From Streptomyces sp. SN-593 (lineage in GTDB: Bacteria; Actinomycetota; Actinomycetes; Streptomycetales; Streptomycetaceae), in NCBI RefSeq assembly GCF_016756395.1, contig NZ_AP018365.1, positions 434,001 through 498,000 of the forward strand: a stretch of 64,000 nt of DNA. The letters run 5' to 3'. A program made the position numbers and the translations under genes. Below, piece by piece: positions 1 through 64,000 of this stretch; positions within the stretch are counted from its first letter, which is position 1; each line of letters begins with the position of its first letter. Below the pieces are notes generated by a model. That model worked only from the letters and a program-made list of their open reading frames with translations. It made no database searches and was not told the DNA's origin.

Positions 1-350
1 CGGGCACCCTCAACGGGGCGGCCTTCGGCAGCGAGACGATCGACTTCAACCACGACCACGCCTCGCCGACCAACACCGGGAACATGATCCTGATGGTCCG
101 GCCCGACCTGTTCCGTCCGCTGGAGGAGTTCAAGGCCAGCGCCGACGCCCGGATCAGGGAACTGCGCGAGTCCCGCCCGGTGGACCCGGCGCGCCCGGTG
201 CGCACGCCGGGCGACGCGTGGGAGTCCCGGCAGCGCCGCAGCAGGGAGCGGGGCGTGCCGATCGAGCCGGGCACCGTGGCGAAGCTGACCGCCCTCGGCG
301 CGGCCCACGGCATCGCGCTGCCGGCGCCGGCCGGGGAGGACGACCGATGA
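1..350 (+). CDS. Ldh2-type malate/lactate dehydrogenase, C-terminal fragment
   Basis: Partial gene entering from the left edge; the reading frame begins at base 3 and ends at TGA 348-350, leaving about 115 C-terminal residues. The fragment has a Gly-Thr-Leu-Asn-Gly-Ala-Ala-Phe-Gly run, a hydrophobic Asn-Met-Ile-Leu-Met-Val strand followed by Arg-Pro-Asp-Leu-Phe, a helix with Ile-Arg-Glu-Leu-Arg, and an Ala-His-Gly-Ile end. This order is typical of the Ldh2 family of NAD(P)-dependent 2-hydroxyacid (malate, lactate, ureidoglycolate) dehydrogenases. The cofactor and catalytic regions lie outside the window, so substrate is unknown. It is the first visible gene of a same-strand run with the cupin, CMD and aldehyde dehydrogenase genes downstream, which suggests a shared catabolic operon. 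Confidence 0.75.
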   Translation, partial: GTLNGAAFGSETIDFNHDHASPTNTGNMILMVRPDLFRPLEEFKASADARIRELRESRPVDPARPVRTPGDAWESRQRRSRERGVPIEPGTVAKLTALGAAHGIALPAPAGEDDR

Positions 351-357
351 GAACGAC

Positions 358-849
358 GTGCGGACCTACGAAGCGGACGATGCGATGACGGTGAACGATC
401 GACTGGTGATGCGGCGTGCCGAGCGGACCGAGGTGACCCGCGGCGGCGCCGTCCACAGCCTGCCGTACCTCGGCGAGTGGAACTCGGAGACGGCCGTGGT
501 CACCACCGGCCAGACCGTCTTCCAGCCCGGCGGTGAGCTGCAACTGCACAGCCACAACGTGGACGAGTCGGTCCTCGTCCTGGAAGGCGAGGCGCAGGTC
601 CAGATCGGCGAGGAGTACACCGATCTCGTGGCCGGCGACGCGACCTGGGTGAAGGCGGGCACGCCGCACCGCTTCCTGAACCGGGGTACCGGTGTCATGC
701 GGATCTACTGGGTCTACGCCGGGCGCACGGTGACGCGCACCCTCGCCGCGACCGGGGAGACCGTCTCGCACCTGGACGAGATGGTGCGGGGCGGGCTGGT
801 CCCCGAACTGCCGGCCGACCGGAGCGGCGGTGCGCGCGATGACGGCTAG
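358..849 (+). CDS. Cupin-domain protein
   Basis: Small single-domain cupin of about 163 residues. The metal-binding first cupin motif is visible as His-Ser-His-Asn-Val-Asp-Glu with a following Gly-Glu-Ala, and the second motif as Gly-Asp-Ala-Thr-Trp-Val-Lys-Ala-Gly-Thr-Pro-His-Arg-Phe. Such proteins are often metal-dependent dioxygenases, isomerases or sensors of small acids; the exact reaction cannot be read here. GTG 358 gives the longest frame and ATG 385 is an in-frame alternative; neither has a convincing ribosome binding site. The gene follows the dehydrogenase after 7 bases and its 3' end overlaps the next gene's start, so it is probably co-translated within a catabolic operon. Confidence 0.8.
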   Translation: MRTYEADDAMTVNDRLVMRRAERTEVTRGGAVHSLPYLGEWNSETAVVTTGQTVFQPGGELQLHSHNVDESVLVLEGEAQVQIGEEYTDLVAGDATWVKAGTPHRFLNRGTGVMRIYWVYAGRTVTRTLAATGETVSHLDEMVRGGLVPELPADRSGGARDDG

Positions 850-1414
850 CCGGACGTACCGGGCCCCGCGGCCGGCGGAGCTGGACGAGGAGCAGCGCGG
901 TGTCCGCGCGACCGTGCTGGAGGGCTCCCGGGCCCCGCAGCGCGCGCTGCTCCGCCTGGAGGACGACGAGGAGCGGCTGCTCGGCCCCTTCGGCCTGGCG
1001 CTGCTCTCTCCCGGGATCGGCAGCCGCTCGCTGGCGGTGGGGGCGGCGTTCCGCGCGGCGTCGGTACTCACCGCCCGCGGGCGGGAGATCGCGATCCTGA
1101 CCGTCGCGGCGGTCACCGGGTGCTCCTACGAGCGCTACGCGCACGCGGCGGTCGGCCGGTCTGCCGGGTTGACCGAGGAGGAGGTCGCCGCGCTCCTGGA
1201 CGGCCGCTTCCCCGGCCGCGACGCGGTGGAGCGGGCGGTCCACGGCATCGCCCTGGCGTACCTGGCCGCCTCCTCCGGCGAGGGCCCGGCCCTGCCGGAG
1301 GAGGCGGTGGCGGTCCTCGACGACCGCGCCCTGTACGAACTGGTCATGCTTCTCGGCCACTACCGGAGCCTCGCCCTGGCGATGGACGTGTTCGGCGTCG
1401 GGGCGCCGCGGTGA
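839..1414 (+). CDS. Carboxymuconolactone decarboxylase (CMD/AhpD-like) family protein
   Basis: About 191 residues if ATG 839 is used; GTG 830 is in frame but less likely. The core has Arg-Glu-Ile-Ala-Ile-Leu-Thr-Val-Ala-Ala-Val-Thr-Gly-Cys-Ser-Tyr-Glu and a His-Ala-Ala-Val segment, the signature helix of the CMD domain found in gamma-carboxymuconolactone decarboxylase and AhpD-like proteins. There is a single Cys rather than the CxxC of AhpD peroxidase reductants, so a decarboxylase-like or unknown role is more likely than alkyl hydroperoxide reduction. The start lies inside the last codons of the cupin gene, so the two are translationally coupled. Cupin plus CMD plus aldehyde dehydrogenase fits breakdown of an organic acid or aromatic compound, but this is inference. 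Confidence 0.75.
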   Translation: MTASRTYRAPRPAELDEEQRGVRATVLEGSRAPQRALLRLEDDEERLLGPFGLALLSPGIGSRSLAVGAAFRAASVLTARGREIAILTVAAVTGCSYERYAHAAVGRSAGLTEEEVAALLDGRFPGRDAVERAVHGIALAYLAASSGEGPALPEEAVAVLDDRALYELVMLLGHYRSLALAMDVFGVGAPR

Positions 1415-1469
1415 CGTCCACCGGGTCGCGGGCGACGCAGAACAGACAGCACTCACACGGAAGGCAGTC

Positions 1470-2927
1470 ATGACCGCCATCGCGGAACCGGTCCTCGGCA
1501 GGCACGGAAGCTTCGTCTCGGGTGCGGAGGTGGGCGGCGGCGCCGGGCGGTACCGCGCCGTCGTCAACCCCGCGGACGGCTCCGTGGTGGGCGAGGTGGC
1601 CGACGGCACGCCCGAGACCGTCGACGAGGCCGTACGCGCCGCCACCGACCAGGCCCGGGTGTGGCGCTCGACGCCGCCGGCCCGGCGCAGCCGCATCCTG
1701 CTCGACATCGCCGCGGCGATCAGGGCCGACGCGGAGTCGATCGCGCGCGCCGAGACGCTGGACAACGGCAAGCCGCTCGCCCAGGCCGCCTCGGACGTCG
1801 AGTCCGCGGCGAGGTACTTCGAGTTCTTCGGCGGGTACGCCGACAAGTTCAACGGCGACGCGATCCCGCTGAGCCAGGCGTACGTCTCCTACACCGTGCA
1901 CGAGCCGTTCGGCGTGGTCGGCCACATCCTGCCGTGGAACGCGCCGCTCCAGCAGGCGGCCCGGGGCATCGCCCCGTGCCTGGCGGCGGGCAACGCGGTG
2001 GTGGCCAAGCCGTCGGAGGAGACACCGCTGTCGACCCTCCGGCTGGCCCGGATCGCCGTGGAGTGCGGGCTGCCCGCGGGGCTGTTCAACGTCGTCACCG
2101 GGACCGGGGCCGAGGTCGGCGCCGCGCTGTGCGCGCACCCGGACGTGCGGCGGCTCGCCTTCACCGGCTCGGTGGCCACCGGCCGCGCGGTGGCGGCGGC
2201 CGCGGCCGACCGGGTGATCCCCTCGACGCTGGAGCTGGGCGGGAAGTCCGCGAACATCGTCTTCGCGGACGCCGACCTCGACGAGGCGGTGGCCGGCGCG
2301 GTCAAGGCGTCGATGGTCAACGCCGGGCAGATCTGCTCGGCCGGCACCCGGCTGCTGGTGGACGAGCGGATCGCCGAGCGGTTCGTGGAGCTGCTGACCG
2401 CCGCGCTGGACCGCCTGTCGGTGGGGCCGGGCATCGACGACCCGGACATCGGCGCCATCACCACCCGCGACCAGTTCGAGAAGGTCAGGCGGTACATCGA
2501 GATCGGCGAGGCCGAGGGGGCCACGGCGATCCGCTGCGGCCGGGCCGTCGCCGACCGCCCCGCGGGCGGCTTCTACGTCGACCCCGTCGTGTTCGTGCAG
2601 GTGCGCAACGACATGCGGATCGCCCGGGAGGAGGTGTTCGGACCGGTGCTGGGCGTGCAGACCTTCCGCGACGAGGAGGAGGCCGTCACCCTCGCCAACG
2701 ACAGCGACTACGGGCTCGCCGCCGGGGTGTGGACCGCCGACCTCGGCACCGCGCTGCGCACGGCCAGGGACCTGGAGGTCGGCCAGGTCTTCGTCAACGA
2801 GTACTTCGCCGGCGGCGTGGAGACGCCCTTCGGCGGGGTCAAGCGCAGCGGCTACGGGCGGGAGAAGGGCCTGGCCGCGATGTACGAGTACACCCAGTCG
2901 AAGTCCGTCAACATCAAGATCGGCTGA
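1470..2927 (+). CDS. NAD(P)-dependent aldehyde dehydrogenase
   Basis: Full-length (485 residues) ALDH superfamily enzyme oxidising an aldehyde to the acid. Visible landmarks are the oxyanion-hole Pro-Trp-Asn near residue 155, the Phe-Thr-Gly-Ser cofactor motif, Glu-Leu-Gly-Gly-Lys-Ser with general base Glu255, the catalytic Cys289 in Gly-Gln-Ile-Cys-Ser-Ala, and Glu-Glu-Val-Phe-Gly-Pro-Val. ATG 1470 is preceded by ggaaggcagtc, a reasonable ribosome binding site. It closes the first same-strand gene run, 55 bases after the CMD gene, and faces the GH59 gene tail to tail. Substrate is unknown; ALDHs of this type act on benzaldehydes, betaine aldehyde or semialdehydes. Confidence 0.9.
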   Translation: MTAIAEPVLGRHGSFVSGAEVGGGAGRYRAVVNPADGSVVGEVADGTPETVDEAVRAATDQARVWRSTPPARRSRILLDIAAAIRADAESIARAETLDNGKPLAQAASDVESAARYFEFFGGYADKFNGDAIPLSQAYVSYTVHEPFGVVGHILPWNAPLQQAARGIAPCLAAGNAVVAKPSEETPLSTLRLARIAVECGLPAGLFNVVTGTGAEVGAALCAHPDVRRLAFTGSVATGRAVAAAAADRVIPSTLELGGKSANIVFADADLDEAVAGAVKASMVNAGQICSAGTRLLVDERIAERFVELLTAALDRLSVGPGIDDPDIGAITTRDQFEKVRRYIEIGEAEGATAIRCGRAVADRPAGGFYVDPVVFVQVRNDMRIAREEVFGPVLGVQTFRDEEEAVTLANDSDYGLAAGVWTADLGTALRTARDLEVGQVFVNEYFAGGVETPFGGVKRSGYGREKGLAAMYEYTQSKSVNIKIG

Positions 2928-2931
2928 CCGG

Positions 2932-2969
2932 GCCGGCGGGCCAGCGCGCGTTGTGCGGTGCGCGCCGGC
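2932..2969. terminator. Possible bulged hairpin between convergent genes
   Basis: Between the aldehyde dehydrogenase and GH59 genes, GGCCGGC then GCGCGC are matched by GCGCGC then CGGCC around a ten-base loop, with a six-base bulge on the left arm. No T-tract follows. A weak bidirectional terminator is the likeliest role. Confidence 0.3.
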
Positions 2970-3018
2970 CCCCGGTCACCGCCACAGCTCGCGGATCGCG
3001 GGTGGCGGATCGCGCCGC

Positions 3019-6643
<3,625 letters not shown>

Positions 6644-6697
6644 ACCACCGCTGCGGCGACGCCCGGAGCCCCGCGCCGCAAGGCGGGTGGCCGGGGA

Positions 6698-7414
6698 TCA
6701 GGGGCGCCCGCGCTTCGGGCGGGTGTCGTGGGCCGGCCCCTGCGCGGCGTCCTGCGTGGCGATGACGGCCGCCTGGACGCGGCGCTCCACGCCGAGCTTG
6801 GCCAGCAGGCGCGAGACGTTGTTCTTCACCGTCTTCTCCGACAGGTACAGCCGCCTGCCGATCTGCGCGTTGGTCAGCCCCTCGCCGATCAGGCCCAGGA
6901 TCTCCCGCTCCCTGGGGGTCAGCCCCGACAGCGCCTCGTTGCCGGGCTCCTCGGGCTCCTGCCCGCCGCGCAGGCTGCTCATCAGCCGCGTGGTGGTGGC
7001 CGGGTCGAGCATCGACTGCCCCGACGCGACGGTCCGCACGGCGGAGACCAGGTCCGACCCCCTGATCTGCTTCAGGACGTATCCCGCGGCGCCCGCCATG
7101 ATCGCGTCCAGCAGCGCCTCGTCGTCGTCGAACGAGGTGAGCATCAGACACCCCAGGTCGGGCATGCGCGAGCGCAGCTCGCGGCAGACGGTGATCCCGT
7201 CCCCGTCCGGCAGCCGCACGTCCAGCACCGCGACGTCGGGCCGCAGCGCGGGCCCGCGGGCGAGCGCCTGCTCCGCCGTGCCGGCCTCACCGATCACCTC
7301 GATGTCGGGTTCGGCGTCCAGCAGGTCGTGCACGCCCCTGCGGACGACCTCGTGGTCGTCCAGCAGGAACACCCTGATCGGTTCGTGCGGTGTCGACCGC
7401 CGCGCGTCGCTCAT
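6698..7414 (-). CDS. NarL/DevR-family response regulator (OsdR-like)
   Basis: A 238-residue two-component regulator. The receiver domain has the acidic pair Asp19-Asp20, phospho-acceptor Asp65 in Val-Leu-Asp-Val-Arg-Leu-Pro-Asp-Gly, and the conserved Lys in Tyr-Val-Leu-Lys-Gln. The C-terminal LuxR-type helix-turn-helix reads [10 protein letters not shown]ough Ser-Glu-Lys-Thr-Val-Lys-Asn. The neighbouring genes (Acg-type nitroreductase, Rv1733c-type protein, CBS-BON protein and a DevS-like kinase) are families controlled by DevR/DosR in mycobacteria and OsdR in S. coelicolor, so this is probably the local dormancy regulator. Its cognate kinase is likely the gene at 13.1-14.8 kb. A GGGCCGAACGGTCC palindrome lies 73 bases upstream and could mediate autoregulation. 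Confidence 0.88.
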
Positions 7415-7486
7415 GTCTCCCGGCCCTCCGCCCAGTAGTCCCCGCCCGGTGCTCCGATCATCGGGCCACGGCCGCCCCTGCCTCTA

Positions 7487-7500
7487 GGGCCGAACGGTCC
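7487..7500. promoter_or_regulatory. Predicted DevR/OsdR-type operator
   Basis: GGGCCGAACGGTCC is a near-perfect palindrome upstream of the response regulator. The same pattern, GGGCCGNNCGGYCC, recurs at 8752, 15869 and 15901 beside other dormancy-type genes. Its half-site spacing resembles the mycobacterial DosR box, GGGNC-N4-GNCC. Assignment to this regulator is inference. Confidence 0.6.
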
Positions 7501-7574
7501 ATTCGCCCCGGACGCCGGCCGGGCCCCGCGCCGCGCGCCCCGGCCCGCCCCGCGCGTCGAGGGGGCGGCGGCCC

Positions 7575-8669
7575 TCACCGGCCGGGCCACTTCGGAGGCT
7601 CCAGGACGTCCCCGACCGGCCGCCTGGAGGTGGCGGCGGTCTCCGGACCGTATCCCAGCCTGAGCAGCATCTGCACGTGGCCGATCCCGCCGTGCGGGTC
7701 GTTGAGCACCCAGCGCAGCTCGCGCCACTCCAGTGCCTGGTGCAGCAGGGACGCCCGCAGGCCGTGGGCGGTCGCGAGGAGCAGCACGTGCTCCAGTCCC
7801 TGGCCGGCGCGCAGCCAGTCCGCGGGGACGTCGCGGTGCGAGGACAGCACGCCCACCACGGGGTGCGGCTCGAAGGGCTCGGGCGGCGGCCTGCGCACCG
7901 ACCCCTGGGCGGAGAAGTCCCGGACGGGCATCCGCCCGGCCTCGTCGCGCGGCCCGATCGCGGAGGACGGCACCCCGTCGGCGGCCCCGTCCCGCACCCA
8001 CGAGCGGCTCTCCACCCGGCGCCGCGGGTCCGCGGACTCGTACCAGTCGGCCCGCGCCGTCAGTTCGAGCAGCCGCTCGGTCTCCGCCGGGTCGGGCAGG
8101 ACCAGCCGCGCCCCCTCGCGCTCGGCCGCGGACACCAGCGCCCGCAGCACGGCCGCGGGCACGGAGCGGTCGGCGAAGGGGAAGCGGTTGCTGTGCCGGC
8201 GCCACAGCGCGTCGTACAGGCCGGGGGCGGAGCCGTCGCCGGTACGGGTTCCGCCGGTGCGGGTTCCCCTCGTACGGCCCTCCGCTTCCGCGCCGTCGGC
8301 CGTCCGTTCCCGCGGCCGCCGGCTGTCGGGCTCCCGGCCGCCCGGGCCCGGGCGCACTCCGGCCAGCCGCACCGACGCGAGGTGGCCCGGGTCGGCCGGC
8401 CGGGGCAGCAGCCGGACCACGGGCTCCCAGCCGAAGTGCGCCACCGCGACGCGCAGGTTGAACACCGCGGCGCCGACCGACAGGTGCAGGGCGCGCCCGT
8501 CGGGGTCGGCGTGCCGGACCATCCGTTCCGGGGCCGCGTGCACCTCGATGGTGAGCGTGGCGGGGTCCAGCCGGTAGCGCCAGGGCTGGGAGTTGTGGAT
8601 CGAGGGGGCCGCGACCGCGGCCGAGATGAGCGTGTCCAGTGTCGTCTCGTCCAGCATCGGCGTGGCCAT
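7575..8669 (-). CDS. Acg-type nitroreductase / FMN-binding dormancy protein
   Basis: A 364-residue nitroreductase-fold protein of the Acg subgroup. The N-terminus carries Ala-Ala-Pro-Ser-Ile-His-Asn-Ser-Gln-Pro-Trp-Arg, the FMN-phosphate-binding motif of this group. Arg-Arg-His-Ser-Asn-Arg-Phe-Pro-Phe near the middle and Gly-Leu-Arg-Ala-Ser-Leu-Leu near the end are also typical. Acg proteins are DosR-regulon members in Mycobacterium and are thought to bind or sequester flavin rather than to reduce nitro compounds efficiently. A Gly/Arg/Thr-rich linker around residues 108-150 is longer than usual. ATG 8669 follows GGAGGA at four bases. A GGGCCGTTCGGCCC palindrome lies 82 bases upstream. Confidence 0.82.
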   Translation of the reverse strand: MATPMLDETTLDTLISAAVAAPSIHNSQPWRYRLDPATLTIEVHAAPERMVRHADPDGRALHLSVGAAVFNLRVAVAHFGWEPVVRLLPRPADPGHLASVRLAGVRPGPGGREPDSRRPRERTADGAEAEGRTRGTRTGGTRTGDGSAPGLYDALWRRHSNRFPFADRSVPAAVLRALVSAAEREGARLVLPDPAETERLLELTARADWYESADPRRRVESRSWVRDGAADGVPSSAIGPRDEAGRMPVRDFSAQGSVRRPPPEPFEPHPVVGVLSSHRDVPADWLRAGQGLEHVLLLATAHGLRASLLHQALEWRELRWVLNDPHGGIGHVQMLLRLGYGPETAATSRRPVGDVLEPPKWPGR

Positions 8670-8751
8670 GGCATCCTCCGTGGGGGCTCTGCTCCCTCCA
8701 CGCTCCCGGAGCGGCCGGCCGGGCGGCAGGGGCCGGCCGTAGCGCGGGCCG

Positions 8752-8765
8752 GGGCCGTTCGGCCC
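8752..8765. promoter_or_regulatory. Predicted DevR/OsdR-type operator, divergent
   Basis: GGGCCGTTCGGCCC is a 14-base palindrome in the 282-base region between the divergent nitroreductase and Rv1733c-type genes, placed to serve both. It matches the shared pattern GGGCCGNNCGGYCC exactly. Confidence 0.6.
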
Positions 8766-8951
8766 TGCCGGGGCGGCCGCGGACCGCCGAGGTGGCCGCC
8801 GTACGGCCCGGGCGGGGGCGGCCGGCGGGCCTCGCGGCCGGGCGGGGGGTGCCGTTGGGCCCGGATGTCGGGCCGGCCGGACCTACTCCCGGGGCTCGGT
8901 GTCTGGGACCGTCGAGGTGATGGGCGAGCCTTCGACGAAAGGGCTTCTTCC

Positions 8952-9557
8952 ATGGGCACGGGTCGGCAGACGAGTCCGCGGACCGGCCGGCGTCGGCGGT
9001 TCTGGCGCTGGCGGCGCAATCCGCTCAGGCGCGGGAGCGACCGCCTGGAGGCGTGGACCCGGCTCGTGGCGGGCCTGCTGCTGGTGGTGGGGGCACCGAT
9101 GGCCGGGGTGGAGGCGGGGCTGTCCGTCGTGGCGGACGCCGGCCGGCTTCCCGCGGACTGGAGGCAGGTCCCGGCCGTCGTCACCCACAAGGCACCGCCG
9201 CCCACGGCCGTCACCGGTGTCGGCCCGAACGGCGAGGAGGTGCGCGCCACGGTGCGCTGGCACGAGCCGGGCCACGACTCGCGCACCGGCACCACGCTGG
9301 TGGCACCCGGTACCCCGGCCGGCACGCGCACCACCATCTGGATCGACCCCGCCGGCGCCGTGCACCAGCCGCCCGCCGACTCGCGCGGCGTGAAGTCGGA
9401 GGCGATCGCCGTCGGCCTGCTGGTCGGTTCCGGGACGGCGCTGGCGGCCTGCGGCGGCGGCGCCGCGGTGTGCTGCGCGCTGAATCGGCGGCGCGCGGCC
9501 GACCTGGACCGCGAGTGGGCGTCGGTCGGCCCGGTGTGGCGCCGGCACCGTACCTGA
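8952..9557 (+). CDS. Rv1733c-family membrane protein
   Basis: A 201-residue predicted integral membrane protein with two transmembrane helices, one at about residues 35-58 and one at about 157-180, flanking an extracytoplasmic loop of about 100 residues. The N-terminal Arg-Asn-Pro-Leu-Arg-Arg-Gly-Ser-Asp-Arg-Leu-Glu motif before the first helix is characteristic of the Rv1733c family, a DosR-regulon membrane protein of unknown function. The loop has Val-Thr-Gly-Val-Gly-Pro-Asn-Gly and Thr-Ile-Trp-Ile-Asp strands. ATG 8952 is supported by GAAAGG nine bases before it; the frame is open upstream but has no family similarity. Location within the dormancy island and the upstream palindrome agree with hypoxic induction. 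Confidence 0.78.
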   Translation: MGTGRQTSPRTGRRRRFWRWRRNPLRRGSDRLEAWTRLVAGLLLVVGAPMAGVEAGLSVVADAGRLPADWRQVPAVVTHKAPPPTAVTGVGPNGEEVRATVRWHEPGHDSRTGTTLVAPGTPAGTRTTIWIDPAGAVHQPPADSRGVKSEAIAVGLLVGSGTALAACGGGAAVCCALNRRRAADLDREWASVGPVWRRHRT

Positions 9558-9885
9558 CCCGCCGCGCTCGGGGGGCCACCGGCCGTGCGTGCGAAGGATC
9601 GGCCGCCCGGCCGCCCCACGAGGCCCACGACGCCCGCGCACCCGCGCACCGCGCCGGAGCCTCGCCGCAGCCCTGGTCTCCGTCCTGGTCGGCGTCCGGT
9701 GGGCGTCGGGCCGGGGAGGGGGGATCGGAGGTGTTGGCGGCGTCGCGCGTTGTGCGCGACGCTGGAAGGAGTACCGCCGTCCGGCGCGGGGTGCCGCCCG
9801 CGCCACCACGGGAGCCCTGACCGGCGCGGCAGGGCGGTCGCCCCGCCACCTCCCGTGAGGACGCCTCCCGTAAGGAGGAGAACGC
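9558..9885. promoter_or_regulatory. Intergenic region with hairpin and strong RBS
   Basis: This 328-base gene-free stretch precedes the HTH-PPOX gene. A perfect 9-base inverted repeat, GCGTCGCGC / GCGCGACGC with loop gttgt, lies at 9740-9762 and could be a terminator or an operator. Just before the next start is TAAGGAGGAG, one of the strongest ribosome binding sites in the window. No copy of GGGCCGNNCGGYCC was seen here. Confidence 0.35.
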
Positions 9886-10557
9886 GTGGAAGGGAACGTC
9901 GGTCCCGAGGCGCACGCCTCCGACCCGGACCTGCTGTGGCGCCACATCACCGAGCGCAGGCGCCAGCTCGGCATGACCGAGAAGGAACTCGCGAAGCAGG
10001 CGCGCATGTCGCCGCGCTACCTGCGCCAACTCGCCGCGGTCGGCACCGACTTCGATCCCGGCGGGCTGTACCGGGTCGCCGCGGCCCTGGGCGTCACCTC
10101 GCAGCAACTGCTCGCGGGCCGCGCCGACGCGCCGCCCGGCCAGGCGGACCGCGCGCCGCGGCCGGTCCTCGTCCGCCTCACCAGCAAGGAGTGCTGGGAC
10201 CGGCTGGGACCGCGCGGGGTGGGGCGGGTGGTGCTGCCGGCCGATCCGGCCCCCGTCGCGTTCCCCGTCAACTACGCCGTCGACGCCGGGACGGTCGTCT
10301 ACCGCACCTCCCCGCACGGCGACGCCGCCCCGCGGGACGGCACGGCCGTCTCCTTCGAGGTGGACCAGGTCGACGACAGCACGGCCCTGGGCTGGAGCGT
10401 CCTGCTCACCGGGCACGCCGAGCGTGTGGAGGACTCCCCCGAGGCCCGCCGCCTCGACGAGACCCGGCCGGCCGACCCCTGGGCCGGCGGCGACCGCCCC
10501 CTGTGGGTGCGGGTGATCCCCGCGGCCGTCAGCGGCCGCCGCATCGGACAGATGTGA
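9886..10557 (+). CDS. HTH-PPOX fusion: Xre-type helix-turn-helix plus pyridoxamine oxidase-like split barrel
   Basis: A 223-residue two-domain protein. Residues about 14-75 form an Xre/Cro-type helix-turn-helix (Met-Thr-Glu-Lys-Glu-Leu-Ala-Lys-Gln-Ala through Ala-Ala-Leu-Gly-Val-Thr-Ser-Gln-Gln-Leu-Leu). Residues about 90-220 are a PNPOx-like flavin-binding split barrel, with Gly-Val-Gly-Arg-Val-Val-Leu near its start and Pro-Val-Asn-Tyr-Ala-Val-Asp. Split-barrel proteins of this kind bind FMN, F420 or haem, and several belong to mycobacterial DosR regulons; the HTH may make this one a redox-responsive regulator, but that is inference. GTG 9886 follows TAAGGAGGAG at five bases. Its stop overlaps the GTG of the GH65 gene in GTGA, so the two are coupled. 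Confidence 0.8.
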   Translation: MEGNVGPEAHASDPDLLWRHITERRRQLGMTEKELAKQARMSPRYLRQLAAVGTDFDPGGLYRVAAALGVTSQQLLAGRADAPPGQADRAPRPVLVRLTSKECWDRLGPRGVGRVVLPADPAPVAFPVNYAVDAGTVVYRTSPHGDAAPRDGTAVSFEVDQVDDSTALGWSVLLTGHAERVEDSPEARRLDETRPADPWAGGDRPLWVRVIPAAVSGRRIGQM

Positions 10558-13040
10558 GCACGGACCGCCGACCGCGCCCGCCGGTTCCGGCCGGGAGGGG
10601 TACCGCGCCCGCGCCGAACCGCTGGACCTGGTGCTACGACGGCTACGACCCCGCGCGCGAGCGGCTGCGCGAGGCGCTGTGCACGCTCGGCAACGGCTAC
10701 CTGGCGACCCGCGGCGCCGCGGCGGAGTCGGTCGCGGACGGGGTCCACTACCCGGGGACCTACGCGGCGGGCTGCTACAACAGGCTGACCTCGCAGGTGG
10801 CCGGCCACGAGGTCGACAACGAGGACATGGTCAACCTGCCCAACTGGCTGCCGCTGCGGGTCCGCGCCCGGGGCGGCCCGTGGCTGTCCCCCGACACCTG
10901 CCAGGTACTCGCCCACACGCAGGAACTGGACCTGCGGCGGGGCACCCTGACGCGGCGGATGCGGCTGCGGGACCGGGACGGGCGGGAGACCGCCGTCGAG
11001 GAGACCCGCCTCGTGCACATGGGTGATCCGCACCTCGCCGGCCAGCGCGTGGAGGTGACGGCCGCCGGGTGGTCGGGCGAGCTGGAGATCGAGTCCGGGC
11101 TGGACGGGCGCGTCGTCAACGGCGGGGTGGAGCGCTACCGCGACCTGGACGGCCGCCACCTGACCGACCTGAAGGCCGGCGCGCCCCGTCCCGACACCGT
11201 CACGCTCAGCTGCCGGACGTCCGGCTCCGGCATCGGCGTGGCCATGGCCTGCCGCACCCGCGTCGTCGGCGGCCCGCCGGGCCGGGCCGAGCAGACCGCC
11301 GGGGCCGCCGAGGCCGCCCGGACCGCCGGCGGGGGGCGCGCCTCCCTCCTCCTGACGGTGCCGGTGCGCCCGGGAGCACCGGTCGCCGTGGAGAAGGCGG
11401 TCGCGGTGCACACCACCCGGGACCCCGCCATCGGCGACCCGCTGGACGCGGCGCTCGCCCGCGCCGAGCGGGCCGCCGGCTTCAGCGCCCTGTTGCGCTC
11501 GCACACCACGGCGTGGGAGGAGCTGTGGCAGCGGGCCGACCTGGAGGCGCCTGGCCGGGCGGGGCACGTGCTGCGGCTGCACCTCTTCCACGTCCTCCAG
11601 ACGCTGTCCCCGCACACCGCGGCCCTGGACGTCGGGGTGCCCGCGCGGGGCCTGCACGGAGAGGCGTACCGGGGGCACGTCTTCTGGGACGAGCTGTTCG
11701 TGCTGCCGTACCTGAACCTGCACCTGCCCGAGGTCTCCCGCGCGCTCCTGCTCTACCGCCACCGCCGGCTGGGGGCCGCCTGCCGCAACGCCGCCGAGGC
11801 CGGGCGGAAGGGCGCCATGTACCCCTGGCAGAGCGGCAGCGACGGGCGGGAGGAGACGCAGCGCCTGCACCTCAACCCGCGCTCCGGCCGGTGGCTGCCC
11901 GACCACTCCCGGCTCCAGCACCACGTGGGCTCCGCGGTGGCGTACAACGTGTGGCAGTACTACCAGGCCACCGGCGACGCGGAGTTCCTGCACGGCCAGG
12001 GCGCGGAGATGCTCCTCCAGATCGCGCGCTTCTGGGCGGACGCCGCGCGGTGGGACCCGGGCCGCGCCGCGTACCGCATCGAGGGGATCGTCGGCCCGGA
12101 CGAGTACCACGACGCCTATCCGGGCGCGTCCCGGCCGGGTCTGGACGACAACGCCTACACCAACGTGACGGCGGCGTGGGTGCTGTGCCGGGCCCTGGAG
12201 ACCGCCGGCCTCCTCCCCGCGCCGCGCCGGGACGAGCTGTTCGAACGGATCGGGCTGGGCCGGGCCGAGCTGGAACGCTGGGAGGACGTCTCCCACCGGT
12301 TGCGGGTGCCCTTCCACGAGGGCGTCGTCAGCCAGTTCGACGGGTACGGCGAGCTGGCCGAGCTGGACTGGGACGGCTACCGGCACCGGTACGGCGACAT
12401 CCGCCGCCTGGACCGCATCCTGGAGGCCGAGGGGGACAGCGTCAACGGCTACCAGGCGTCCAAGCAGGCCGACGTGCTGATGCTGGGCTACCTGTTCCCG
12501 ATGCCGGAGCTGGCCGGGCTGTTCCGGCGGCTCGGGCACCGTCTCGACGAGGAGACCTGGACCGCCACCGTGGACCACTACCTGGCCCGGACCAGCCACG
12601 GGTCGACGCTGAGCGAGCTGGTCCACGGATGGGTGCTGGCGCGCTGCCGCCGGGCCGAGGCGTGGAGCCACGTGCGGCAGTCACTGCTGGGCGACGTGGC
12701 CGACGTGCAGGGCGGCACCACCGGCGAGGGCATCCACCTGGGCGCCATGGGCGGCACCCTCGACCTGGTGCAGCGGTGCCTGACGGGTCTCGAACCGCGT
12801 CTCGGCGCGCTGTGCCTGGACCCGGTGCCGCTGCCGGAGCTGTCGCGGTTCCGCCTGTCGCTGCACTACCGCGGCCACTGGGGGGTGGGCGTCACGCTGC
12901 GGTCCGGCCGGCTGCACGTGAGCGTGCCGGACTCCGACCGGGGGCCCGTCCGGATCGTGGTGGGCGGGCAGGCCCGGACGGTGGCGCCGGGTACGGCGTT
13001 CACGACGGCGTTGCCGCAGGAGGGGGCAGGGACCGACTGA
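10554..13040 (+). CDS. GH65 glycoside phosphorylase (trehalose/maltose/kojibiose phosphorylase-like)
   Basis: An 828-residue GH65 enzyme expected to cleave an alpha-glucosidic disaccharide with inorganic phosphate, giving beta-glucose 1-phosphate. The N-terminal domain starts Gly-Asn-Gly-Tyr-Leu-Ala-Thr-Arg-Gly. The (alpha/alpha)6 barrel shows Phe-Trp-Asp-Glu-Leu-Phe, the catalytic acid in Val-Gly-Pro-Asp-Glu-Tyr-His, Lys-Gln-Ala-Asp-Val-Leu, and the phosphate-binding Ser-His-Gly-Ser-Thr. Which disaccharide is used cannot be told by eye. GTG 10554 overlaps the preceding stop (GTGA), and the long upstream extension of the frame is antisense or shadow coding. Coupling to the HTH-PPOX gene suggests a role in reserve-sugar use during dormancy or stress. 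Confidence 0.85.
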   Translation: MSTDRRPRPPVPAGRGTAPAPNRWTWCYDGYDPARERLREALCTLGNGYLATRGAAAESVADGVHYPGTYAAGCYNRLTSQVAGHEVDNEDMVNLPNWLPLRVRARGGPWLSPDTCQVLAHTQELDLRRGTLTRRMRLRDRDGRETAVEETRLVHMGDPHLAGQRVEVTAAGWSGELEIESGLDGRVVNGGVERYRDLDGRHLTDLKAGAPRPDTVTLSCRTSGSGIGVAMACRTRVVGGPPGRAEQTAGAAEAARTAGGGRASLLLTVPVRPGAPVAVEKAVAVHTTRDPAIGDPLDAALARAERAAGFSALLRSHTTAWEELWQRADLEAPGRAGHVLRLHLFHVLQTLSPHTAALDVGVPARGLHGEAYRGHVFWDELFVLPYLNLHLPEVSRALLLYRHRRLGAACRNAAEAGRKGAMYPWQSGSDGREETQRLHLNPRSGRWLPDHSRLQHHVGSAVAYNVWQYYQATGDAEFLHGQGAEMLLQIARFWADAARWDPGRAAYRIEGIVGPDEYHDAYPGASRPGLDDNAYTNVTAAWVLCRALETAGLLPAPRRDELFERIGLGRAELERWEDVSHRLRVPFHEGVVSQFDGYGELAELDWDGYRHRYGDIRRLDRILEAEGDSVNGYQASKQADVLMLGYLFPMPELAGLFRRLGHRLDEETWTATVDHYLARTSHGSTLSELVHGWVLARCRRAEAWSHVRQSLLGDVADVQGGTTGEGIHLGAMGGTLDLVQRCLTGLEPRLGALCLDPVPLPELSRFRLSLHYRGHWGVGVTLRSGRLHVSVPDSDRGPVRIVVGGQARTVAPGTAFTTALPQEGAGTD

Positions 13041-13095
13041 GCCGGCGTACCGACGCCGCGGGCGGGGTGCGCGCAGGTCAGCCCGCGCCGGGGCG

Positions 13096-14793
13096 TCAGC
13101 CCGCGCCGGGGCCTTCGAGCGGCACGCTCCACCGCAGGCGGGTGCCGCCGTCGGGGGCGGGGCCGACGTGGAAGGTGCCGCCGAGGCCGTCCGCGCGCTC
13201 GGCGAGGTTGCGCAGGCCGCCGCGCGGGGCGTCCGGGGCGATGCCGACGCCGTCGTCGCGGACGGTCAGGGTGAGCGTGCCGGCGGCGACCGTGAGCCGG
13301 ATCAGGACGCTGGACGCCTCGGCGTGCCGGGCGACGTTGGACAGCGCCTCGTCGAGGACGGCGACGGCCTCCTCCGCGATCGCCGCGGGCACCTGCGCGT
13401 CGATCGGCCCCTCCATCTGGAGGGACGGGGTGAAGCGCAGCCCGCCGCCGCGGCGCTCGGCCTCCCGGGCCCGCAGCCCGAAGATCGTGGTCCGGATGAT
13501 CTTGATCGTCTCGTCGAGGTCGTCCACGGCCCGCATGATCCGCTCGGTGGCCTGCGGGTGGTCCACGAACCGCAGGGTGCTCTGGAGCGTCATGCCCGTC
13601 GCGAACAGCCGCTGGATCGCCATGTCGTGCAGGTCCCTGGCGATGCGGTCACGGTCCTCCAGCACCGCCACCTGCTCCGCGTCCCGCCGGCGGGCGGCCA
13701 GCTCCATCGCCAGGGCCGCCTGCCCGGCGAAGGCGAGCAGCGGGGCGGTCTCCTCCTCGCTGAAGGGGGCCGCCCGCTCCTTGCGCGCCAGCAGCAGCAC
13801 GCCCCGCACCCCGTCGTCGGTGACCATGGGCACCGCCACCACCGGGCCGAGGCCGCTCCACCGCGGCGGTCCCGCGGTGACCCGGGGGTCCTGCTGGATG
13901 TCGGCGGTGGCGATCTGCTCGCCGGTGGCCAGCGCGGCGCCCATGAACGAGCCGTCCACCGGCAGCACCAGGTCGCGGTGCGCGTCGGCGTCCACGCCCA
14001 GCGCGATCGCCACGCGCAGGTCGGCACTCCCGGTGACGGGCAGCGCGAGCACGCCGAGGTCGGCGTTCAGGATGCGGCCGGCGTGGCCGACGATGCCCTC
14101 CAGCACCTCGGCCTGCGGGGCACCGGACAGCAGCGCGCGGACGATCTGCGCGTTCGCCTCCAACCAGCGCTGCCGGTCGCGGGCCGCCTGGTACAGGCGG
14201 GCGTTCTCGATCGCGACACCGGCGGCGACCGCGAGCATCCGCAGGATCGTCTCGTCCTCCGCGTCGAAGTCCGCGCCGCCGCGCTTCTCGGTGAGGTAGA
14301 GGTTGCCGAACACCTCGTCGCGCACCCGGATCGGCACGCCCAGGAAGGAGCGCATCGGCGGGTGGTCGGGCGGGAAGCCGTACGACGACGGGTGCGCGGA
14401 CAGCTCCGACAGCCGCAGCGGCTGCGGCCTCCTGATCAGCTCGCCCAGGATCCCGTGCCCGGAGGGCAGCGCGCCGATCCGCCCCGCCTGCTCCTCGGAC
14501 ACCCCCACCGTCAGGAACTCCGACAGCCGGGTGCCCTCGATCACGCCCAGCGCGCCGTACTCGGCGTCGACCAGGGTGACCGCGGACTCCACGATGCGCC
14601 GCAGCACCTGCGACAGGTCCAGTTCGCCGCCGACGGTCAGCAGCGCCTCCAGCAGGCCGTGGACGCGGGCCCGCGTGCCGGCCACCGCGTCGGCGCGGGC
14701 CTGCATCTCGTCGAGCAGGTGGTCCAGTTCGCGCCCAGGCCGGCGGCCGTCGTCGCCAAGGCTGTTGCCCACCGCATCCTCCGCCCGTGACAT
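13096..14793 (-). CDS. DevS/OsdK-like GAF-GAF sensor histidine kinase
   Basis: About 565 residues with two tandem GAF domains, a HisKA_3 dimerisation helix and an HATPase domain. GAF-A contains Leu-Arg-Leu-Ser-Glu-Leu-Ser-Ala-His-Pro and Gly-Phe-Pro-Pro-Asp-His-Pro-Pro-Met-Arg-Ser-Phe-Leu-Gly-Val-Pro, closely like mycobacterial DevS/DosT; the His of His-Pro-Pro-Met is probably the haem ligand. The phospho-acceptor His is in Arg-Asp-Leu-His-Asp-Met-Ala-Ile-Gln-Arg. The ATPase has Ala-Leu-Ser-Asn-Val-Ala-Arg-His-Ala and Asp-Asp-Gly-Val-Gly-Ile. It likely senses oxygen, NO or redox state and phosphorylates the regulator at 6.7-7.4 kb, although five genes separate them. ATG 14793 was preferred to GTG 14820; neither has a clear ribosome binding site. 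A 24-base tandem repeat array lies just upstream. Confidence 0.87.
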   Translation of the reverse strand: MSRAEDAVGNSLGDDGRRPGRELDHLLDEMQARADAVAGTRARVHGLLEALLTVGGELDLSQVLRRIVESAVTLVDAEYGALGVIEGTRLSEFLTVGVSEEQAGRIGALPSGHGILGELIRRPQPLRLSELSAHPSSYGFPPDHPPMRSFLGVPIRVRDEVFGNLYLTEKRGGADFDAEDETILRMLAVAAGVAIENARLYQAARDRQRWLEANAQIVRALLSGAPQAEVLEGIVGHAGRILNADLGVLALPVTGSADLRVAIALGVDADAHRDLVLPVDGSFMGAALATGEQIATADIQQDPRVTAGPPRWSGLGPVVAVPMVTDDGVRGVLLLARKERAAPFSEEETAPLLAFAGQAALAMELAARRRDAEQVAVLEDRDRIARDLHDMAIQRLFATGMTLQSTLRFVDHPQATERIMRAVDDLDETIKIIRTTIFGLRAREAERRGGGLRFTPSLQMEGPIDAQVPAAIAEEAVAVLDEALSNVARHAEASSVLIRLTVAAGTLTLTVRDDGVGIAPDAPRGGLRNLAERADGLGGTFHVGPAPDGGTRLRWSVPLEGPGAG

Positions 14794-14924
14794 CGCGACG
14801 CTGTCGCCCGCAGCCCGCACGCTAACGGCGGGCGGCGCGGCAGCCGCACACCGACAGGGGCGCCGACCGGATTCCGCCCGTGATTCCGCCCGCTCGGCGC
14901 ACGCCGGTCCACCCCGCGGGGTCG

Positions 14925-15038
14925 GGGCCGGGTCCGGTCCGAGGGCCGGGTGCGGGTCCGGTCACAGGGCCGGGTCCGGGTCCGGTCCGAAGGCCGGGTC
15001 CGGGTCCGGTCCGAAGGCCGGGTCCGGACCCGGCCCGG
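14925..15038. repeat. Tandem 24-base repeat upstream of the DevS-like kinase
   Basis: Units begin at 14943, 14967 and 14991 with exact 24-base spacing, preceded by an 18-base unit at 14925 and followed by a degenerate unit at 15015. Each unit starts with GGGCC or AGGCC followed by GGGT and ends with GGTCCGA or a variant. The array fills the gap between two minus-strand genes, immediately 5' of the kinase gene. The GGGCC...GGTCC ends resemble the dormancy-operator half-sites. Confidence 0.75.
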
Positions 15039-15066
15039 GCGGCGCGCGGCGGCGCGCCGCGGTGGC

Positions 15067-15732
15067 TCATCCGGCGGCCGGGGCGGCCGCGTCCGCGCCC
15101 CGCAGTTCGCACTCCACCCCGACGACGCCCTCGACCGCGCGCGCCAGCCGGGCCGCGGTCGGGATCAGCCGCGGCTCCCGCACGGCGCCGGTCAGCCGGA
15201 CACGCCCCTCGCGGACCTGGACCCGCGGGTCCGGATCATCCGGGAAGAGCGCCTCGACGACCTGCCCGCGCACCTCGTCGGCGATCTCCTCGTCGGTGCG
15301 CAGGAAGACCTTGAGCAGGTCGGAGCGGCTGACGATGCCGCGCAGCTTTCCTCCCGCGTCGATCACCGGCAGCCGTTTGACGCCGCGCACCGCCATGATC
15401 CGGGCGGCCTGGGCGAGCGTGGAGTCGGCGTGCACGCACACCGCGGGGGCGGTCATCAGCCGGTCGGCGGTGACGGCCCCGGTCCGTTCCACGTCGCGGG
15501 CCCGCTCCTCCCGGTCCGACCGGTCCGGGGTGGTGGCGCGGAACTCCTCCTTCGGCAGCAGGTCCGCCTCGGAGACCACGCCGACCACCCGGCCCTCGCC
15601 CTCCAGCACGGGCAGCGCGCTGACCTTCCACCGCTTCATCGTCCTGACGATCTCCTTGAAGCCGGCCTCCCTGCCGAGGGCGACCACGGTGCGGGTCATC
15701 ACGTCCTCGACGGACATCGGCGAGCTGAACAT
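15067..15732 (-). CDS. CBS-pair plus BON domain protein
   Basis: A 221-residue cytosolic protein. Residues about 5-55 and 80-140 are two CBS motifs (Val-Glu-Asp-Val-Met-Thr through Val-Val-Gly-Val-Val-Ser-Glu-Ala-Asp-Leu-Leu, and Ala-Asp-Arg-Leu-Met-Thr through Gly-Ile-Val-Ser-Arg-Ser-Asp-Leu-Leu). Together they form a Bateman module that binds adenine nucleotides. Residues about 155-215 are a BON domain (Val-Arg-Val-Arg-Leu-Thr-Gly-Ala-Val type strand). CBS proteins such as Hrp1 are strongly hypoxia-induced in mycobacteria. ATG 15732 follows GGAGGAGACC, a strong ribosome binding site; the very long upstream open frame is not coding. The divergent promoter region contains a cluster of predicted operators. 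Confidence 0.85.
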   Translation of the reverse strand: MFSSPMSVEDVMTRTVVALGREAGFKEIVRTMKRWKVSALPVLEGEGRVVGVVSEADLLPKEEFRATTPDRSDREERARDVERTGAVTADRLMTAPAVCVHADSTLAQAARIMAVRGVKRLPVIDAGGKLRGIVSRSDLLKVFLRTDEEIADEVRGQVVEALFPDDPDPRVQVREGRVRLTGAVREPRLIPTAARLARAVEGVVGVECELRGADAAAPAAG

Positions 15733-15813
15733 GGTCTCCTCCAGCGGGGTGCCGGGCGGCGGCCCGGGAGCGGCTGCTCCGCGCACGGCAGGATCGCCGC
15801 GGGTCGGCAGCCG

Positions 15814-15914
15814 GGGCCGTGGCGCCCGCCTCCCCTCCATCCTCGCGCGCGGACCGGGTCCGGCGCTGGGGCCGGACGGTCCCCGGTTGGGGCCGTCCGG
15901 GGGCCGTCCGGCCC
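15814..15914. promoter_or_regulatory. Cluster of predicted DevR/OsdR-type operators
   Basis: Within 101 bases are GGGCCGGACGGTCC at 15869-15882 and GGGCCGTCCGGCCC at 15901-15914, both exact matches to GGGCCGNNCGGYCC. Two weaker copies sit at 15814-15827 (GGGCCGTGGCGCCC) and 15890-15903 (left half intact). They lie upstream of the CBS-BON gene, about 80-180 bases from its start, and also face the FGE gene. Confidence 0.6.
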
Positions 15915-16077
15915 GGGCGGAAACCCCGGGGCGCCGCGTCCGTCCAGCAGGAGAGGGCCGACCCGGCCGCAGGTCAGCGGGTCGGCGCGGGCGCGGGTCG
16001 GCGGGTCGGCGCGGGCCCGGGCCGGGCACGGGCGTCGGCTTATCATGTGCGGTCGACACCGAAGTGGGGACCGCGCC

Positions 16078-17139
16078 ATGAGTGAAGCCGAGCAGCATCC
16101 GCCGTCCTGCTGCGCCCCCGGGCGCGCGGAGGGACCCGGCGCCGGAGACGCGCCCGGAGGCCGCGGCGGGCGCCTCGCCCACGGCCCGGCCCCGTCCCCC
16201 GGCCCCGTCCTGCTCGACACGGCGGCGGGCGACGGCGAAGCGGCGGCGGGCGGCCGCGCGGAGCGCAGCGGCGGCGGCCGAGCGGCGGACGCGGACGGCT
16301 CGGTGCTGCTGCCGGGCGGCCGGTTCCTGATGGGGACGGACGACACCGAGGGGTTCGCCGCCGACGGGGAGGGGCCGGTGCGGCCGGTGACACTGCGGCC
16401 GTTCCGGATCGACGCGTGCGCGGTGACCAACGAGCGGTTCGCCGCGTTCGTCGCGGACACCGGGCACGTCACCGAAGCGGAGCGGTTCGGCTGGTCGTAC
16501 GTCTTCGCCGGGTTCCTGCCCACGCACCTGCGGCGCGGGGCCGCCCGTCCCGAGCACACGCCGTGGTGGTGCGGCGTGCCGGGCGCGTGGTGGCGGGAGC
16601 CGCTCGGCCCGGGCAGCGGCCTGAACGACCTCGGCGGGCACCCGGTGGTGCACGTGTCGTGGGCGGACGCCGCCGCCTACTGCCGGTGGGCCGGGGGCCG
16701 GCTGCCGACCGAGGCGGAGTGGGAGTACGCCGCCCGCGGCGGGCTGGAGCAGCGCCGCTACCCGTGGGGCGACGAGCTGACGCCTGGCGGCGAGCACCGC
16801 TGCAACATCTGGCAGGGCCGCTTCCCCACGAGGAACACCGCCGAGGACGGGTACGAGGGCACCGCCCCCGCCGACGCCTTCGCCCCCAACGGCTTCGGCC
16901 TGTACAACATGGCGGGCAACGTCTGGGAGTGGTGCGCCGACTGGTGGACCACCGCGCACCCGGCCGGCCCGCGCGCCAACCCGACCGGTCCGGGCCGCGG
17001 CACCTCCCGGGTGATGCGCGGGGGTTCGTACCTGTGCCACCACTCCTACTGCAACCGCTACCGGGTCGCCGCGCGCACCTCCAACACGCCCGACAGCACC
17101 ACGGGCAACCTCGGTTTCCGCTGTGTCCGCGACGCGTGA
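16078..17139 (+). CDS. Formylglycine-generating enzyme (sulfatase-modifying factor)
   Basis: A 353-residue FGE that oxidises the Cys of a Cys-x-Pro-x-Arg motif in sulfatases to C-alpha-formylglycine. After a low-complexity, Gly/Ala-rich N-terminus of about 75 residues come Pro-Gly-Gly-Arg-Phe-Leu-Met-Gly-Thr, Leu-Pro-Thr-Glu-Ala-Glu-Trp-Glu-Tyr-Ala-Ala-Arg-Gly-Gly, Asn-Met-Ala-Gly-Asn-Val-Trp-Glu-Trp, and Arg-Gly-Gly-Ser-Tyr-Leu-Cys. The two copper-binding active-site cysteines are Cys320 and Cys325, spaced as in known bacterial FGEs. ATG 16078 is likely; ATG 16045 is an alternative. Its natural partner is probably the sulfatase at 21.9-23.3 kb. An intrinsic terminator follows 126 bases downstream. 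Confidence 0.92.
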   Translation: MSEAEQHPPSCCAPGRAEGPGAGDAPGGRGGRLAHGPAPSPGPVLLDTAAGDGEAAAGGRAERSGGGRAADADGSVLLPGGRFLMGTDDTEGFAADGEGPVRPVTLRPFRIDACAVTNERFAAFVADTGHVTEAERFGWSYVFAGFLPTHLRRGAARPEHTPWWCGVPGAWWREPLGPGSGLNDLGGHPVVHVSWADAAAYCRWAGGRLPTEAEWEYAARGGLEQRRYPWGDELTPGGEHRCNIWQGRFPTRNTAEDGYEGTAPADAFAPNGFGLYNMAGNVWEWCADWWTTAHPAGPRANPTGPGRGTSRVMRGGSYLCHHSYCNRYRVAARTSNTPDSTTGNLGFRCVRDA

Positions 17140-17264
17140 GCGCGGCCCGATTGTGAACCACCGTGAAGCGGATGTAACCCGCGCGATAAAGTTCGCCCGG
17201 CCGCAACACTGCTGAGGGGACGTCATATTCCCTTGTGAGCTGGGGTGTTGGGCGCCCGGCGGCT

Positions 17265-17290
17265 AACCGGGCGGGACCCGGTTCTTTTTT
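17265..17290 (+). terminator. Intrinsic terminator / leader hairpin before the ROK operon
   Basis: A 7-base stem AACCGGG / CCCGGTT with loop cggga (17265-17283) is followed by C and six T residues (17285-17290). T-tracts are rare in this DNA, so a genuine Rho-independent terminator of the FGE transcript is likely; attenuation in the ROK leader is possible. Confidence 0.7.
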
Positions 17291-17334
17291 CCGGAGCATT
17301 GACGAAAAAATCCCCGGGTCCGCATCCTGTCGGC

Positions 17335-18942
17335 ATGCAGCAACACGACGGCCTCCTGTCCCGGCTGCGCCGGGGCCACGAGCAACTGGTGCTGGACCTG
17401 CTGCGCACGCACGGGCCGCTCAGCCGCGGCGAGTTGGGGGCGCGCTGCGGTCTGTCGCGCACCACCCTGTACGACATCGTCGGCGCGCTCGTCGGCAACG
17501 GCGCGGTGGTCGCGGCGGCACCCGAGGCCGGCCCGCGCAAGCGCGGCCGTCCGGTGGAGCGCCTCGCCCTCAACCCCGAGGCCGGGCTGGCGATCGGTAT
17601 CGACTTCGCGCGGCGGGCCGTGCACGTCGCGGCGGTCAACGTGGCCCACGAGGTGGTCGGCTCGGCGAGCGAGCCGCACGGGCCGGACCTGGCCTGGAGC
17701 GACCGCGTCGCCCTGGCCGAGCGCCTGATCCGCGGCCTCGCCGGCGACTCGCTCCGGTTGGACGCCCTCAGCGCGATCGGTGTGGGCGTCGTCGGCCCGG
17801 TCGTGGGGTCCCTGGACGCGGCGGAGCCGGTCGGCACGGACGACCCCGCCGCCACGGCGAGGCTCACGGACGAACCGGGCGCCCCCGCGCCGGGCCGGGC
17901 GAACGGCGTGCACGCCACGCCGGTACCGGCCGAGCCCGCCGGTCCGGCCGTCCCGCCCGCGCCGGGCGCCCCGGGCGCCGCCGGGACCGCTGCCGGGGCC
18001 ACCCTCGGCGGCACGTCCGCGTCGTCCACCGCCACGTCCGCGGCCCCCGCCTCCGCCTCCGCTGCCTCCGCCGCCGTCTCCGCGACCGGCGCGGGCCGGG
18101 GTTCGATGGAGCCGGGCCCCGTCTCCCGACTGTTGGAGGAGCGCTTCAAAGTTCCGGTACTGGTGGACAACAACACGCGCCTGGCCGCGCTCGCCGAGTC
18201 GACCTGGGGCGCGGCGGCCGGTGGGACGGACGTGCTCTACCTGCGGCTGTCGCACGGCGTCGGCGGCGGGCTGATCGTCGGCGGGGCCCCGCACCGCGGC
18301 GCCTACGGCCTGTCCGGCGAGTTCGGCCACATCACGGTCGTGCCGGACGGCGCCGCCTGCGAGTGCGGCGGCTCCGGCTGCCTGGAGACGGTGGCCTCGG
18401 TGGGTGCGGTGCTCGACGCCTACCGCGCGGCGGGGGGCCGGGCCGCCGACATCGGCGACGTGACGGCCGCCGCCCGCGACGGCGAGGATCTGGCGGTCGC
18501 GGTGCTGGCCGAGGTGGGACGGCGGACCGGCACCGTGCTGGCCGCGGTGTGCCACGCGATCGGCCCCGGCGTGATCGTCCTGGGCGGCGAACTCGTGGCC
18601 GCCGGGGACGCGTTGACCGGCCCGGTCGAGCGCGAGCTGGCCGCCGGCCTGCTGCCGGTCGCCCGCGACCGCGTGGACCTGCGCCGGGCGGCGCTCGGCG
18701 AGGCGGGCGCGGCGCTGGGCGGCATCGCGCTGGTACTGCGGGATTCGCCCCAGCTTCACGACCACCCGGCGCGGCCGGCAGCGGCGGCGGCCCGGCCGCC
18801 GGCCGGGGAGCCCGTGCACGGAACCGGAACCGCCACCCCAGCGCGGAGGACCGACCCGCGGCGTACGACCGCCGCCGCAGCGGCGGCGGGCGCCGCCCCG
18901 GCGGGCACGGCCGGACGCGGCGGCCACGGAGGCACCCGATGA
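17335..18942 (+). CDS. ROK-family transcriptional regulator with large Ala/Pro insertion
   Basis: A 535-residue regulator. Residues about 15-75 form a winged helix-turn-helix ([17 protein letters not shown]). The ROK kinase-like domain follows, with the zinc motif [12 protein letters not shown] and the Val-Asp-Asn-Asn-Thr-Arg motif. Residues about 162-256 are an Ala/Pro/Ser/Thr-rich insertion splitting the ROK domain, and there is a further low-complexity C-terminal tail, so the protein is well over the usual 400 residues. ATG 17335 lacks a ribosome binding site and may be leaderless: TTGACG lies at 17299. The stop overlaps the permease start (ATGA), so it heads the transporter-sulfatase operon and probably represses it. 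Confidence 0.85.
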
Positions 18943-19886
18943 GCAGGCACGAACGGAGCGAGGCGACGATGGACCTGGCGACGACCGGGAAGGACGGTGA
19001 ACCGTCCGCGGGGGCACCGTCGGCGGGGGCACCCTCGGCGGGGACGGGCGCGGCGGGGACGGGCGCGGCCGCCGCGGCCGGAGCGGAGGACGCCCCGCCG
19101 GCGGCGGGGGCGGCGACCGCCAGGCCGCTCGACTGGCGCCGCGGCGCGCCGCGCCTGCTGCTGAACGTGATCGCCGTCGCGGTCGGCGTGGGCCTGTGGG
19201 CGCTGCTGGCCTCCCGGGGCGTGCACGACCTGCCCGGCCCGGTCGCCGTCGCCCGCCGGGCGGGCCAGTTGCTGGGCGACGGCACCCTGGAGGACGACAT
19301 CGCCGCCAGCCTGCGGCGGGTGCTCACCGGTTTCCTGCTCGGCACCGTGCTGGCGGTGGTGGTCGGCTTCCTCATGGGCTGGTACCCCATCGCCCGCGGG
19401 CTGTTCGAGCCCTACGTCCAGTTCTTCCGCACCGTCCCGCCGCTGGCCGTGATCCCGCTGGCGGTGGTCCTGATGGGGATCGGCGAGACGCCCAAGATCT
19501 TCGTGATCTTCCTGGCGGCCTTCCTGTCCAGCGTGGTGGCGACCTTCCAGGGCGTGCTCGACGTGGACCGCACCCTCGTCGACGCGGCGCGGGTGCTGGG
19601 CGCGCGGGACCGCACCATCTTCCTGAAGGTGGTCATCCCGGCGTCGGCGCCGTTCATCCTGGTCGGCATGCGGATCGGGCTGGGCGCGGCCTGGTCCACC
19701 CTGGTGGCCGCGGAGCTGATCGCCGCGCAGCAGGGCCTCGGCTTCCGGATGCAGCACGCCGAGACGTACTACGACCTCGACACGATCTTCGTGGGACTGA
19801 TCACCATCGGCGTGCTGGGCCTGGTCATGGACCGGCTGCTGCTGCTGGCCGAGCGCCGTCTCACCGGTTGGCAGGAGCGACGATGA
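18939..19886 (+). CDS. NitT/TauT-type ABC transporter permease (SsuC-like)
   Basis: A 315-residue inner-membrane permease. A low-complexity N-terminus of about 65 residues, with repeated Ala-Pro-Ser-Ala-Gly units, precedes about six transmembrane helices. The EAA loop that docks to the ATPase reads [20 protein letters not shown], typical of the nitrate/sulfonate/taurine class. ATG 18939 overlaps the ROK stop and follows GGAGG. The stop overlaps the ATPase start. Together with the next two genes it forms an importer, probably for a sulfonate or sulfate ester given the sulfatase in the same operon. Confidence 0.88.
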
Positions 19887-20710
19887 CACACAAGATCTCC
19901 TTCCGGGACGCCGTCAAGACGTACCCGGTGAAAAGCGGGACGTTCACCGCGCTGGGCGGGGTGTCGCTGGACGTCGGCGAGCGGGAGTTCGTCACCGTGG
20001 TCGGCCCGTCCGGCTGCGGGAAGAGCACGCTGCTCGGGATGGCCGCGGGGCTGGTGGAGCCCACCTCGGGCGGGGTGTCCGTGGACGGCCGGCCGGTCAC
20101 CGGACCGGGGCCCGACCGCGGGGTGATCTTCCAGCAGTACGCGCTGTTCCCGTGGCTGACGGTGCGCCGCAACGTGGAGTTCGGGCTGCGGCTGACCTCC
20201 ATGCCGGCCGGGGAGCGCCGGGCGCGCGCGGACCACGCGATCGAGCTGGTCGGGTTGACGGACTTCGCGGACGCGCTGCCGAAGACGCTGTCCGGCGGGA
20301 TGAAGCAGCGCTGCGCGATCGCCCGGGCGTACGCGGTCGATCCGGAGGTGCTGCTGATGGACGAGCCGTTCGGCGCGCTGGACGCGCTGACCCGGGTGCA
20401 GCTCCAGGACCAGTTGCTGGACACCTGGAGCAAGGAGCGGCGCACCGTCATGTTCGTCACGCACGACGTGGAGGAGGCGGTCTACCTCGCCCAGCGGGTC
20501 GTGGTGATGGCCGCCAGGCCCGGGCGGGTGCACGCCGTGGTCGACGTGGACCTGCCCTATCCCCGGACCGAGGAGATCCGGCTGTCCGCCGGGTTCGCCG
20601 CTCTGCGCAACCAGGTGTGGCAGGCCGTCTACCACCAGGCCCCGGCCGGACCGGACCCGCGGAAACCGGCGGGCGGCGACGCCCAGGCTCCGGCGGGCGC
20701 CGGCACCTGA
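19883..20710 (+). CDS. NitT/TauT-type ABC transporter ATP-binding protein (SsuB-like)
   Basis: A 275-residue cytoplasmic ATPase energising the import complex. It has the Walker A motif Gly-Pro-Ser-Gly-Cys-Gly-Lys-Ser-Thr, Q-loop Phe-Gln-Gln-Tyr-Ala-Leu-Phe-Pro-Trp, signature Leu-Ser-Gly-Gly-Met-Lys-Gln-Arg, Walker B [11 protein letters not shown] and the switch His in Val-Thr-His-Asp-Val. The Phe-Pro-Trp-Leu pattern fits SsuB/TauB. ATG 19883 overlaps the permease stop and is preceded by AGGAG. The following 153 bases contain a long pyrimidine-rich leader before the binding-protein gene, so the operon may be read through or restarted there. Confidence 0.92.
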
Positions 20711-20863
20711 CCGGCGGCCCGCCCGGCCCCTGACCGGCACCTGACGGCGGCCCGCCCGGCCCGCCCGGCTCCCCTTCCGCCCCCGCACCCCCTTCCTCCC
20801 CGAACCCCTTCCTCCCTCCCTTCTCCCCCAAGGCTCCCCAGCCCTCCCGAAAGGACCCCCGTC

Positions 20864-21856
20864 ATGGCCCCGATGAGCCGGCGCGGCTTCGTCACCGCAC
20901 TGTCCGCGTCCGCCCTGTCACTCACCGCAGCCGCGTGCTCCTCGAACAGCTCCGGCGGCTCGGGCGGGGGCACCAAGGTCCGCTTCGGCTACATCGGCGA
21001 CTTCAACGGCTCCAGCCTGCTGGCGATAGCCGACGACCAGGGGCTGTGGAAGAAGGAGGGCCTGAGCGCGAGCGTCAAGGTCTTCACGAACGGCCCGATC
21101 CAGATCCAGGCGCTGGGCTCCGGCGACCTCGACTACGGCTACATCGGCCCGGGCGCCCTGTGGCTGCCCGCCAGCGGCAAGGCGAAGCTGATCGCCGTCG
21201 ACACGCTCACCTACGCCGACCGGGTCATCGCGCAGCCCGGCATCACCTCGATCGAGCAGCTCAAGGGCAGGAAGGTCGGGGTGACGGAAGGCACGTCGGG
21301 CGAGATGATCCTCGACCTGGCGCTGGACAAGGCGGGGATGAAGATCTCCGACATCAAGAAGGTGGCGATGGACCCGGCCACCATCGTGTCGGCGTTCTCC
21401 GCGGGGCAGATCGACGGAGCCGGCTTCTACTACCCGCTGATCGACACGATCAAGAAGCGCAAGCCGAAGCTGGTGGAGCTCGCCGCCGACCGGGACTTCC
21501 CCGATCACGCCTTCCCGACCGCCTTCGTCTCCGGGCCCAAGGCCGACCCGTCCCGTGACGCGAAGGTCGTCCGGGTGCTCCAGGCGGCGAACGACTGGCG
21601 GGTCGCGCACAAGGACCAGGCGATCGGCCTGTCCGCGAAGATGCTCCAGGTCACCGAGGCCCAGGTGCGCGCGGACGCGGCCAACGTCCAACTCCTCACC
21701 ACCGCGCAGCTCGTGGCGAAGACGAAGGACGGCACCGTCGACACCTGGCTGAACGGCCTCGCCCGCTTCTTCGTGGGCACCGGCCAGTTGGAGAAGGCGC
21801 CGGCGCCGTCCGCCTACTACGAGGGCGCCGCCTTCACGAAGGCGTACGGCAAGTGA
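20864..21856 (+). CDS. Tat-exported substrate-binding lipoprotein, NitT/TauT type
   Basis: A 330-residue extracellular binding protein. The N-terminus has twin arginines (Ser-Arg-Arg-Gly-Phe) and a lipobox Thr-Ala-Ala-Ala-Cys with lipidated Cys25. The mature domain has the periplasmic-binding type II fold of the SsuA/TauA/NMT1 class: Phe-Gly-Tyr-Ile-Gly-Asp-Phe-Asn at the start, Leu-Gly-Ser-Gly-Asp-Leu-Asp-Tyr-Gly-Tyr-Ile-Gly, and Lys-Gly-Arg-Lys-Val-Gly-Val-Thr-Glu-Gly. It delivers substrate to the permease upstream. ATG 20864 follows AAAGGA; ATG 20873 is an alternative. Its stop overlaps the GTG of the sulfatase gene (GTGA). Confidence 0.9.
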   Translation: MAPMSRRGFVTALSASALSLTAAACSSNSSGGSGGGTKVRFGYIGDFNGSSLLAIADDQGLWKKEGLSASVKVFTNGPIQIQALGSGDLDYGYIGPGALWLPASGKAKLIAVDTLTYADRVIAQPGITSIEQLKGRKVGVTEGTSGEMILDLALDKAGMKISDIKKVAMDPATIVSAFSAGQIDGAGFYYPLIDTIKKRKPKLVELAADRDFPDHAFPTAFVSGPKADPSRDAKVVRVLQAANDWRVAHKDQAIGLSAKMLQVTEAQVRADAANVQLLTTAQLVAKTKDGTVDTWLNGLARFFVGTGQLEKAPAPSAYYEGAAFTKAYGK

Positions 21857-23322
21857 ACATCCTGTTCCTGATGACCGACCAGCACCGGGTGGACACCCTC
21901 GGCGCGTACGGGAACCCGCACGTGGCCACCCCGCACCTGGACCGGCTGGCGGCCGGCGGCACCCGCTTCGACCGCTTCTACACGCCCACCGCGATCTGCA
22001 CGCCGGCCCGGGCCAGCCTGCTCACCGGCCAGGCGCCGTTCCGCCACCGGCTGCTGGCCAACCACGAGCGCAACGTCGGCTACCTGGAGGACCTGCGCGA
22101 GGACGTCTTCACCTTCCCCGCCGCCCTCGCCGAGCGCGGCTACCAGCTCGGCCTGGTCGGCAAGTGGCACGGCGGCACCCTGCGCAACGCGGCGTCGTAC
22201 GGCTTCGAGGGCCCGGATCTGGCCGGCTGGCACAACCCGGTGGACCATCCCGACTACCTCGCCTACCTCGACGCGAACGGCCTGCCGCCGTACCGCATCT
22301 CCGAGCCGGTGCGCGGCACCATGCCCAACGGCAACCCCGGCAACCTGCTGGCCGCGCGCCTGCACCAGCCGGTGGAGGCCACCTTCGAGCACTACCTGGC
22401 CACCCGGACCATCGAGCAGTTGGAGCGCTACGCCGCCACCGGCCGGCCCTTCTTCCAGGCCACCCACTTCTTCGGGCCGCACCTGCCCTACCTGCTGCCG
22501 GACGCGTACTTCGACCGGTACGACCCGGCGCTGGTCGAGCTGCCGCCCTCGATCGCCGAGACCTTCGAGGGCAAGCCGCCGGTGCAGCGCAACTACAGCG
22601 CGCACTGGACGTTCGACACGATGCCGATCGAGGTCACCCGCAAGCTCATCGCCGTGTACTGGGGCTACGTCACGCTCATCGACGAGCAGATCGGCCGCAT
22701 CCTGACCCGGATGGACGAGCTGGGCCTGACCGGCACCACGTCGGTGTTCTTCACCGCCGACCACGGCGAGTTCACCGGCGCGCACCGGCTGCACGACAAG
22801 GGCCCGGCGATGTACGAGGACATCTACCGCATCCCCGGCATCGTCCGGGTGCCGGGCCAACCGCCGCAGGTCCGGGACGAGTTCGCCTCGCTCACCGACT
22901 GCACCGCGACCGTCCTGGAGCTGGCCGGCTGCGATCCGGCGCCGGCGGTGGACAGCCGCAGCCTGCTGCCGCTGGTGCGCGGCGAACGGCCCGCCTGGCG
23001 CACGGAGTTGCTCGCCGAGTTCCACGGGCACCACTTCCCCTACCCGCAGCGGATGCTCCGCGACGACCGCTACAAGCTCGTGGTGAACCCGGAGTCGGTC
23101 AACGAGCTGTACGACCTGGCGGCCGACCCCCACGAACTGTCCAACCGCTACCCGCACCCGGAGATGGCCGACGTCCGCCGCCGCCTGATGCGGAGGCTCT
23201 ACGGCCTGCTGCGCGAGCGCGGCGACAACTTCTACCACTGGATGACGCCGATGTACGACATCGGCGCCTCCGACTACGACCCGAGCCTGAGCGCCTTCGA
23301 ACCCGAGGGCACCACCGCCTAG
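21853..23322 (+). CDS. Type I (formylglycine-dependent) sulfatase
   Basis: A 489-residue sulfatase with no signal peptide, so probably cytoplasmic. Metal-binding Asp9 begins the domain (Met-Thr-Asp-Gln-His). The maturation motif is Cys49-Thr-Pro-Ala-Arg53 followed by Ala-Ser-Leu-Leu-Thr-Gly; Cys49 would become formylglycine. Ala-Asp-His-Gly-Glu-Phe-Thr-Gly and Asp-Lys-Gly-Pro-Ala-Met-Tyr-Glu are the second metal and substrate motifs. Overall layout resembles choline- or aryl-sulfatases. The importer genes upstream are translationally coupled to it, so an intact sulfate ester may be imported and then hydrolysed inside the cell for sulfur or carbon. The FGE gene at 16.1-17.1 kb supplies maturation. 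Confidence 0.9.
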   Translation: MNILFLMTDQHRVDTLGAYGNPHVATPHLDRLAAGGTRFDRFYTPTAICTPARASLLTGQAPFRHRLLANHERNVGYLEDLREDVFTFPAALAERGYQLGLVGKWHGGTLRNAASYGFEGPDLAGWHNPVDHPDYLAYLDANGLPPYRISEPVRGTMPNGNPGNLLAARLHQPVEATFEHYLATRTIEQLERYAATGRPFFQATHFFGPHLPYLLPDAYFDRYDPALVELPPSIAETFEGKPPVQRNYSAHWTFDTMPIEVTRKLIAVYWGYVTLIDEQIGRILTRMDELGLTGTTSVFFTADHGEFTGAHRLHDKGPAMYEDIYRIPGIVRVPGQPPQVRDEFASLTDCTATVLELAGCDPAPAVDSRSLLPLVRGERPAWRTELLAEFHGHHFPYPQRMLRDDRYKLVVNPESVNELYDLAADPHELSNRYPHPEMADVRRRLMRRLYGLLRERGDNFYHWMTPMYDIGASDYDPSLSAFEPEGTTA

Positions 23323-23437
23323 GCGCGCCACGCCGCCGGTCTCGGGCCGGCGGCGCCGGGCCGGGGTGGGGCGGCGCCCGTCCGTGGTCGGGTGGACGGG
23401 CCCGGAGCGGCTACGGGCGGCGGGAGCCTGGCCGTGG

Positions 23438-24499
23438 TCACGTCAGGACGAGCAGCATCACCGCCATGCCGAGGGCCATCGCGCCGTGGCAGCCGACGTC
23501 CACGGACGCGTGGAGCGGCAGGGGACGGGGTGGGCGGTGACCGTGCGGGGCGGGACCCGGGGCCGGCCCTGGCGGCCGCGCGGGCGCGGCCGCTCCGGCC
23601 GGCGCGGGCACCTTCGTGCGGAGGGTCGGCGGCCGCACGGGGAGGGCGCGGGCGCCGTCGAGCGCCGAGGACAGCCACCACAGCCCCATGGCGAGGAAGC
23701 CCACGGCGAGCACGCCGGCGACGACGCGGGAGGCGCCGTGGAGGTGCATCGACATCCCCCCGCCGGACCCGGACATGTCCATCCCCGGCATGTCCGCCAT
23801 CGCGGCCGGTCCGCCCGCCTCCGGACGACCGCCGCTCATGCCGCCGGGCATCGCGAGCAGCATCCACGCCATGGCGGCCGCCATCACCGCGTGCGCCACC
23901 GCGTGCGTCCACGGGTGCGGCGTCCCGTACGCCCGCGCGGCCCCGCCCTCCGGGCGCCCGCGGCGCAGCCGCCCTTCGCGGACCAGGGCCGTCGCCGGGA
24001 ACCACACCGCGGCCAGCCCGAAGAACACCGCTTGCGGCGCGGCGGGCACGTCCATGCCCCACGGCCACGCCATGACCGCCATCGCGGCTCCCATCACCGC
24101 GTGCACCCCGTGCGCGATCCGCTCCCCCGCCGCACCGCCCGAGACGGCCAGGCGGTCCGGCTTCCCCGCTCGCCCGGGCCGCCCAGGCGCGGCAGCGCCG
24201 ACCCGCCCCACCACGCCGGACGCCCCCGCGCCACCGCCCGGTTCGGCCCCACCGGACGATTCGGCGCCTCCGTCCGGTTCCACCTCAGCGTCCGCGGCCG
24301 CCTCCCGGCCCCCGCAGGCCGTGGCGTCCGGCGCCGCCCCGTCGGCCGCCCGAGCCGCGGCCAGGGCCGCACCCGCGTCCGTGGACTCCGGACCCCGCGC
24401 CCGGTCCCGGCCCGGGCGCAGCGCCCGGGCCGCGCCCAGCACCGTCAGCGCGCCGAAGAGGACCGTCAGTATCCAGCGCAGTCCGTGTGCCGCGATCAC
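23438..24499 (-). CDS. DUF5134 membrane protein with Met/His-rich segment
   Basis: A 353-residue predicted membrane protein. A first helix is followed by an Ala/Gly/Pro-rich stretch (about residues 30-115) and then a bundle of helices with conserved histidines (Gly-Val-His-Ala-Val-Met, His-Pro-Trp-Thr-His, Ala-Val-Ala-His-Ala-Val-Met). A Met-Pro-Gly-Met-Asp-Met-Ser loop ending Met-Ser-Met-His-Leu-His suggests copper or another soft metal is bound at the outer face. It ends with Cys-His-Gly-Ala-Met-Ala-Leu-Gly-Met. This matches DUF5134, a streptomycete family of unknown function. The GTG start at 24499 overlaps the PepSY stop, so the two are coupled and probably act together. Confidence 0.75.
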   Translation of the reverse strand: MIAAHGLRWILTVLFGALTVLGAARALRPGRDRARGPESTDAGAALAAARAADGAAPDATACGGREAAADAEVEPDGGAESSGGAEPGGGAGASGVVGRVGAAAPGRPGRAGKPDRLAVSGGAAGERIAHGVHAVMGAAMAVMAWPWGMDVPAAPQAVFFGLAAVWFPATALVREGRLRRGRPEGGAARAYGTPHPWTHAVAHAVMAAAMAWMLLAMPGGMSGGRPEAGGPAAMADMPGMDMSGSGGGMSMHLHGASRVVAGVLAVGFLAMGLWWLSSALDGARALPVRPPTLRTKVPAPAGAAAPARPPGPAPGPAPHGHRPPRPLPLHASVDVGCHGAMALGMAVMLLVLT

Positions 24500-25968
24500 C
24501 GGGACACTCCCGTGACGAACCGGCGCCGGATCAGCGCGCCCACCGCGAGGTCGACCCCGAGGAAGACGAGCAGGGGCAGGCCGAGCAGCGGCAGGTAGTA
24601 GCCGAGCACCGCGGCCACCAGCAGTGCCGGGGCCAGCACCCGCCCCGGAACCCGGCGCCAGGCGCCGCGCGCGGGGGCGCGCCCCGGCAGGCGCGCCGAC
24701 CCGTCCCGGCGGGTCGGCCGGCGCAGCCACCACATCCGGTAGCCGAGCAGGGCCACCGCGATGAGCCCGACCGCCAGCAGCGCCAGGACGATCTGGTTGG
24801 CGAGCCCGAAGAGCAGCCCCATGTGAGCGTCGATGCCCCAGCGGGTGAGCTTCGCGAGCACCGGGTAGTCCGCGAAGCGGAGCCGCGCGGTGACCTTCCC
24901 GGTGTGCGGGTCCACCGCCACCGAGTCCTGGCGCTCCGGCCAGTGGCGGGTGTTCTCCTTCACCGTCCACGCCGTACCGGGGGCGGCGGGCGGGGTGACG
25001 ACCAGCGGGCCGCCGAGGCCCGCGCGGTGGGCGGAGGCCACCACCGTTCCGATGCCGACGCTGCGGCCGCCGCCGTGCGCCACCGGGTCCGCCGCGGGCA
25101 GGACCGTGGACACCGAGGGGCTGCCGCCCTTCAGCCTCGCCTGCAACGCACCGATGCTCGCCCCCGCGTGGTCCGACCAGGTCAGCCCGGTGGCCGACAG
25201 CCCGAGCAGGCCCGCGGACAGGCCGAGCCCCGCCACCGCGTGCCACGACAGCGTCCGGCGGCGGCCGGCGCCGCCGCGCACCCTGGGCAGCACGGTCCGG
25301 CGCAGCCGCTCCCCCTTGCGGCGCCGCGCCCCGAGCCACAGCGCGAGCCCGCCGAGCACCTCGACCCACAGCCAACTGGCGGCCAGCTCGCTGTAGTTGC
25401 GGCCGAACGCGCCGAGGTGCAGGGTGCGGTGCAGCGTGTCGAGCCAGGCGCGTACCGGCAGCCACTGCCCGTACGTGGTGAGCACGCCACGCACCTTGCC
25501 GGTGTACGGGTCGACGAACGCGGTCCGGCTGTACCCGTCGGGCAGGCCGGGCGTGCCGAGCAGCACCCGGGTGGTGTCGGTCGGCCCGGCGGGCGGGTCG
25601 ACCGACTGGAGGGTGCCGCCGGGGACGGCCGCCTCGCCCGCGGCGACCTGCCGGGCCAGCGGGACGACCTGCGCGGGATTCCGCGCGGCCACGTGCAGTT
25701 CGTGCCGGTAGACGATCCCCTCGATCTGCGGCGAGGCGGTGTACACCAGCCCGGTCGTCGCGGCGACGAGCAGGAAGGGGCCGACGAGCACACCGGCGTA
25801 GAAGTGCAGCCTCCGCAGCAGCGGGCGGACCGCCGCCCAGCGGCCGCCCGGCCCGCGAACCGTCTCCCGCGTCCCCGACCCCGACCCCGTCGCTGTCGAC
25901 CGGGGCGCCGGGTCCGGCGCGCCTCGCTCCCGCGTCCCCGGGTCGAGAGCTGTGTCGCTCGCTGCCAT
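24496..25968 (-). CDS. PepSY-associated transmembrane protein
   Basis: A 490-residue membrane protein of the PepSY_TM class, often linked to siderophore or metal reduction at the cell surface. Helices are visible at about residues 55-78 (Phe-Tyr-Ala-Gly-Val-Leu-Val-Gly-Pro), 190-208, 235-262 and 385-410, plus a C-terminal hydrophobic pair. Conserved histidines occur at Arg-Leu-His-Phe-Tyr-Ala-Gly, Leu-His-Arg-Thr-Leu-His, Ser-Trp-His-Ala-Val-Ala-Gly and Ala-His-Met-Gly-Leu-Leu-Phe-Gly. Extracytoplasmic PepSY-like loops carry Val-Asp-Pro-Tyr-Thr-Gly-Lys-Val and Val-Asp-Pro-His-Thr-Gly-Lys-Val. ATG 25968 follows GGGAGA. It is coupled to the Met-rich DUF5134 gene, which supports a metal-related role. 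Confidence 0.85.
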   Translation of the reverse strand: MAASDTALDPGTRERGAPDPAPRSTATGSGSGTRETVRGPGGRWAAVRPLLRRLHFYAGVLVGPFLLVAATTGLVYTASPQIEGIVYRHELHVAARNPAQVVPLARQVAAGEAAVPGGTLQSVDPPAGPTDTTRVLLGTPGLPDGYSRTAFVDPYTGKVRGVLTTYGQWLPVRAWLDTLHRTLHLGAFGRNYSELAASWLWVEVLGGLALWLGARRRKGERLRRTVLPRVRGGAGRRRTLSWHAVAGLGLSAGLLGLSATGLTWSDHAGASIGALQARLKGGSPSVSTVLPAADPVAHGGGRSVGIGTVVASAHRAGLGGPLVVTPPAAPGTAWTVKENTRHWPERQDSVAVDPHTGKVTARLRFADYPVLAKLTRWGIDAHMGLLFGLANQIVLALLAVGLIAVALLGYRMWWLRRPTRRDGSARLPGRAPARGAWRRVPGRVLAPALLVAAVLGYYLPLLGLPLLVFLGVDLAVGALIRRRFVTGVSR

Positions 25969-26245
25969 GCCGTCTCCCGCCGTGCGTTGCCGAGTCGAGG
26001 TGGGAGAGCCCAACGCGCCCACCTCTTCATACGTCGGACGTCCGGAGCGCCGAGTTCCGGCCGCCCGGACCCTTCCGGAACGGGAAGCCGCCCACCGGGC
26101 CGCCCGGGCACGGCGGAGGGGGCCCGCCCGGCGGTCCGGTCGCTCCGCCGCCGACGGCCGGGGATGGCCGGCGATGGCCGCCGGAAGGGGGAGGCGGCGC
26201 CCCGGCGTTTCCGGCCGCGGCGGGCGCCGACACCACTCCGCCATA

Positions 26246-26274
26246 TTGACGCGTGCATGTCGGATGGCTAATTT
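26246..26274 (+). promoter_or_regulatory. Predicted sigma-70-type promoter
   Basis: TTGACG at 26246-26251 and TAATTT at 26269-26274 are separated by 17 bases in the 604-base divergent region upstream of the sedolisin gene. This is one of the few A/T-rich spots in the window. It leaves a leader of about 290 bases containing a LacI-like palindrome. Confidence 0.5.
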
Positions 26275-26402
26275 CGATGAGCGCTCTCCGCACGGCACGT
26301 CCGCCCCTCCACACCGCGGCCGCTCCCGGCGACCCGGCTCCGCGTGCGCACGCGGGGACCCGTCCGCCGGGGACGATGTGGCGAAACCGCCGGGTCTCGA
26401 CC

Positions 26403-26416
26403 TGACAACGTTGCCA
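26403..26416. promoter_or_regulatory. LacI/GalR-like operator upstream of the sedolisin gene
   Basis: TGACAACGTTGCCA has the AACGTT centre typical of LacI/GalR-family operators. A related site, TACAACGTTGCA, lies upstream of the GH43 gene at 55955. It sits 157 bases before the sedolisin start. Confidence 0.45.
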
Positions 26417-26572
26417 GATCGGCGTCCGGCTCGTCCGGGCCGGCCCCAGCACCTCGCACCTCGCACGCCGGACGCCGTCCGTGGGGAGAGCGCTCCCGGT
26501 GCGCCGGCTCCCCCGTGCCCGTCCACCGCCGCGGACCGGGACCCTCGCCACCCCCACACGAACAGGTGAGAC

Positions 26573-28177
26573 ATGAAGAGATTCGTCCAGTGGGCGCTGA
26601 CGCTGGCCGCGGCGGCAGGACTCGCCGCCACGTCGCCGGCCGCCGCCCACGCCCTGGCCGCTCCGGCCGACGCGGCCGGCCAGGTGACCACCGCGCACGC
26701 GTGTTCCGAGCCGCTGCGTCCCGGCGCCCCGGTCTGCTACGCGCTGGTCCGTACCGACCTGCACGCGTTGCACGACAACGCGCTCGCCCCCGACGCGACG
26801 CCGTCCGGCTACGGCCCCTCGGACCTCCAGCGGGCGTACAACCTGGCCTCCGCCGCCGCGTCGAACGGCGCCGGAGCCACCGTGGCCGTCACGGAACTGG
26901 CGGACAACCCCAACCTCGAGTCCGACCTCGCCACCTACCGCGCGCAGTACGGCCTGCCCGCGTGCACCACGGCCAACGGCTGCTTCCGGAAGGTCAACGG
27001 CAGCGGCCAGCAGGGCAACTACCCCGGCGGGGACACGGGGTGGGGCACGGAGGCGTCGCTCGACGTGGACATGGTCTCCGCGGTGTGCCCGCTGTGCCAC
27101 ATCCTGGTGATCGAGTCCGGCGACCTGGACTCCGCCCAGAACACGGCCGTCTCGCTCGGCGCCCACTTCATCTCCAACAGCTGGGGCACCGGCGACGGTT
27201 CGGGCGACGCGGGCGCCGACGCGGACTTCAACCACGCCGGGGTCGTGGACGTCGCCAGTTCGGGCGACGGCGGCTACGGGGTGAGCTTCCCCGCCACCTC
27301 GAAGTACGTCGTGGCCGCCGGCGGCACCAGCCTGCACCAGGCCACCGGCACCTCGCGGGGCTGGACCGAGACGGCCTGGTCGGGCTCCGGGGCGGGCTGC
27401 TCGTCGTGGGAGTCCAAGCCGAGCTGGCAGACCGACACCGGATGCGGGAGCCACCGTACGGTCGCCGACGTCTCGGCGGTCGCCGACCCCGCCACCGGTG
27501 TGGCCGTCTACGACACCTACGGGCAGGGCGGCTGGTTCGTGGTCGGCGGCACCAGCGCCTCCTCGCCGATCATCGCCTCGACCTACGCGCTCGCCGGGGC
27601 ACCCGCCACGAACGCGGCGTCCGTGCTGTACAGCCACACGTCCTCGCTCAACGACGTGACGTCGGGCTCCGACGGCTCGTGCAGCCCCTCCTACCTGTGC
27701 ACCGCCGCCGGCGGCTACGACGGCCCCACCGGCCTTGGCACCCCCAACGGGCTCGGCGCCTTCAACGGCAGCGGGAGCACCGGTTCGCAGACCGGTCCGA
27801 TCACCGCCGGCGTCTCGTCCTCGCTGTGCGTGGACGACCGCTCCTCCAGCACCGCGAACCTCAACCCGGTGCAGATCTGGAACTGCAACGGCAGTTCCGC
27901 CCAGCAGTGGACCGTGTCCTCCGGCAACACCCTCAAGGCGCTGGGCAAGTGCCTGGACGTCGACAACTCCGGCACCGCGGACGGCACCACCGTGGACCTC
28001 TACGACTGCAACAACACCGGCGCCCAGGTCTGGCAGCCCCAGTCCAACGGCTCCCTGCTCAACCCCAACTCCGGCAAGTGCCTCGACGACCCGAACAGTT
28101 CCACCACCGAGGGCACCCAGCTCCAGCTCTGGGACTGCAACGGCACCGCCGCGCAGCACTGGAACCTCCCCGGCTGA
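26573..28177 (+). CDS. Secreted sedolisin (S53) protease with C-terminal ricin B lectin
   Basis: A 534-residue exported protease. Residues 1-30 are a signal peptide. The catalytic domain has Glu160 and Asp164 (Gly-Thr-Glu-Ala-Ser-Leu-Asp), oxyanion Asp232 (Ser-Ser-Gly-Asp-Gly-Gly) and nucleophile Ser328 (Gly-Gly-Thr-Ser-Ala-Ser-Ser-Pro), the Ser-Glu-Asp triad of sedolisins. The usual pro-kumamolisin activation domain is absent; only about 50 residues separate signal and catalytic domain. Residues about 405-534 are a ricin B lectin domain with Gln-x-Trp repeats, nearly matching the end of the SGNH hydrolase at 42.3 kb. ATG 26573 follows CAGGTGAG. It ends at a perfect hairpin terminator. Confidence 0.85.
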   Translation: MKRFVQWALTLAAAAGLAATSPAAAHALAAPADAAGQVTTAHACSEPLRPGAPVCYALVRTDLHALHDNALAPDATPSGYGPSDLQRAYNLASAAASNGAGATVAVTELADNPNLESDLATYRAQYGLPACTTANGCFRKVNGSGQQGNYPGGDTGWGTEASLDVDMVSAVCPLCHILVIESGDLDSAQNTAVSLGAHFISNSWGTGDGSGDAGADADFNHAGVVDVASSGDGGYGVSFPATSKYVVAAGGTSLHQATGTSRGWTETAWSGSGAGCSSWESKPSWQTDTGCGSHRTVADVSAVADPATGVAVYDTYGQGGWFVVGGTSASSPIIASTYALAGAPATNAASVLYSHTSSLNDVTSGSDGSCSPSYLCTAAGGYDGPTGLGTPNGLGAFNGSGSTGSQTGPITAGVSSSLCVDDRSSSTANLNPVQIWNCNGSSAQQWTVSSGNTLKALGKCLDVDNSGTADGTTVDLYDCNNTGAQVWQPQSNGSLLNPNSGKCLDDPNSSTTEGTQLQLWDCNGTAAQHWNLPG

Positions 28178-28192
28178 CCTGAGCGGCGGACG

Positions 28193-28223
28193 GCGCGCGG
28201 GACGGCGACGACGTCCCGCGCGC
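28193..28223. terminator. Strong hairpin between convergent genes
   Basis: A perfect 12-base stem, GCGCGCGGGACG / CGTCCCGCGCGC, with loop gcgacga lies 16 bases after the sedolisin stop and serves as a likely bidirectional terminator with the TetR gene. No T-tract follows. Confidence 0.65.
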
Positions 28224-28306
28224 CCACGCGGCAGCGACTCCCCCGCCGCCGCGGCATCCCCCTTCGCGGGCCGATCCGCCGGGCGGCCGATCCGCCGGCC
28301 GGCGGG

Positions 28307-28876
28307 TCAGCACGCGGACGCGCAGGCCCGTACGTCGGCGAGCGCCTGCCGGGCGAGCACGCGGAAGTCCTCGCCGGAGGTCTTCCCGCTCCAGCGTTCG
28401 AAGGCGATCGCCGAGGCGAGCGCGCCGAGGTCCGCCGACACGCGGGCGGTGACCTCGGGCACCCCGCGCCGTCTGAGCGCGTCGGCCATCGACACCACGA
28501 GGGCGAGGTTCTTCAGCGCCTCGCGTTCCCGCAGTTCGGGGTTGGCGGCGATCACCACCTGCCTGCGGGCGGCGAACTCCCGGCGTTCGGCCGTGAAGAC
28601 CTCCCCGCCGAGCGCGTCCAGCGCGTGGGCGACCAGGTCGAGGGGCGCCGCCGTCTCCGGCGCCGCGGCGATCGCCTCGGTGATCAGTCCGTCGACCGAG
28701 CCGCGGCCGAAGAGCACTTCCCTCTTGTCCTGGAAGTGGCGGAAGAAGGTGCTCTTGCCCAGCCCGGCCCGCCGCGCGATGTCGATCACGGTCGTGTCGT
28801 CGTACCCCCGCTCGGCGAAGAGCTCCAGCGCGGCGTGCGCGAGCCGTTCCGCGGCGTTCGGTTCCCAGCGAGCCAT
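28307..28876 (-). CDS. TetR-family repressor
   Basis: A 189-residue repressor. The N-terminal helix-turn-helix is Ala-Leu-Glu-Leu-Phe-Ala-Glu-Arg-Gly-Tyr, Thr-Val-Ile-Asp-Ile-Ala-Arg-Arg-Ala-Gly-Leu-Gly-Lys-Ser-Thr-Phe-Phe-Arg-His-Phe, a classical TetR pattern. The C-terminal half is the ligand-binding helical bundle. ATG 28876 was chosen because the domain begins directly after it. It is divergent from a zinc-type oxidoreductase gene, with a perfect inverted repeat between them, and so most probably controls that enzyme and itself in response to a quinone or electrophile. The ligand is inferred only. Confidence 0.88.
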   Translation of the reverse strand: MARWEPNAAERLAHAALELFAERGYDDTTVIDIARRAGLGKSTFFRHFQDKREVLFGRGSVDGLITEAIAAAPETAAPLDLVAHALDALGGEVFTAERREFAARRQVVIAANPELREREALKNLALVVSMADALRRRGVPEVTARVSADLGALASAIAFERWSGKTSGEDFRVLARQALADVRACASAC

Positions 28877-28888
28877 GGCACCCAGTGT

Positions 28889-28905
28889 ACGGGACTCGGT
28901 CCCGT
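28889..28905. promoter_or_regulatory. Predicted TetR operator
   Basis: ACGGGAC-tcg-GTCCCGT is a perfect inverted repeat between the divergent TetR and oxidoreductase genes. The right half-site with its flank, GTCCCGTCACTCG (28899), recurs as GTCCCATCACTCG (28932), suggesting two binding positions 33 bases apart. Confidence 0.65.
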
Positions 28906-28962
28906 CACTCGTGTTACGGTGATGAAACCAAGTCCCATCACTCGCCCGAGGAGTCCGCACCC

Positions 28963-29895
28963 ATGAAGCGCATCCAGTACCACCAGTACGGCGGACCGGA
29001 GGTCATGCGGCTGGAGGACTTCGAACCGGCGCCGCTCGGCGCCGACGAGGTCCTCGTCCGTGTCCACGCCGCCGCGGCCAACCCGATGGACTTCGGCATC
29101 CGCGCCGGCCGCATGAAACACGTCACCGGCCGGCGTTTCCCCCGCGCGATGGGCTACGACCTCGCGGGCGTCGTCGAGTCCGTCGGCGACCGCGTCACCC
29201 GGCTGCGGGTCGGCGACGAGGTGCTCGGCGGGACACCGATCAAGACGGCCGGGGCGTTCGCCGAGGCGGTCGTGACGCAGGAGAAGTGCCTCGTGCACAA
29301 GCCCGGGGGGCTGTCCTTCGAGGACGCCGCCGCGATCCCGACCGTCGGCATCACCGCCCTCCAGGCCCTGGTCACCAAGGGGAAGCTGCAACCGGGCCAG
29401 GCCGTGTTCGTGCACAGCTGCCTCGGCGGGGTCGGCCGCTCCGCCGTGCAGATCGCCCTCGCCCACCGGGCCACGGTCGCGGGCAGTTGCCGGGACAGCG
29501 CCGGCGCCGAGGCACGCGACCTCGGCGTCGACCCGGTCGTCGGCTTCGACGTCGATCCCGACTCGCTCGCCGGGCGGTTCGACCTCGTCCTCGTCGCCGC
29601 CGGCACGCTCCCGTTCAGAGCCGCGCGGACGATGATCAAGCCGGGCGGCCGCATCATCAGCGTGCTGCCCACCCCGGCGAACCTCGCCCGGAGCGTGCTG
29701 CCCGGGCCGTTCCGCGCCTTGATCGCCCAGCCGGTCACCGAGGATCTGGAGACGGTCGCCCGGGCCGCCGCCGAGGGGACGCTGCGGCTGCCGATCGCCC
29801 GCACCGTGCCGCTCTCGCAGGCGGTCCCGGCGCTGACCGAACTGGAGCAGGGCGGCGCCGCGACCCGGGGCAAGCTGGTCATCACACCAGGGTGA
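28963..29895 (+). CDS. Zinc-type alcohol dehydrogenase-like / quinone oxidoreductase
   Basis: A 310-residue medium-chain dehydrogenase/reductase. The N-terminal GroES-like domain has Tyr-Gly-Gly-Pro-Glu-Val-Met and Ala-Ala-Ala-Asn-Pro-Met-Asp. The Rossmann domain has Val-His-Ser-Cys-Leu-Gly-Gly-Val-Gly. The zinc-binding Cys/His pattern of true alcohol dehydrogenases is absent, so an NADPH-dependent quinone or enone reductase is likely. ATG 28963 follows GAGGAG. It is divergent from the TetR repressor and presumably induced by the repressor's ligand. Its last 14 bases overlap the end of the STM4011-like gene on the other strand. Confidence 0.85.
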   Translation: MKRIQYHQYGGPEVMRLEDFEPAPLGADEVLVRVHAAAANPMDFGIRAGRMKHVTGRRFPRAMGYDLAGVVESVGDRVTRLRVGDEVLGGTPIKTAGAFAEAVVTQEKCLVHKPGGLSFEDAAAIPTVGITALQALVTKGKLQPGQAVFVHSCLGGVGRSAVQIALAHRATVAGSCRDSAGAEARDLGVDPVVGFDVDPDSLAGRFDLVLVAAGTLPFRAARTMIKPGGRIISVLPTPANLARSVLPGPFRALIAQPVTEDLETVARAAAEGTLRLPIARTVPLSQAVPALTELEQGGAATRGKLVITPG

Positions 29896-30757
29896 GCCGC
29901 TCCCCCGGCGCGGGGACGGTGGCCGGGATGCGTTCCAGCACACCCCCGGCGAAGACGTCGTAGAGCGGCAGGGTGTTCAGGTGGACGTAGCCGATGTGGC
30001 AGTCACAGGCGGCCAGGGGGCAGGGGCGCGGCCGCAGGGCCGCGCGGAAGCCGCCGTCGTAGAGGTTGCCGAGCGGCGCGGGCACGAAGTGGCAGCGGCG
30101 CACGGTCCCCTCGCCGTCCACCGAGACCACCGACTCCCCCGTCCGGCAGGGCAGTCCGGCGCTGGCGTGCGGGTGCCTGCTGTAGGGGAACAGGGGGTCG
30201 AGGTCCGTCCACCGGCCGGCCTCCTCGTCGGTGTACGTGTGGCCCTCGGCCGCGTTGATCCACAGGTAGACGTGGTCGGGCAGGTCGGCGCGCAACCGCC
30301 GTGCCGCGTCGAGGTGTTCGGGCCGGCCGACGACGCCCACGCTGAACCGGACACCGCGCGCGGCCAGGTCCCGGCACTTGGCGAGGAACCGGTCGTAGGG
30401 GGTCTGGCCGGGGTGGTAGGTGCACCACAGCGCGAGGGTGTCGAGGTCGGCGCCGGCCAGCCACCCGGTGCGGCCGCTGAGGTTGGTCTGGATGGCGACG
30501 CGCCGCACGTGCGGCATCAGCGACAGTCCGGTCAGGGCGTCGCGGTACCAGGAGCGGACCAGGCCCTCGCCCCACGGCGTGAACAGGATCGACAGGCGGT
30601 CGCCGGTCTGCTGCCCGGCCCAGTGGGTGAAGCGCTCCAACGCGGCGCGGTCGGCCCGCAGTTGCTCTCCGGTGTCACGGCGCTTGGCGAACGGGCAGTA
30701 CGGGCAGTCGTAGTCGCAGGAGGCGAGCGGTCCGCGGTAGAGCAGGGTCAGGTCCAC
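29882..30757 (-). CDS. STM4011-family radical SAM protein
   Basis: A 291-residue radical SAM enzyme. The [4Fe-4S]/SAM motif is Cys-Asp-Tyr-Asp-Cys-Pro-Tyr-Cys near residues 14-21. A C-terminal set of cysteines (Leu-Pro-Cys-Arg-Thr-Gly, Arg-Arg-Cys-His-Phe, Pro-Cys-Pro-Leu-Ala-Ala-Cys-Asp-Cys-His) looks like a SPASM/twitch-type auxiliary iron-sulfur site. Sequence and context match the family named after Salmonella STM4011; no reaction is known to me. GTG 30757 follows GGAGGTGA, a strong ribosome binding site. It is the last gene of a five-gene operon, four bases after the STM4012-like gene. Its end overlaps the convergent oxidoreductase by 14 bases. Confidence 0.85.
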   Translation of the reverse strand: MDLTLLYRGPLASCDYDCPYCPFAKRRDTGEQLRADRAALERFTHWAGQQTGDRLSILFTPWGEGLVRSWYRDALTGLSLMPHVRRVAIQTNLSGRTGWLAGADLDTLALWCTYHPGQTPYDRFLAKCRDLAARGVRFSVGVVGRPEHLDAARRLRADLPDHVYLWINAAEGHTYTDEEAGRWTDLDPLFPYSRHPHASAGLPCRTGESVVSVDGEGTVRRCHFVPAPLGNLYDGGFRAALRPRPCPLAACDCHIGYVHLNTLPLYDVFAGGVLERIPATVPAPGERLTLV

Positions 30758-30761
30758 GCCG

Positions 30762-32108
30762 TCACCTCCGCTCGTAGGCGGTCATCGCGGCGCGGACGGC
30801 CGGCGAGAACAGGGCGGGGCCGATCGCGTCGGAGTGGGCCAGCCCCTCGGGGGTCAGCCGCAGCGCGGTCCCGTCGTCGGTGAGCCAGCCGCGGTCGGCG
30901 AGGCGGTCGAGCACGTCGCCGAAGTGGTCGGCCGGCGCGGCGCCGAACCGGGCGCGGTACTCCGCGTGCTCCAGGCCCGCGGCCTGGAGCAGGGACTGGA
31001 GCAGGTGGCGCCGGCGGGCCTCGTCGCCGTCGACGCGGCGGCCGGTCTCGGCGTGCGCGAAGTCGGCCGCGGGGCGGGCGACGAAGTCGTCGATGATGCC
31101 GCGGATCTGGTGCATGCCCACGGCGTAGTCGAAGGAGTAGTGCAGCCCCGAGGTGTAGGAGCGGGCGCCGCAGCCCAGGCCGATCATGCCGTCGGTCTGG
31201 CAGGCGTAGTCGTCGGCGCCCTGCGGCGGGGCGTCGGCGCGGCGGAACATCCGCATGGACTGCTGCGCGTAGCCGTGGGCGAGCAGGTGGTCGCGGCCCG
31301 CACGGTACAGCCGCAGCCGCTGCTCGTCCCAGGCCGGGTCGGCTTCCTGGGTGGCGCGGCGGCCGAGGCCGGTCAGCGGGCGGACGTAGAGCGGGTAGAG
31401 GTACAGCTCCTCGGGCCGCCAGGCGAGGGCCGCGTCCAGGGATGCGCGCCAGGTGCGCTCGGTCTGGCCGTCGATGCCGTAGATGAGGTCGATGTTGAGG
31501 ACGGGTATCGCTGCGTCGCGGACGCGTCCGAGCGCGTCCTCGACGTCGGCGCGCCGCTGGGGGCGGACGGCGGCACGCGCCTCCGCGTCCACGAAGCTCT
31601 GCACGCCGAGGCTGAGCCGGGTGGTGCCGCGGTCGGCGAGCACGCCGAGGCGGTCGGCGGTGGCGGTGGCCGGGGACGCCTCCACGGACAGCGGGACGGC
31701 GCGCAGGTCGGCCCCCATGCGCCGCTCGGCGATGTCGCACAGGCGCTCCAGCTCCGCGGCGGTGAGGAAGGTGGGGGTGCCGCCGCCGAACGCGGCGGTG
31801 GCGAACCGGGCTTCGCCGTCGAGGGCGGCGCGCACCGCGCCGGCCTGCCGCTCCAGCGCGTCGAGGTAGGCGCCGGTGAGGCCGTCGGGGGCGCCGACCC
31901 GGGTGAAGAGGTTGCAGAAGCCGCAGCGGACCTCGCAGAAGGGGACGTGCAGGTAGAGCGAGAGGCTGTCCTGCGGCTCGCCCGCCCACAGGTCGCGCAG
32001 CGCGGGCCGCTCGGGCAGCGGCCGGTAGGCGGTCTTGTGCGGGTAGGCGTAGACGTAGCTCTGGTACGGGCCGCCGTCGAGGGCGGTGCGGGGTGGGGCG
32101 ACGGTCAT
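30762..32108 (-). CDS. STM4012-family radical SAM protein (HemN/HemW-like)
   Basis: A 448-residue radical SAM protein related to coproporphyrinogen dehydrogenases. The SAM cluster motif is His-Val-Pro-Phe-Cys-Glu-Val-Arg-Cys-Gly-Phe-Cys-Asn, followed by Phe-Gly-Gly-Gly-Thr-Pro-Thr-Phe-Leu, Leu-Ser-Val-Glu-Ala-Ser-Pro and Gly-Val-Gln-Ser-Phe. The C-terminal half has Met-Ile-Gly-Leu-Gly-Cys-Gly-Ala-Arg-Ser-Tyr and a HemN-like helical domain. It is unlikely to be a housekeeping haem enzyme because it is locked in the STM401x operon. ATG 32108 overlaps the preceding stop (ATGA). Whether it modifies a porphyrin, a peptide or a small molecule is unknown. Confidence 0.87.
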   Translation of the reverse strand: MTVAPPRTALDGGPYQSYVYAYPHKTAYRPLPERPALRDLWAGEPQDSLSLYLHVPFCEVRCGFCNLFTRVGAPDGLTGAYLDALERQAGAVRAALDGEARFATAAFGGGTPTFLTAAELERLCDIAERRMGADLRAVPLSVEASPATATADRLGVLADRGTTRLSLGVQSFVDAEARAAVRPQRRADVEDALGRVRDAAIPVLNIDLIYGIDGQTERTWRASLDAALAWRPEELYLYPLYVRPLTGLGRRATQEADPAWDEQRLRLYRAGRDHLLAHGYAQQSMRMFRRADAPPQGADDYACQTDGMIGLGCGARSYTSGLHYSFDYAVGMHQIRGIIDDFVARPAADFAHAETGRRVDGDEARRRHLLQSLLQAAGLEHAEYRARFGAAPADHFGDVLDRLADRGWLTDDGTALRLTPEGLAHSDAIGPALFSPAVRAAMTAYERR

Positions 32109-32953
32109 CGGTCGGCCTCCGACGGGTCGAGGAAGAAGTGGGCGTAGGGCACGGTCCACACGGACGGGTGGCCGAGCCGGTGGCCGGTGTAGCCGTCGTC
32201 GCCGTAGGCGGTGCCGTGGTCGGAGCAGACGATCGCGAAGCAGCGGCGCCTGCTGCTCGCGGCGGCGAACAGTCGCCCGATGTGCCGGTCGACGTATTCC
32301 AGTGCGGCGGCATGGGTGGCGCGGCTGTCGCCGGCCTCGCGCCCGGCGCCGGGCAGGTGGAACCAGTTCGGCTGGTGCAGGGCGGAGACGTTGACGAAGA
32401 GGAACAGCTTCCGCTCGGGCGGCAGGGCGCGCACCACGTCCTGCGCGCACGCCACCTGGTGCTCGAACGAGGTGGGCGAGGTGACGCCGAAGTCCGGTGT
32501 CCAGTGGGCTTCGTGGAAGAGGCCGGGCAGGACGGAGCCGAGCGGGCCCCGCTGGTTGAAGAAGCCGACCCCGCCGACGCAGGCGGTGTGGTAGCCGGCG
32601 GCGGCCAGGCCGGAGACGAGGTCGGGCGTGTCGTAGACGTAGGTGCCGGGCGCGGTGGTCTCGCTGCCGGCGAAGCGCGCGGCGAACAGCCGCGCGTGCG
32701 GTCCGGGGGTGGCCGGGGTCGGCAGGAAGCCGGCGAAGATCGCCTGGTGGGAGGCGTAGGTGAAGCTGCCGGGGGCGTGCCGCTCCTCCCACCGGCCGCC
32801 GGGGAGGTGGCGGGCCAGGTGCGGGATGCGGCCCTGCTCGGCCAGTTCGGCGGCGACGTCGTGGCGCAGCGTGTCCAGGGTGACCAGGAGGAGGTCGTGG
32901 CTGCCGACCACCTCGGTCATGTCCGGCTCAGCGGCCGGAGGGGAGGCGGGCAT
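32105..32953 (-). CDS. STM4013/SEN3800-family hydrolase (alkaline phosphatase superfamily)
   Basis: A 282-residue hydrolase of the alkaline phosphatase/sulfatase fold. Metal-binding Asp occurs in Leu-Leu-Leu-Val-Thr-Leu-Asp-Thr-Leu-Arg. The nucleophile position reads Phe-Thr-Tyr-Ala-Ser-His-Gln-Ala-Ile-Phe-Ala-Gly, with Ser or Thr but no Cys-x-Pro-x-Arg, so it is not a formylglycine sulfatase. The second metal site is Cys-Ser-Asp-His-Gly-Thr with a later Gly-His-Arg-Leu-Gly-His. It probably hydrolyses or transfers a phosphate or phosphonate ester. ATG 32953 follows GAAGGA and overlaps the STM4014-like gene by 26 bases; ATG 32920 is an alternative. Confidence 0.83.
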   Translation of the reverse strand: MPASPPAAEPDMTEVVGSHDLLLVTLDTLRHDVAAELAEQGRIPHLARHLPGGRWEERHAPGSFTYASHQAIFAGFLPTPATPGPHARLFAARFAGSETTAPGTYVYDTPDLVSGLAAAGYHTACVGGVGFFNQRGPLGSVLPGLFHEAHWTPDFGVTSPTSFEHQVACAQDVVRALPPERKLFLFVNVSALHQPNWFHLPGAGREAGDSRATHAAALEYVDRHIGRLFAAASSRRRCFAIVCSDHGTAYGDDGYTGHRLGHPSVWTVPYAHFFLDPSEADR

Positions 32954-34190
32954 CCGTGGGTCCTTCGCGGTGCGGGGCGGGCGGGCTGTACGGGGCCGGC
33001 GGGCGCGGTGGGCGGTGCGCCCCGGCCGCCCGGCCGGAGTCGGGCGCGGGGGGCCGGCGGGGTCCGGCCCCGGCGGCCGGCTCCGCGTGCGGCCGCAGGA
33101 TCTCCGCGACCTGGGCGGCGTACGTGTCCCGTCCCTCGGCGCCGCTGCCGGGCAGTCCGGTGAGGCCGGGCAGCAGGTCGCCGAAGGCGTTGACCTCGCC
33201 GACGGCGGCCCGGCGCCAGCCGACCGCCGGCAGCAGGTCCACGCCGACGCACAGGGTCCGGGGGAAGCAGGCGGCGGCCCGCTCGCACACGTCGAGCAGG
33301 TCGCTCCAGCGGGCGCCGGCCGCCTCGACCGCGGCGCGCGCGGCGTCGAGGTCGCCGCGCCGCCCGCCCAGGTGGAGGTTGGTCAGCGGGGAGCGGCTGG
33401 TGCGCACCACGGCGTGGGTGGCGCGTCCGCCGACCACGACGACCCGCAGGTCGGCGGCGCGGCCGGTCTGGGACGCCTTGGGCAGCCAGCGTTCCAGGTG
33501 CAGCCCGTCGGGGGCGAGCGCGTCCACGATCGCGGCGACGTCGGCCTCGCCGTCGTAGCGCCGCACCTTCAGGGAGTTGTGCAGGTGGCCGTCGGCGGCG
33601 CGCTCCACCGAGGTGGTGGCCCGCACCCTTCCGCCTCCGGCGGTCTCGACGGCGAGCACGCCGGAGGCGGACGAGCCGTGCGCGGGCTTCACGAACACCC
33701 GGGGCAGGCGGTGCGCGCGCATCAGCTCCCGGACGTCGTCCCACCCGCGCACCGGGGCCGCGCCGGGCCCGGACGTCGGCGACGCGGGGACGGGCACGCC
33801 GGCGGCGCGCAGGACCGCATGGCAGCGCCGCTTGTCGAACAGCACGGCGAGGTCGTCCGGGTCGTCCAGCCGGCGGCCGCCGCGCAGGCCGGCGACGGCG
33901 GCCAGGAAGCCGGCGTACCAGCGGGCGGAGCCGTCCACGCGGGTGGGGGCGTGCCCCTCCCCGCGCAGCCGGCGGTCCACCTCGTCGTCCTCCCCCGGCG
34001 AGTCGAGCCGCACGACCTCACGCGCGTCGAAGTCGGCCCCGCCGTCGCGCAGGACGTCGCGCCAGGCGACGACGCGCGGGGCGGGCAGCCCGGCGGCCCG
34101 GACGGCGTCCGCGAAGAGGGTCACGCGCCGGTTGCCGGGGTTGCCGACGACGGCCAGGCGCGGGGCGGCGCCACTCGCCGGGGAGGCCAT
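32928..34190 (-). CDS. STM4014-family ATP-grasp-like protein
   Basis: A 420-residue protein whose central part resembles an ATP-grasp ligase. Visible are Leu-Phe-Asp-Lys-Arg-Arg-Cys, Arg-Val-Phe-Val-Lys-Pro-Ala-His-Gly-Ser-Ser-Ala-Ser-Gly-Val with the ATP-contacting Lys and the flexible Gly-rich loop, Asp-Leu-Arg-Val-Val-Val-Val-Gly-Gly, and the metal motif Ala-Val-Gly-Glu-Val-Asn-Ala-Phe-Gly-Asp. ATP-grasp enzymes join an acyl phosphate to an amine or thiol, so this could ligate an amino acid or peptide within the pathway. The last 70 residues are Pro/Arg-rich. ATG 34190 overlaps the stop of the LRR gene (ATGA), and its 3' end overlaps the hydrolase start. Confidence 0.82.
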   Translation of the reverse strand: MASPASGAAPRLAVVGNPGNRRVTLFADAVRAAGLPAPRVVAWRDVLRDGGADFDAREVVRLDSPGEDDEVDRRLRGEGHAPTRVDGSARWYAGFLAAVAGLRGGRRLDDPDDLAVLFDKRRCHAVLRAAGVPVPASPTSGPGAAPVRGWDDVRELMRAHRLPRVFVKPAHGSSASGVLAVETAGGGRVRATTSVERAADGHLHNSLKVRRYDGEADVAAIVDALAPDGLHLERWLPKASQTGRAADLRVVVVGGRATHAVVRTSRSPLTNLHLGGRRGDLDAARAAVEAAGARWSDLLDVCERAAACFPRTLCVGVDLLPAVGWRRAAVGEVNAFGDLLPGLTGLPGSGAEGRDTYAAQVAEILRPHAEPAAGAGPRRPPAPDSGRAAGAHRPPRPPAPYSPPAPHREGPTDARLPSGR

Positions 34191-35149
34191 CACTCGCCCA
34201 CGGAGACGTAGCGCCAGACGGTGCCGTCGCTTTCCGTGTCCTCGTCGGCGTCGTCCTTGTCGAGGTCCAGCTCGACGCCGGCCGGGCGCAGGGTCTCGGC
34301 GAGGCGGTTCCGCATCGGCTCGCTGAGGTAGTGGTGGTGCAGGTCGAGCCTGGCGAGGTGGGTCAGCGGCTGGCCGGCGAGCAGCGCGCCGGCGCCCTCG
34401 TCGGTGAGCACACCCATGGACAGGTCCAGCTCCTCCAGCCGGGCCACGACCGGCGCCGCGGCCACCGCCGCCGCGACCGCGTCCTGCATCTCGCTGTTGC
34501 GCAGCGCCAGGTGGCGCAGGTTCGGGAAGCGGGCGCCGGACAGGATGCCCTCCAGGTCCGTCACCTCGCTGTCGCCGCCGTAGTCGGGGGTGCCGAGCCA
34601 CAGGTCGAGGTGTTCCAGGGCGGGCAGGTCGCTGGCGGCGACGCCCCGCACCACCTCGGCGGGCAGCCCGCCGGTCTCCATGACCAGGCGGCGCAGGGCG
34701 GCGTGCTTCACGGCGGGGAAGACGAGGTCGGTGCCGCCGCGCACACCCAGCTCCGCCAGCTCCGGGTAGGCGTCGAGCAGCGGGGTGATGTCACCTTGGT
34801 GGATCCAGGAGATCTCGCACTCCTCCATCACCATGTCGCCGACGAACACCGCGCGCAGCGCGGGGAAGCGGTCGCGGGCACCGGTCAGCGCGTTCACCAC
34901 CGGCTCGCACGAGCTGTCGTACGCCTCCTCCCAGGCACCCACGATCAGCGCCTTCACCCGGGTGGTGTCGACGGTCTCGCAGAACCGGGCGAAGGCGGCC
35001 GGCCAGTCCTCCTCGGAGTCGTAGACCTCGCCCCGGACGCGCCAGGCCACGGCGTCGGGGTCTGGCAGGTCGGCCACGGGTGCGTCGCGGCCCGGGAAGT
35101 CGTACGCGGGCAGCCCGTGCAGCTCGTCGAGGTGGTCACCGATGGTCAT
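34190..35149 (-). CDS. STM4015-family leucine-rich-repeat protein
   Basis: A 319-residue cytosolic protein and first gene of the five-gene operon. The C-terminal two-thirds contain leucine-rich-repeat-like segments, such as Leu-Pro-Ala-Leu-Glu-His-Leu-Asp-Leu, Phe-Pro-Asn-Leu-Arg-His-Leu-Ala-Leu, Leu-Glu-Glu-Leu-Asp-Leu and Leu-Ala-Arg-Leu-Asp-Leu, preceded by an acidic N-terminal domain rich in Asp/Glu/Trp. LRR folds usually bind another protein, so it may be a scaffold or substrate receptor for the radical SAM enzymes. ATG 35149 follows CAGGAG; the frame is open for another 138 bases upstream without a better site. The 254-base region upstream is shared with the divergent GEVTGHAH protein gene. 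Confidence 0.8.
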   Translation of the reverse strand: MTIGDHLDELHGLPAYDFPGRDAPVADLPDPDAVAWRVRGEVYDSEEDWPAAFARFCETVDTTRVKALIVGAWEEAYDSSCEPVVNALTGARDRFPALRAVFVGDMVMEECEISWIHQGDITPLLDAYPELAELGVRGGTDLVFPAVKHAALRRLVMETGGLPAEVVRGVAASDLPALEHLDLWLGTPDYGGDSEVTDLEGILSGARFPNLRHLALRNSEMQDAVAAAVAAAPVVARLEELDLSMGVLTDEGAGALLAGQPLTHLARLDLHHHYLSEPMRNRLAETLRPAGVELDLDKDDADEDTESDGTVWRYVSVGE

Positions 35150-35403
35150 GCGCCTGCTCCTGGGAAGGGTCGGGTGGTGCGTGGTGACCGCAGTTCTACC
35201 AACCGGGTCCGACAACGCGCGTCCAGGGGTGTCCGGGGCGGCCCGAGGGCGGCCCCGGAGGCGGCCCGTGGCTGGCCGCACCGCCAACGTGCCCGGCGGG
35301 CGGGGCCGTTGGCGGGGGGCCGTGGTAGGCCGGTTGTCGGTGCCCGGCCCTACGGTCGTGGACGGAGGGCAGGCGCGCGGTGCGCCGCCGGAGGAGGTGT
35401 GCC

Positions 35404-35730
35404 GTGTACCGGCAGGGAGACGTGCTGATGGTGCCCGTGGCGGAGGAGGCGGTGCCCGCGCACGTGGCCGCGGCGCGCCGTGAGCCGCGCGACGGGCGGG
35501 GCCGGCTGGTGCTGGCGCTGGGAGAGGTCACCGGCCACGCGCACGCCGTGGTCGGGCCGGGCGAACTGGTCCGGGAGCCGGGGCCGTTCGGGCCGTTCCT
35601 GCTCCATCTCCCGCAGGGCGGGCGGGTGGTCCACGAGGAGCACGCGACGATCACGCTGCCGCGCGGCTGGTTCCGGGTGATCCGGCAGCGGGAGTACGTG
35701 CCGGGGTCGGTGCGGATCGTGGCGGACTGA
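35404..35730 (+). CDS. Conserved hypothetical protein with GEVTGHAH motif
   Basis: A 108-residue small beta-rich protein. It opens Tyr-Arg-Gln-Gly-Asp-Val-Leu-Met-Val-Pro-Val and has the block Leu-Gly-Glu-Val-Thr-Gly-His-Ala-His-Ala-Val, then a Glu-Glu-His-Ala-Thr-Ile-Thr-Leu-Pro-Arg-Gly strand. The spaced histidines could bind a metal. I do not know a function. GTG 35404 follows GGAGGAGG, a strong ribosome binding site. It is divergent from the STM4015-like gene and 137 bases upstream of the DUF6745 gene on the same strand, with which it probably forms a pair. Confidence 0.7.
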   Translation: MYRQGDVLMVPVAEEAVPAHVAAARREPRDGRGRLVLALGEVTGHAHAVVGPGELVREPGPFGPFLLHLPQGGRVVHEEHATITLPRGWFRVIRQREYVPGSVRIVAD

Positions 35731-35867
35731 GCGGGACGCGCGCGCCGGCGTGACGCGGGGACGGAGGGACACGGGGTTCCCCGCGGGCGCGGCGGCGAAC
35801 ACGTCGGAGGCACCGGACGGCAGGGCGGCCCGGGGGCGGCGGTGCTGCCGGGCCATGGGAAGAGCGA

Positions 35868-37208
35868 GTGGACGGGAAGGCGAGGAGCGCGGTGGACGTG
35901 GTGGAGACGACGGTGGAGACGGTGGGCGCGGCGGAGGCGGCGGGCCCGGGCGGCGGCGTGACGGTGGGCGGTGCCGGCCCGGAGGCAGGCTCGGGTACAG
36001 GCCCGCAGGCAGGCTCGGGCACGGGTACGGAGACCGGCACGGGTACGGAGACCGGCACGGGTACGGGGACCGCCTCGGGTGCGGAGACCGCCTCGGGTGA
36101 GGGGGTGCCGGACGAGCTGCTGCGGCGCTGGCGCGCCTGCTCCTCGGCGACCGGACCGGCCGACCGGGCCGCCGCCGAGCGCGGCATACGGCTCGCCTAC
36201 ACGCGCGCCGGGCTGCCGGAGCCGGAGCGGATCGTGTGGGTCGGCTCGCCCCGCGCGGCCGTCGACGTGCTGCGCGCCCTCGCCGACGCCGGGCCGAGCG
36301 TGCGCGACCGGGTGCGTACGGCGCCGTGGGCCGCCGAACGGGCGCGCCTGAACGCCGACTTGGGCGCGGCCGGGTGGTCCGCGCACTGGAGCGCGACCGG
36401 CGGCCGGCTGTGGGAGACGACGCACGCGCTGGTCGACCGCATCCGGCAGGGGGTCGTCGAGGAGCTGGCGGGCACCGGCCCGTCCGCGCCCGGGGACACG
36501 GCCTCGGGAGCATCCGGGGGCGCTGCCGGGAGCGGCCCCGCCGCGGTCGACCGCGCCGCGCGGCAGGACAGCGCCCGGGTGGAGGCCGAGGTCCGGCTGC
36601 TGCTGCTCGACGCGGTGCTCGGCCAGCACGACGCCCCCTGGCTCGCGGCCTTCCCCGCCGACCGGGCTCCGCTGGACGGACTCGCCGAGGTGTGCCGCAC
36701 CGCCGGCTGGTGGTGGCCCTTCGCCCGGGTCGCGGTGGTGAGCGAGCGCCCGGTCGCCCTGCACCGCGACGAGGCCGGCCGGCTCGACCACGGCGAGGGC
36801 CCCGCGCTCGCCTACCCGGACGGCTTCGCCCTCCACGCGTGGCGCGGCATGCCGGTGTCGGCGGCGTTCCTCGCCGAGCTGCGGACGCTGACCCCGGACC
36901 GTATCCGCGCGGAGGAGAACGCCGAGCTGCGGCGGGTGATGCTGGAGTACTACGGGTACGACCGCTACCTCACCGAGTCCGGCGCCCGCCCGCTGCACCG
37001 CGACGAGACCGGCGTCCTGTGGCGGATCGACCTCGCCGGCGACGAGCCGGTGGTGATGGTGGAGGTGGTCAACTCCACTCCCGAACCGGACGGCACCCAC
37101 CGCACGTACTGGCTGCGCGTCCCGCCGGCGACCCGCACGGCCCGCGCGGGCGTCGCCTGGACGTTCGGGGTGTCCGAGGAGGAGTACCGGCCGATGCGGC
37201 AGACCTGA
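35868..37208 (+). CDS. DUF6745 domain protein
   Basis: About 446 residues. The first 75 or so are low complexity, including a repeated Gly-Thr-Gly-Thr-Glu-Thr element encoded by an 18-base tandem repeat. The conserved part begins at Glu-Leu-Leu-Arg-Arg-Trp and contains Ile-Val-Trp-Val-Gly-Ser-Pro, Trp-Trp-Trp-Pro-Phe, Asp-Arg-Ile-Arg-Ala-Glu-Glu-Asn and a C-terminal Val-Glu-Val-Val-Asn-Ser-Thr-Pro-Glu-Pro-Asp-Gly-Thr with Thr-Tyr-Trp-Leu-Arg-Val-Pro-Pro. This agrees with DUF6745, of unknown role. The start could be GTG 35868 or GTG 35892, the latter close to GAGGAG. A perfect hairpin terminator follows the stop. Confidence 0.72.
   Translation: MDGKARSAVDVVETTVETVGAAEAAGPGGGVTVGGAGPEAGSGTGPQAGSGTGTETGTGTETGTGTGTASGAETASGEGVPDELLRRWRACSSATGPADRAAAERGIRLAYTRAGLPEPERIVWVGSPRAAVDVLRALADAGPSVRDRVRTAPWAAERARLNADLGAAGWSAHWSATGGRLWETTHALVDRIRQGVVEELAGTGPSAPGDTASGASGGAAGSGPAAVDRAARQDSARVEAEVRLLLLDAVLGQHDAPWLAAFPADRAPLDGLAEVCRTAGWWWPFARVAVVSERPVALHRDEAGRLDHGEGPALAYPDGFALHAWRGMPVSAAFLAELRTLTPDRIRAEENAELRRVMLEYYGYDRYLTESGARPLHRDETGVLWRIDLAGDEPVVMVEVVNSTPEPDGTHRTYWLRVPPATRTARAGVAWTFGVSEEEYRPMRQT
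36018..36071 (+). repeat. Three 18-base tandem repeats inside the DUF6745 gene
   Basis: Units begin at 36018, 36036 and 36054; the first two are identical and the third differs by one base. Each encodes Gly-Thr-Gly-Thr-Glu-Thr (last copy Gly-Thr). The length is a multiple of three, so copy-number change would keep the frame. Confidence 0.8.
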
Positions 37209-37213
37209 GCGCC

Positions 37214-37244
37214 GTCCGCCCCGGGCGCGGCGCCCGGGGCGGAC
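37214..37244. terminator. Strong hairpin between convergent genes
   Basis: A 12-base perfect stem, GTCCGCCCCGGG / CCCGGGGCGGAC, around loop cgcggcg lies six bases after the DUF6745 stop and 55 bases from the end of the thioesterase gene. Likely bidirectional terminator. Confidence 0.65.
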
Positions 37245-37298
37245 AGGGCGGACAGGACGGACGAGGTGGAGGTGGTGGACGGGGTGGACGGGATGCCG

Positions 37299-37814
37299 TC
37301 AGCGGCCGGCGGCCTCGTCGCCGCGCAGCGTCATCACCGCGCTGGTGACGGTGGCGACCGGCTTGCCGTCCGGGCGGCTGATCTCGCACGCGTAGTGCGT
37401 GAGGGTGCGGCCGCTGTGGGTCGGGTGGGCCCGGGCGAGGAGTTCGCCGGTCCAGGCCGGCCGCAGGAAGGTGGCCTTCAGGTCGATGCTGGTGAACGAC
37501 TCCCCCGGGCCCACCAGCGTGGAGCGCGCGGTGCCGATGGCCGCGTCCGCCAGCTCGACCAGGAACCCGCCGTGCACGGTGCCCTGCTGGTTGCCGTGCA
37601 GGTCGGTGTCGGCCAGCACCCGCAGCGTGGCCGTGCCCGCGCCGACCTCGACGATCTCGAAGCCGAGCAGCCGGGAGATCGCGGTCGGGTAGCGCATGGG
37701 GGTGCGGTGGCCGGGCTCCAGGGTGCCGGCGAGCTGGCGCCGCAGGTAGTCCAGCACCGGCAGGTCCGGGGCCGCGGCGCCGGGGGCCGCGAAGTGGGTC
37801 GCGTTCTGCTCCAT
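37299..37814 (-). CDS. PaaI-type hotdog thioesterase
   Basis: A 171-residue hotdog-fold acyl-CoA thioesterase. The active-site helix segment is Asn-Gln-Gln-Gly-Thr-Val-His-Gly-Gly-Phe-Leu-Val-Glu-Leu-Ala-Asp-Ala-Ala, with the catalytic Asp near its end, as in PaaI/YdiI proteins. The following strands read Ser-Ile-Asp-Leu-Lys-Ala-Thr-Phe-Leu-Arg-Pro. ATG 37814 starts the domain-bearing frame; an upstream open extension overlaps the divergent regulator and is not used. The acyl substrate is unknown. It is divergent from a MocR-like regulator gene across only 68 bases, so that regulator may control it. Confidence 0.85.
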   Translation of the reverse strand: MEQNATHFAAPGAAAPDLPVLDYLRRQLAGTLEPGHRTPMRYPTAISRLLGFEIVEVGAGTATLRVLADTDLHGNQQGTVHGGFLVELADAAIGTARSTLVGPGESFTSIDLKATFLRPAWTGELLARAHPTHSGRTLTHYACEISRPDGKPVATVTSAVMTLRGDEAAGR

Positions 37815-37882
37815 GCGGCCCACCCTAGGCGCCCGTTGCAGTACATTGGGACGATTGTCATGGATACAAGGTGGTCCCGCCC

Positions 37883-39220
37883 ATGTCCCGCCCCCCGCGT
37901 TACAAGGCCGTCGTGGACGGCTTCGCCGCCGCGATCCGCTCCGGCGAACTGCCGCCGGGCACCCGCCTGCCCACCCACCGCACGCTCGCACGCGAGCACG
38001 GCATCGCGCTGGCCACCGCGACGCGGGTCTACGGCGAGCTGACCGCGGCCGGGCTCGTCGCCGGCGAGCCGGGGCGCGGCACCTTCGTCCGCGACCGGTC
38101 CGGGTACGACGGGCTCGACGCGCGCCGCATCCCGCGCGGCCGGCGCGTCGCGGACCTCTCCTTCAACCAGCCGCTCGCGCCGGGCCAGGGCGACGAGTTG
38201 CGCGAGGCGCTGCGCCGGCTGGCGGCGAGCGGCGACATCGCGTCGCTGCTCGGGCAGCACCCGGTGGGCGGCCGTGCCACCGACCGCGCGGCGGTGGCCA
38301 CGCACCTGCTGGACGCGGGGCTCGACGTGCCGCCCGACGCGGTCCTGCTCACCGCGGGGGCGCAGCACGCCCTCGACACCGCGGTGCGCGCGCTGGCCCG
38401 GCCCGGCGACGTCATCGCGGTGGACGCGCTCACCTATCCCGGGATCAAGCTGGCCGCGGACGTGCACGGCGTCGAACTCGCGGCGGTGCCGCACACGGTG
38501 GAGGGCATGGACCTGGACGCGCTGGCGGCGCTCGCCGGGCGCCGCCGGCTGGCGGCGGTCTACACGATGCCGACCCTGCACAACCCGCTCGGCACCGTCG
38601 CCTCCGCCGCCCACCGCCTCGCGCTGGCGGACCTGGCGCGACGCGCCGACCTGACACTGATCGAGGACGGGACGTACGCCTTCCTGCTTCCGGGTCCGGC
38701 GCCGTTGCAGGCCCTGGCACCGGAACGCACCGTCCACCTCGCCGGGTTGTCCAAGAGCGTCGCGGCCGGGCTGCGCTTCGGCCACCTGGTCGCGCCCCCG
38801 GCGTACGTCCCGGCGCTGACCCGCGTGCTGCGCGCGTCCACCTGGGGGCTGCCGCCGCTCGTCACCGCGCTGGCGACCGGGTGGATCGCCGACGGCACCG
38901 TCCGGGGCCTTGCGGAGGACCGGCGCCAGGACGCGCGGGCCCGCCAGGAGGTGGCCCAGCGGGTGCTGGGCGGGCTCGACTACCGGGCCCATCCGGCCGC
39001 GCCGTTCGGCTGGTTGGGCCTGCCCGCGACACCCGGGCGGGCCGCGGGGGCCGCGCGTGCCCTGGCGGAACGGGGCGTGCTGGTGTCGACCTCGGACGCC
39101 TTCGCGGTCGGGACGTCCTCGCCCCGCCCGGCCCTGCGCCTCGCGCTGGCCTCACCCCGGTCGCACCTGCGCCTGGAGGACGCCCTGCGGCAGGTGCGCG
39201 CCACTGCGGCCACGCCCTGA
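37883..39220 (+). CDS. MocR-like regulator: GntR helix-turn-helix fused to PLP aminotransferase fold
   Basis: A 445-residue regulator. Residues about 5-72 form a GntR winged helix (Ser-Gly-Glu-Leu-Pro-Pro-Gly-Thr-Arg-Leu-Pro-Thr-His-Arg-Thr-Leu-Ala). The rest is a class I aminotransferase-like domain: Tyr-Pro-Gly-Ile-Lys, Met-Pro-Thr-Leu-His-Asn-Pro-Leu-Gly-Thr, Ile-Glu-Asp-Gly-Thr-Tyr and the PLP lysine in Gly-Leu-Ser-Lys-Ser-Val. Such proteins use PLP adducts as signals, often in amino acid or vitamin B6 metabolism. ATG 37883 follows AAGGTGG. The divergent thioesterase gene is its nearest candidate target. Confidence 0.88.
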   Translation: MSRPPRYKAVVDGFAAAIRSGELPPGTRLPTHRTLAREHGIALATATRVYGELTAAGLVAGEPGRGTFVRDRSGYDGLDARRIPRGRRVADLSFNQPLAPGQGDELREALRRLAASGDIASLLGQHPVGGRATDRAAVATHLLDAGLDVPPDAVLLTAGAQHALDTAVRALARPGDVIAVDALTYPGIKLAADVHGVELAAVPHTVEGMDLDALAALAGRRRLAAVYTMPTLHNPLGTVASAAHRLALADLARRADLTLIEDGTYAFLLPGPAPLQALAPERTVHLAGLSKSVAAGLRFGHLVAPPAYVPALTRVLRASTWGLPPLVTALATGWIADGTVRGLAEDRRQDARARQEVAQRVLGGLDYRAHPAAPFGWLGLPATPGRAAGAARALAERGVLVSTSDAFAVGTSSPRPALRLALASPRSHLRLEDALRQVRATAATP

Positions 39221-39260
39221 GCGGTCCGCGCTCGGCAACCTGCCCACGGCGCGGGCAGGT

Positions 39261-39380
39261 TCGGACGCCCGCCGTGAAGTGGTCGCGGGTGTCGGTGGTG
39301 AGCACGTTGGGGTTCTCCAGCGCGGCGAAGTGGCCACCGCGCCCGGCGACCCGCCACCGGGGCGGGCCGGGTGTCGGTCA
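39261..39380 (-). pseudogene. Possible decayed epoxide-hydrolase C-terminal remnant
   Basis: Read on the minus strand, this stretch gives Gly-Arg-Gly-Gly-His-Phe-Ala-Ala-Leu-Glu-Asn-Pro and then Thr-Asp-Thr-Arg-Asp-His-Phe, resembling the catalytic-His end of alpha/beta-hydrolase epoxide hydrolases. No upstream hydrolase body or start is present in the 221-base gap, so it looks like a leftover fragment. The evidence is short and could be chance. Confidence 0.35.
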
Positions 39381-39441
39381 TCGGGCCGTGGTCCCAGGGC
39401 CGTTCACGGCCGCCTGCCGGCTGCTGCCGGCCGCGCGGGCG

Positions 39442-40410
39442 TCACAGGGCGTCGCGCAGTGCGGGCAGCAGGGTCCGCTCGGCCCAGTCCAGGAACGGCT
39501 GCTGGTGGGCGCCGCCGATCTGGATCAGCGCGATCTCGTCGAAGCCCGCGTCGGCGTACGGGCGCACCGCGTCCACGAACGCCCCGACGTCGTCGCCGCA
39601 CGGGATGGACCGGGCGACGTCCTCGGGCCGGACGAACTGCGTGGCGCCGGCGAACCCGGCGGTGCCGGGGAGCTCCGCGTTGACCTTCCACCCGTTGCCG
39701 AACCAGCGGAACTGCTCGTGCGCCCGGGCGACCGCCGCCTCGCGGTCGGGGTCGTAGCACACCGGCAACTGGCCGACCCGCGGCTTGCCCGCTCCCCCTT
39801 CGCGGTCGAACGCCTCCAGCAGGCCGCGGTCCGGCTCGGTGGCGATGACCAGGTCGGCGAGGCGCCCGGCCAGAGCGCACGACCGCGGACCGGAGACCGC
39901 CACGCCGATCGGCGGGGGCGTGTCCGGCAGGTCCCACAACCGGGCGCCGCGCACCTCGAAGTGCGGCCCGTGGTGGTCGAGTTCGGCCCCGTCGAGCAGC
40001 GCCCTGATGATGCCCACCGCCTCCTCGAACCTCTCCAGCCGCGTCGCCACCGGCGGCCAGCCGCCGCCCGCCACGTGCTCGTTGAGGTTCTCGCCGGAGC
40101 CGAGCCCGAGCCGGAAGCGGCCTTCGGACAGCAGGTGGACCGTCGCCGCCTTCTGCGCGACGACCGCCGGGTGGTAGCGGGTGGTCGGGCACGTCACGTA
40201 CGTCATCAGCGGGATGCGCTCGGTGGCCTGCGCGGCCGCGCCGAGCACGCTCCACGCGTACGGCGCGTGGCCCTGCGCGTCCAGCCAGGGGGAGTAGTGG
40301 TCGGAGGTGACGGAGAAGTCGAAGCCGGCGCGTTCCGCGCCCACCACGTGTTCCACGAGGTCACGCGGTCCCGCCTGCTCGGTCATCATCGTGTAGCCGA
40401 GCTGCACCAT
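39442..40410 (-). CDS. F420-type LLM oxidoreductase, G6PDH-like family
   Basis: A 322-residue luciferase-like monooxygenase-fold enzyme expected to use coenzyme F420. Features are Leu-Gly-Tyr-Thr-Met-Met at the start, Thr-Ser-Asp-His-Tyr-Ser-Pro-Trp, Thr-Tyr-Val-Thr-Cys-Pro-Thr-Thr-Arg-Tyr-His-Pro, and Gly-Leu-Gly-Ser-Gly-Glu-Asn-Leu-Asn-Glu-His. These match the F420-dependent glucose-6-phosphate dehydrogenase-like branch, though the true substrate may not be that sugar. ATG 40410 lies six bases after the LigD polymerase gene, whose 3' end carries its ribosome binding site (GGAAGGA), so the two are co-transcribed, probably from the sigma-B-like promoter. Confidence 0.87.
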   Translation of the reverse strand: MVQLGYTMMTEQAGPRDLVEHVVGAERAGFDFSVTSDHYSPWLDAQGHAPYAWSVLGAAAQATERIPLMTYVTCPTTRYHPAVVAQKAATVHLLSEGRFRLGLGSGENLNEHVAGGGWPPVATRLERFEEAVGIIRALLDGAELDHHGPHFEVRGARLWDLPDTPPPIGVAVSGPRSCALAGRLADLVIATEPDRGLLEAFDREGGAGKPRVGQLPVCYDPDREAAVARAHEQFRWFGNGWKVNAELPGTAGFAGATQFVRPEDVARSIPCGDDVGAFVDAVRPYADAGFDEIALIQIGGAHQQPFLDWAERTLLPALRDAL

Positions 40411-40416
40411 GCCGCA

Positions 40417-41364
40417 TCATCCTTCCGGTCGGTGGTCCGCGTCGCGCAGCGCCTCCAGCCGGCGCGCGGCCGGCCCGAGCGAGCGCCCGCGGCGCAGTGC
40501 GGTGTCCTGCCAGGGGTCGGGTCCGCGCAGGCGGGCGCCGATGTCCCGCAGGGTCCAGCGCCGTGCCGTGGTGGCCGGATCGTCCACCTCGGCCCAGGTC
40601 AGCGGCATGGCCACGGGTGCGCCGGGCCGGGCACGCACGGCGTACGGTGCGACGGAGGTCTGGGCGTAGCCGTTGCGGCCGACGTCGAGGAAGAGCCGGC
40701 CGCGCCGGGCCGCCTTGCGGGTCTCGGTGGTGAGCTGCCCGGGGTGCCGGGCCGCGAGCGTGGCGGCGACGTCGCGGGCGAAGCGCAGCACCTCGTCCGC
40801 GGGGGCGCGCCGGTCCAGCGGCACCAGCAGGTGCAGGCCGCGGGAGCCGGTGGTCATCACCGCGCAGGGCAGCCGCAGGTCGGCGAGCAGGGCGCGCAGC
40901 AGCCGGGCGCTCCCGCGCACCGGACCGAAGTCGTCCTCGGCCGGGTCGAGGTCGAAGACGAGGCGGTCGGGGTGGTGCGGCCGGTCGGCCCGGGACAGCC
41001 AGCGGTGCGGGGTGACGCACGCCTGCGACGCCGCGTACAGGAGTGTGGCGGTGTCGTCGCAGACCAGGTGGGTGAGGGTGCCGTGCTCCTTCGGCACCGT
41101 GGCGCGGTGGACCCAGTCGGGGAAGTGCCGCGGCACGTCCTTCTGCATGAAGGACCCGCCCTCGACGCCGTCCGGGCGGCGCTCCAGCATCAGCGGCCGT
41201 CCCCGCAGGTGCGGGAGCATGCGGGGCGCGACCGCGCGGTAGTACGCGACCAGGTCGGCCTTGGTGAGCCCGTCGTCGGGGAAGAGCACCTTGTCCGGCC
41301 GGTTCAGGCGTACGGTGTGCCGTCCGCCGCGCACCGTGGTCGCCGTGTCCGTCGTCGAGGCCAT
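40417..41364 (-). CDS. ligD: Stand-alone LigD polymerase domain (NHEJ primase-polymerase)
   Basis: A 315-residue archaeo-eukaryotic primase-type polymerase corresponding to the Pol module of LigD, which fills and extends ends during Ku-dependent non-homologous end joining. Diagnostic segments are Pro-Asp-Lys-Val-Leu-Phe-Pro near the start, Gly-Gly-Ser-Phe-Met-Gln-Lys-Asp-Val-Pro, the metal-binding Phe-Asp-Leu-Asp-Pro, Thr-Thr-Gly-Ser-Arg-Gly-Leu-His, and Asn-Gly-Tyr-Ala-Gln-Thr-Ser-Val-Ala-Pro-Tyr. No ligase or nuclease domain is attached, as is common in streptomycetes. ATG 41364 follows GGAGGG. A GTGT-N15-GGGTAC sigma-B-like promoter lies upstream. Confidence 0.9.
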   Translation of the reverse strand: MASTTDTATTVRGGRHTVRLNRPDKVLFPDDGLTKADLVAYYRAVAPRMLPHLRGRPLMLERRPDGVEGGSFMQKDVPRHFPDWVHRATVPKEHGTLTHLVCDDTATLLYAASQACVTPHRWLSRADRPHHPDRLVFDLDPAEDDFGPVRGSARLLRALLADLRLPCAVMTTGSRGLHLLVPLDRRAPADEVLRFARDVAATLAARHPGQLTTETRKAARRGRLFLDVGRNGYAQTSVAPYAVRARPGAPVAMPLTWAEVDDPATTARRWTLRDIGARLRGPDPWQDTALRRGRSLGPAARRLEALRDADHRPEG

Positions 41365-41466
41365 CAGCCGCCCTCCGCTCGTCGGCCCGCTCCGTCGCGT
41401 GGGGACGCGTCCCGTCGTGCCGCCGGCCCCGGCAGCGCACGTGCCGAAGCCGCCGACCGTCCTCGG

Positions 41467-41491
41467 GTACCCGGTGCCCGCGGTCCGACAC
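41467..41491 (-). promoter_or_regulatory. Sigma-B-like promoter for the LigD-Pol operon
   Basis: On the minus strand GTGT (41491-41488), a 15-base spacer and GGGTAC (41472-41467) match the GNNT-N15-GGGTAY form recognised by stress sigma factors of the SigB group in streptomycetes. It lies about 100 bases upstream of the LigD-Pol start. Confidence 0.5.
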
Positions 41492-41551
41492 GTGCGCGCC
41501 GCCGCCGGGCGGACGGCGGCGGGGGGCGGACGGCGGCGAGGGGCGGGGGCC

Positions 41552-41576
41552 GTTTCCGGTGCGGCGGTGTGGGTAC
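41552..41576 (+). promoter_or_regulatory. Sigma-B-like promoter for the DJ-1/PfpI gene
   Basis: GTTT (41552-41555), a 15-base spacer and GGGTAC (41571-41576) match the streptomycete SigB-type consensus. Transcription would begin near 41583, about 43 bases before the GTG start. Confidence 0.6.
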
Positions 41577-41625
41577 CCGGTGGAACGCACCGGACCGAGT
41601 GAAGCCGACGAGAGGGTGTGATGTC

Positions 41626-42162
41626 GTGCGTGCCGCTTTCCTGACCGCTACCGAGGGTGTCGAGCAGGTGGAGCTGACCTCGCCGTGGCAGGCGTTGTCC
41701 GACAAGGGGGTGACCCCCACGCTGATCGCGCCCGAGGCGGGTGAGGTGCAGGCGTTCCGGCACCTGGACAAGGCCGACACCTTCCCGTCCGACCTGACGG
41801 TGGACGAGGCGTCGGTGGACGACTTCGACGTGCTGGTGCTGCCCGGCGGCGTGGCCAACCCCGACGCGTTGCGCCAGGACGCCAAGGCGCTCGACCTCGT
41901 GCGCGGCTTCTTCGCGGCGGGCAAGCCGGTCGCGGCGATCTGCCACGCCCCCTGGACGCTCCTGGAGGCCGACACCGTGCGCGGCCGGACCCTCACCTCG
42001 TGGCCGAGCCTGCGCACCGACCTGCTCAACGCGGGAGCCACCTGGGTGGACGAGCAGGTCGAGGTGTGCACGGCCGGGCCGAACACCCTGATCACCAGTC
42101 GCAAGCCGGACGACCTGCCGGCGTTCAACCGCGCGGTCCTCCAGGAACTCGGCGCGGCCTGA
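41626..42162 (+). CDS. DJ-1/PfpI-family stress protein
   Basis: A 178-residue class I glutamine amidotransferase-like protein of the PfpI/YhbO branch, linked in other bacteria to general stress and protein or DNA deglycation. The nucleophile elbow is Ala-Ala-Ile-Cys-His-Ala-Pro-Trp, with the partner Glu likely in Thr-Glu-Gly-Val-Glu near the N-terminus, and Val-Leu-Pro-Gly-Gly-Val-Ala-Asn-Pro-Asp precedes it. GTG 41626 is the in-frame start after GAGAGGG. A good SigB-type promoter lies upstream and a long hairpin terminator follows. Confidence 0.87.
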   Translation: MRAAFLTATEGVEQVELTSPWQALSDKGVTPTLIAPEAGEVQAFRHLDKADTFPSDLTVDEASVDDFDVLVLPGGVANPDALRQDAKALDLVRGFFAAGKPVAAICHAPWTLLEADTVRGRTLTSWPSLRTDLLNAGATWVDEQVEVCTAGPNTLITSRKPDDLPAFNRAVLQELGAA

Positions 42163-42189
42163 GGGGTCCGGCGGGGCCGGCCGGCCCCG

Positions 42190-42242
42190 ACCCCACCGGC
42201 CCGTCCCGCGACGCAGGACGCCGCGGGCCGGGCCGGTGGGGT
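42190..42242. terminator. Hairpin between convergent genes
   Basis: A 14-base perfect stem, ACCCCACCGGCCCG / CGGGCCGGTGGGGT, flanks a 25-base loop that has its own short G/C pairing. It lies between the DJ-1/PfpI stop and the end of the SGNH hydrolase gene. Confidence 0.6.
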
Positions 42243-42264
42243 GCGGGTGGCCGGGTGAACGGGG

Positions 42265-43395
42265 CTACGTGACCGGGAGGGTGGTCCACTTCTGGGCGTT
42301 GGTGCCGTTGCAGTCCCACAGCCGGAGCTGGGTGTTGTCCACCGTGGAGGAGTTCGGGTCGTCCAGGCACCGCCCGGACTGCGGGTTCCGGTAGCCGCCG
42401 TCGTAAGGCTGCCAGACCTGCGAGCCGGTGCCGTTGCAGTCGTAGAGCTGCACGAGCGTGCCGTTCGCGGTGCCGCCGCCGGTGGCGTCCGCGCACTTGC
42501 CGTAGACCTGGAGGGTTCCGTCGCTGCGGCGGGTCCACCACTGCGCGTTGGTGTTGTTGCAGCCGCGCACCTCGATGGGGGTGCCGTTGTCGGTCAGGGC
42601 GTGGTCGTCGTTGAGGCACTTGCCGGCGATGCCGGAGTACACCACGCCGCTGGCGCCGGGGGCGCCGATCCAGCCGGCCGCGTCGGCGGCCTGGATACCG
42701 CTGTCGAACGCGTCGGCCATCTTCTGGTAGCCGCTGTCCTTGGGGTGCAGCGGGTCCGACAGGTCGGAGGCGGTCAGCGCGCCCATGTTGACGTAGCGGA
42801 CGTGCTTGCCGGCCGCCTGCTCGTCCCGGGCGATGCCCGGCACGTCCGCGTTGAACGCCGGGCGATAGGGCTCCTCGATGGAGTTGGTCGACACGATCAG
42901 CGTGGCGAGCAGCACCGTGACGCCCGGGTCGTCGGCGGTGATCTGGTCCACCAGGGCGTGCAGCCGCTGCGTGGCGGTGGAGACCTCGTACGCCTGGTTG
43001 AGGTCGTTCGTGCCGATCATCAGCGTGATGACGTTGGGCCGGTAGATGCTGAGCGTCGAGTCGGCGATGCCGGCGATCTGGTCGATCCGCCAGCCGCGGT
43101 GGCCCTCGTTGTCCGGGTCCGCCATGGTGCCGCTCTGGAGGCCGCCGACGAAGTCGACCGTGTGGCCCTCGCCGGTGAGTTCGTCACGCAGCGGGATGCG
43201 GTAGCCGTTGCCGCTGCTGCTGCCGACACCCCAGGTGATCGAGTCGCCCAGCGGCATCACCCGCAGCGCGGCCGGTGCGGTGGCCGAGGCGGGTGCGGCC
43301 GACGGGGCCGCGGCCGACGCGTTCGGGGCGAGCGCGCCGACGGCCGCCAGGAGCGCGGCGGCTCCCGTCGCGGCCGCCGCGAGGAGTCTTCTCAT
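42265..43395 (-). CDS. Secreted SGNH/GDSL hydrolase with ricin B lectin domain
   Basis: A 376-residue exported esterase. A signal peptide of about 28 residues ends Ala-Ser-Ala. The SGNH domain has nucleophile Ser52 in Leu-Gly-Asp-Ser-Ile-Thr-Trp-Gly, oxyanion Asn in Gly-Thr-Asn-Asp, and Asp/His in Asp-Pro-Leu-His-Pro. It likely de-esterifies a polysaccharide (acetyl-xylan or pectin type), which fits nearby CE7 and GH43 genes. Residues about 245-376 are a ricin B lectin domain whose last part, Cys-Leu-Asp-Asp-Pro-Asn-Ser-Ser-Thr and Leu-Trp-Asp-Cys-Asn-Gly-Thr, almost matches the sedolisin lectin at 28.1 kb. ATG 43395 follows GGAAGGTGAG at about ten bases. Confidence 0.87.
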   Translation of the reverse strand: MRRLLAAAATGAAALLAAVGALAPNASAAAPSAAPASATAPAALRVMPLGDSITWGVGSSSGNGYRIPLRDELTGEGHTVDFVGGLQSGTMADPDNEGHRGWRIDQIAGIADSTLSIYRPNVITLMIGTNDLNQAYEVSTATQRLHALVDQITADDPGVTVLLATLIVSTNSIEEPYRPAFNADVPGIARDEQAAGKHVRYVNMGALTASDLSDPLHPKDSGYQKMADAFDSGIQAADAAGWIGAPGASGVVYSGIAGKCLNDDHALTDNGTPIEVRGCNNTNAQWWTRRSDGTLQVYGKCADATGGGTANGTLVQLYDCNGTGSQVWQPYDGGYRNPQSGRCLDDPNSSTVDNTQLRLWDCNGTNAQKWTTLPVT

Positions 43396-43509
43396 CTGCT
43401 GTACTCACCTTCCGTGGGGGGCCGCGGCCGCCGCGCCGAGCGCGTCGTGCCGGCGGCCTTGGCCGGGTGGTGCCGGAGCCGCCCGCGCGTCTGCGGGCGG
43501 TGGTGCCCA

Positions 43510-43550
43510 GTGCTCGGTGGTACGGATCAGTGCTTCGGTGGTACCGATCG
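43510..43550. repeat. Direct repeat upstream of the SGNH hydrolase gene
   Basis: Two copies of about 20 bases, each containing CGGTGGTAC followed by GATC with one base difference, lie head to tail at 43510-43529 and 43530-43550. They sit 115-155 bases upstream of the SGNH gene in the 343-base gap before the CBM35 protein gene and could bind a regulator. Confidence 0.45.
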
Positions 43551-43738
43551 CCCGACCACCAGCGGAGTACGGGTTCGTGCGGACGGGGCCGGCGCCGGGC
43601 CGTGGTTCCCGCGGCCGGCACCGCGGACGGACCGGTCGGCGCGGCGGGCCCCCGCCCTGCGGGCGACCGTGCGGACCGGGGCTCCCCGCTGCCACGGGGC
43701 GCCCCGGTCCCGGCGCCGCCGAGGCGGCGCCGCCGGCG

Positions 43739-46279
43739 TCAGCGGGAGATCGCGACGACTGCCTCGTTCCCGGCGCCCGCGGTGACGGCCACGGAGAAGA
43801 TCCCCGTGGACGCCGTGTAGGTGACGGCCCCGACGCTGCCGGTGGTCGCGGTGACGGTCGGCTTGCTCGGCGCGTAGCCGTGCAGCGTGACCGGCGCCTC
43901 GCCGGCGGCGAAGGAGACGGTGGTGCGCACGGTCCCGTCGTCGCTGAGGTTCTTGATGCGCTTGTCGCCGTGCGCGACGAACTTGCCCGCGTCGCCGAGG
44001 AAGGCGATCCCGGACGGCCCGACCGGCGCCACCACCCAGTAGGTGCCGGTGGAGACGGTCGCCTTGACGCTGCCGCCGGCGGCGACGAGCGCGCCGGTGC
44101 CCGCGAAGTAGTCGTAGGCGTACGCCTGCCCGCCGACGCCGGCCTCGGCCAGCGTGAAGGAGGCGCTCTGGACCGGGCCGGTGGCGATCGTGCCCTGGGT
44201 CACGCCGAGCCAGTCGATGTTGCCGCCGCTGGCGCCGGTGACGGTGGCGCGCACGGTGTTGGCGCCCTTGGCGAGCTTCGCGGTCAGCCCGACGACGGTC
44301 CAGGTGGTCCACCATCCGGTCGAGGGGAACGACAGGGTCTGCGCGGCGGCGCCGTTGACCGAGACCGCCAGCGGGCGGTCGGTGAACGAGGCGTTGGCGT
44401 AGCGGAACTGGAGGGTGTAGGTGCCGGCCGCGGGCGCGGTCACCGTCCACTGGACGTAGTCGCCGGTGTCGTGCTGGAAGTCGGCGTAACCGCTGCCGGT
44501 GTAGCCGGAGTTGTCGGTGCCGACCGTCGCACCGGACAGGGTGGCGCTCTCGGCCTGGTAGACCTGCTGCGGGGCCGGGGTCTGGCGGGCGTAGGCGAAG
44601 ACGTAGCCGTAGCCGAGGCCGCCGGCGTGCTGGACGTGGGTGGTCGCCACCATCGCGGGCAGCTTCCCGGCCGCCTCGGCGACGTAGGTCGCGTCCGTGG
44701 GGACGATCGGCGAGTCCGGCTTGACGATGATCCCGTCGGCGCGGGCCACCTGGAAGAGGTTCTCGGCGTTGACCTTGCCCAGCGCGTCGCCGACGCCCAC
44801 CGGCCCCGCGGACAGGTTGGCCAGCAGCAGGTTGTTGGTCTCGCCGCTCATGAACACGTCGACCCAGGGCCAGATCCCCAGCGACGCGGCGAACTGCGAG
44901 TCGTACAGGAACATGTCCCACTTGGGCCTGTCGAAGCGGTCGTCGCTGACCCGGATCGTGGTGAGGTTCGGGTAGCGGACGCTTTGCAGGTAGTCGCGCG
45001 GCAGCGCCATGCAGTACTGGAGGTCCATGCCGTTGGCCGCCGCCTGGTGGGCCATGTTGTCGAAGAAGGCGTCGGCGTCGGTGAGGTTCTCGGCGGGCTT
45101 GGCGTTGTTGCACAGCCAGTCCTGCTCGTAGACCACGACGCCGCCCTCCTTGAGGTAGGCCATGATCTCCTGCCACCACCCCGGGTCGATGACCACGTTG
45201 CCGGAGAACGCGTAGTCGTCGTGGTACGGGCTGGACTTGTCCATCCACCGGGCGTGCGTGACCAGCGGCATGCCGAGGTCCTTGCGGAACGCGGCGAGGC
45301 CGTCGGGGAACAGTTCCGCGTCCGCCTCGTAGAGTGAGGTGCCGTCGGGCAGGTCGTTCCAGTCGCCGTTCGGGCCCTTGGGGTACCACCAGCTGTCGAG
45401 CTGCATGTAGCCCATCGGGATCTTCTGCGCGGCCCACTCGTCGCGCACCGCGAGGAGGGTGCCGGTGTAGCCCTTGGACGCGTCGAACTTGTAGTAGTAG
45501 TCGGCGCCGTTGTCGGTCCAGTAGCCCAGGGTGCTCAGCACGATGCCCGTGTCGTTGGCCGGCACCGTCTTGCCCGCGAGCGTGCGCACCGCGTTGCCCC
45601 AGGCGCGGTAGGCGGCGCCGACGCCGTCCTTCGTGGTCAGGATCGTCTTGCGGGTGTAGCCGGCCGGCAGGCTGCCGACGGCGCTGACCACGCCCGCCGC
45701 GATCGCCCCGCTGGACGCCTTGCTGGTCTGCGCCTCCTGGAAGTGGTCGGCGGCCGAGAGCACGAAGGTGTTGCCCGCGTCGTCGAAGAAGACCCACGGG
45801 CTGTCGGACGCGCCCGCGAAGGTGTTGAACTGGGGCCGCCCGAAGCAGTCGCTGTGGCTCAACTGGTGGGCCAGGGACGGGTAGGAGGTGAAGGTGGGGA
45901 AGGGCGAGGCGTTCGCCGCGGCCTTCACGTAGGTGTCGGTGAACACCACCGCGGAGGCGCTGTCGTAGACGCGGATGCCGCCCTTGCGGGCGCCCGACTG
46001 GAAGGTGAAGGTCGTCTCGGTGTACGTCCCGAGGGCGTCCGATCCGGAGGCGGTGGCGATGCCGGTGGCGGCGCCGACCGAACCGCCGAAGCTCCAGCCC
46101 AGCGCGCTCGCCGTGACCTTCCAGGCGCCCGACGCGCTCACCGTCCCGCTCAGGACGTGCGGCTTCGCCGCCGCGCCGTCGGCGCTCGCCCGCGCCACCC
46201 CGCCGGCCAGCGGCAGGGCCAGGGCGGCCGAGCCGACTCCGGCGGCCCTGATGAAGACGCGACGGCTGATTCCGGTCAT
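43739..46279 (-). CDS. Tat-exported putative glycoside hydrolase with CBM35-like domain
   Basis: An 846-residue secreted protein. The N-terminus has Ile-Ser-Arg-Arg-Val-Phe-Ile, a Tat signal, with cleavage near residue 33. The central 500 residues look like a TIM-barrel carbohydrate enzyme: Gln-Leu-Asp-Ser-Trp-Trp-Tyr-Pro-Lys-Gly, Thr-His-Ala-Arg-Trp-Met-Asp, Val-Ile-Asp-Pro-Gly-Trp-Trp, Glu-Gln-Asp-Trp-Leu-Cys, and Trp-Pro-Trp-Val-Asp-Val. This is reminiscent of GH31/GH36-type raffinose-synthase-like proteins, but I cannot assign a family. Residues about 573-697 are a CBM35/CBM6-like module (Tyr-Gln-Ala-Glu-Ser-Ala-Thr-Leu-Ser-Gly). ATG 46279 follows GAGGAG. Its upstream region carries an ACGTTGTAA half-site shared with the GH43 operator. 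Confidence 0.65.
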   Translation of the reverse strand: MTGISRRVFIRAAGVGSAALALPLAGGVARASADGAAAKPHVLSGTVSASGAWKVTASALGWSFGGSVGAATGIATASGSDALGTYTETTFTFQSGARKGGIRVYDSASAVVFTDTYVKAAANASPFPTFTSYPSLAHQLSHSDCFGRPQFNTFAGASDSPWVFFDDAGNTFVLSAADHFQEAQTSKASSGAIAAGVVSAVGSLPAGYTRKTILTTKDGVGAAYRAWGNAVRTLAGKTVPANDTGIVLSTLGYWTDNGADYYYKFDASKGYTGTLLAVRDEWAAQKIPMGYMQLDSWWYPKGPNGDWNDLPDGTSLYEADAELFPDGLAAFRKDLGMPLVTHARWMDKSSPYHDDYAFSGNVVIDPGWWQEIMAYLKEGGVVVYEQDWLCNNAKPAENLTDADAFFDNMAHQAAANGMDLQYCMALPRDYLQSVRYPNLTTIRVSDDRFDRPKWDMFLYDSQFAASLGIWPWVDVFMSGETNNLLLANLSAGPVGVGDALGKVNAENLFQVARADGIIVKPDSPIVPTDATYVAEAAGKLPAMVATTHVQHAGGLGYGYVFAYARQTPAPQQVYQAESATLSGATVGTDNSGYTGSGYADFQHDTGDYVQWTVTAPAAGTYTLQFRYANASFTDRPLAVSVNGAAAQTLSFPSTGWWTTWTVVGLTAKLAKGANTVRATVTGASGGNIDWLGVTQGTIATGPVQSASFTLAEAGVGGQAYAYDYFAGTGALVAAGGSVKATVSTGTYWVVAPVGPSGIAFLGDAGKFVAHGDKRIKNLSDDGTVRTTVSFAAGEAPVTLHGYAPSKPTVTATTGSVGAVTYTASTGIFSVAVTAGAGNEAVVAISR

Positions 46280-46769
46280 GGGGTGCTCCTCGTCTCGTTG
46301 CGGGGCAGCGACGTGCGCGCGGCGCGGAGGCAAGCGGCCGTGTTCGCTGAGGTGCTGAGGTTCGCTGAGGTGCTGGGGAAGTGCGCGTGACGGTGGTGCG
46401 CAGGTGAACGCCGCACAGAGGACGGCGGCGGTGCCCGTCCGGTACGGGGAGGCTGCGGCTCATCCCGGTGGGGGGATGACGCTCAGTGTGCAGCGGTGCG
46501 CGTTTTCAGGTCAAGACGCGCGACGAAGAAACACGGGCGACATCGGTTCACCCATGTGAAGAGGAAGCCGGAGAGTGTCCCTCTCCCACGTTGTAATCGC
46601 GCTCTCAACCCACTCAGGTTCATACTGTCGTTCGGCGTTCATGTACGCGACCGTTGTGGAGGCTCCTCCGCGGCCGCGCCGCCCCTCGCCCGCGCCGCGG
46701 CCCCCGGGATGCCGCGCCCCTTCCGTCCCGCCCGCACCACCCGGCGGTCACGGATCGTCACCTTGGACG
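46280..46769. promoter_or_regulatory. 490-base region upstream of the CBM35 protein gene
   Basis: No gene seen. It includes an unusually A-rich stretch (46500-46570), an inverted repeat GGAGAG-tgtcc-CTCTCC at 46570-46586 and, directly after it, ACGTTGTAA at 46588-46596. The nonamer is identical to part of the GH43 operator read on the minus strand. These are plausible sugar-responsive operator sites. Confidence 0.4.
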
Positions 46770-47807
46770 TCAGGGGGCGGTGCGGGCGAAGAAGGCGCGG
46801 ATCGCGGACCGGAGCAGGGCGTGCTGGGCCGCGTCGTCGGGGTGGTCGAAGTAGTGGCCGAACGGCATGACGTACAACTCCTTCGGCCCGGCGAGGTTGT
46901 TGAAGACCGCGAACTGGCCGGGCGGGGGGACGTACGCGTCGAAGAGGGCCGCACCGACGTGGACCGGGATGCGCAGGTGGCGGGCGGCGGTGGCCGCGTC
47001 GAAGTAGGCGACGACGTCCAGGACGGACGGGTCGCAGAGGTACCGCTCGCGCACGTGGGAACCGCTGCCCAGGCACTCCAGGCCGACCCGCAGGAGGTGG
47101 TTGCCGAAGCTCGGCACGGTGAGCTGGCCGGAGGTGAACCGCTCGTCCCACGGCAGCGCCAGCGCGCCGATGCCGCCGCCGAAACTGGTGCCCTGGAAGT
47201 CCAGCCGCAGGCTCCGGGTGGCCGGCACCAGTTCGTGCAGCGCCGTCACGGCGCACCACACGTCCGCGGCGCACCCGCCGTGCACGTACGTCCCGCGCGA
47301 CGCGATCCCCTGGAGGACGTGCGGAGTGCCGATGTCCGGCATCTCGCTGAGCGCGGGCAGCCCGCGCAGGCACGGCTGCACCGCCGCCACGCCGTCGATC
47401 GGCAGCCGCGGGTCCGGCGCCGCCCGGCCGCCGTAGCCGTGCGCCACCACCGCGGCGCGACTCGGCTCGGCGTCGGCCGGCAGCGTGAGCCAGCCGCCCA
47501 GCCGCACCCCGCCGAGCGAGGTGTAGCTGATCCGGTACGCCACCAGGGCGGGGCCGTCCGGGGCGCCGCCACCCGCGGACCCGTCGTCCGGGCCGGCGCC
47601 GCGCCGCCAGCCGTCGTCCAGGCGCTCCTCGATCCGCGCGTCCACCCGGACTTCGCGGCACCGCTCGTACAGGTCCCGCCAGAACGCGGCGAAGTCGTCG
47701 GGCTCGTTGTCCGGACCGGGCACCGCGGTGAGCGCGTCGAGGTCGTGGCCGTAGGTCGGGTCGAAGGGGTACGGGTGCGTTCGGGGCGGCATCGGGCGGC
47801 GCGCCAT
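46770..47807 (-). CDS. CE7-type acetyl xylan esterase / cephalosporin-C deacetylase-like
   Basis: A 345-residue alpha/beta hydrolase of carbohydrate esterase family 7, lacking a signal peptide and so probably cytoplasmic. Features are Pro-Asp-Asp-Phe-Ala-Ala-Phe-Trp near the N-terminus, Val-Val-Ala-His-Gly-Tyr-Gly-Gly for the oxyanion region, nucleophile elbow Gly-Thr-Ser-Phe-Gly-Gly-Gly, and C-terminal Gly-His-Tyr-Phe supplying the catalytic His. It would remove acetyl groups from imported xylo- or other oligosaccharides. ATG 47807 follows CGGAGAC. It is divergent from a second CE7-type gene, with a promoter and operator-like palindromes between them. Confidence 0.83.
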   Translation of the reverse strand: MARRPMPPRTHPYPFDPTYGHDLDALTAVPGPDNEPDDFAAFWRDLYERCREVRVDARIEERLDDGWRRGAGPDDGSAGGGAPDGPALVAYRISYTSLGGVRLGGWLTLPADAEPSRAAVVAHGYGGRAAPDPRLPIDGVAAVQPCLRGLPALSEMPDIGTPHVLQGIASRGTYVHGGCAADVWCAVTALHELVPATRSLRLDFQGTSFGGGIGALALPWDERFTSGQLTVPSFGNHLLRVGLECLGSGSHVRERYLCDPSVLDVVAYFDAATAARHLRIPVHVGAALFDAYVPPPGQFAVFNNLAGPKELYVMPFGHYFDHPDDAAQHALLRSAIRAFFARTAP

Positions 47808-47971
47808 CGGTGTCTCCGTGAGGGGTCGGGCGGCCCGGGCGGGCCGGCTGCGGCATGTCCGTCGGCGTCCCCGGCGGCTCCCGGGCAGACGCGTACCCGG
47901 CCGCTTCCGGCGGGTCGCCGCACCCCCGGGACGACCTCGCCGGCAGGCGGACGCCCCGCGGCACGCTGCCA

Positions 47972-47986
47972 GAAAGCGCACTCTCC
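47972..47986. promoter_or_regulatory. Secondary LacI-like operator half
   Basis: GAAAGCGCACTCTCC resembles the operator inside the promoter at 48027-48042 (GGAAAGCGCTTACTCC), sharing GAAAGCGC and the ACTC spacing. It may bind the same regulator and serve the minus-strand esterase gene. Confidence 0.35.
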
Positions 47987-48019
47987 ATGCAAACCCTCCC
48001 CGGCTTCTGGACTGCGCCA

Positions 48020-48048
48020 TTGACATGGAAAGCGCTTACTCCTAGCGT
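48020..48048 (+). promoter_or_regulatory. Promoter with LacI-type operator in its spacer
   Basis: TTGACA (48020-48025), a 17-base spacer and TAGCGT (48043-48048) form a near-ideal sigma-70-type promoter for the plus-strand CE7 operon. The spacer contains GGAAAGCGCTTACTCC with the palindromic core AAGCGCTT, a LacI-family operator type, so a bound repressor would block polymerase directly. It leaves about 170 bases of leader. Confidence 0.65.
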
Positions 48049-48224
48049 TCCGGGGCGGGCGCACCGCGCCCGGACCACCGCCTGCCCGAAGCCCGTCCGC
48101 CACCCGCCGCCGCGCCCGCGCGCCGCCCGTCCCGCCACCCGCCCGGAGCCGTCCGTCCGCGGTCGCCCTCCCCCGGGCGCCCGCCCCCGGACGCGTCGGC
48201 GCCGCACCCGACAGAGAGTCGCTG

Positions 48225-49241
48225 ATGCCCGCATTCGACCTGCCGCTGGAAGAACTCCGCCGGTACCGCCCCGAGCAGCCGGAGCCCGACGACTTCGACG
48301 CCTTCTGGACCGGCACCCTCGAAGAGGCCCGCGCGGTGCCCGTCGGGGCCCGCTTCGCCCCGTTCGAGGCGCCGTTGAGCGGGGTGGAGGTGTTCGACGC
48401 CACGTTCGCCGGGTACGGCGGCCACCCGGTGAAGGGCTGGCTGCTGCTGCCGGCGGGCGGCGAGGGTCCGCTGCCGGCGGTGGTGAAGTACATCGGCTAC
48501 AACGGCGGCCGCGGCCTGCCGCACGAGCACCTGCTGTGGCCCGCGGCCGGCTTCGCCTGCCTCGTGATGGACTCCCGCGGCCAGGGCAGCGGCGGCTCGG
48601 TCGGCGACACCCCGGACCCGGTGGGCAGCGCCCCCGCGCACCCCGGCCAGATGACCCGCGGGATCGGCGACCGGGACGGCTACTACTACCGGCGGCTGTT
48701 CACCGACGCAGTCCGCGCGGTGGAGGCGGTGCGCGCTCACCCGCGGGTGGACCCCTCCCGCGTCGCGGTGACCGGCGGCAGCCAGGGCGGCGGCATCACC
48801 CTGGCCGTGGCCGGACTGGTGCCCGGCCTCGCCGCGGTGGCGGTGGACGTGCCGTTCCTGTGCCACTTCCCGCGCGCCCTGCGCGTCGCCGGGAGCGGTC
48901 CGTACCGCGAGATCGCCGCCTACCTGCGCGCGCACCGCGATCACGTCGACGCCGCCTTCCGCACGCTGGCGTACTTCGACGGGGCCCACTTCGCCGCGCG
49001 CGCCACCGCGCCCGCGCTGTTCTCCGTCGCCCTGGAGGACACCACCTGCCCGCCCTCCACGGTCTTCGCGGCCTACAACTCCTACCGCGGCGCCGACAAG
49101 GCGATCGAGGTCTACCCGTTCAACGACCACGAGGGCGGCGGTCCCTTCCAGACGCTGCGCCAGCTCGAGTGGCTGCCGGCGCGGTGCGCGGGCCCGGCGA
49201 CGGCGGGCGTCGCGGTGACGGGGGCCGGCCGTGCGCACTGA
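48225..49241 (+). CDS. CE7-type acetyl xylan esterase
   Basis: A 338-residue CE7 alpha/beta hydrolase without signal peptide. It has Pro-Asp-Asp-Phe-Asp-Ala-Phe-Trp, Tyr-Ile-Gly-Tyr-Asn-Gly-Gly-Arg-Gly, Met-Asp-Ser-Arg-Gly-Gln-Gly, nucleophile elbow Gly-Gly-Ser-Gln-Gly-Gly-Gly, and a late Pro-Phe-Asn-Asp-His-Glu with the catalytic His. These are classical acetyl xylan esterase/cephalosporin-C deacetylase features, closer to the family core than the divergent paralogue. ATG 48225 begins the conserved domain; its ribosome binding site is weak (AGAGAG). Its end overlaps the GTG of the FAD oxidoreductase gene, so the two are translated together from the operator-controlled promoter. Confidence 0.88.
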   Translation: MPAFDLPLEELRRYRPEQPEPDDFDAFWTGTLEEARAVPVGARFAPFEAPLSGVEVFDATFAGYGGHPVKGWLLLPAGGEGPLPAVVKYIGYNGGRGLPHEHLLWPAAGFACLVMDSRGQGSGGSVGDTPDPVGSAPAHPGQMTRGIGDRDGYYYRRLFTDAVRAVEAVRAHPRVDPSRVAVTGGSQGGGITLAVAGLVPGLAAVAVDVPFLCHFPRALRVAGSGPYREIAAYLRAHRDHVDAAFRTLAYFDGAHFAARATAPALFSVALEDTTCPPSTVFAAYNSYRGADKAIEVYPFNDHEGGGPFQTLRQLEWLPARCAGPATAGVAVTGAGRAH

Positions 49242-51600
49242 AGAGCGTGACCACGACGTCGTGGTGGTCGGCGGCGGGCTGGCCGGGGTGTGCGCGGCGG
49301 TGGCCGCGGCGCGCCTGGGCCGCAGCGTGGCGCTGGTGCACAACCGGCCGGTGCTGGGCGGGAACTCCAGCAGCGAGGTGCGGGTGTGGGTGTGCGGGGC
49401 GACCGCGCACGGCGTGCACCGCTACGCGCGGGAGACCGGCATCATGGGCGAGCTGTACACCGAGAACCAGTACCGCAACCCCGAGGGCAACCCGCACTAC
49501 TGGGACCAGGTCGTCCTGGACGCGGTGCTGGCCGAGCCGCTGGTCGACCTGTACCTGAACACCGACGTGCGGGAGGTCGCGGCGGACGGGCCGCAGGAGG
49601 CGCGGACCGTGCGGTCCGTCACCGGGTGGACCATGGGCGCCGAGCGCACCACGGTCTTCCGTGCCGCCCAGTTCCTGGACTGCACCGGCGACGGCCTGGT
49701 CGGGCACCTGGCCGGCGCCCGCTACCGGATCGGCCGCGAGGCGCGCTCACAGTACGGCGAGAGCTGGGCCCCGGAGGTCGCCGACGAGGCGCTGCTGGGC
49801 TCCACGATCCTGTTCTCCACCAAGGACGCCGGCCGCCCGGTGAAGTTCGTCGCGCCCTCCTACGCCAAGGACCTGGCCACCACGCCGATCCTGCGCAACC
49901 GGGTGCTGCGCACCGGGGACAACGGCTGCGACTACTGGTGGATCGAGTGGGGCGGCGAGCTGGACACCGTCCACGACAACGAGCGCATCCGCGACGAACT
50001 CCAGTCGGTGGTCATGGGCGTGTGGGACCACATCAAGAACTCCGGCGAGTTCGACGCGGCGAACCTGACGCTGGAGTGGGCCGGGTCGCTGCCCGGCAAG
50101 CGCGAGTACCGGCGGTTCGTCGGCGACCACACGCTGACCCAGCAGGACATCCTCGGACAGCGGCAGTTCGCCGACCGCGTCGCCTTCGGCGGCTGGTCGG
50201 TGGACCTGCACCCGGTGCAGGGGATGTACGCCGAGGAGCCCGGCGCCCGCCAGCGGTACGCCGACGGGGTCTTCCACATCCCCCTGCGCTGCCTGTACTC
50301 CGCCAACGTCACCAACCTGCTGTTCGCCGGGCGGAACATCTCCGCGACCCACATCGCGTTCGGCGCCACCCGCGTCATGGCGACCTGCGCGACGCTCGGC
50401 GAGGCCGCCGGCACCGCCGCCGCGCTGTGCGCCGAGCACCGGCTCACCCCACGGGAACTCGCCCACGACCGCGCCGGCCTGGTCGCCCAGACGCTGCTGC
50501 GCCAGGACGCCTCGGTGATCGGCGTCCGCAACACCGACCCCGGCGACCTGGCCCGCGGCGCCCGGGTCACCGCCTCCTCCACCCAGGACGTCCTCGGCAC
50601 CCCGCGGGGCGGGGCGCGGGCGGACGGCGCCGCACCGGAGGGAGTGCGGCCGGAGGACGCCGGGGCGGACGGGGCGCGGGCGGAGGACGCCGGGGCGGAC
50701 GGGGCGCGGGCGGAACCGTACCCGCTCGCCCGGGACGTCGCGCTGCTGCTGCCGGCCGACCCCGCGCTGGACGCGGTGGAACTGCTGGCCCGCACGCGCG
50801 AACCCGGGGGCGCCGAGCTGACGGTGGAGCTGTGGGGCACCGGACTCCCGGAGAACGGGGTCCCCGCCGACCACCTGGCCACCGTCACGGTGCCGGTGCC
50901 GCCCGGCGGGCCGCACTGGGTCCGCGCGCGGTTCGACCACCGGCCGGCGCGGCCGCACAACGTCGTGGTCGTGGTCCGCGCCCGCCGGGACACGGACCTG
51001 TACCTGGGGGACGGGCGGGTGGACGGCGTGCTGTCGCTGCGCCGCCGGGCCGAGGGCGACGCAGCGGTGGACCACGACATCCCCGAGGAGGACGGGCAGA
51101 ACGTGCTGGAGTGGTCGGCCCGCGAGCTGCGCCGCCGCTCGTTCTGCTTCCACGCCGAGCCGCCCACCGCCGCGTTCGCGCCGGACCGCGCCGTCGGCGG
51201 CTACCAGCGGCCGTACGGCGGGCCCCAGATGTGGTCCTCGGCCGAGCTGGCCGATCCCGCGGACGCGGACGAGTGGCTCCAGTTGGAGTGGGACGGGCCC
51301 GTCGTCCTGCGCACCGTCCAGGTGGTGTTCGACGACGACGTGGACGAGTACCTCAACAACCTGCACCGGCACCGCACCCCGTTCGAGGTCATGCCGGAAC
51401 TCGTCAGGGACTACCGGGTGCTGGTGCGCGGCGAGGACGGGCGGTGGCGGACGGTGGAGACGGTCCGCGGCAACCGGCGCCGCCACCGCGTCCACCGCCT
51501 CGCCGAGCCGGTGCGGGCCGGCGCGCTGCGGATCGCGGTGGACGCCGTCCACGGCGCGCGGCACGCCCACGTGGTCGCGGTCCGCGCGTACGAGGAGTAG
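49231..51600 (+). CDS. FAD-dependent oxidoreductase (FAD_oxidored type) with C-terminal beta-sandwich
   Basis: A 789-residue protein. The N-terminal half is an FAD-binding oxidoreductase: Val-Val-Val-Val-Gly-Gly-Gly-Leu-Ala-Gly dinucleotide motif, Leu-Gly-Gly-Asn-Ser-Ser-Ser-Glu, Asp-Cys-Thr-Gly-Asp-Gly, and the closing Leu-Phe-Ala-Gly-Arg-Asn-Ile-Ser-Ala-Thr-His. This pattern belongs to a group often found with polysaccharide-utilisation genes, substrate unknown. Residues about 455-490 are a repeat-encoded low-complexity linker. The C-terminal half looks like beta-sandwich domains (Trp-Ser-Ser-Ala-Glu-Leu, Trp-Leu-Gln-Leu-Glu-Trp, Val-Val-Phe-Asp-Asp-Asp). No signal peptide. GTG 49231 overlaps the esterase stop by 11 bases. 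Confidence 0.83.
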   Translation: MRTEERDHDVVVVGGGLAGVCAAVAAARLGRSVALVHNRPVLGGNSSSEVRVWVCGATAHGVHRYARETGIMGELYTENQYRNPEGNPHYWDQVVLDAVLAEPLVDLYLNTDVREVAADGPQEARTVRSVTGWTMGAERTTVFRAAQFLDCTGDGLVGHLAGARYRIGREARSQYGESWAPEVADEALLGSTILFSTKDAGRPVKFVAPSYAKDLATTPILRNRVLRTGDNGCDYWWIEWGGELDTVHDNERIRDELQSVVMGVWDHIKNSGEFDAANLTLEWAGSLPGKREYRRFVGDHTLTQQDILGQRQFADRVAFGGWSVDLHPVQGMYAEEPGARQRYADGVFHIPLRCLYSANVTNLLFAGRNISATHIAFGATRVMATCATLGEAAGTAAALCAEHRLTPRELAHDRAGLVAQTLLRQDASVIGVRNTDPGDLARGARVTASSTQDVLGTPRGGARADGAAPEGVRPEDAGADGARAEDAGADGARAEPYPLARDVALLLPADPALDAVELLARTREPGGAELTVELWGTGLPENGVPADHLATVTVPVPPGGPHWVRARFDHRPARPHNVVVVVRARRDTDLYLGDGRVDGVLSLRRRAEGDAAVDHDIPEEDGQNVLEWSARELRRRSFCFHAEPPTAAFAPDRAVGGYQRPYGGPQMWSSAELADPADADEWLQLEWDGPVVLRTVQVVFDDDVDEYLNNLHRHRTPFEVMPELVRDYRVLVRGEDGRWRTVETVRGNRRRHRVHRLAEPVRAGALRIAVDAVHGARHAHVVAVRAYEE
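50651..50710 (+). repeat. Exact 30-base direct repeat inside the FAD oxidoreductase gene
   Basis: Two identical 30-base units (50651-50680 and 50681-50710) encode the Ala/Gly/Asp/Glu-rich linker between the catalytic half and the C-terminal domains. The unit is a multiple of three. Exact identity at every base suggests recent duplication by slippage. Confidence 0.85.
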
Positions 51601-51869
51601 GCGCGCACGAGGGGTCGGCGCGGACGGGTGCACCGGCGCGGAGGAGGGATCGGCGCGGACGGGAGGGGCCCGGGCGGCCGGCCCCGAGGCCGCGGTGGGC
51701 GAGGGCACCGAGCCGGCCGGCCGGGGCCGGCGGACCGGAGGCACGTACCGGGCGGCGCCCCCGGTCGCGGGAACCGGGGGCGCCACGGGCCCGTCTACGG
51801 CTGCGGCGGGAGCAGGCCCTAAGGTTCAGGGCAGAGCATCGCGGCTCGCCTACGGGAGACGGGGGACCC
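51601..51869. other. Gene-free gap before the YbjQ-like gene cluster
   Basis: A 269-base G-rich stretch with no gene seen. It contains two copies of GTCGGCGCGGACGGG or ATCGGCGCGGACGGG (near 51615 and 51650), possibly decayed repeats. CTACGGGAGACGGGGGACCC before the next start provides only a loose ribosome binding site. Confidence 0.3.
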
Positions 51870-52880
51870 ATGTCCGTGCCATGGAGCAGTGAGGGCCTAC
51901 CGCCCGCCGCGGCGGGTCGGCTGTCCTCGGCCGGGGACAGCGGGACGTGGACGTCCGCGCTGTCCACCGGCGAGTTCGCCGCGATCCGCTCGGTCGGCTT
52001 CCGGCCGGTCGGGCAGGTGATGGGGTCGGCGGTCTTCCGCATCGGGCGCAGCGGCAGGTTCTGGGGCTACCACGACTGCCAGTTCGCCGCGGCGCGCTAC
52101 CGCTACCGCAGCGCCGCGCGCTTCGACGCGCCGGTCGCGCTGTCGGGGAACGGCTCGCCGTCGCGCCCGCTCGTCGAGGTCTTCGACCGGGCCCGGCGGA
52201 CCGCGCTGACCCGGATGACGGCGGAGTGCCGGGCGCTGGGGGGCGACGGCGTGGTGGCCGCCGCGCTGACCATGGCGCCGTTCACCGGGCGGGCGGACTG
52301 CCTGGAGTTCAAGGTGATCGGCACCGCGGTGCGCGCCGAGGGCGAGCGGCACGCCGAGCAGCCGTTCACCTCGCATCTGGACGGGCAGGGCTTCGCGAAG
52401 CTGCTGGCCGCCGGGTGGGTACCGGTCGAGTTGCTGGTCGGCATGTCGATCGGCATCCGCCACGACGACTACCGGACCACCGCGCAGACGTACTCCTGGT
52501 CCAATGTCGAGGTGCGCGGCTGGAGCGACCTGGTGCACGCGGTCCGCGCCGACGCGCGGCAGCAGTTGAGGGCACAGGGCGCCCGGCGCGGCGGGGACGG
52601 GATCGTGATGGCCGACAGCGAGCTGCGGGTGTGGTCGGAGACGTGCCTGCTGTCCGGCGACAACGAGCAGGAGGACCACATCGCGGAGGCGACGATGGTG
52701 GGCAGCAGCATCGCGCGGTTCCGGGTCCGCACGCCGCCGCCGCGCACGCTGTCGGTGATGCCGCTGGGCGACCGGGGGGCGAAGCTGCGCCGACGGCTGG
52801 CCACGGTGGCGATGAGTCCGTACGCGGACCGCGCGCAGTACCAGCGGCTGGTCGAGGAGATCAGCGAACTGGACGGTTAG
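51870..52880 (+). CDS. Tandem YbjQ-like (heavy-metal-binding domain) protein A
   Basis: A 336-residue protein built of two diverged YbjQ-like repeats. The first (about residues 28-160) has Ser-Val-Gly-Phe-Arg-Pro-Val-Gly-Gln-Val-Met-Gly, then Ala-Leu-Thr-Arg-Met-Thr-Ala-Glu-Cys-Arg-Ala-Leu-Gly-Gly-Asp-Gly-Val-Val and Glu-Phe-Lys-Val-Ile-Gly-Thr-Ala-Val. The second (about 170-300) has Ala-Gly-Trp-Val-Pro-Val-Glu-Leu-Leu-Val-Gly-Met-Ser and Gly-Gly-Asp-Gly-Ile-Val-Met. The YbjQ fold is a small pentameric domain labelled heavy-metal-binding, with no proven role. The N-terminal Ser-Thr-Gly-Glu-Phe reads like a recruitment motif repeated in protein B. It leads a three-gene same-strand cluster. Confidence 0.75.
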   Translation: MSVPWSSEGLPPAAAGRLSSAGDSGTWTSALSTGEFAAIRSVGFRPVGQVMGSAVFRIGRSGRFWGYHDCQFAAARYRYRSAARFDAPVALSGNGSPSRPLVEVFDRARRTALTRMTAECRALGGDGVVAAALTMAPFTGRADCLEFKVIGTAVRAEGERHAEQPFTSHLDGQGFAKLLAAGWVPVELLVGMSIGIRHDDYRTTAQTYSWSNVEVRGWSDLVHAVRADARQQLRAQGARRGGDGIVMADSELRVWSETCLLSGDNEQEDHIAEATMVGSSIARFRVRTPPPRTLSVMPLGDRGAKLRRRLATVAMSPYADRAQYQRLVEEISELDG

Positions 52881-52932
52881 GGCCTTTCGTCCGGCTCTCC
52901 ACGACGTCCCGCGACGCACCGCCTCCCACCCG

Positions 52933-52988
52933 GCCGCACCGCCGCACCGCCGCACCGCCGCACCGCCGCACCGCCGCACCGCCGCACC
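52933..52988. repeat. Seven perfect copies of an 8-base repeat
   Basis: The unit GCCGCACC is repeated seven times without error (56 bases) in the 156-base gap between the two YbjQ-like genes, 49 bases before the second start. The unit is not a multiple of three and lies in the probable leader, so slippage could change expression. Confidence 0.9.
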
Positions 52989-53036
52989 GCCGGGACTTTC
53001 CACCGTACGACCGCACGTCTCACGAGGGGTACTGAC

Positions 53037-53867
53037 ATGACGAACCAGCAGCCGGGCGCCGAGGGCGTTCCCGCCGACGCGATGCGCAGGTTGTCGGAGC
53101 TGGCGCCCGGCCGCCCGGGGTCGATCTTCACCAGCGACCTGTCGGTGAACGAGTTCCTGCTGGTGCGCGAGGCGGGCTTCAAGCCCATCGGCCTGGTGCT
53201 CGGCAGTTCGATCTACCACGTCGGCATGCAGTTGGGCCGCTGGAGCAGGAACCAGGAGCTGGAAACCCTCAGCCAGGCGATGTACCACGCCCGGGAGCTG
53301 GCGATGACCCGGATGGAGGCCGAGGCGGCGGCGCTGGGCGCGGACGGCATCGTCGGCGTCCGGCTGACCGTCGAGGCGCGGGAGTTCGGCAAGGACGTCG
53401 CGGAGTTCATCGCGATCGGCACCGCGGTCAGCGGCGACACCGCTCCTCCCGGGGGCGGCACCTGGCGCAACAACAAGGGCCAGCCGTTCACCTCGGACCT
53501 GTCGGGGCAGGACTTCTGGACGCTGATCCGGGCCGGTTACGCGCCGCTGGGCATGGTGATGGGAAGCTGCGTCTACCACGTCGCGCACCAGAAGATGGGC
53601 TCGGTGATGTCGAACATGGGCCGCAACGTGGAGATCGAGCAGTTCACCCAGGCGCTGTACGACGCGAGGGAGCTGGCGATGGCGCGGATGCAGGCGGAGG
53701 CGGAGGCGCTGCACGCCGAAGGCGTGGTCGGGGTGCGGCTCGATGCGCACAACCACCGCTGGGGCGGCCACACCACGGAGTTCTTCTCGATCGGCACGGC
53801 GGTGCGGCCGCTGCGGCCGGACCACGAGATCGAGCGGCCCACCATGGTGCTCGGCCTCGACGGTTGA
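53037..53867 (+). CDS. Tandem YbjQ-like (heavy-metal-binding domain) protein B
   Basis: A 276-residue protein with two clearer YbjQ-like repeats, at about residues 32-140 and 145-265. Each runs Phe-Thr-Ser-Asp-Leu-Ser, a Gly-Tyr or Gly-Phe hairpin with Pro-Leu-Gly or Pro-Ile-Gly then Val-Xaa-Gly-Ser, Tyr-His-Val, an Ala-Arg-Glu-Leu-Ala-Met helix, Met-Glu/Gln-Ala-Glu-Ala...Gly-Val/Ile-Val-Gly-Val-Arg-Leu, and Glu-Phe-Ile/Phe-Xaa-Ile-Gly-Thr-Ala-Val. It is a paralogue of protein A and probably assembles with it. ATG 53037 follows GAGGGG. No signal peptide or membrane segment is present, so action in the cytosol is expected. Function is unknown. Confidence 0.8.
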   Translation: MTNQQPGAEGVPADAMRRLSELAPGRPGSIFTSDLSVNEFLLVREAGFKPIGLVLGSSIYHVGMQLGRWSRNQELETLSQAMYHARELAMTRMEAEAAALGADGIVGVRLTVEAREFGKDVAEFIAIGTAVSGDTAPPGGGTWRNNKGQPFTSDLSGQDFWTLIRAGYAPLGMVMGSCVYHVAHQKMGSVMSNMGRNVEIEQFTQALYDARELAMARMQAEAEALHAEGVVGVRLDAHNHRWGGHTTEFFSIGTAVRPLRPDHEIERPTMVLGLDG

Positions 53868-53928
53868 GCAGGCGGGCATCCGGCGGGCATCCGGCGGACC
53901 CTACGACATCTCGGAGGTGGGAAGGACG

Positions 53929-54378
53929 ATGAGCGGGCAGGACGCGGTCCCGGCGCTGCCGGGCGACGAGGGCGGGCCGGGTTCCGGCGCGTCGATCGAC
54001 ATGCTGGCGGCCGCGCTGCGGCGTGACGCGGCGGACCTGGAGCTGTACGCGAAGGTGCTCACGGAGTCGCTGGCGGACGCGCTGCCGGCCGGTTCGGTGA
54101 CCGCGGAGCGCAGGCGCGGCGTCGGCGACCGGCTGGCCGGCCGCGCGGGCCGGGTGGAGCGGCTCGACGTCGCCCTGGACGACCGGCGGCTGAGCCTCAC
54201 GCTGGCGCACGGCCGCCCGCAGGGCGAGGTGGCCACGGTGGTGCGCGGCGTGGTCCTGTCCCGCACGCCGGTGCCGCTGGACACGTGGGTCGCCGAGTTG
54301 GCCGCGGCGCTGTCGGCGCGGGCCCGGTCCGACGCCCGGGCCCGCGCCGCCCTCGAACGGCTGGTCCTGGGCGGCTGA
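53929..54378 (+). CDS. Conserved hypothetical protein, third gene of the YbjQ-like cluster
   Basis: A 149-residue soluble protein with no family I recognise. Residues about 20-60 are helical and acidic (Asp-Met-Leu-Ala-Ala-Ala-Leu-Arg-Arg-Asp-Ala-Ala-Asp-Leu-Glu-Leu). The middle forms beta strands (Val-Glu-Arg-Leu-Asp-Val-Ala-Leu-Asp-Asp-Arg-Arg-Leu-Ser-Leu, Val-Val-Arg-Gly-Val-Val-Leu-Ser-Arg), then Leu-Asp-Thr-Trp-Val-Ala-Glu-Leu and a C-terminal Arg/Ala-rich helix. ATG 53929 follows GAAGGACG. Same orientation and only 61 bases after protein B suggest that it belongs to the same operon. A hairpin terminator follows. Confidence 0.7.
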   Translation: MSGQDAVPALPGDEGGPGSGASIDMLAAALRRDAADLELYAKVLTESLADALPAGSVTAERRRGVGDRLAGRAGRVERLDVALDDRRLSLTLAHGRPQGEVATVVRGVVLSRTPVPLDTWVAELAAALSARARSDARARAALERLVLGG

Positions 54379-54399
54379 CCGCGCGGTCGGCCGCCCGGG

Positions 54400-54435
54400 G
54401 GCGGGGCCGCCGGGTACGGGCGGCCCGGCCCCGCC
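54400..54435. terminator. Hairpin between convergent genes
   Basis: A 10-base perfect stem, GGCGGGGCCG / CGGCCCCGCC, with a 16-base loop that can pair further, lies between the end of the YbjQ-like cluster and the end of the GH43 gene. Confidence 0.55.
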
Positions 54436-54437
54436 GG

Positions 54438-55886
54438 TCAGTTGGAGTAGACCTCCGCGCGGTCGACCGAGACGTACGCGGCACTGGAGGCGGCGTCCTT
54501 GGTGCCGGTCACCCGGACGCGCAGCGTGTGCTTGCCGTACGCGAGTTCGGGGCTGACGTAGTTCACCTGCTCGCCCGTGCGGATCGCCCCGTAGTAGTCG
54601 GCGGTGGTCTCGGCGCCGCCGTCCACGGAGAAGGCGGCGATGCCGTTGCCGGTGTCGCGCACCGACAGCAGGGCGATGCGGGTGCCGGTGAACGTGTAGG
54701 TGGCGGTGGCGCCGGCGGTCGCGCTCCAGTGGTCGTCGCCCCAGAAGCACTGGACGCCGCAGCCGGTGCCGGAGTTCCAGCCGCCGGTGTAGGCGACGGA
54801 GCCCGAACCGCTGGTGGTGTTGGTGTCGTTGATCCAGTACGGGCCGCCGCCGGGGTCGCCGGAGGGCAGGTCCTGGGTGGCGCCGGCCGCGAGCGGCGAG
54901 CCGAAGTTCGGCGTGCCGTCGGCGTTCCAGTTGATCTTCTGGGCGCGGGTCGTGCGGCCGTCGTAGGTGTAGGAGGACGTGTTCTTGCCGTGGTAGACGA
55001 TCCAGTCCTGGGTGCCGTCGGGGCTCTTGAAGAATCCGTTGGAGCCCGGGCCCCACACGCCCGTGGAGTCGTTGCGGGAGAAGACCGCCCCCGCGTGCTG
55101 GGTCCAGTTGCCCGGCGTCAGCGGATCGGCGCTCTGCGGGAGGGACTTCATCCAGAGCTGGTAGTCCGGCAGGCCCGTGTCGCACGTGGAGTACACCAGG
55201 TAGGTGGTGCCCGCGTGCTGGAGGATCGAGGGGGCCTCGCGGATGGTGGAGCAGCCGCCGTCGGAGGGCAGGTAGACCCGGTTGCCGGAGACCGTCCAGG
55301 GGTTGGACATCGGGGCGATGTAGATCAGGTTGTGGCCCTCGGCACCGGCGCCGGACCACAGGACGTAGAGGCTGTTGTCGCTCTGCCGCAGCAGCACCGG
55401 GTCGATGGCCCACTGGTCGGGGGCGTTCGGCGGTTGCAGCTCGGCCTTGAAGTGGTACGGGCCGAGCGGGTTCGTGCCCGTGGACTCGACGACGTAGAGG
55501 CGGTGGTTGTCGTCCACCCCGTTGTCGGCGGTGTAGTAGATGTACCAGTGCCCGTCGATCAGGTAGAAGGAGGGCGCCCAGACCTGCTGGTTGCGCGAGG
55601 CGTCGGTGTCCTTCCAGACGGTGGTGCGGGGCGCGGTGAGCAGTTCCCCGAGGGTCGGGGCGACCGCGATGCGCACCGCGTCGCCCTCGGTGGCGGCCAG
55701 GTAGTAGTTGCCCTGGTAGTAGGTCATGTAGGGGTCGGGGCTGGTGCCGAGCGGGTTGCGGAAGGTGCCGGTGGCGGCGTGCGCGCTCGACGGTTTCAGG
55801 CCCATGCAGCACAGCGCGGTGAGCAGCAGGACCAGGACGATGTTCCCGAGGGATCGGAGCGGCGGGCCGGACGCTTCGCGGGGCAT
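54438..55886 (-). CDS. Secreted GH43-type glycosidase (arabinofuranosidase/arabinanase-like)
   Basis: A 482-residue exported five-bladed beta-propeller enzyme. The first 38 residues are a signal peptide with a long hydrophobic core ending Ala-His-Ala. Landmarks are Asn-Pro-Leu-Gly-Thr-Ser-Pro-Asp-Pro-Tyr (general base Asp), Gln-Val-Trp-Ala-Pro-Ser-Phe-Tyr, Trp-Ala-Ile-Asp-Pro-Val-Leu (pKa-modulating Asp), and Ile-Arg-Glu-Ala-Pro-Ser with the catalytic acid Glu. These are standard for GH43 alpha-L-arabinofuranosidases and xylosidases. The C-terminal 130 residues form a beta-sandwich (Val-Ala-Tyr-Thr-Gly-Gly-Trp, Ala-Phe-Ser-Val-Asp-Gly-Gly) likely to bind carbohydrate. ATG 55886 follows AAGGAGG. 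A LacI-like operator lies about 70 bases upstream. Confidence 0.87.
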   Translation of the reverse strand: MPREASGPPLRSLGNIVLVLLLTALCCMGLKPSSAHAATGTFRNPLGTSPDPYMTYYQGNYYLAATEGDAVRIAVAPTLGELLTAPRTTVWKDTDASRNQQVWAPSFYLIDGHWYIYYTADNGVDDNHRLYVVESTGTNPLGPYHFKAELQPPNAPDQWAIDPVLLRQSDNSLYVLWSGAGAEGHNLIYIAPMSNPWTVSGNRVYLPSDGGCSTIREAPSILQHAGTTYLVYSTCDTGLPDYQLWMKSLPQSADPLTPGNWTQHAGAVFSRNDSTGVWGPGSNGFFKSPDGTQDWIVYHGKNTSSYTYDGRTTRAQKINWNADGTPNFGSPLAAGATQDLPSGDPGGGPYWINDTNTTSGSGSVAYTGGWNSGTGCGVQCFWGDDHWSATAGATATYTFTGTRIALLSVRDTGNGIAAFSVDGGAETTADYYGAIRTGEQVNYVSPELAYGKHTLRVRVTGTKDAASSAAYVSVDRAEVYSN

Positions 55887-55952
55887 GGGCGCCTCCTTGG
55901 ATAGACGGTGGTGGGGGGTGGACACGTCTGATCGCGGTCGAGCCGAGCCGAC

Positions 55953-55967
55953 TTTACAACGTTGCAC
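55953..55967. promoter_or_regulatory. LacI/GalR-like operator upstream of the GH43 gene
   Basis: TTTACAACGTTGCAC contains the AACGTT centre with flanking TACA/TGCA, a classic LacI/GalR-type palindrome. It is 67-81 bases before the GH43 start. The minus-strand reading ACGTTGTAA recurs upstream of the CBM35 protein gene. Confidence 0.55.
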
Positions 55968-56079
55968 ACAGCGCGCGACAGCTCCTTGCACCCTCCTGCC
56001 GCCCCCTCCCCCGGCGCCGGCGCGGTTCCGGTGCGGCGGACGGGCTCCCCGCGCCGGCGCCGGCTCGTAGGCTTCGGGC

Positions 56080-56667
56080 GTGACCAGTCGCAGCCGCACA
56101 GCCGATCTGCTGGCGGGCCCCGTGGTGGTTCTCGCGGCGGCCGCAACCCTCTGCCGCACCCTGCTCGTCGAGGAGGCGCGGCCGGCGCCCTCCATGTACC
56201 CGCGGGTGCCCGCGCCGGAGGGCCTGCTCGACAGGGAGAAGGAGTACCTGGCCTGGTTGGACTCCTACGTCACCTGGCTGGTCCGCGTCGCCCGCTCGCA
56301 CCAGAGGCGCTTCACGGCGCTGACCTGCGCGGCGGGGCTGTCCGCGCTGGCGATCCCCTTCGCCGTCGCCGTGCGGGCACCGGCCTGGGTCCCCGCCCTC
56401 CTCGGCCTGGCCACCGCTGCCTGCCAGTTCCTGCTGGTCACGTGGCAGGACCAGAAGCTGTACGTCCTGATCCACGAGCAGTCCGTCCGGCTCCAGAGGC
56501 TGCGGCGGGACTTCGGCTTCGACACGGAATCCGCCGGCGACGGCCGGAGCATGCGCAGGCGCTACACCGAGTTCCGCCGGGCCGTGGAGAGCGTCAAGGA
56601 GGAGAGCGGGGCCGCCGTCTTCCGGATCAAGGGCCAGGAGCCGCCGCAGCCGCCGTCCACCGGGTGA
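56080..56667 (+). CDS. Small membrane protein, DUF4231/SLATT-like
   Basis: A 195-residue predicted membrane protein. There is a weak N-terminal hydrophobic stretch (about residues 10-28), then two adjacent helices at about 80-98 and 100-120 (Ala-Leu-Thr-Cys-Ala-Ala-Gly-Leu through Cys-Gln-Phe-Leu-Leu-Val-Thr-Trp-Gln), followed by a long soluble C-terminal helix region with Gln-Arg-Leu-Arg-Arg-Asp-Phe and Arg-Arg-Arg-Tyr-Thr-Glu-Phe. Two close helices plus a coiled C-terminus recall DUF4231/SLATT proteins, some of which act as membrane effectors in immunity, but the match is by shape only. GTG 56080 has no clear ribosome binding site. No neighbouring sensor or synthase gene is seen. Confidence 0.55.
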   Translation: MTSRSRTADLLAGPVVVLAAAATLCRTLLVEEARPAPSMYPRVPAPEGLLDREKEYLAWLDSYVTWLVRVARSHQRRFTALTCAAGLSALAIPFAVAVRAPAWVPALLGLATAACQFLLVTWQDQKLYVLIHEQSVRLQRLRRDFGFDTESAGDGRSMRRRYTEFRRAVESVKEESGAAVFRIKGQEPPQPPSTG

Positions 56668-56719
56668 CGGCGGCGGTTCCCGCGCGACGGCCGCCGACCG
56701 GTCGGCGCGCGGCGGACGT

Positions 56720-57388
56720 TCAGTCGTCCTCGGGCCGCGTCCGGGCGTCCACGCCCGGCGCGGTGTGCACCGCCGCCGTACGGCCGCAGGCACGGCAGCC
56801 GGGCTCCCCCGCCGCCCGGCCGGGTTCCGCCAGGCCGCTGCACACCGCGCACTGGAGCAGCGCGCAGGAGTCGCAACGGAACCCGCCGCCGGTCCGCACC
56901 AGCCCGAACAGGTCGTCGTGGGCGGGGTACACCGTCGCGGCGCCCTGTGTCCGGTCGTGGGACGGGACCTGGTAGGGCACCACGGTGTGCTCGCACCAGG
57001 CGCAACGGGTGCTCGACGGCGTCAGCGTGACGTTCGGGACGCGGGCACCCCACTCGATCGGGGCGCCGTCGGCCTCGTGGAAGAGGTGGAAGAGGTGGAC
57101 CAGGTCGCGGCCGAAGGTGCCCTCGGGGGTCTCGACGACGGTGTACACCAACTCGTCCCTGACCGGTGTCCGGCGCAGGAACTCCATCGCCGCCGCCCGG
57201 TCCGGCCCGCTGTGCACGTGGCAGGTTCCCCGGGCGTTCCGCTCGGTCCGCAGGAAGCGCACGCCGTCCGCGACGGCCGCGCCCTTCTCCCGCCTGGTGA
57301 ATCGCGTGCGCCGGCCCCCTGTACGTCTTCGGGTACGTCCTCGCGGCGGATGACACCGATGCTCCTCCGCGATCTGTCGGACCGTCAA
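56720..57388 (-). CDS. Hypothetical zinc-ribbon protein
   Basis: Up to 222 residues, start uncertain (TTG 57388 gives the longest frame; internal GTG codons are alternatives). The C-terminal half has paired cysteines: Cys-Ala-Trp-Cys, Cys-Asp-Ser-Cys, Cys-Ala-Val-Cys and Cys-Arg-Ala-Cys-Gly, consistent with one or two zinc ribbons. Before them is a region with Glu-Leu-Val-Tyr-Thr-Val-Val-Glu-Thr-Pro-Glu-Gly-Thr and Leu-Val-His-Leu-Phe-His. The first 35 residues are Arg-rich and probably not all translated. No function can be named. It lies convergent with the SLATT-like gene and just upstream (divergent) of the MITE-like element. Confidence 0.55.
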   Translation of the reverse strand: MTVRQIAEEHRCHPPRGRTRRRTGGRRTRFTRREKGAAVADGVRFLRTERNARGTCHVHSGPDRAAAMEFLRRTPVRDELVYTVVETPEGTFGRDLVHLFHLFHEADGAPIEWGARVPNVTLTPSSTRCAWCEHTVVPYQVPSHDRTQGAATVYPAHDDLFGLVRTGGGFRCDSCALLQCAVCSGLAEPGRAAGEPGCRACGRTAAVHTAPGVDARTRPEDD

Positions 57389-57465
57389 CTCCCGTCACCC
57401 GTACGGTTCAGCCACCCCGTTCGCGTGCCGCCCACCGCCGGCCGGGCAGGATTGAGGGAAGGCCG

Positions 57466-57633
57466 TAAGGGCTGTCCCGTGATCCCCGGCGGATCAGCGT
57501 GCGGCGTCAGATGCGGTGGATCGCACGGCGGAGGGTCGTCCTCATACCAGGCCGTATATGGATGGGCCCGACAACGAAGCGAGGGGCCGTAGCTGACGCC
57601 GCACGCCCGTCGGGGGCTACGGGGCAGCCCTTA
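57466..57633. mobile_element. 168-bp MITE-like element with TA target
   Basis: The ends are terminal inverted repeats: TAAGGGCTGTCCCGT at 57466 and its near-complement ACGGGGCAGCCCTTA ending at 57633, extending imperfectly to about 27 bases. The outermost TA on each side may be the duplicated target. Exact 14-base subterminal inverted repeats GCGTGCGGCGTCAG (57497) and CTGACGCCGCACGC (57593) lie inside. No transposase is encoded. The interior is less GC-rich and contains GTATATGG. It sits 10 bases before the LysR start. Confidence 0.75.
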
Positions 57634-57643
57634 GGGTGTCCGC

Positions 57644-58579
57644 ATGGATCTCGACACCGTGCGGACCTTCGTCGCGGCCGCCGACGCCGGGCGGTTCCAT
57701 GAGGCCGCCGCCGAACTGGCGGTCACCCAGCAGGCCGTGTCCAAGCGGATCGCCGCGTTGGAGCGCGACCTCGGGGTCCGGCTGTTCACCCGCACCGCCC
57801 GCGGCGCGGACCTCACCATCGACGGCCAGGCGTTCCTGCCGCACGCGCGCGAACTGCTGCGCGTCGCCGAGCGCGCCGCGGCCTCGGTGGGCGCCGGGCG
57901 CCGGCAGCTCCGGGTGGACGTCCTCACCTCGCGCGGCGCGGGGTCGGGACTGATGCGCGACTTCCACCGTACGCACCCGGAGGTCGAACTCGACGTGCTG
58001 ATGCTCTTCGACATCGACACCGCCGTCGCCTCGATCCGGTCCGGCGCGATCGACGCGTCCTTCCGGGCCGTCACCGTGCCCGGCCGGCCCCTGCCGGAGG
58101 ACGTCGTGTCGGCCCGGGTGCTCGACGAGCCGCTCGAACTGCTCACCGGACCCGGCCACGCGCTGGCCGGCGCACGGTCGGTGACCGTCGCCCGACTGGC
58201 CGGGCACCGGATCTGGATGCCCGGCATCGTCCCCGGCACCGAGTGGGCCGCCTACTACGACGCACTGCTCGCCGCGTACGACCTGTCCATCGAGGCCACC
58301 GGCCCCAACTTCGGCTCCGACGCGCTGCTCGACACCATCGCTGACACCCCCGCGCTGGCGACCTTCACGGGCGCCCGCACCCGCCTGGTCTGGCCCGCCG
58401 GGTACGGGCTGCGCCGCATCCCGGTGACCGACCCGACGCCGGTGTACCCGCACTCCCTGCTCTGGCACCGGGACAACCCGCATCCGGCGCTGGCCGCCCT
58501 GCGCGCCCACCTGGCCGCCGCGGCCCCGGCCCGCGGCGCGCCCGGCACCTGGACCCCGGCCTGGGCGGCGCCGCACTGA
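57644..58579 (+). CDS. LysR-family transcriptional regulator
   Basis: A 311-residue LysR-type regulator. The N-terminal helix-turn-helix (residues 1-60) is canonical: Thr-Phe-Val-Ala-Ala-Ala-Asp-Ala-Gly-Arg-Phe, Ala-Ala-Ala-Glu-Leu-Ala-Val-Thr-Gln-Gln-Ala-Val-Ser-Lys-Arg-Ile-Ala-Ala-Leu-Glu. The C-terminal part is the periplasmic-binding-like effector domain with Asp-Thr-Ala-Val-Ala-Ser-Ile-Arg-Ser-Gly-Ala-Ile-Asp. ATG 57644 follows AGGGTG, which lies at the right junction of the MITE-like element, so the insertion has shaped this gene's leader and perhaps its promoter. The MarR-MFS operon lies downstream on the same strand; the effector is unknown. Confidence 0.9.
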   Translation: MDLDTVRTFVAAADAGRFHEAAAELAVTQQAVSKRIAALERDLGVRLFTRTARGADLTIDGQAFLPHARELLRVAERAAASVGAGRRQLRVDVLTSRGAGSGLMRDFHRTHPEVELDVLMLFDIDTAVASIRSGAIDASFRAVTVPGRPLPEDVVSARVLDEPLELLTGPGHALAGARSVTVARLAGHRIWMPGIVPGTEWAAYYDALLAAYDLSIEATGPNFGSDALLDTIADTPALATFTGARTRLVWPAGYGLRRIPVTDPTPVYPHSLLWHRDNPHPALAALRAHLAAAAPARGAPGTWTPAWAAPH

Positions 58580-58618
58580 CGCCCCCGCCCGTCCGGCCCC
58601 TCCGCCCGCGCCGGGCTT

Positions 58619-58654
58619 TACTTGCGTACGCCAAGCACTTTCGGTATACAAGTA
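58619..58654 (+). promoter_or_regulatory. Promoter overlapped by a MarR-type operator
   Basis: TTGCGT (58622-58627), a 17-base spacer and TATACA (58645-58650) make a good sigma-70-type promoter. The same stretch is an inverted repeat: TACTTGCGTAC on the left pairs with GTATACAAGTA on the right at 9 of 11 positions. It lies 24 bases upstream of the MarR start and fits autorepression. Confidence 0.65.
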
Positions 58655-58678
58655 CCTGAGACGTGGAGGTGGGCACTC

Positions 58679-59257
58679 GTGGTGGACGAGAGCGGCACGG
58701 AGCCCGGCGCCGGGCACAGCGGCGCGGACTGCGGCATCGACGCGGCGGCACCCGGCCCCGGCGTGACGTCGGTCGCGGACGCCGTGGTCGAACTGCTGCG
58801 GACCGTACGGCGGTCCAAGGCGAGGCTGCTGGCCGCGGCGAGCGACGACGTCGACTCGGCGACCCAGATCCTGCTGCGGACCGCGGCGGCCGAGGGGCCG
58901 CTGCGGGCCAGCGCGCTGGCCGCCAGCGTCCAGTCGGACCTGTCGACGGTCAGCCGCCAGGTCGCCGCGCTGGTGGGCCGCGGGCTGCTGGAGCGCCGCG
59001 CCGACCCGGTGGACGGCAGGGCCAGCCTGCTGGTGGTGACCGACTCCGGCCAGGCCGTGATCGCCGAGCACGAGAAGGCCCGGACGGCCTTCTTCGCGGA
59101 GGTGGTCGGCGACTGGTCGCCCGAGGAGTGCGGCCGGTTCGCCCGGATGCTGGAACGGTTCACCGCCGCCTACGACACGACTCACGCACATTGGATGACC
59201 GAGGCGGCGCTGGTCCGAGCCCGTAGCGGTGAAACGAAGGAAGGCATGAGCGCATGA
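58679..59257 (+). CDS. MarR-family repressor
   Basis: A 192-residue MarR-type winged-helix regulator. The recognition region is Ala-Ser-Ala-Leu-Ala-Ala-Ser-Val-Gln-Ser-Asp-Leu-Ser-Thr-Val-Ser-Arg-Gln-Val-Ala-Ala-Leu, and the wing has Arg-Arg-Ala-Asp-Pro-Val-Asp-Gly-Arg-Ala-Ser, the DxR motif of the family. The first 35 residues are a Gly/Ala-rich extension. GTG 58679 follows GGAGGT at eight bases; the upstream ATG frame would overlap the promoter. Its stop overlaps the start of the MFS pump (ATGA), so it almost certainly represses its own operon and is released by a pump substrate. Confidence 0.9.
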   Translation: MVDESGTEPGAGHSGADCGIDAAAPGPGVTSVADAVVELLRTVRRSKARLLAAASDDVDSATQILLRTAAAEGPLRASALAASVQSDLSTVSRQVAALVGRGLLERRADPVDGRASLLVVTDSGQAVIAEHEKARTAFFAEVVGDWSPEECGRFARMLERFTAAYDTTHAHWMTEAALVRARSGETKEGMSA

Positions 59258-61023
59258 GCGCCACCTCGCCCGGCAGGACCGGCGCGCCGTCGGAGGGCGC
59301 GCTGTCCCACCGGCAGATACTCACGATCCTGTCCGGTCTCGTCCTCGGCATGTTCCTCGCCGCGCTGGACCAGACGATCGTGTCGACCGCGATCAAGACG
59401 ATAGGCAACGACCTCGACGACCTGTCCGCGCAGGCATGGGTCACCACCGCGTTCCTCATCACCTCGACGATCGCCGCACCGCTGTTCGGCAAACTGTCCG
59501 ACCTCTACGGCCGCAAGCGGCTGTTCATGTTCTCGATCGTGATCTTCGTGGTCGGGTCCGCGCTGTGCGGCCTGGCCCAGTCGATGTACGAACTGGCCGC
59601 GTTCCGCGCCTTCCAGGGCATCGGGGCCGGCGGCATCATGCCGCTCGCCCTGGCCGTGATCGGCGACATCATCCCGCCGCGCGAGCGCGCCCGCTACCAG
59701 GGCTACATGATGGCGGTCTTCGCCAGCGCCTCGGTCCTCGGCCCGGTCCTGGGCGGCCTGTTCTCCGGCACCGACAGCTTCCTCGGCACCGCCGGCTGGC
59801 GCTGGATCTTCTACATCAACGTGCCCGTGGCGGCGATCGCGCTGGTCGTCATCGCCAAGGTGCTGCACCTGGACCACGTCCGCCGTGAGCGGCGCATCGA
59901 CTGGTGGGGGTCGGTGCTGCTGGCCGTCGGCCTGGTGCCGCTGCTGGTCGTCGCCGAGCAGGGCCAGAGCTGGGGCTGGGCCTCGGCCGGCGCGTTCGCC
60001 TGCTACCTGACCGGCGCCGCCGGCCTCGCGCTGTTCGTCTGGGTCGAGCACCGGATGGGCGACGACGCGCTGCTGCCGCTGCGGCTCTTCCGCAGCAGCA
60101 CCTTCTCGGTCGCCTCGGCCCAGGTCGCGATCATCGGCATGGCCATGTTCGGCGGCATGTCGGTGATCCCGCTCTACCTCCAGATCGTCAAGGGCGCCTC
60201 GCCGACCAAGTCCGGGCTGCTCATGCTCCCGATGGTCGCGGGACTGATGCTCGCGTCCCTCGGCTCGGGCCGGCTCATCGCGCGGACCGGCCGCTACAAG
60301 GTCTTCCCGGTGGTCGGCTCGGTCCTGATGGTGCTCGGAATGAGCGTGATGACCACGATCGGCGCGGACACGCCCCTGTGGCGGACCGACATCTACATGG
60401 CGGTCTTCGGCATCGGCCTCGGCCTGAACATGCAGAGCCTGGTCCTGGCGATGCAGAACGCCGTACCGGCCAAGGACATGGGCGTGGCCTCCGCGTCCTC
60501 GACGTTCTTCCGCTCCATCGGCGGCACGCTCGGTACCGCGATCTTCCTGTCCGTGCTCTTCTCGCAGGCCGGCTCCAAGATCGGCCACGCGTACACGAAG
60601 GCGGCGGGCGACCCGGCCTTCGTCGCGGCCGGCAGGGCCCACCCGGACCAGATCGCGGCGCTCCACCAGCACCTGGGCGGCGGGCTGGACGACACGTCCT
60701 TCCTCAACAGCCTCGCCCGGCCGATCAGCCACCCGTTCTTCGCGGGCTTCTCCTCCGCCGGCGACGTCGTCTTCACGATCGTGGCCGTGCTGCTGCTGGC
60801 GGCGATCGTGCTGTCCGTCCGCCTCAAGGAGGTGCCGCTGCGCCTGGTCTCGGGCAACCAGGCGCGCAGCCAGGCGGAGGCCCCCGGCGCGGTCCCGGCC
60901 GAGGACGCCGGCGCGCCGGCCGGAACCGCCGCCGCGCCCGGCCCGGGGCTCTCCCCCGGCACCGCCACGGTTCCCGGCACCGCGCTCGCCGCCGAGGCTC
61001 CCCCGGCCGGCCCGGCGAACTGA
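59254..61023 (+). CDS. DHA2-family (EmrB/QacA) multidrug efflux transporter
   Basis: A 589-residue major facilitator with about 14 transmembrane helices, the drug:H+ antiporter-2 layout. Motif C-like and A-like elements are visible: Ala-Leu-Asp-Gln-Thr-Ile-Val-Ser-Thr-Ala in helix 1, Gly-Lys-Leu-Ser-Asp-Leu-Tyr-Gly-Arg-Lys-Arg between helices 2 and 3, Phe-Gln-Gly-Ile-Gly-Ala-Gly-Gly, and Gly-Pro-Val-Leu-Gly-Gly in helix 5. The last 65 residues are an Ala/Pro-rich cytoplasmic tail. ATG 59254 overlaps the MarR stop. A very stable hairpin terminator follows at 61135. Confidence 0.92.
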   Translation: MSATSPGRTGAPSEGALSHRQILTILSGLVLGMFLAALDQTIVSTAIKTIGNDLDDLSAQAWVTTAFLITSTIAAPLFGKLSDLYGRKRLFMFSIVIFVVGSALCGLAQSMYELAAFRAFQGIGAGGIMPLALAVIGDIIPPRERARYQGYMMAVFASASVLGPVLGGLFSGTDSFLGTAGWRWIFYINVPVAAIALVVIAKVLHLDHVRRERRIDWWGSVLLAVGLVPLLVVAEQGQSWGWASAGAFACYLTGAAGLALFVWVEHRMGDDALLPLRLFRSSTFSVASAQVAIIGMAMFGGMSVIPLYLQIVKGASPTKSGLLMLPMVAGLMLASLGSGRLIARTGRYKVFPVVGSVLMVLGMSVMTTIGADTPLWRTDIYMAVFGIGLGLNMQSLVLAMQNAVPAKDMGVASASSTFFRSIGGTLGTAIFLSVLFSQAGSKIGHAYTKAAGDPAFVAAGRAHPDQIAALHQHLGGGLDDTSFLNSLARPISHPFFAGFSSAGDVVFTIVAVLLLAAIVLSVRLKEVPLRLVSGNQARSQAEAPGAVPAEDAGAPAGTAAAPGPGLSPGTATVPGTALAAEAPPAGPAN

Positions 61024-61134
61024 CCCGCCGCGCCGGGCGCCGGCCGGCCCCCGCCGCGTGACGCACCGCGGCCGGGCGACCGGGGCAGGCCGACCGCAGT
61101 CGGGCGACCGCGGCCGGGCGACCGGGGAACACCT

Positions 61135-61168
61135 GCGCGCCGCCACCCCGGGCGGGGTGGCGGCGCGC
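61135..61168. terminator. Very strong hairpin between convergent genes
   Basis: A perfect 15-base stem, GCGCGCCGCCACCCC / GGGGTGGCGGCGCGC, with loop gggc lies between the MFS pump and the S15 peptidase gene. It is the longest perfect stem in the window. No T-tract follows. Just 5' are direct repeats of GGGCGACCG. Confidence 0.7.
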
Positions 61169-61183
61169 GTCCGTGCGGGGGTG

Positions 61184-63184
61184 TCAGCGCAGGCGTTCGG
61201 CCGGCGACGCCGGCAGGGCCGCGGTCGGGTCGTGCCCGCGGGAGGGCGCGGTGGCCGGAGCGGCGGGCGCCGCCGCGTGCTGGCCGGAGGCGCCGTGCAG
61301 CGCGTGGGCGAGCGCCGGCAGACCTCCGACGAGCGGCAGGTTCGCGCTGGAGCGGGACAGGTCGATGCTGATCGCCGGCTTCGTGCTGGGCGCCACGATG
61401 AGCCCGTTGTCCGTGCCGGCCACGATGAGTGCGAGCCGGTGCCCGGCCGGCACCACGTGGTCGCTGGAGGCGAGCTGGAGGGTGATGGTGTACGCCTTGC
61501 CCGGCGTGAGCGAGACGCCCTTCAGCGACGGGGCGTAGTGCCCGAGGTCGGCCCAGCCGCGGCTGAACACGGTCTGCTGGACGCTCTCGGTGTCGGCCGC
61601 GGTGTCGAGGTAGCAGGCGCTGTCGCCCGAGGTGCTGTCGCCCCAGCAGGACCGGGTGCCGAGGGTGGTGATGCCCTCGCCGCCCGCCTCGTAGTCGCGG
61701 ATGGTCGCCGGGCCGAGGTCGACCAGGACCGCGGACAGGTGGGCGCTGGTGGTGGACGGGGTAGCGGTGAGCGTCACCGTGCCGCCGCCCGACAGCCTCA
61801 GGTCGCTGGAGAGCACGCCGGTGGTGAAGGACGCCTTGTCGGCCGTCGCCTGGGTCGCCTGTGCGGCCCAGTCGTCCTCGCTCCGCGCCGGGTTGTCGGT
61901 GAACTTCTCCGTCCCGGTGGCAGGCGGGGCGCCGGCGCTCAGGGTGCCGAGGCCGTTCGCGGCGCCCGGCTTCAGGGCGACCTGGGTCGCGGTGGTGCCC
62001 GGCGCGGGCCAGACCGCGTCGGTCGTCCAGTGGTCGGGGGTGCGCTCGATGTCGGCCATCGGCTGGCTCTGCACGCCGTTGTCGACGTTCATCAGGTAGT
62101 GGTCGAACCACTGGTGGAGGGTGTCGACCCAGGCGGAGCGGCGGTAGTCGAACGGGTCCACGTGGCCGGTCTGCGACAGCCAGATCTTGCGCTGCACGCC
62201 GTTCGCGGCGAGCGCGTCCCACCACTGGCCGAAGTTCTTGGTGCGGACGTTGAGGTCCTGCATGCCCTGCGCGACGAAGACGCTCGCCTTCACCTTGGAC
62301 GCGTTGGCGTAGTAGTCGCGGTCCTGCCAGGCGGTGGTCCAGTCGCCGTTGCGCGGCGCCCCGGTGCGCAGGGCCTGCTGTTCGGCGGAGCAGCGGGACT
62401 GCGCGCCGGAGCTCTCCACCGCGGAGGCGAGGGCGTCGGGCCCGCCGTCGTAGAGCGCCGCGCCCTGCGCGAAGTAGTAGTCGTACCAGGAGCTGATCCC
62501 GCTGATGTCCACGATGGTCTTCAGGCCGTCGACCCCGGTGGCGGCCACGCCGTTGGCGACGGTGGCGTCCCAGCTCTTGCCGATCATGCCGACCGAGCCG
62601 TTGGACCAGCCCGCCTGCGCCGTGGTGCCGCCGGTGCGCGTGGTGTACGCGGTGGCTCTGCCGTTCAGCCAGTCGATGACGGACTTGGCCGAGGTGATGT
62701 CGGACGCGCCGCCGACGTCGACGCAGCCGTCCGAGCGGTCGGTGCCGGCCAGGTCCACCAGCACCACCGCGTAGCCGCGCGGCACGAAGTAGTTGTCGTA
62801 GAAAAGCGGGAACCCGACCGGGTTGCCGCTCGTGTCGTACGTCTTGACCTGGCTCTCGTTTCCGCGGCCGCAGCAGGAGTAGTACGGGCTGGCGTCCATG
62901 ATCACCGGCACCTTCTGGCCCGCGGCGGCGGGCTCGGAGGGCCTGATGATGTCGGCCGCCACGCGGTCCGTCTTCCCGTCGTGGTCGCCGTCGAGGCCGG
63001 TGTCGACCCACACCGACTGCCGGATGGCGCCGGCGTACGAGTCGACCGGCTGGCTGCCGGTGTCCAACGGGCCCGGGCGGGCGTGGGCGGCGCCCGGGGC
63101 GAGGAGGACGAACATCAGGGCGGCGAGGACCGCCGCCACGACGGACATCGAGTGGGTGCGGGACCTCCGCGTGAGTGACAGCAC
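61184..63184 (-). CDS. Secreted Xaa-Pro dipeptidyl-peptidase, S15 family
   Basis: A 666-residue exported serine peptidase (CocE/NonD family). Residues 1-36 form a Sec signal peptide ending Ala-His-Ala. The alpha/beta-hydrolase core has Gly-Met-Ile-Gly-Lys-Ser-Trp-Asp-Ala with the nucleophile Ser, acid Asp in Ala-Gln-Gly-Met-Gln-Asp-Leu-Asn-Val, and His in Gln-Thr-Gly-His-Val-Asp-Pro. A C-terminal jelly-roll domain (Pro-Ala-Gly-His-Arg-Leu-Ala-Leu-Ile-Val-Ala-Gly-Thr-Asp) follows. It removes X-Pro dipeptides from peptide N-termini outside the cell. GTG 63184 is the longest start; an ATG 36 bases on (63148) is an alternative. It would complement the sedolisin. Confidence 0.88.
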   Translation of the reverse strand: MLSLTRRSRTHSMSVVAAVLAALMFVLLAPGAAHARPGPLDTGSQPVDSYAGAIRQSVWVDTGLDGDHDGKTDRVAADIIRPSEPAAAGQKVPVIMDASPYYSCCGRGNESQVKTYDTSGNPVGFPLFYDNYFVPRGYAVVLVDLAGTDRSDGCVDVGGASDITSAKSVIDWLNGRATAYTTRTGGTTAQAGWSNGSVGMIGKSWDATVANGVAATGVDGLKTIVDISGISSWYDYYFAQGAALYDGGPDALASAVESSGAQSRCSAEQQALRTGAPRNGDWTTAWQDRDYYANASKVKASVFVAQGMQDLNVRTKNFGQWWDALAANGVQRKIWLSQTGHVDPFDYRRSAWVDTLHQWFDHYLMNVDNGVQSQPMADIERTPDHWTTDAVWPAPGTTATQVALKPGAANGLGTLSAGAPPATGTEKFTDNPARSEDDWAAQATQATADKASFTTGVLSSDLRLSGGGTVTLTATPSTTSAHLSAVLVDLGPATIRDYEAGGEGITTLGTRSCWGDSTSGDSACYLDTAADTESVQQTVFSRGWADLGHYAPSLKGVSLTPGKAYTITLQLASSDHVVPAGHRLALIVAGTDNGLIVAPSTKPAISIDLSRSSANLPLVGGLPALAHALHGASGQHAAAPAAPATAPSRGHDPTAALPASPAERLR

Positions 63185-63465
63185 CCCGGGACGCTACCCT
63201 CTGACACCGCCATGACAACAGGTCGCCTTCACGCCAATGGGGACGGTTCCCGGCCAACGGGCGGGTGGGGGCGGCACGAGGCGGGCGCACGCCGCGCTCC
63301 ACACAGGTGCGCGCGGACCCGCGTGCACCTGGACCGCGTCGAGCGGTCCCGCGAGCGCTTCGACCGGACCCGCGCGGACCGGGGCGGTGTCGTACCCCGC
63401 CGGTAGTCTCGCGGGCCCGGGCCGCCGTACCGTGGCGCCGCCCACCCCACCCCAGGGAGCACCAG
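63185..63465. promoter_or_regulatory. Divergent region, S15 peptidase / hypothetical
   Basis: A 281-base region between divergent genes with no coding evidence. The first 50 bases contain TGACACCGCCATGACAAC, an A/T-richer spot that could hold the S15 promoter, but no well-spaced -35/-10 pair was found. Confidence 0.25.
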
Positions 63466-64000
63466 GTGCAGTTCCTCACCCGCCTCGTCGACGGACATGT
63501 CTGCGCGTACCGGCGGGACGGCGACGACGAGGGGCCGCTGCGGCCCGTGGCGCGCTGGCGGCCGTGCGCCGGCGACGAGGTGGTCGGGCACGCCGCGGAC
63601 CCCTCCCTCGGGCGCGCCTACTACACCACCCTCCACGCGGTCGTCTGCGTGGCGGCCGACGGCGGGCAGGTCTGGCGGTCGGACTTCGCGCCCCGTTCGG
63701 ACGAGCGGTACGGGCACCGGCCCGGCTGCGCGCTCTCGGCGGACGGCCGCGCGCTGTGGGTCTACCGGCCGGACGCGATGGCCGGACGCGGCCGGCCCGA
63801 CCAGTGGACCGTGCTGGACACCGGGACCGGCGCCGCGCTCGCGTCCGCCGACCTGGGGACCGTCGGGCACAGCGGACTCCAGTTCCTCCACCCGGCCAGC
63901 GGCGAGGTCCTGCTCGACGTGGGTGAAGGGCAGGACGGCGCGGCCGTGCACCGCGCCTCGCTCGCCGACGGCCGGATCGACCTGGTCCGCTACCCCTGGG
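63466..64000 (+). CDS. Hypothetical protein, WD40/beta-propeller-like, N-terminal part
   Basis: The frame from GTG 63466 stays open to the right window edge (178 codons visible). The product begins Met-Gln-Phe-Leu-Thr-Arg-Leu-Val-Asp-Gly-His-Val. It has repeated strand-turn units such as Arg-Ala-Leu-Trp-Val-Tyr-Arg-Pro-Asp-Ala, Gln-Trp-Thr-Val-Leu-Asp-Thr-Gly-Thr-Gly, Ser-Gly-Leu-Gln-Phe-Leu-His-Pro and Gly-Glu-Val-Leu-Leu-Asp-Val-Gly-Glu-Gly. This is consistent with a beta-propeller. No signal peptide is seen. CAGGGAG upstream is a fair ribosome binding site. Function is unknown and the gene is truncated by the window. Confidence 0.65.
   Translation, partial: MQFLTRLVDGHVCAYRRDGDDEGPLRPVARWRPCAGDEVVGHAADPSLGRAYYTTLHAVVCVAADGGQVWRSDFAPRSDERYGHRPGCALSADGRALWVYRPDAMAGRGRPDQWTVLDTGTGAALASADLGTVGHSGLQFLHPASGEVLLDVGEGQDGAAVHRASLADGRIDLVRYPW

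Follow-up and report, generated by a model that had tools for sequence, protein, structure and literature searches.

LysX/ArgX and RimK are ligases that add amino acids to the C-terminal glutamate of a protein. For LysX/ArgX, a GSWGR motif is described as the carrier-recognition motif (PMC10433800). In the passage on the pearlins 3-thiaglutamate and 3-thiahomoleucine, an amino acid is worked on at the C-terminus of a carrier, with a radical SAM methyltransferase among the enzymes; there, a separate enzyme adds Cys to the C-terminus of the carrier, and the product is freed by a protease (PMC9303977).

Here, we describe a five-gene operon in a 64,000-nucleotide stretch of the genome of Streptomyces sp. 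SN-593 (hereafter the window). The open-licence PMC literature yielded no function for the STM4011-STM4015/SEN3800 operon, although reports may exist elsewhere, in line with the view of an initial annotation that the set has no assigned product. STM4013.S is an entry in a sigma54 binding-site table, in a passage that gives it no function (PMC3844500), and STM4015 is listed as a hypothetical protein where Salmonella genes showing serotype-specific signs of positive selection are tabulated, again with no function in the passage (PMC2784778). Nothing in the open-licence PMC literature brought radical SAM, leucine-rich repeat (LRR) and ATP-grasp together, and no mention was found there of DUF6745, Q64V53 or three of the NCBIfam accessions.

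Organisation of the operon

The five genes are consecutive on the minus strand, in the order STM4015-STM4014-STM4013-STM4012-STM4011, from 35149 down to 29882. In a profile search, all five proteins scored well above the curated NCBIfam cut-offs for STM4011-STM4015, which bears out the family match proposed in the initial annotation.

34190..35149, minus strand: STM4015 family LRR protein, 319 aa (NF038076, 412.9 bits against a cut-off of 275)
32928..34190, minus strand: STM4014 family ATP-grasp ligase, 420 aa (NF038074, 459.8 bits against 175)
32105..32953, minus strand: STM4013/SEN3800 family metallohydrolase (NF038075, 422.3 against 250; PF00884, 31.2 against 25)
30762..32108, minus strand: STM4012 family radical SAM enzyme, HemN/HutW/NocN-like (NF006067, 653.5 against 380)
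29882..30757, minus strand: STM4011 family radical SAM enzyme with a second Cys-rich, SPASM-like region (NF038073, 411.3 against 200)

The genes had also been described as joined by ATGA overlaps or by gaps no longer than four bases. This holds for the ATGA overlap between STM4013 and STM4012 and for the 4-base gap before STM4011, which starts with GTG, but not for the other two junctions: STM4015 and STM4014 have one base in common (TGATG, not ATGA), and STM4014 and STM4013 overlap by 26 bases if STM4013 starts where listed. The STM4013 start that fits its relatives is the ATG at 32920, which leaves a 7-base gap after STM4014. At the other end, the last 14 bases of STM4011 (29882-29895) are shared with the end of an oxidoreductase-like frame that runs towards it (28885-29895, plus strand).

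Searches of the operon proteins against Pfam gave sub-threshold matches to LRR fragments and to ATP-grasp families, recognised Radical_SAM and HemN_C in STM4012, and gave Radical_SAM below cut-off in STM4011. The 8.97 Mb host genome contains one STM4011; among named sequences, its nearest relatives are proteins of Actinacidiphila and Streptomyces.

Conservation and distribution of the gene set

The operon is complete in five phyla, and its hosts include Streptomyces, Paenibacillus, Salmonella, Deinococcus, Methylobacterium, Undibacterium and a cyanobacterium. Genome contigs were scanned with an STM4011 alignment, Paenibacillus first, which gave at least 538 confirmed matches. Among the best 80 loci of these (57 from the Paenibacillus/Saccharibacillus group and 23 others), 78 hold the five genes in identical order, indicating that the arrangement is not due to chance. 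One exception, L103, is a cut contig; in the other, L099, two genes are absent within an 8-kb contig and STM4015 lies on another contig of that genome.

Moreover, ten of 13 plasmid records found were examined, and nine of them carry the full set (two from Salmonella, two from Deinococcus, and one each from Methylobacterium, Paenibacillus, Nonomuraea, Embleya and Streptomyces). The tenth, from Bacteroides finegoldii, keeps STM4015, STM4014 and STM4011 with only remnants of STM4013 and STM4012 (L036:8642-8995), a case against strict completeness of the set.

Within the family of the window's host (121 genomes), STM4015 was found in 61 genomes and STM4011 above cut-off in 57; both occur in 57, STM4015 alone in 4 and neither in 60, so that every genome with STM4011 above cut-off also carries STM4015. 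It should be noted that this tally places outside the 57 three genomes with an STM4011 that is split over frames (G659, one of the four with STM4015 alone) or weakly matched (G663 and G686), and counts among them G745, whose STM4011 is in two pieces, one above cut-off. Together with the order in the 80 best loci, this supports the strict co-occurrence across phyla that the initial annotation had put forward as a check.

The distribution is nevertheless patchy. Of 296 genomes in the window's phylum, 6 have STM4014 above its cut-off, the window genome counted. Only one of 349 Pseudomonadota genomes has STM4015 above cut-off, namely G296, which was used as entry point, and the operon thus looks rare there. 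No match to the Salmonella operon was found in E. coli genomes at megablast sensitivity. Two records matched in the phage collection, both Salmonella-labelled; the 5.9-kb record OR850900.1, which bears a Salmonella phage label, codes for an STM4011 relative (2861-3655) and possibly contains bacterial DNA.

STM4015 ends in a near-invariant glutamate

What is new here is the near-invariant terminal Glu of STM4015, at the end of the following two segments.

34217..34270, minus strand: acidic linker from the LRR body to the tail (variable, Asp/Glu-rich columns -9 to -18)
34193..34216, minus strand: C-terminal tail WRYVSVGE, its terminal Glu being the proposed attachment point (terminal E in 61/61 representatives)

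The protein is laid out as a variable body, an acidic linker, a short aromatic/Arg tail and an exact terminal Glu. Among 61 representatives sharing less than 80% identity, position -1 is always E, position -2 is T, G, S or A only, and Y or F at -6 and R at -7 each occur in 58, while the linker columns -9 to -18 are acidic in 39-77%. A first tail set gave the same result, with E terminal in 101/101 STM4015 proteins, each before a genuine stop codon. The tails read WRYVSVGE in the window, WRYVALGE in Deinococcus, IYRSIAVSE in Methylobacterium, WRYPSLTE in Paenibacillus, WRYPAVTE in Undibacterium, WRYVAVSE in Acaryochloris, WYYPMITE in Bacteroides and IYMNAMYTE in Salmonella. Unlike STM4015, the other four operon proteins have unconserved C-termini, as illustrated by the frequency of their commonest terminal residue: 14/66 for STM4014, 4/17 for STM4013, 13/42 for STM4012 (five genes cut by locus ends left out) and 11/44 for STM4011.

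Thirty further regions contained 38 STM4015 matches, three of them scoring below 100, and 36 of the 38 end in E; the two that do not are L157, a distant LRR protein (score 70), and L160 (score 220). Three STM4015 genes stand without an operon, of which L146 and L147 have Glu or Asp at -2 and L148 is normal. In the host genome, a pattern search covering one arginine codon box found the tail followed by a true stop once and no other protein with the same tail, the sole other pattern match ending in TGG, not a stop.

Structure models were built from alignments of all 45 listed STM4015 relatives and 50 of the 59 listed STM4014 relatives. The closest solved fold to the STM4015 model (pLDDT 94.6) is 2ra8 (B. 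fragilis Q64V53), a member of the STM4015 family with the native end ...YPMITE. The entry is titled uncharacterised protein; its construct has 362 residues against 354 in the native protein, and the eight residues beyond the native Glu are probably a tag. The tail, which is placed confidently in the model and is reached by the 2ra8 alignment up to the C-terminus, seems docked rather than loose. Within the LRR, E112, S114 and W115 are invariant, S114 in 46/46 aligned proteins. A close Bacteroides relative of 2ra8 has an N-terminal WGR domain, and such an extra domain was seen on STM4015 in Undibacterium (L116:2959-4029) and Bacteroides (L036:6558-7631).

One enzyme set serves several STM4015 copies

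In 23 of the 57 family genomes, two to seven STM4015 copies above cut-off accompany one STM4011 above cut-off. The genomes G649 and G675 have six and five copies in tandem before one enzyme set; across all the copies compared (7 and 8, respectively), the bodies are 41-66% identical, whereas the last seven residues average 80%. Diverged bodies with similar tails beside one enzyme set are easier to reconcile with STM4015 being worked on by the enzymes than with its being one of their subunits. In L151 (8914-10745) and L153 (8439-10307), from genomes with STM4015 arrays, about 1.8 kb lie between STM4013 and STM4012; a 571-residue frame in L153 had no Pfam match.

The predicted fold of STM4014 resembles ligases that act on C-terminal glutamate

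The solved folds nearest to the STM4014 model are LysX/ArgX/RimK (Foldseek ranks 1-6; VIA-align ranks 1-9). Other ATP-grasp enzymes come within 2-3 Z of them, and PsnB, a peptide-modifying ATP-grasp ligase, stands at Foldseek ranks 11-13. The single sequence found no ligase in the PDB, and the alignment gave weak matches there, the best being inositol phosphate kinase, followed by LysX and RimK; the ligase assignment therefore rests on the model. STM4014 scored below the profile cut-offs of LysX/ArgX (TIGR02144, 18.5 against 275.6) and of RimK (TIGR00768, 22.1 against 143.4). Judged by eye, its glycine-rich stretch reads GSSASG where GSWGR would stand, and GSWGR is absent.

From its predicted fold, STM4014 likely joins an amine to the terminal Glu of STM4015. 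The initial annotation had suggested that the LRR protein may be the substrate; the C-terminal Glu and the LysX/RimK-type fold of the modelled ligase lend support to this guess and make it specific, narrowing the question of the operon to one residue.

Radical SAM enzymes and hydrolases

Both radical SAM enzymes contain a conserved CxxxCxxC motif.

31914..31937, minus strand: CxxxCxxC of STM4012 (C58, C62, C65), at least 97% conserved in 95 sequences
30695..30718, minus strand: CxxxCxxC of STM4011 (C14, C18, C21), invariant in 8/8 aligned

Five further Cys of STM4011, in a SPASM-like arrangement, are invariant in the same 8/8. The SPASM profile gave 18.3 against a cut-off of 21.5 for the Bacteroides STM4011 and no match for that of the window, and a single-sequence search with STM4011 gave chance-level matches. 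STM4012 matched 1olt (HemN) and 9p2u (the radical SAM methyltransferase NocN) in the PDB. In NCBIfam it resembles HutW, HemW and HemN but scores below the equivalog cut-off of each (136 against 400, 134.5 against 205.4 and 132.4 against 324.95, respectively).

In STM4013, D27, T65, H69, N188, H193, D245, H246, H258 and H262 are kept in at least 97% of 94 sequences; we take these residues to be the two-metal site and Thr nucleophile of the alkaline phosphatase superfamily. The only PDB match was a nucleotide pyrophosphatase (E 2e-5). The formylglycine motif of sulfatases is C/S-x-P/A-x-R. On inspection, STM4013 reads FTYASH at the conserved T65 with no such motif there, in agreement with the initial annotation, and sulfatase activity was rejected despite the Sulfatase match (PF00884) given above.

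A HAD hydrolase recurs with the operon, lying between STM4014 and STM4013 in Undibacterium (L116:5166-5846), adjoining or near the operon in Salmonella (L032:11607-12341) and Deinococcus taeanensis (L033:13489-14316), and fused to STM4011 in Bacteroides (L036:9010-10575); none is adjacent to the operon in the window. This recurrence hints at a phosphorylated intermediate.

A divergent neighbour pair

Two genes upstream of the operon, on the opposite strand, lie outside the span treated in the initial annotation and were missed there (35404-37208).

35404..35730, plus strand: small His-rich protein (QGDV...GEVTGHAH...HEEH...QREYxP), aligned by eye with relatives, which determined the choice of start
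35868..37208, plus strand: DUF6745 protein (PF20530, 391.5 bits against 27)

The small protein has no Pfam match; its relatives occur in 17 of the best 80 loci (of at least 538), and all of these belong to the 23 that are not of the Paenibacillus group. The pair also stands beside the operon in Deinococcus and Methylobacterium, and in 0/57 Paenibacillus-group loci of the same best 80. DUF6745 is above cut-off in 49 of the 57 STM4011-bearing family genomes and in another 6 of the 121. In the first locus set, DUF6745 proteins end in Y-x-P-x-x-[EQ]-[TA] in 23/23 cases, and those of Deinococcus and Methylobacterium have leucine-rich N-terminal parts; this may be a second LRR-with-tail system.

Proposed mechanism and alternatives

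The gene set, its order and co-occurrence, the conserved tail, the conserved motifs and the predicted fold are directly established. On our preferred reading, to which we give about an even chance, STM4015 is an LRR carrier or substrate, STM4014 loads an amine on its terminal Glu, and STM4012 and STM4011 rework the attached group. We infer from the tail and the ligase fold that the terminal Glu is the likely acceptor and an amine the likely attached group, and the likely order of steps is as follows. STM4014 would attach the amine to the C-terminal Glu, STM4012 and STM4011 would reshape the attached group by radical SAM chemistry, and STM4013, an alkaline-phosphatase-superfamily hydrolase, would take off a phosphate or ester along the way, a role that the HAD phosphatase might share in some phyla. 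Two observations weaken the carrier reading: no releasing peptidase was recognised among the operon proteins, and the tail is seemingly docked. The initial annotation's suggestion of a complete pathway is not borne out so far, given the lack of a recognised release enzyme and a HAD hydrolase that in several phyla accompanies the operon but is not adjacent to it in the window.

The tail itself could instead be modified in RiPP fashion, with STM4011 and STM4012 altering Trp, Tyr or Arg, the LRR acting as a built-in leader and STM4014 extending or cyclising the tail. We consider this unlikely. The SPASM-like Cys pattern of STM4011, the prevalent Arg at -7 and Tyr/Phe at -6 and the presence of PsnB among the top STM4014 folds are consistent with it, but positions -8, -7 and -6 vary, as the Salmonella tail illustrates, and the terminal Glu alone is invariant. 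Moreover, neither a protease nor a transporter is a constant partner in the annotated loci, and no short precursor gene was noticed in a non-exhaustive look.

An equally modest probability attaches to the tail being a docking tag or structural cap, the true substrate being a free small molecule. A cap needs no exact terminal Glu, yet all 61 representatives have one, and up to seven diverged STM4015 per enzyme set fit a substrate better than a subunit; the confident placement of the tail in the model, the reach of the 2ra8 alignment and the invariant E112, S114 and W115, which could be the tail's internal partners, point the other way. Finally, a graspetide-like internal ester or isopeptide made by STM4014, for example between the terminal Glu and Ser114, to lock the LRR fold would accord with the invariant S114, the apparently docked tail and the PsnB match, but is very improbable, as it leaves no role for either radical SAM enzyme or for the phosphatase-like hydrolase, and the closest STM4014 folds are intermolecular ligases.

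The many LRR bodies with a common tail also open a reading in which the bodies choose partners and the tail carries a common group. STM4015 proteins would then be swappable scaffolds that keep one radical-built group on the terminal Glu, one enzyme set arming up to seven LRR proteins per cell. We regard this as a speculative idea with a small chance of being correct; if true, bacteria would possess a protein-modification system whose targets are selected by the LRR, with the group installed on the tail doing the work. A role in anti-phage defence was rejected, since nine proteins (the five of the operon, both window neighbours, the Undibacterium STM4015 and its HAD) gave just two weak partial matches against PADLOC.

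Should the preferred reading of STM4015 as a carrier or substrate be right, 2ra8 would gain a role. It also carries a practical warning, in that C-terminal tags on STM4015 would block the proposed site.

Comparison with known carrier and ligase systems

Under the preferred reading, STM4015 would be the counterpart of LysW in the synthesis of lysine and arginine, the LRR domain replacing the small zinc domain. The two proteins differ: LysW is a small Zn protein with Glu54 as acceptor, whereas STM4015 is an LRR protein of about 300 residues from which a small Zn-binding Cys domain is absent, and none of 101 STM4015 tails has the EDWGE end of LysW (WRYVSVGE in the window). The ligases differ as well, LysX/ArgX having the GSWGR motif that STM4014 lacks. 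RimK acts on a ribosomal protein (RpsF), and STM4014 is below the TIGR00768 cut-off. Neither a Cys-appending enzyme nor a protease of the pearlin type was recognised among the five operon proteins, and these gave no match to a kinase, reductase, transaminase or peptidase in NCBIfam or Pfam; in place of those four activities of the LysW system, the operon has two radical SAM enzymes.

The likenesses are that, as in the LysW/ArgW system described in the cited passages, the C-terminal Glu is borne by a dedicated protein, the ATP-grasp ligase has the same predicted fold as LysX/ArgX, and several enzymes would act in sequence (PMC10433800, PMC9303977). With the pearlins, the proposed scheme would share work on a group tethered to a carrier's C-terminus and the use of radical SAM chemistry there (PMC9303977). 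If our reading is right, protein-tethered biosynthesis would extend to LRR scaffolds and radical chemistry.
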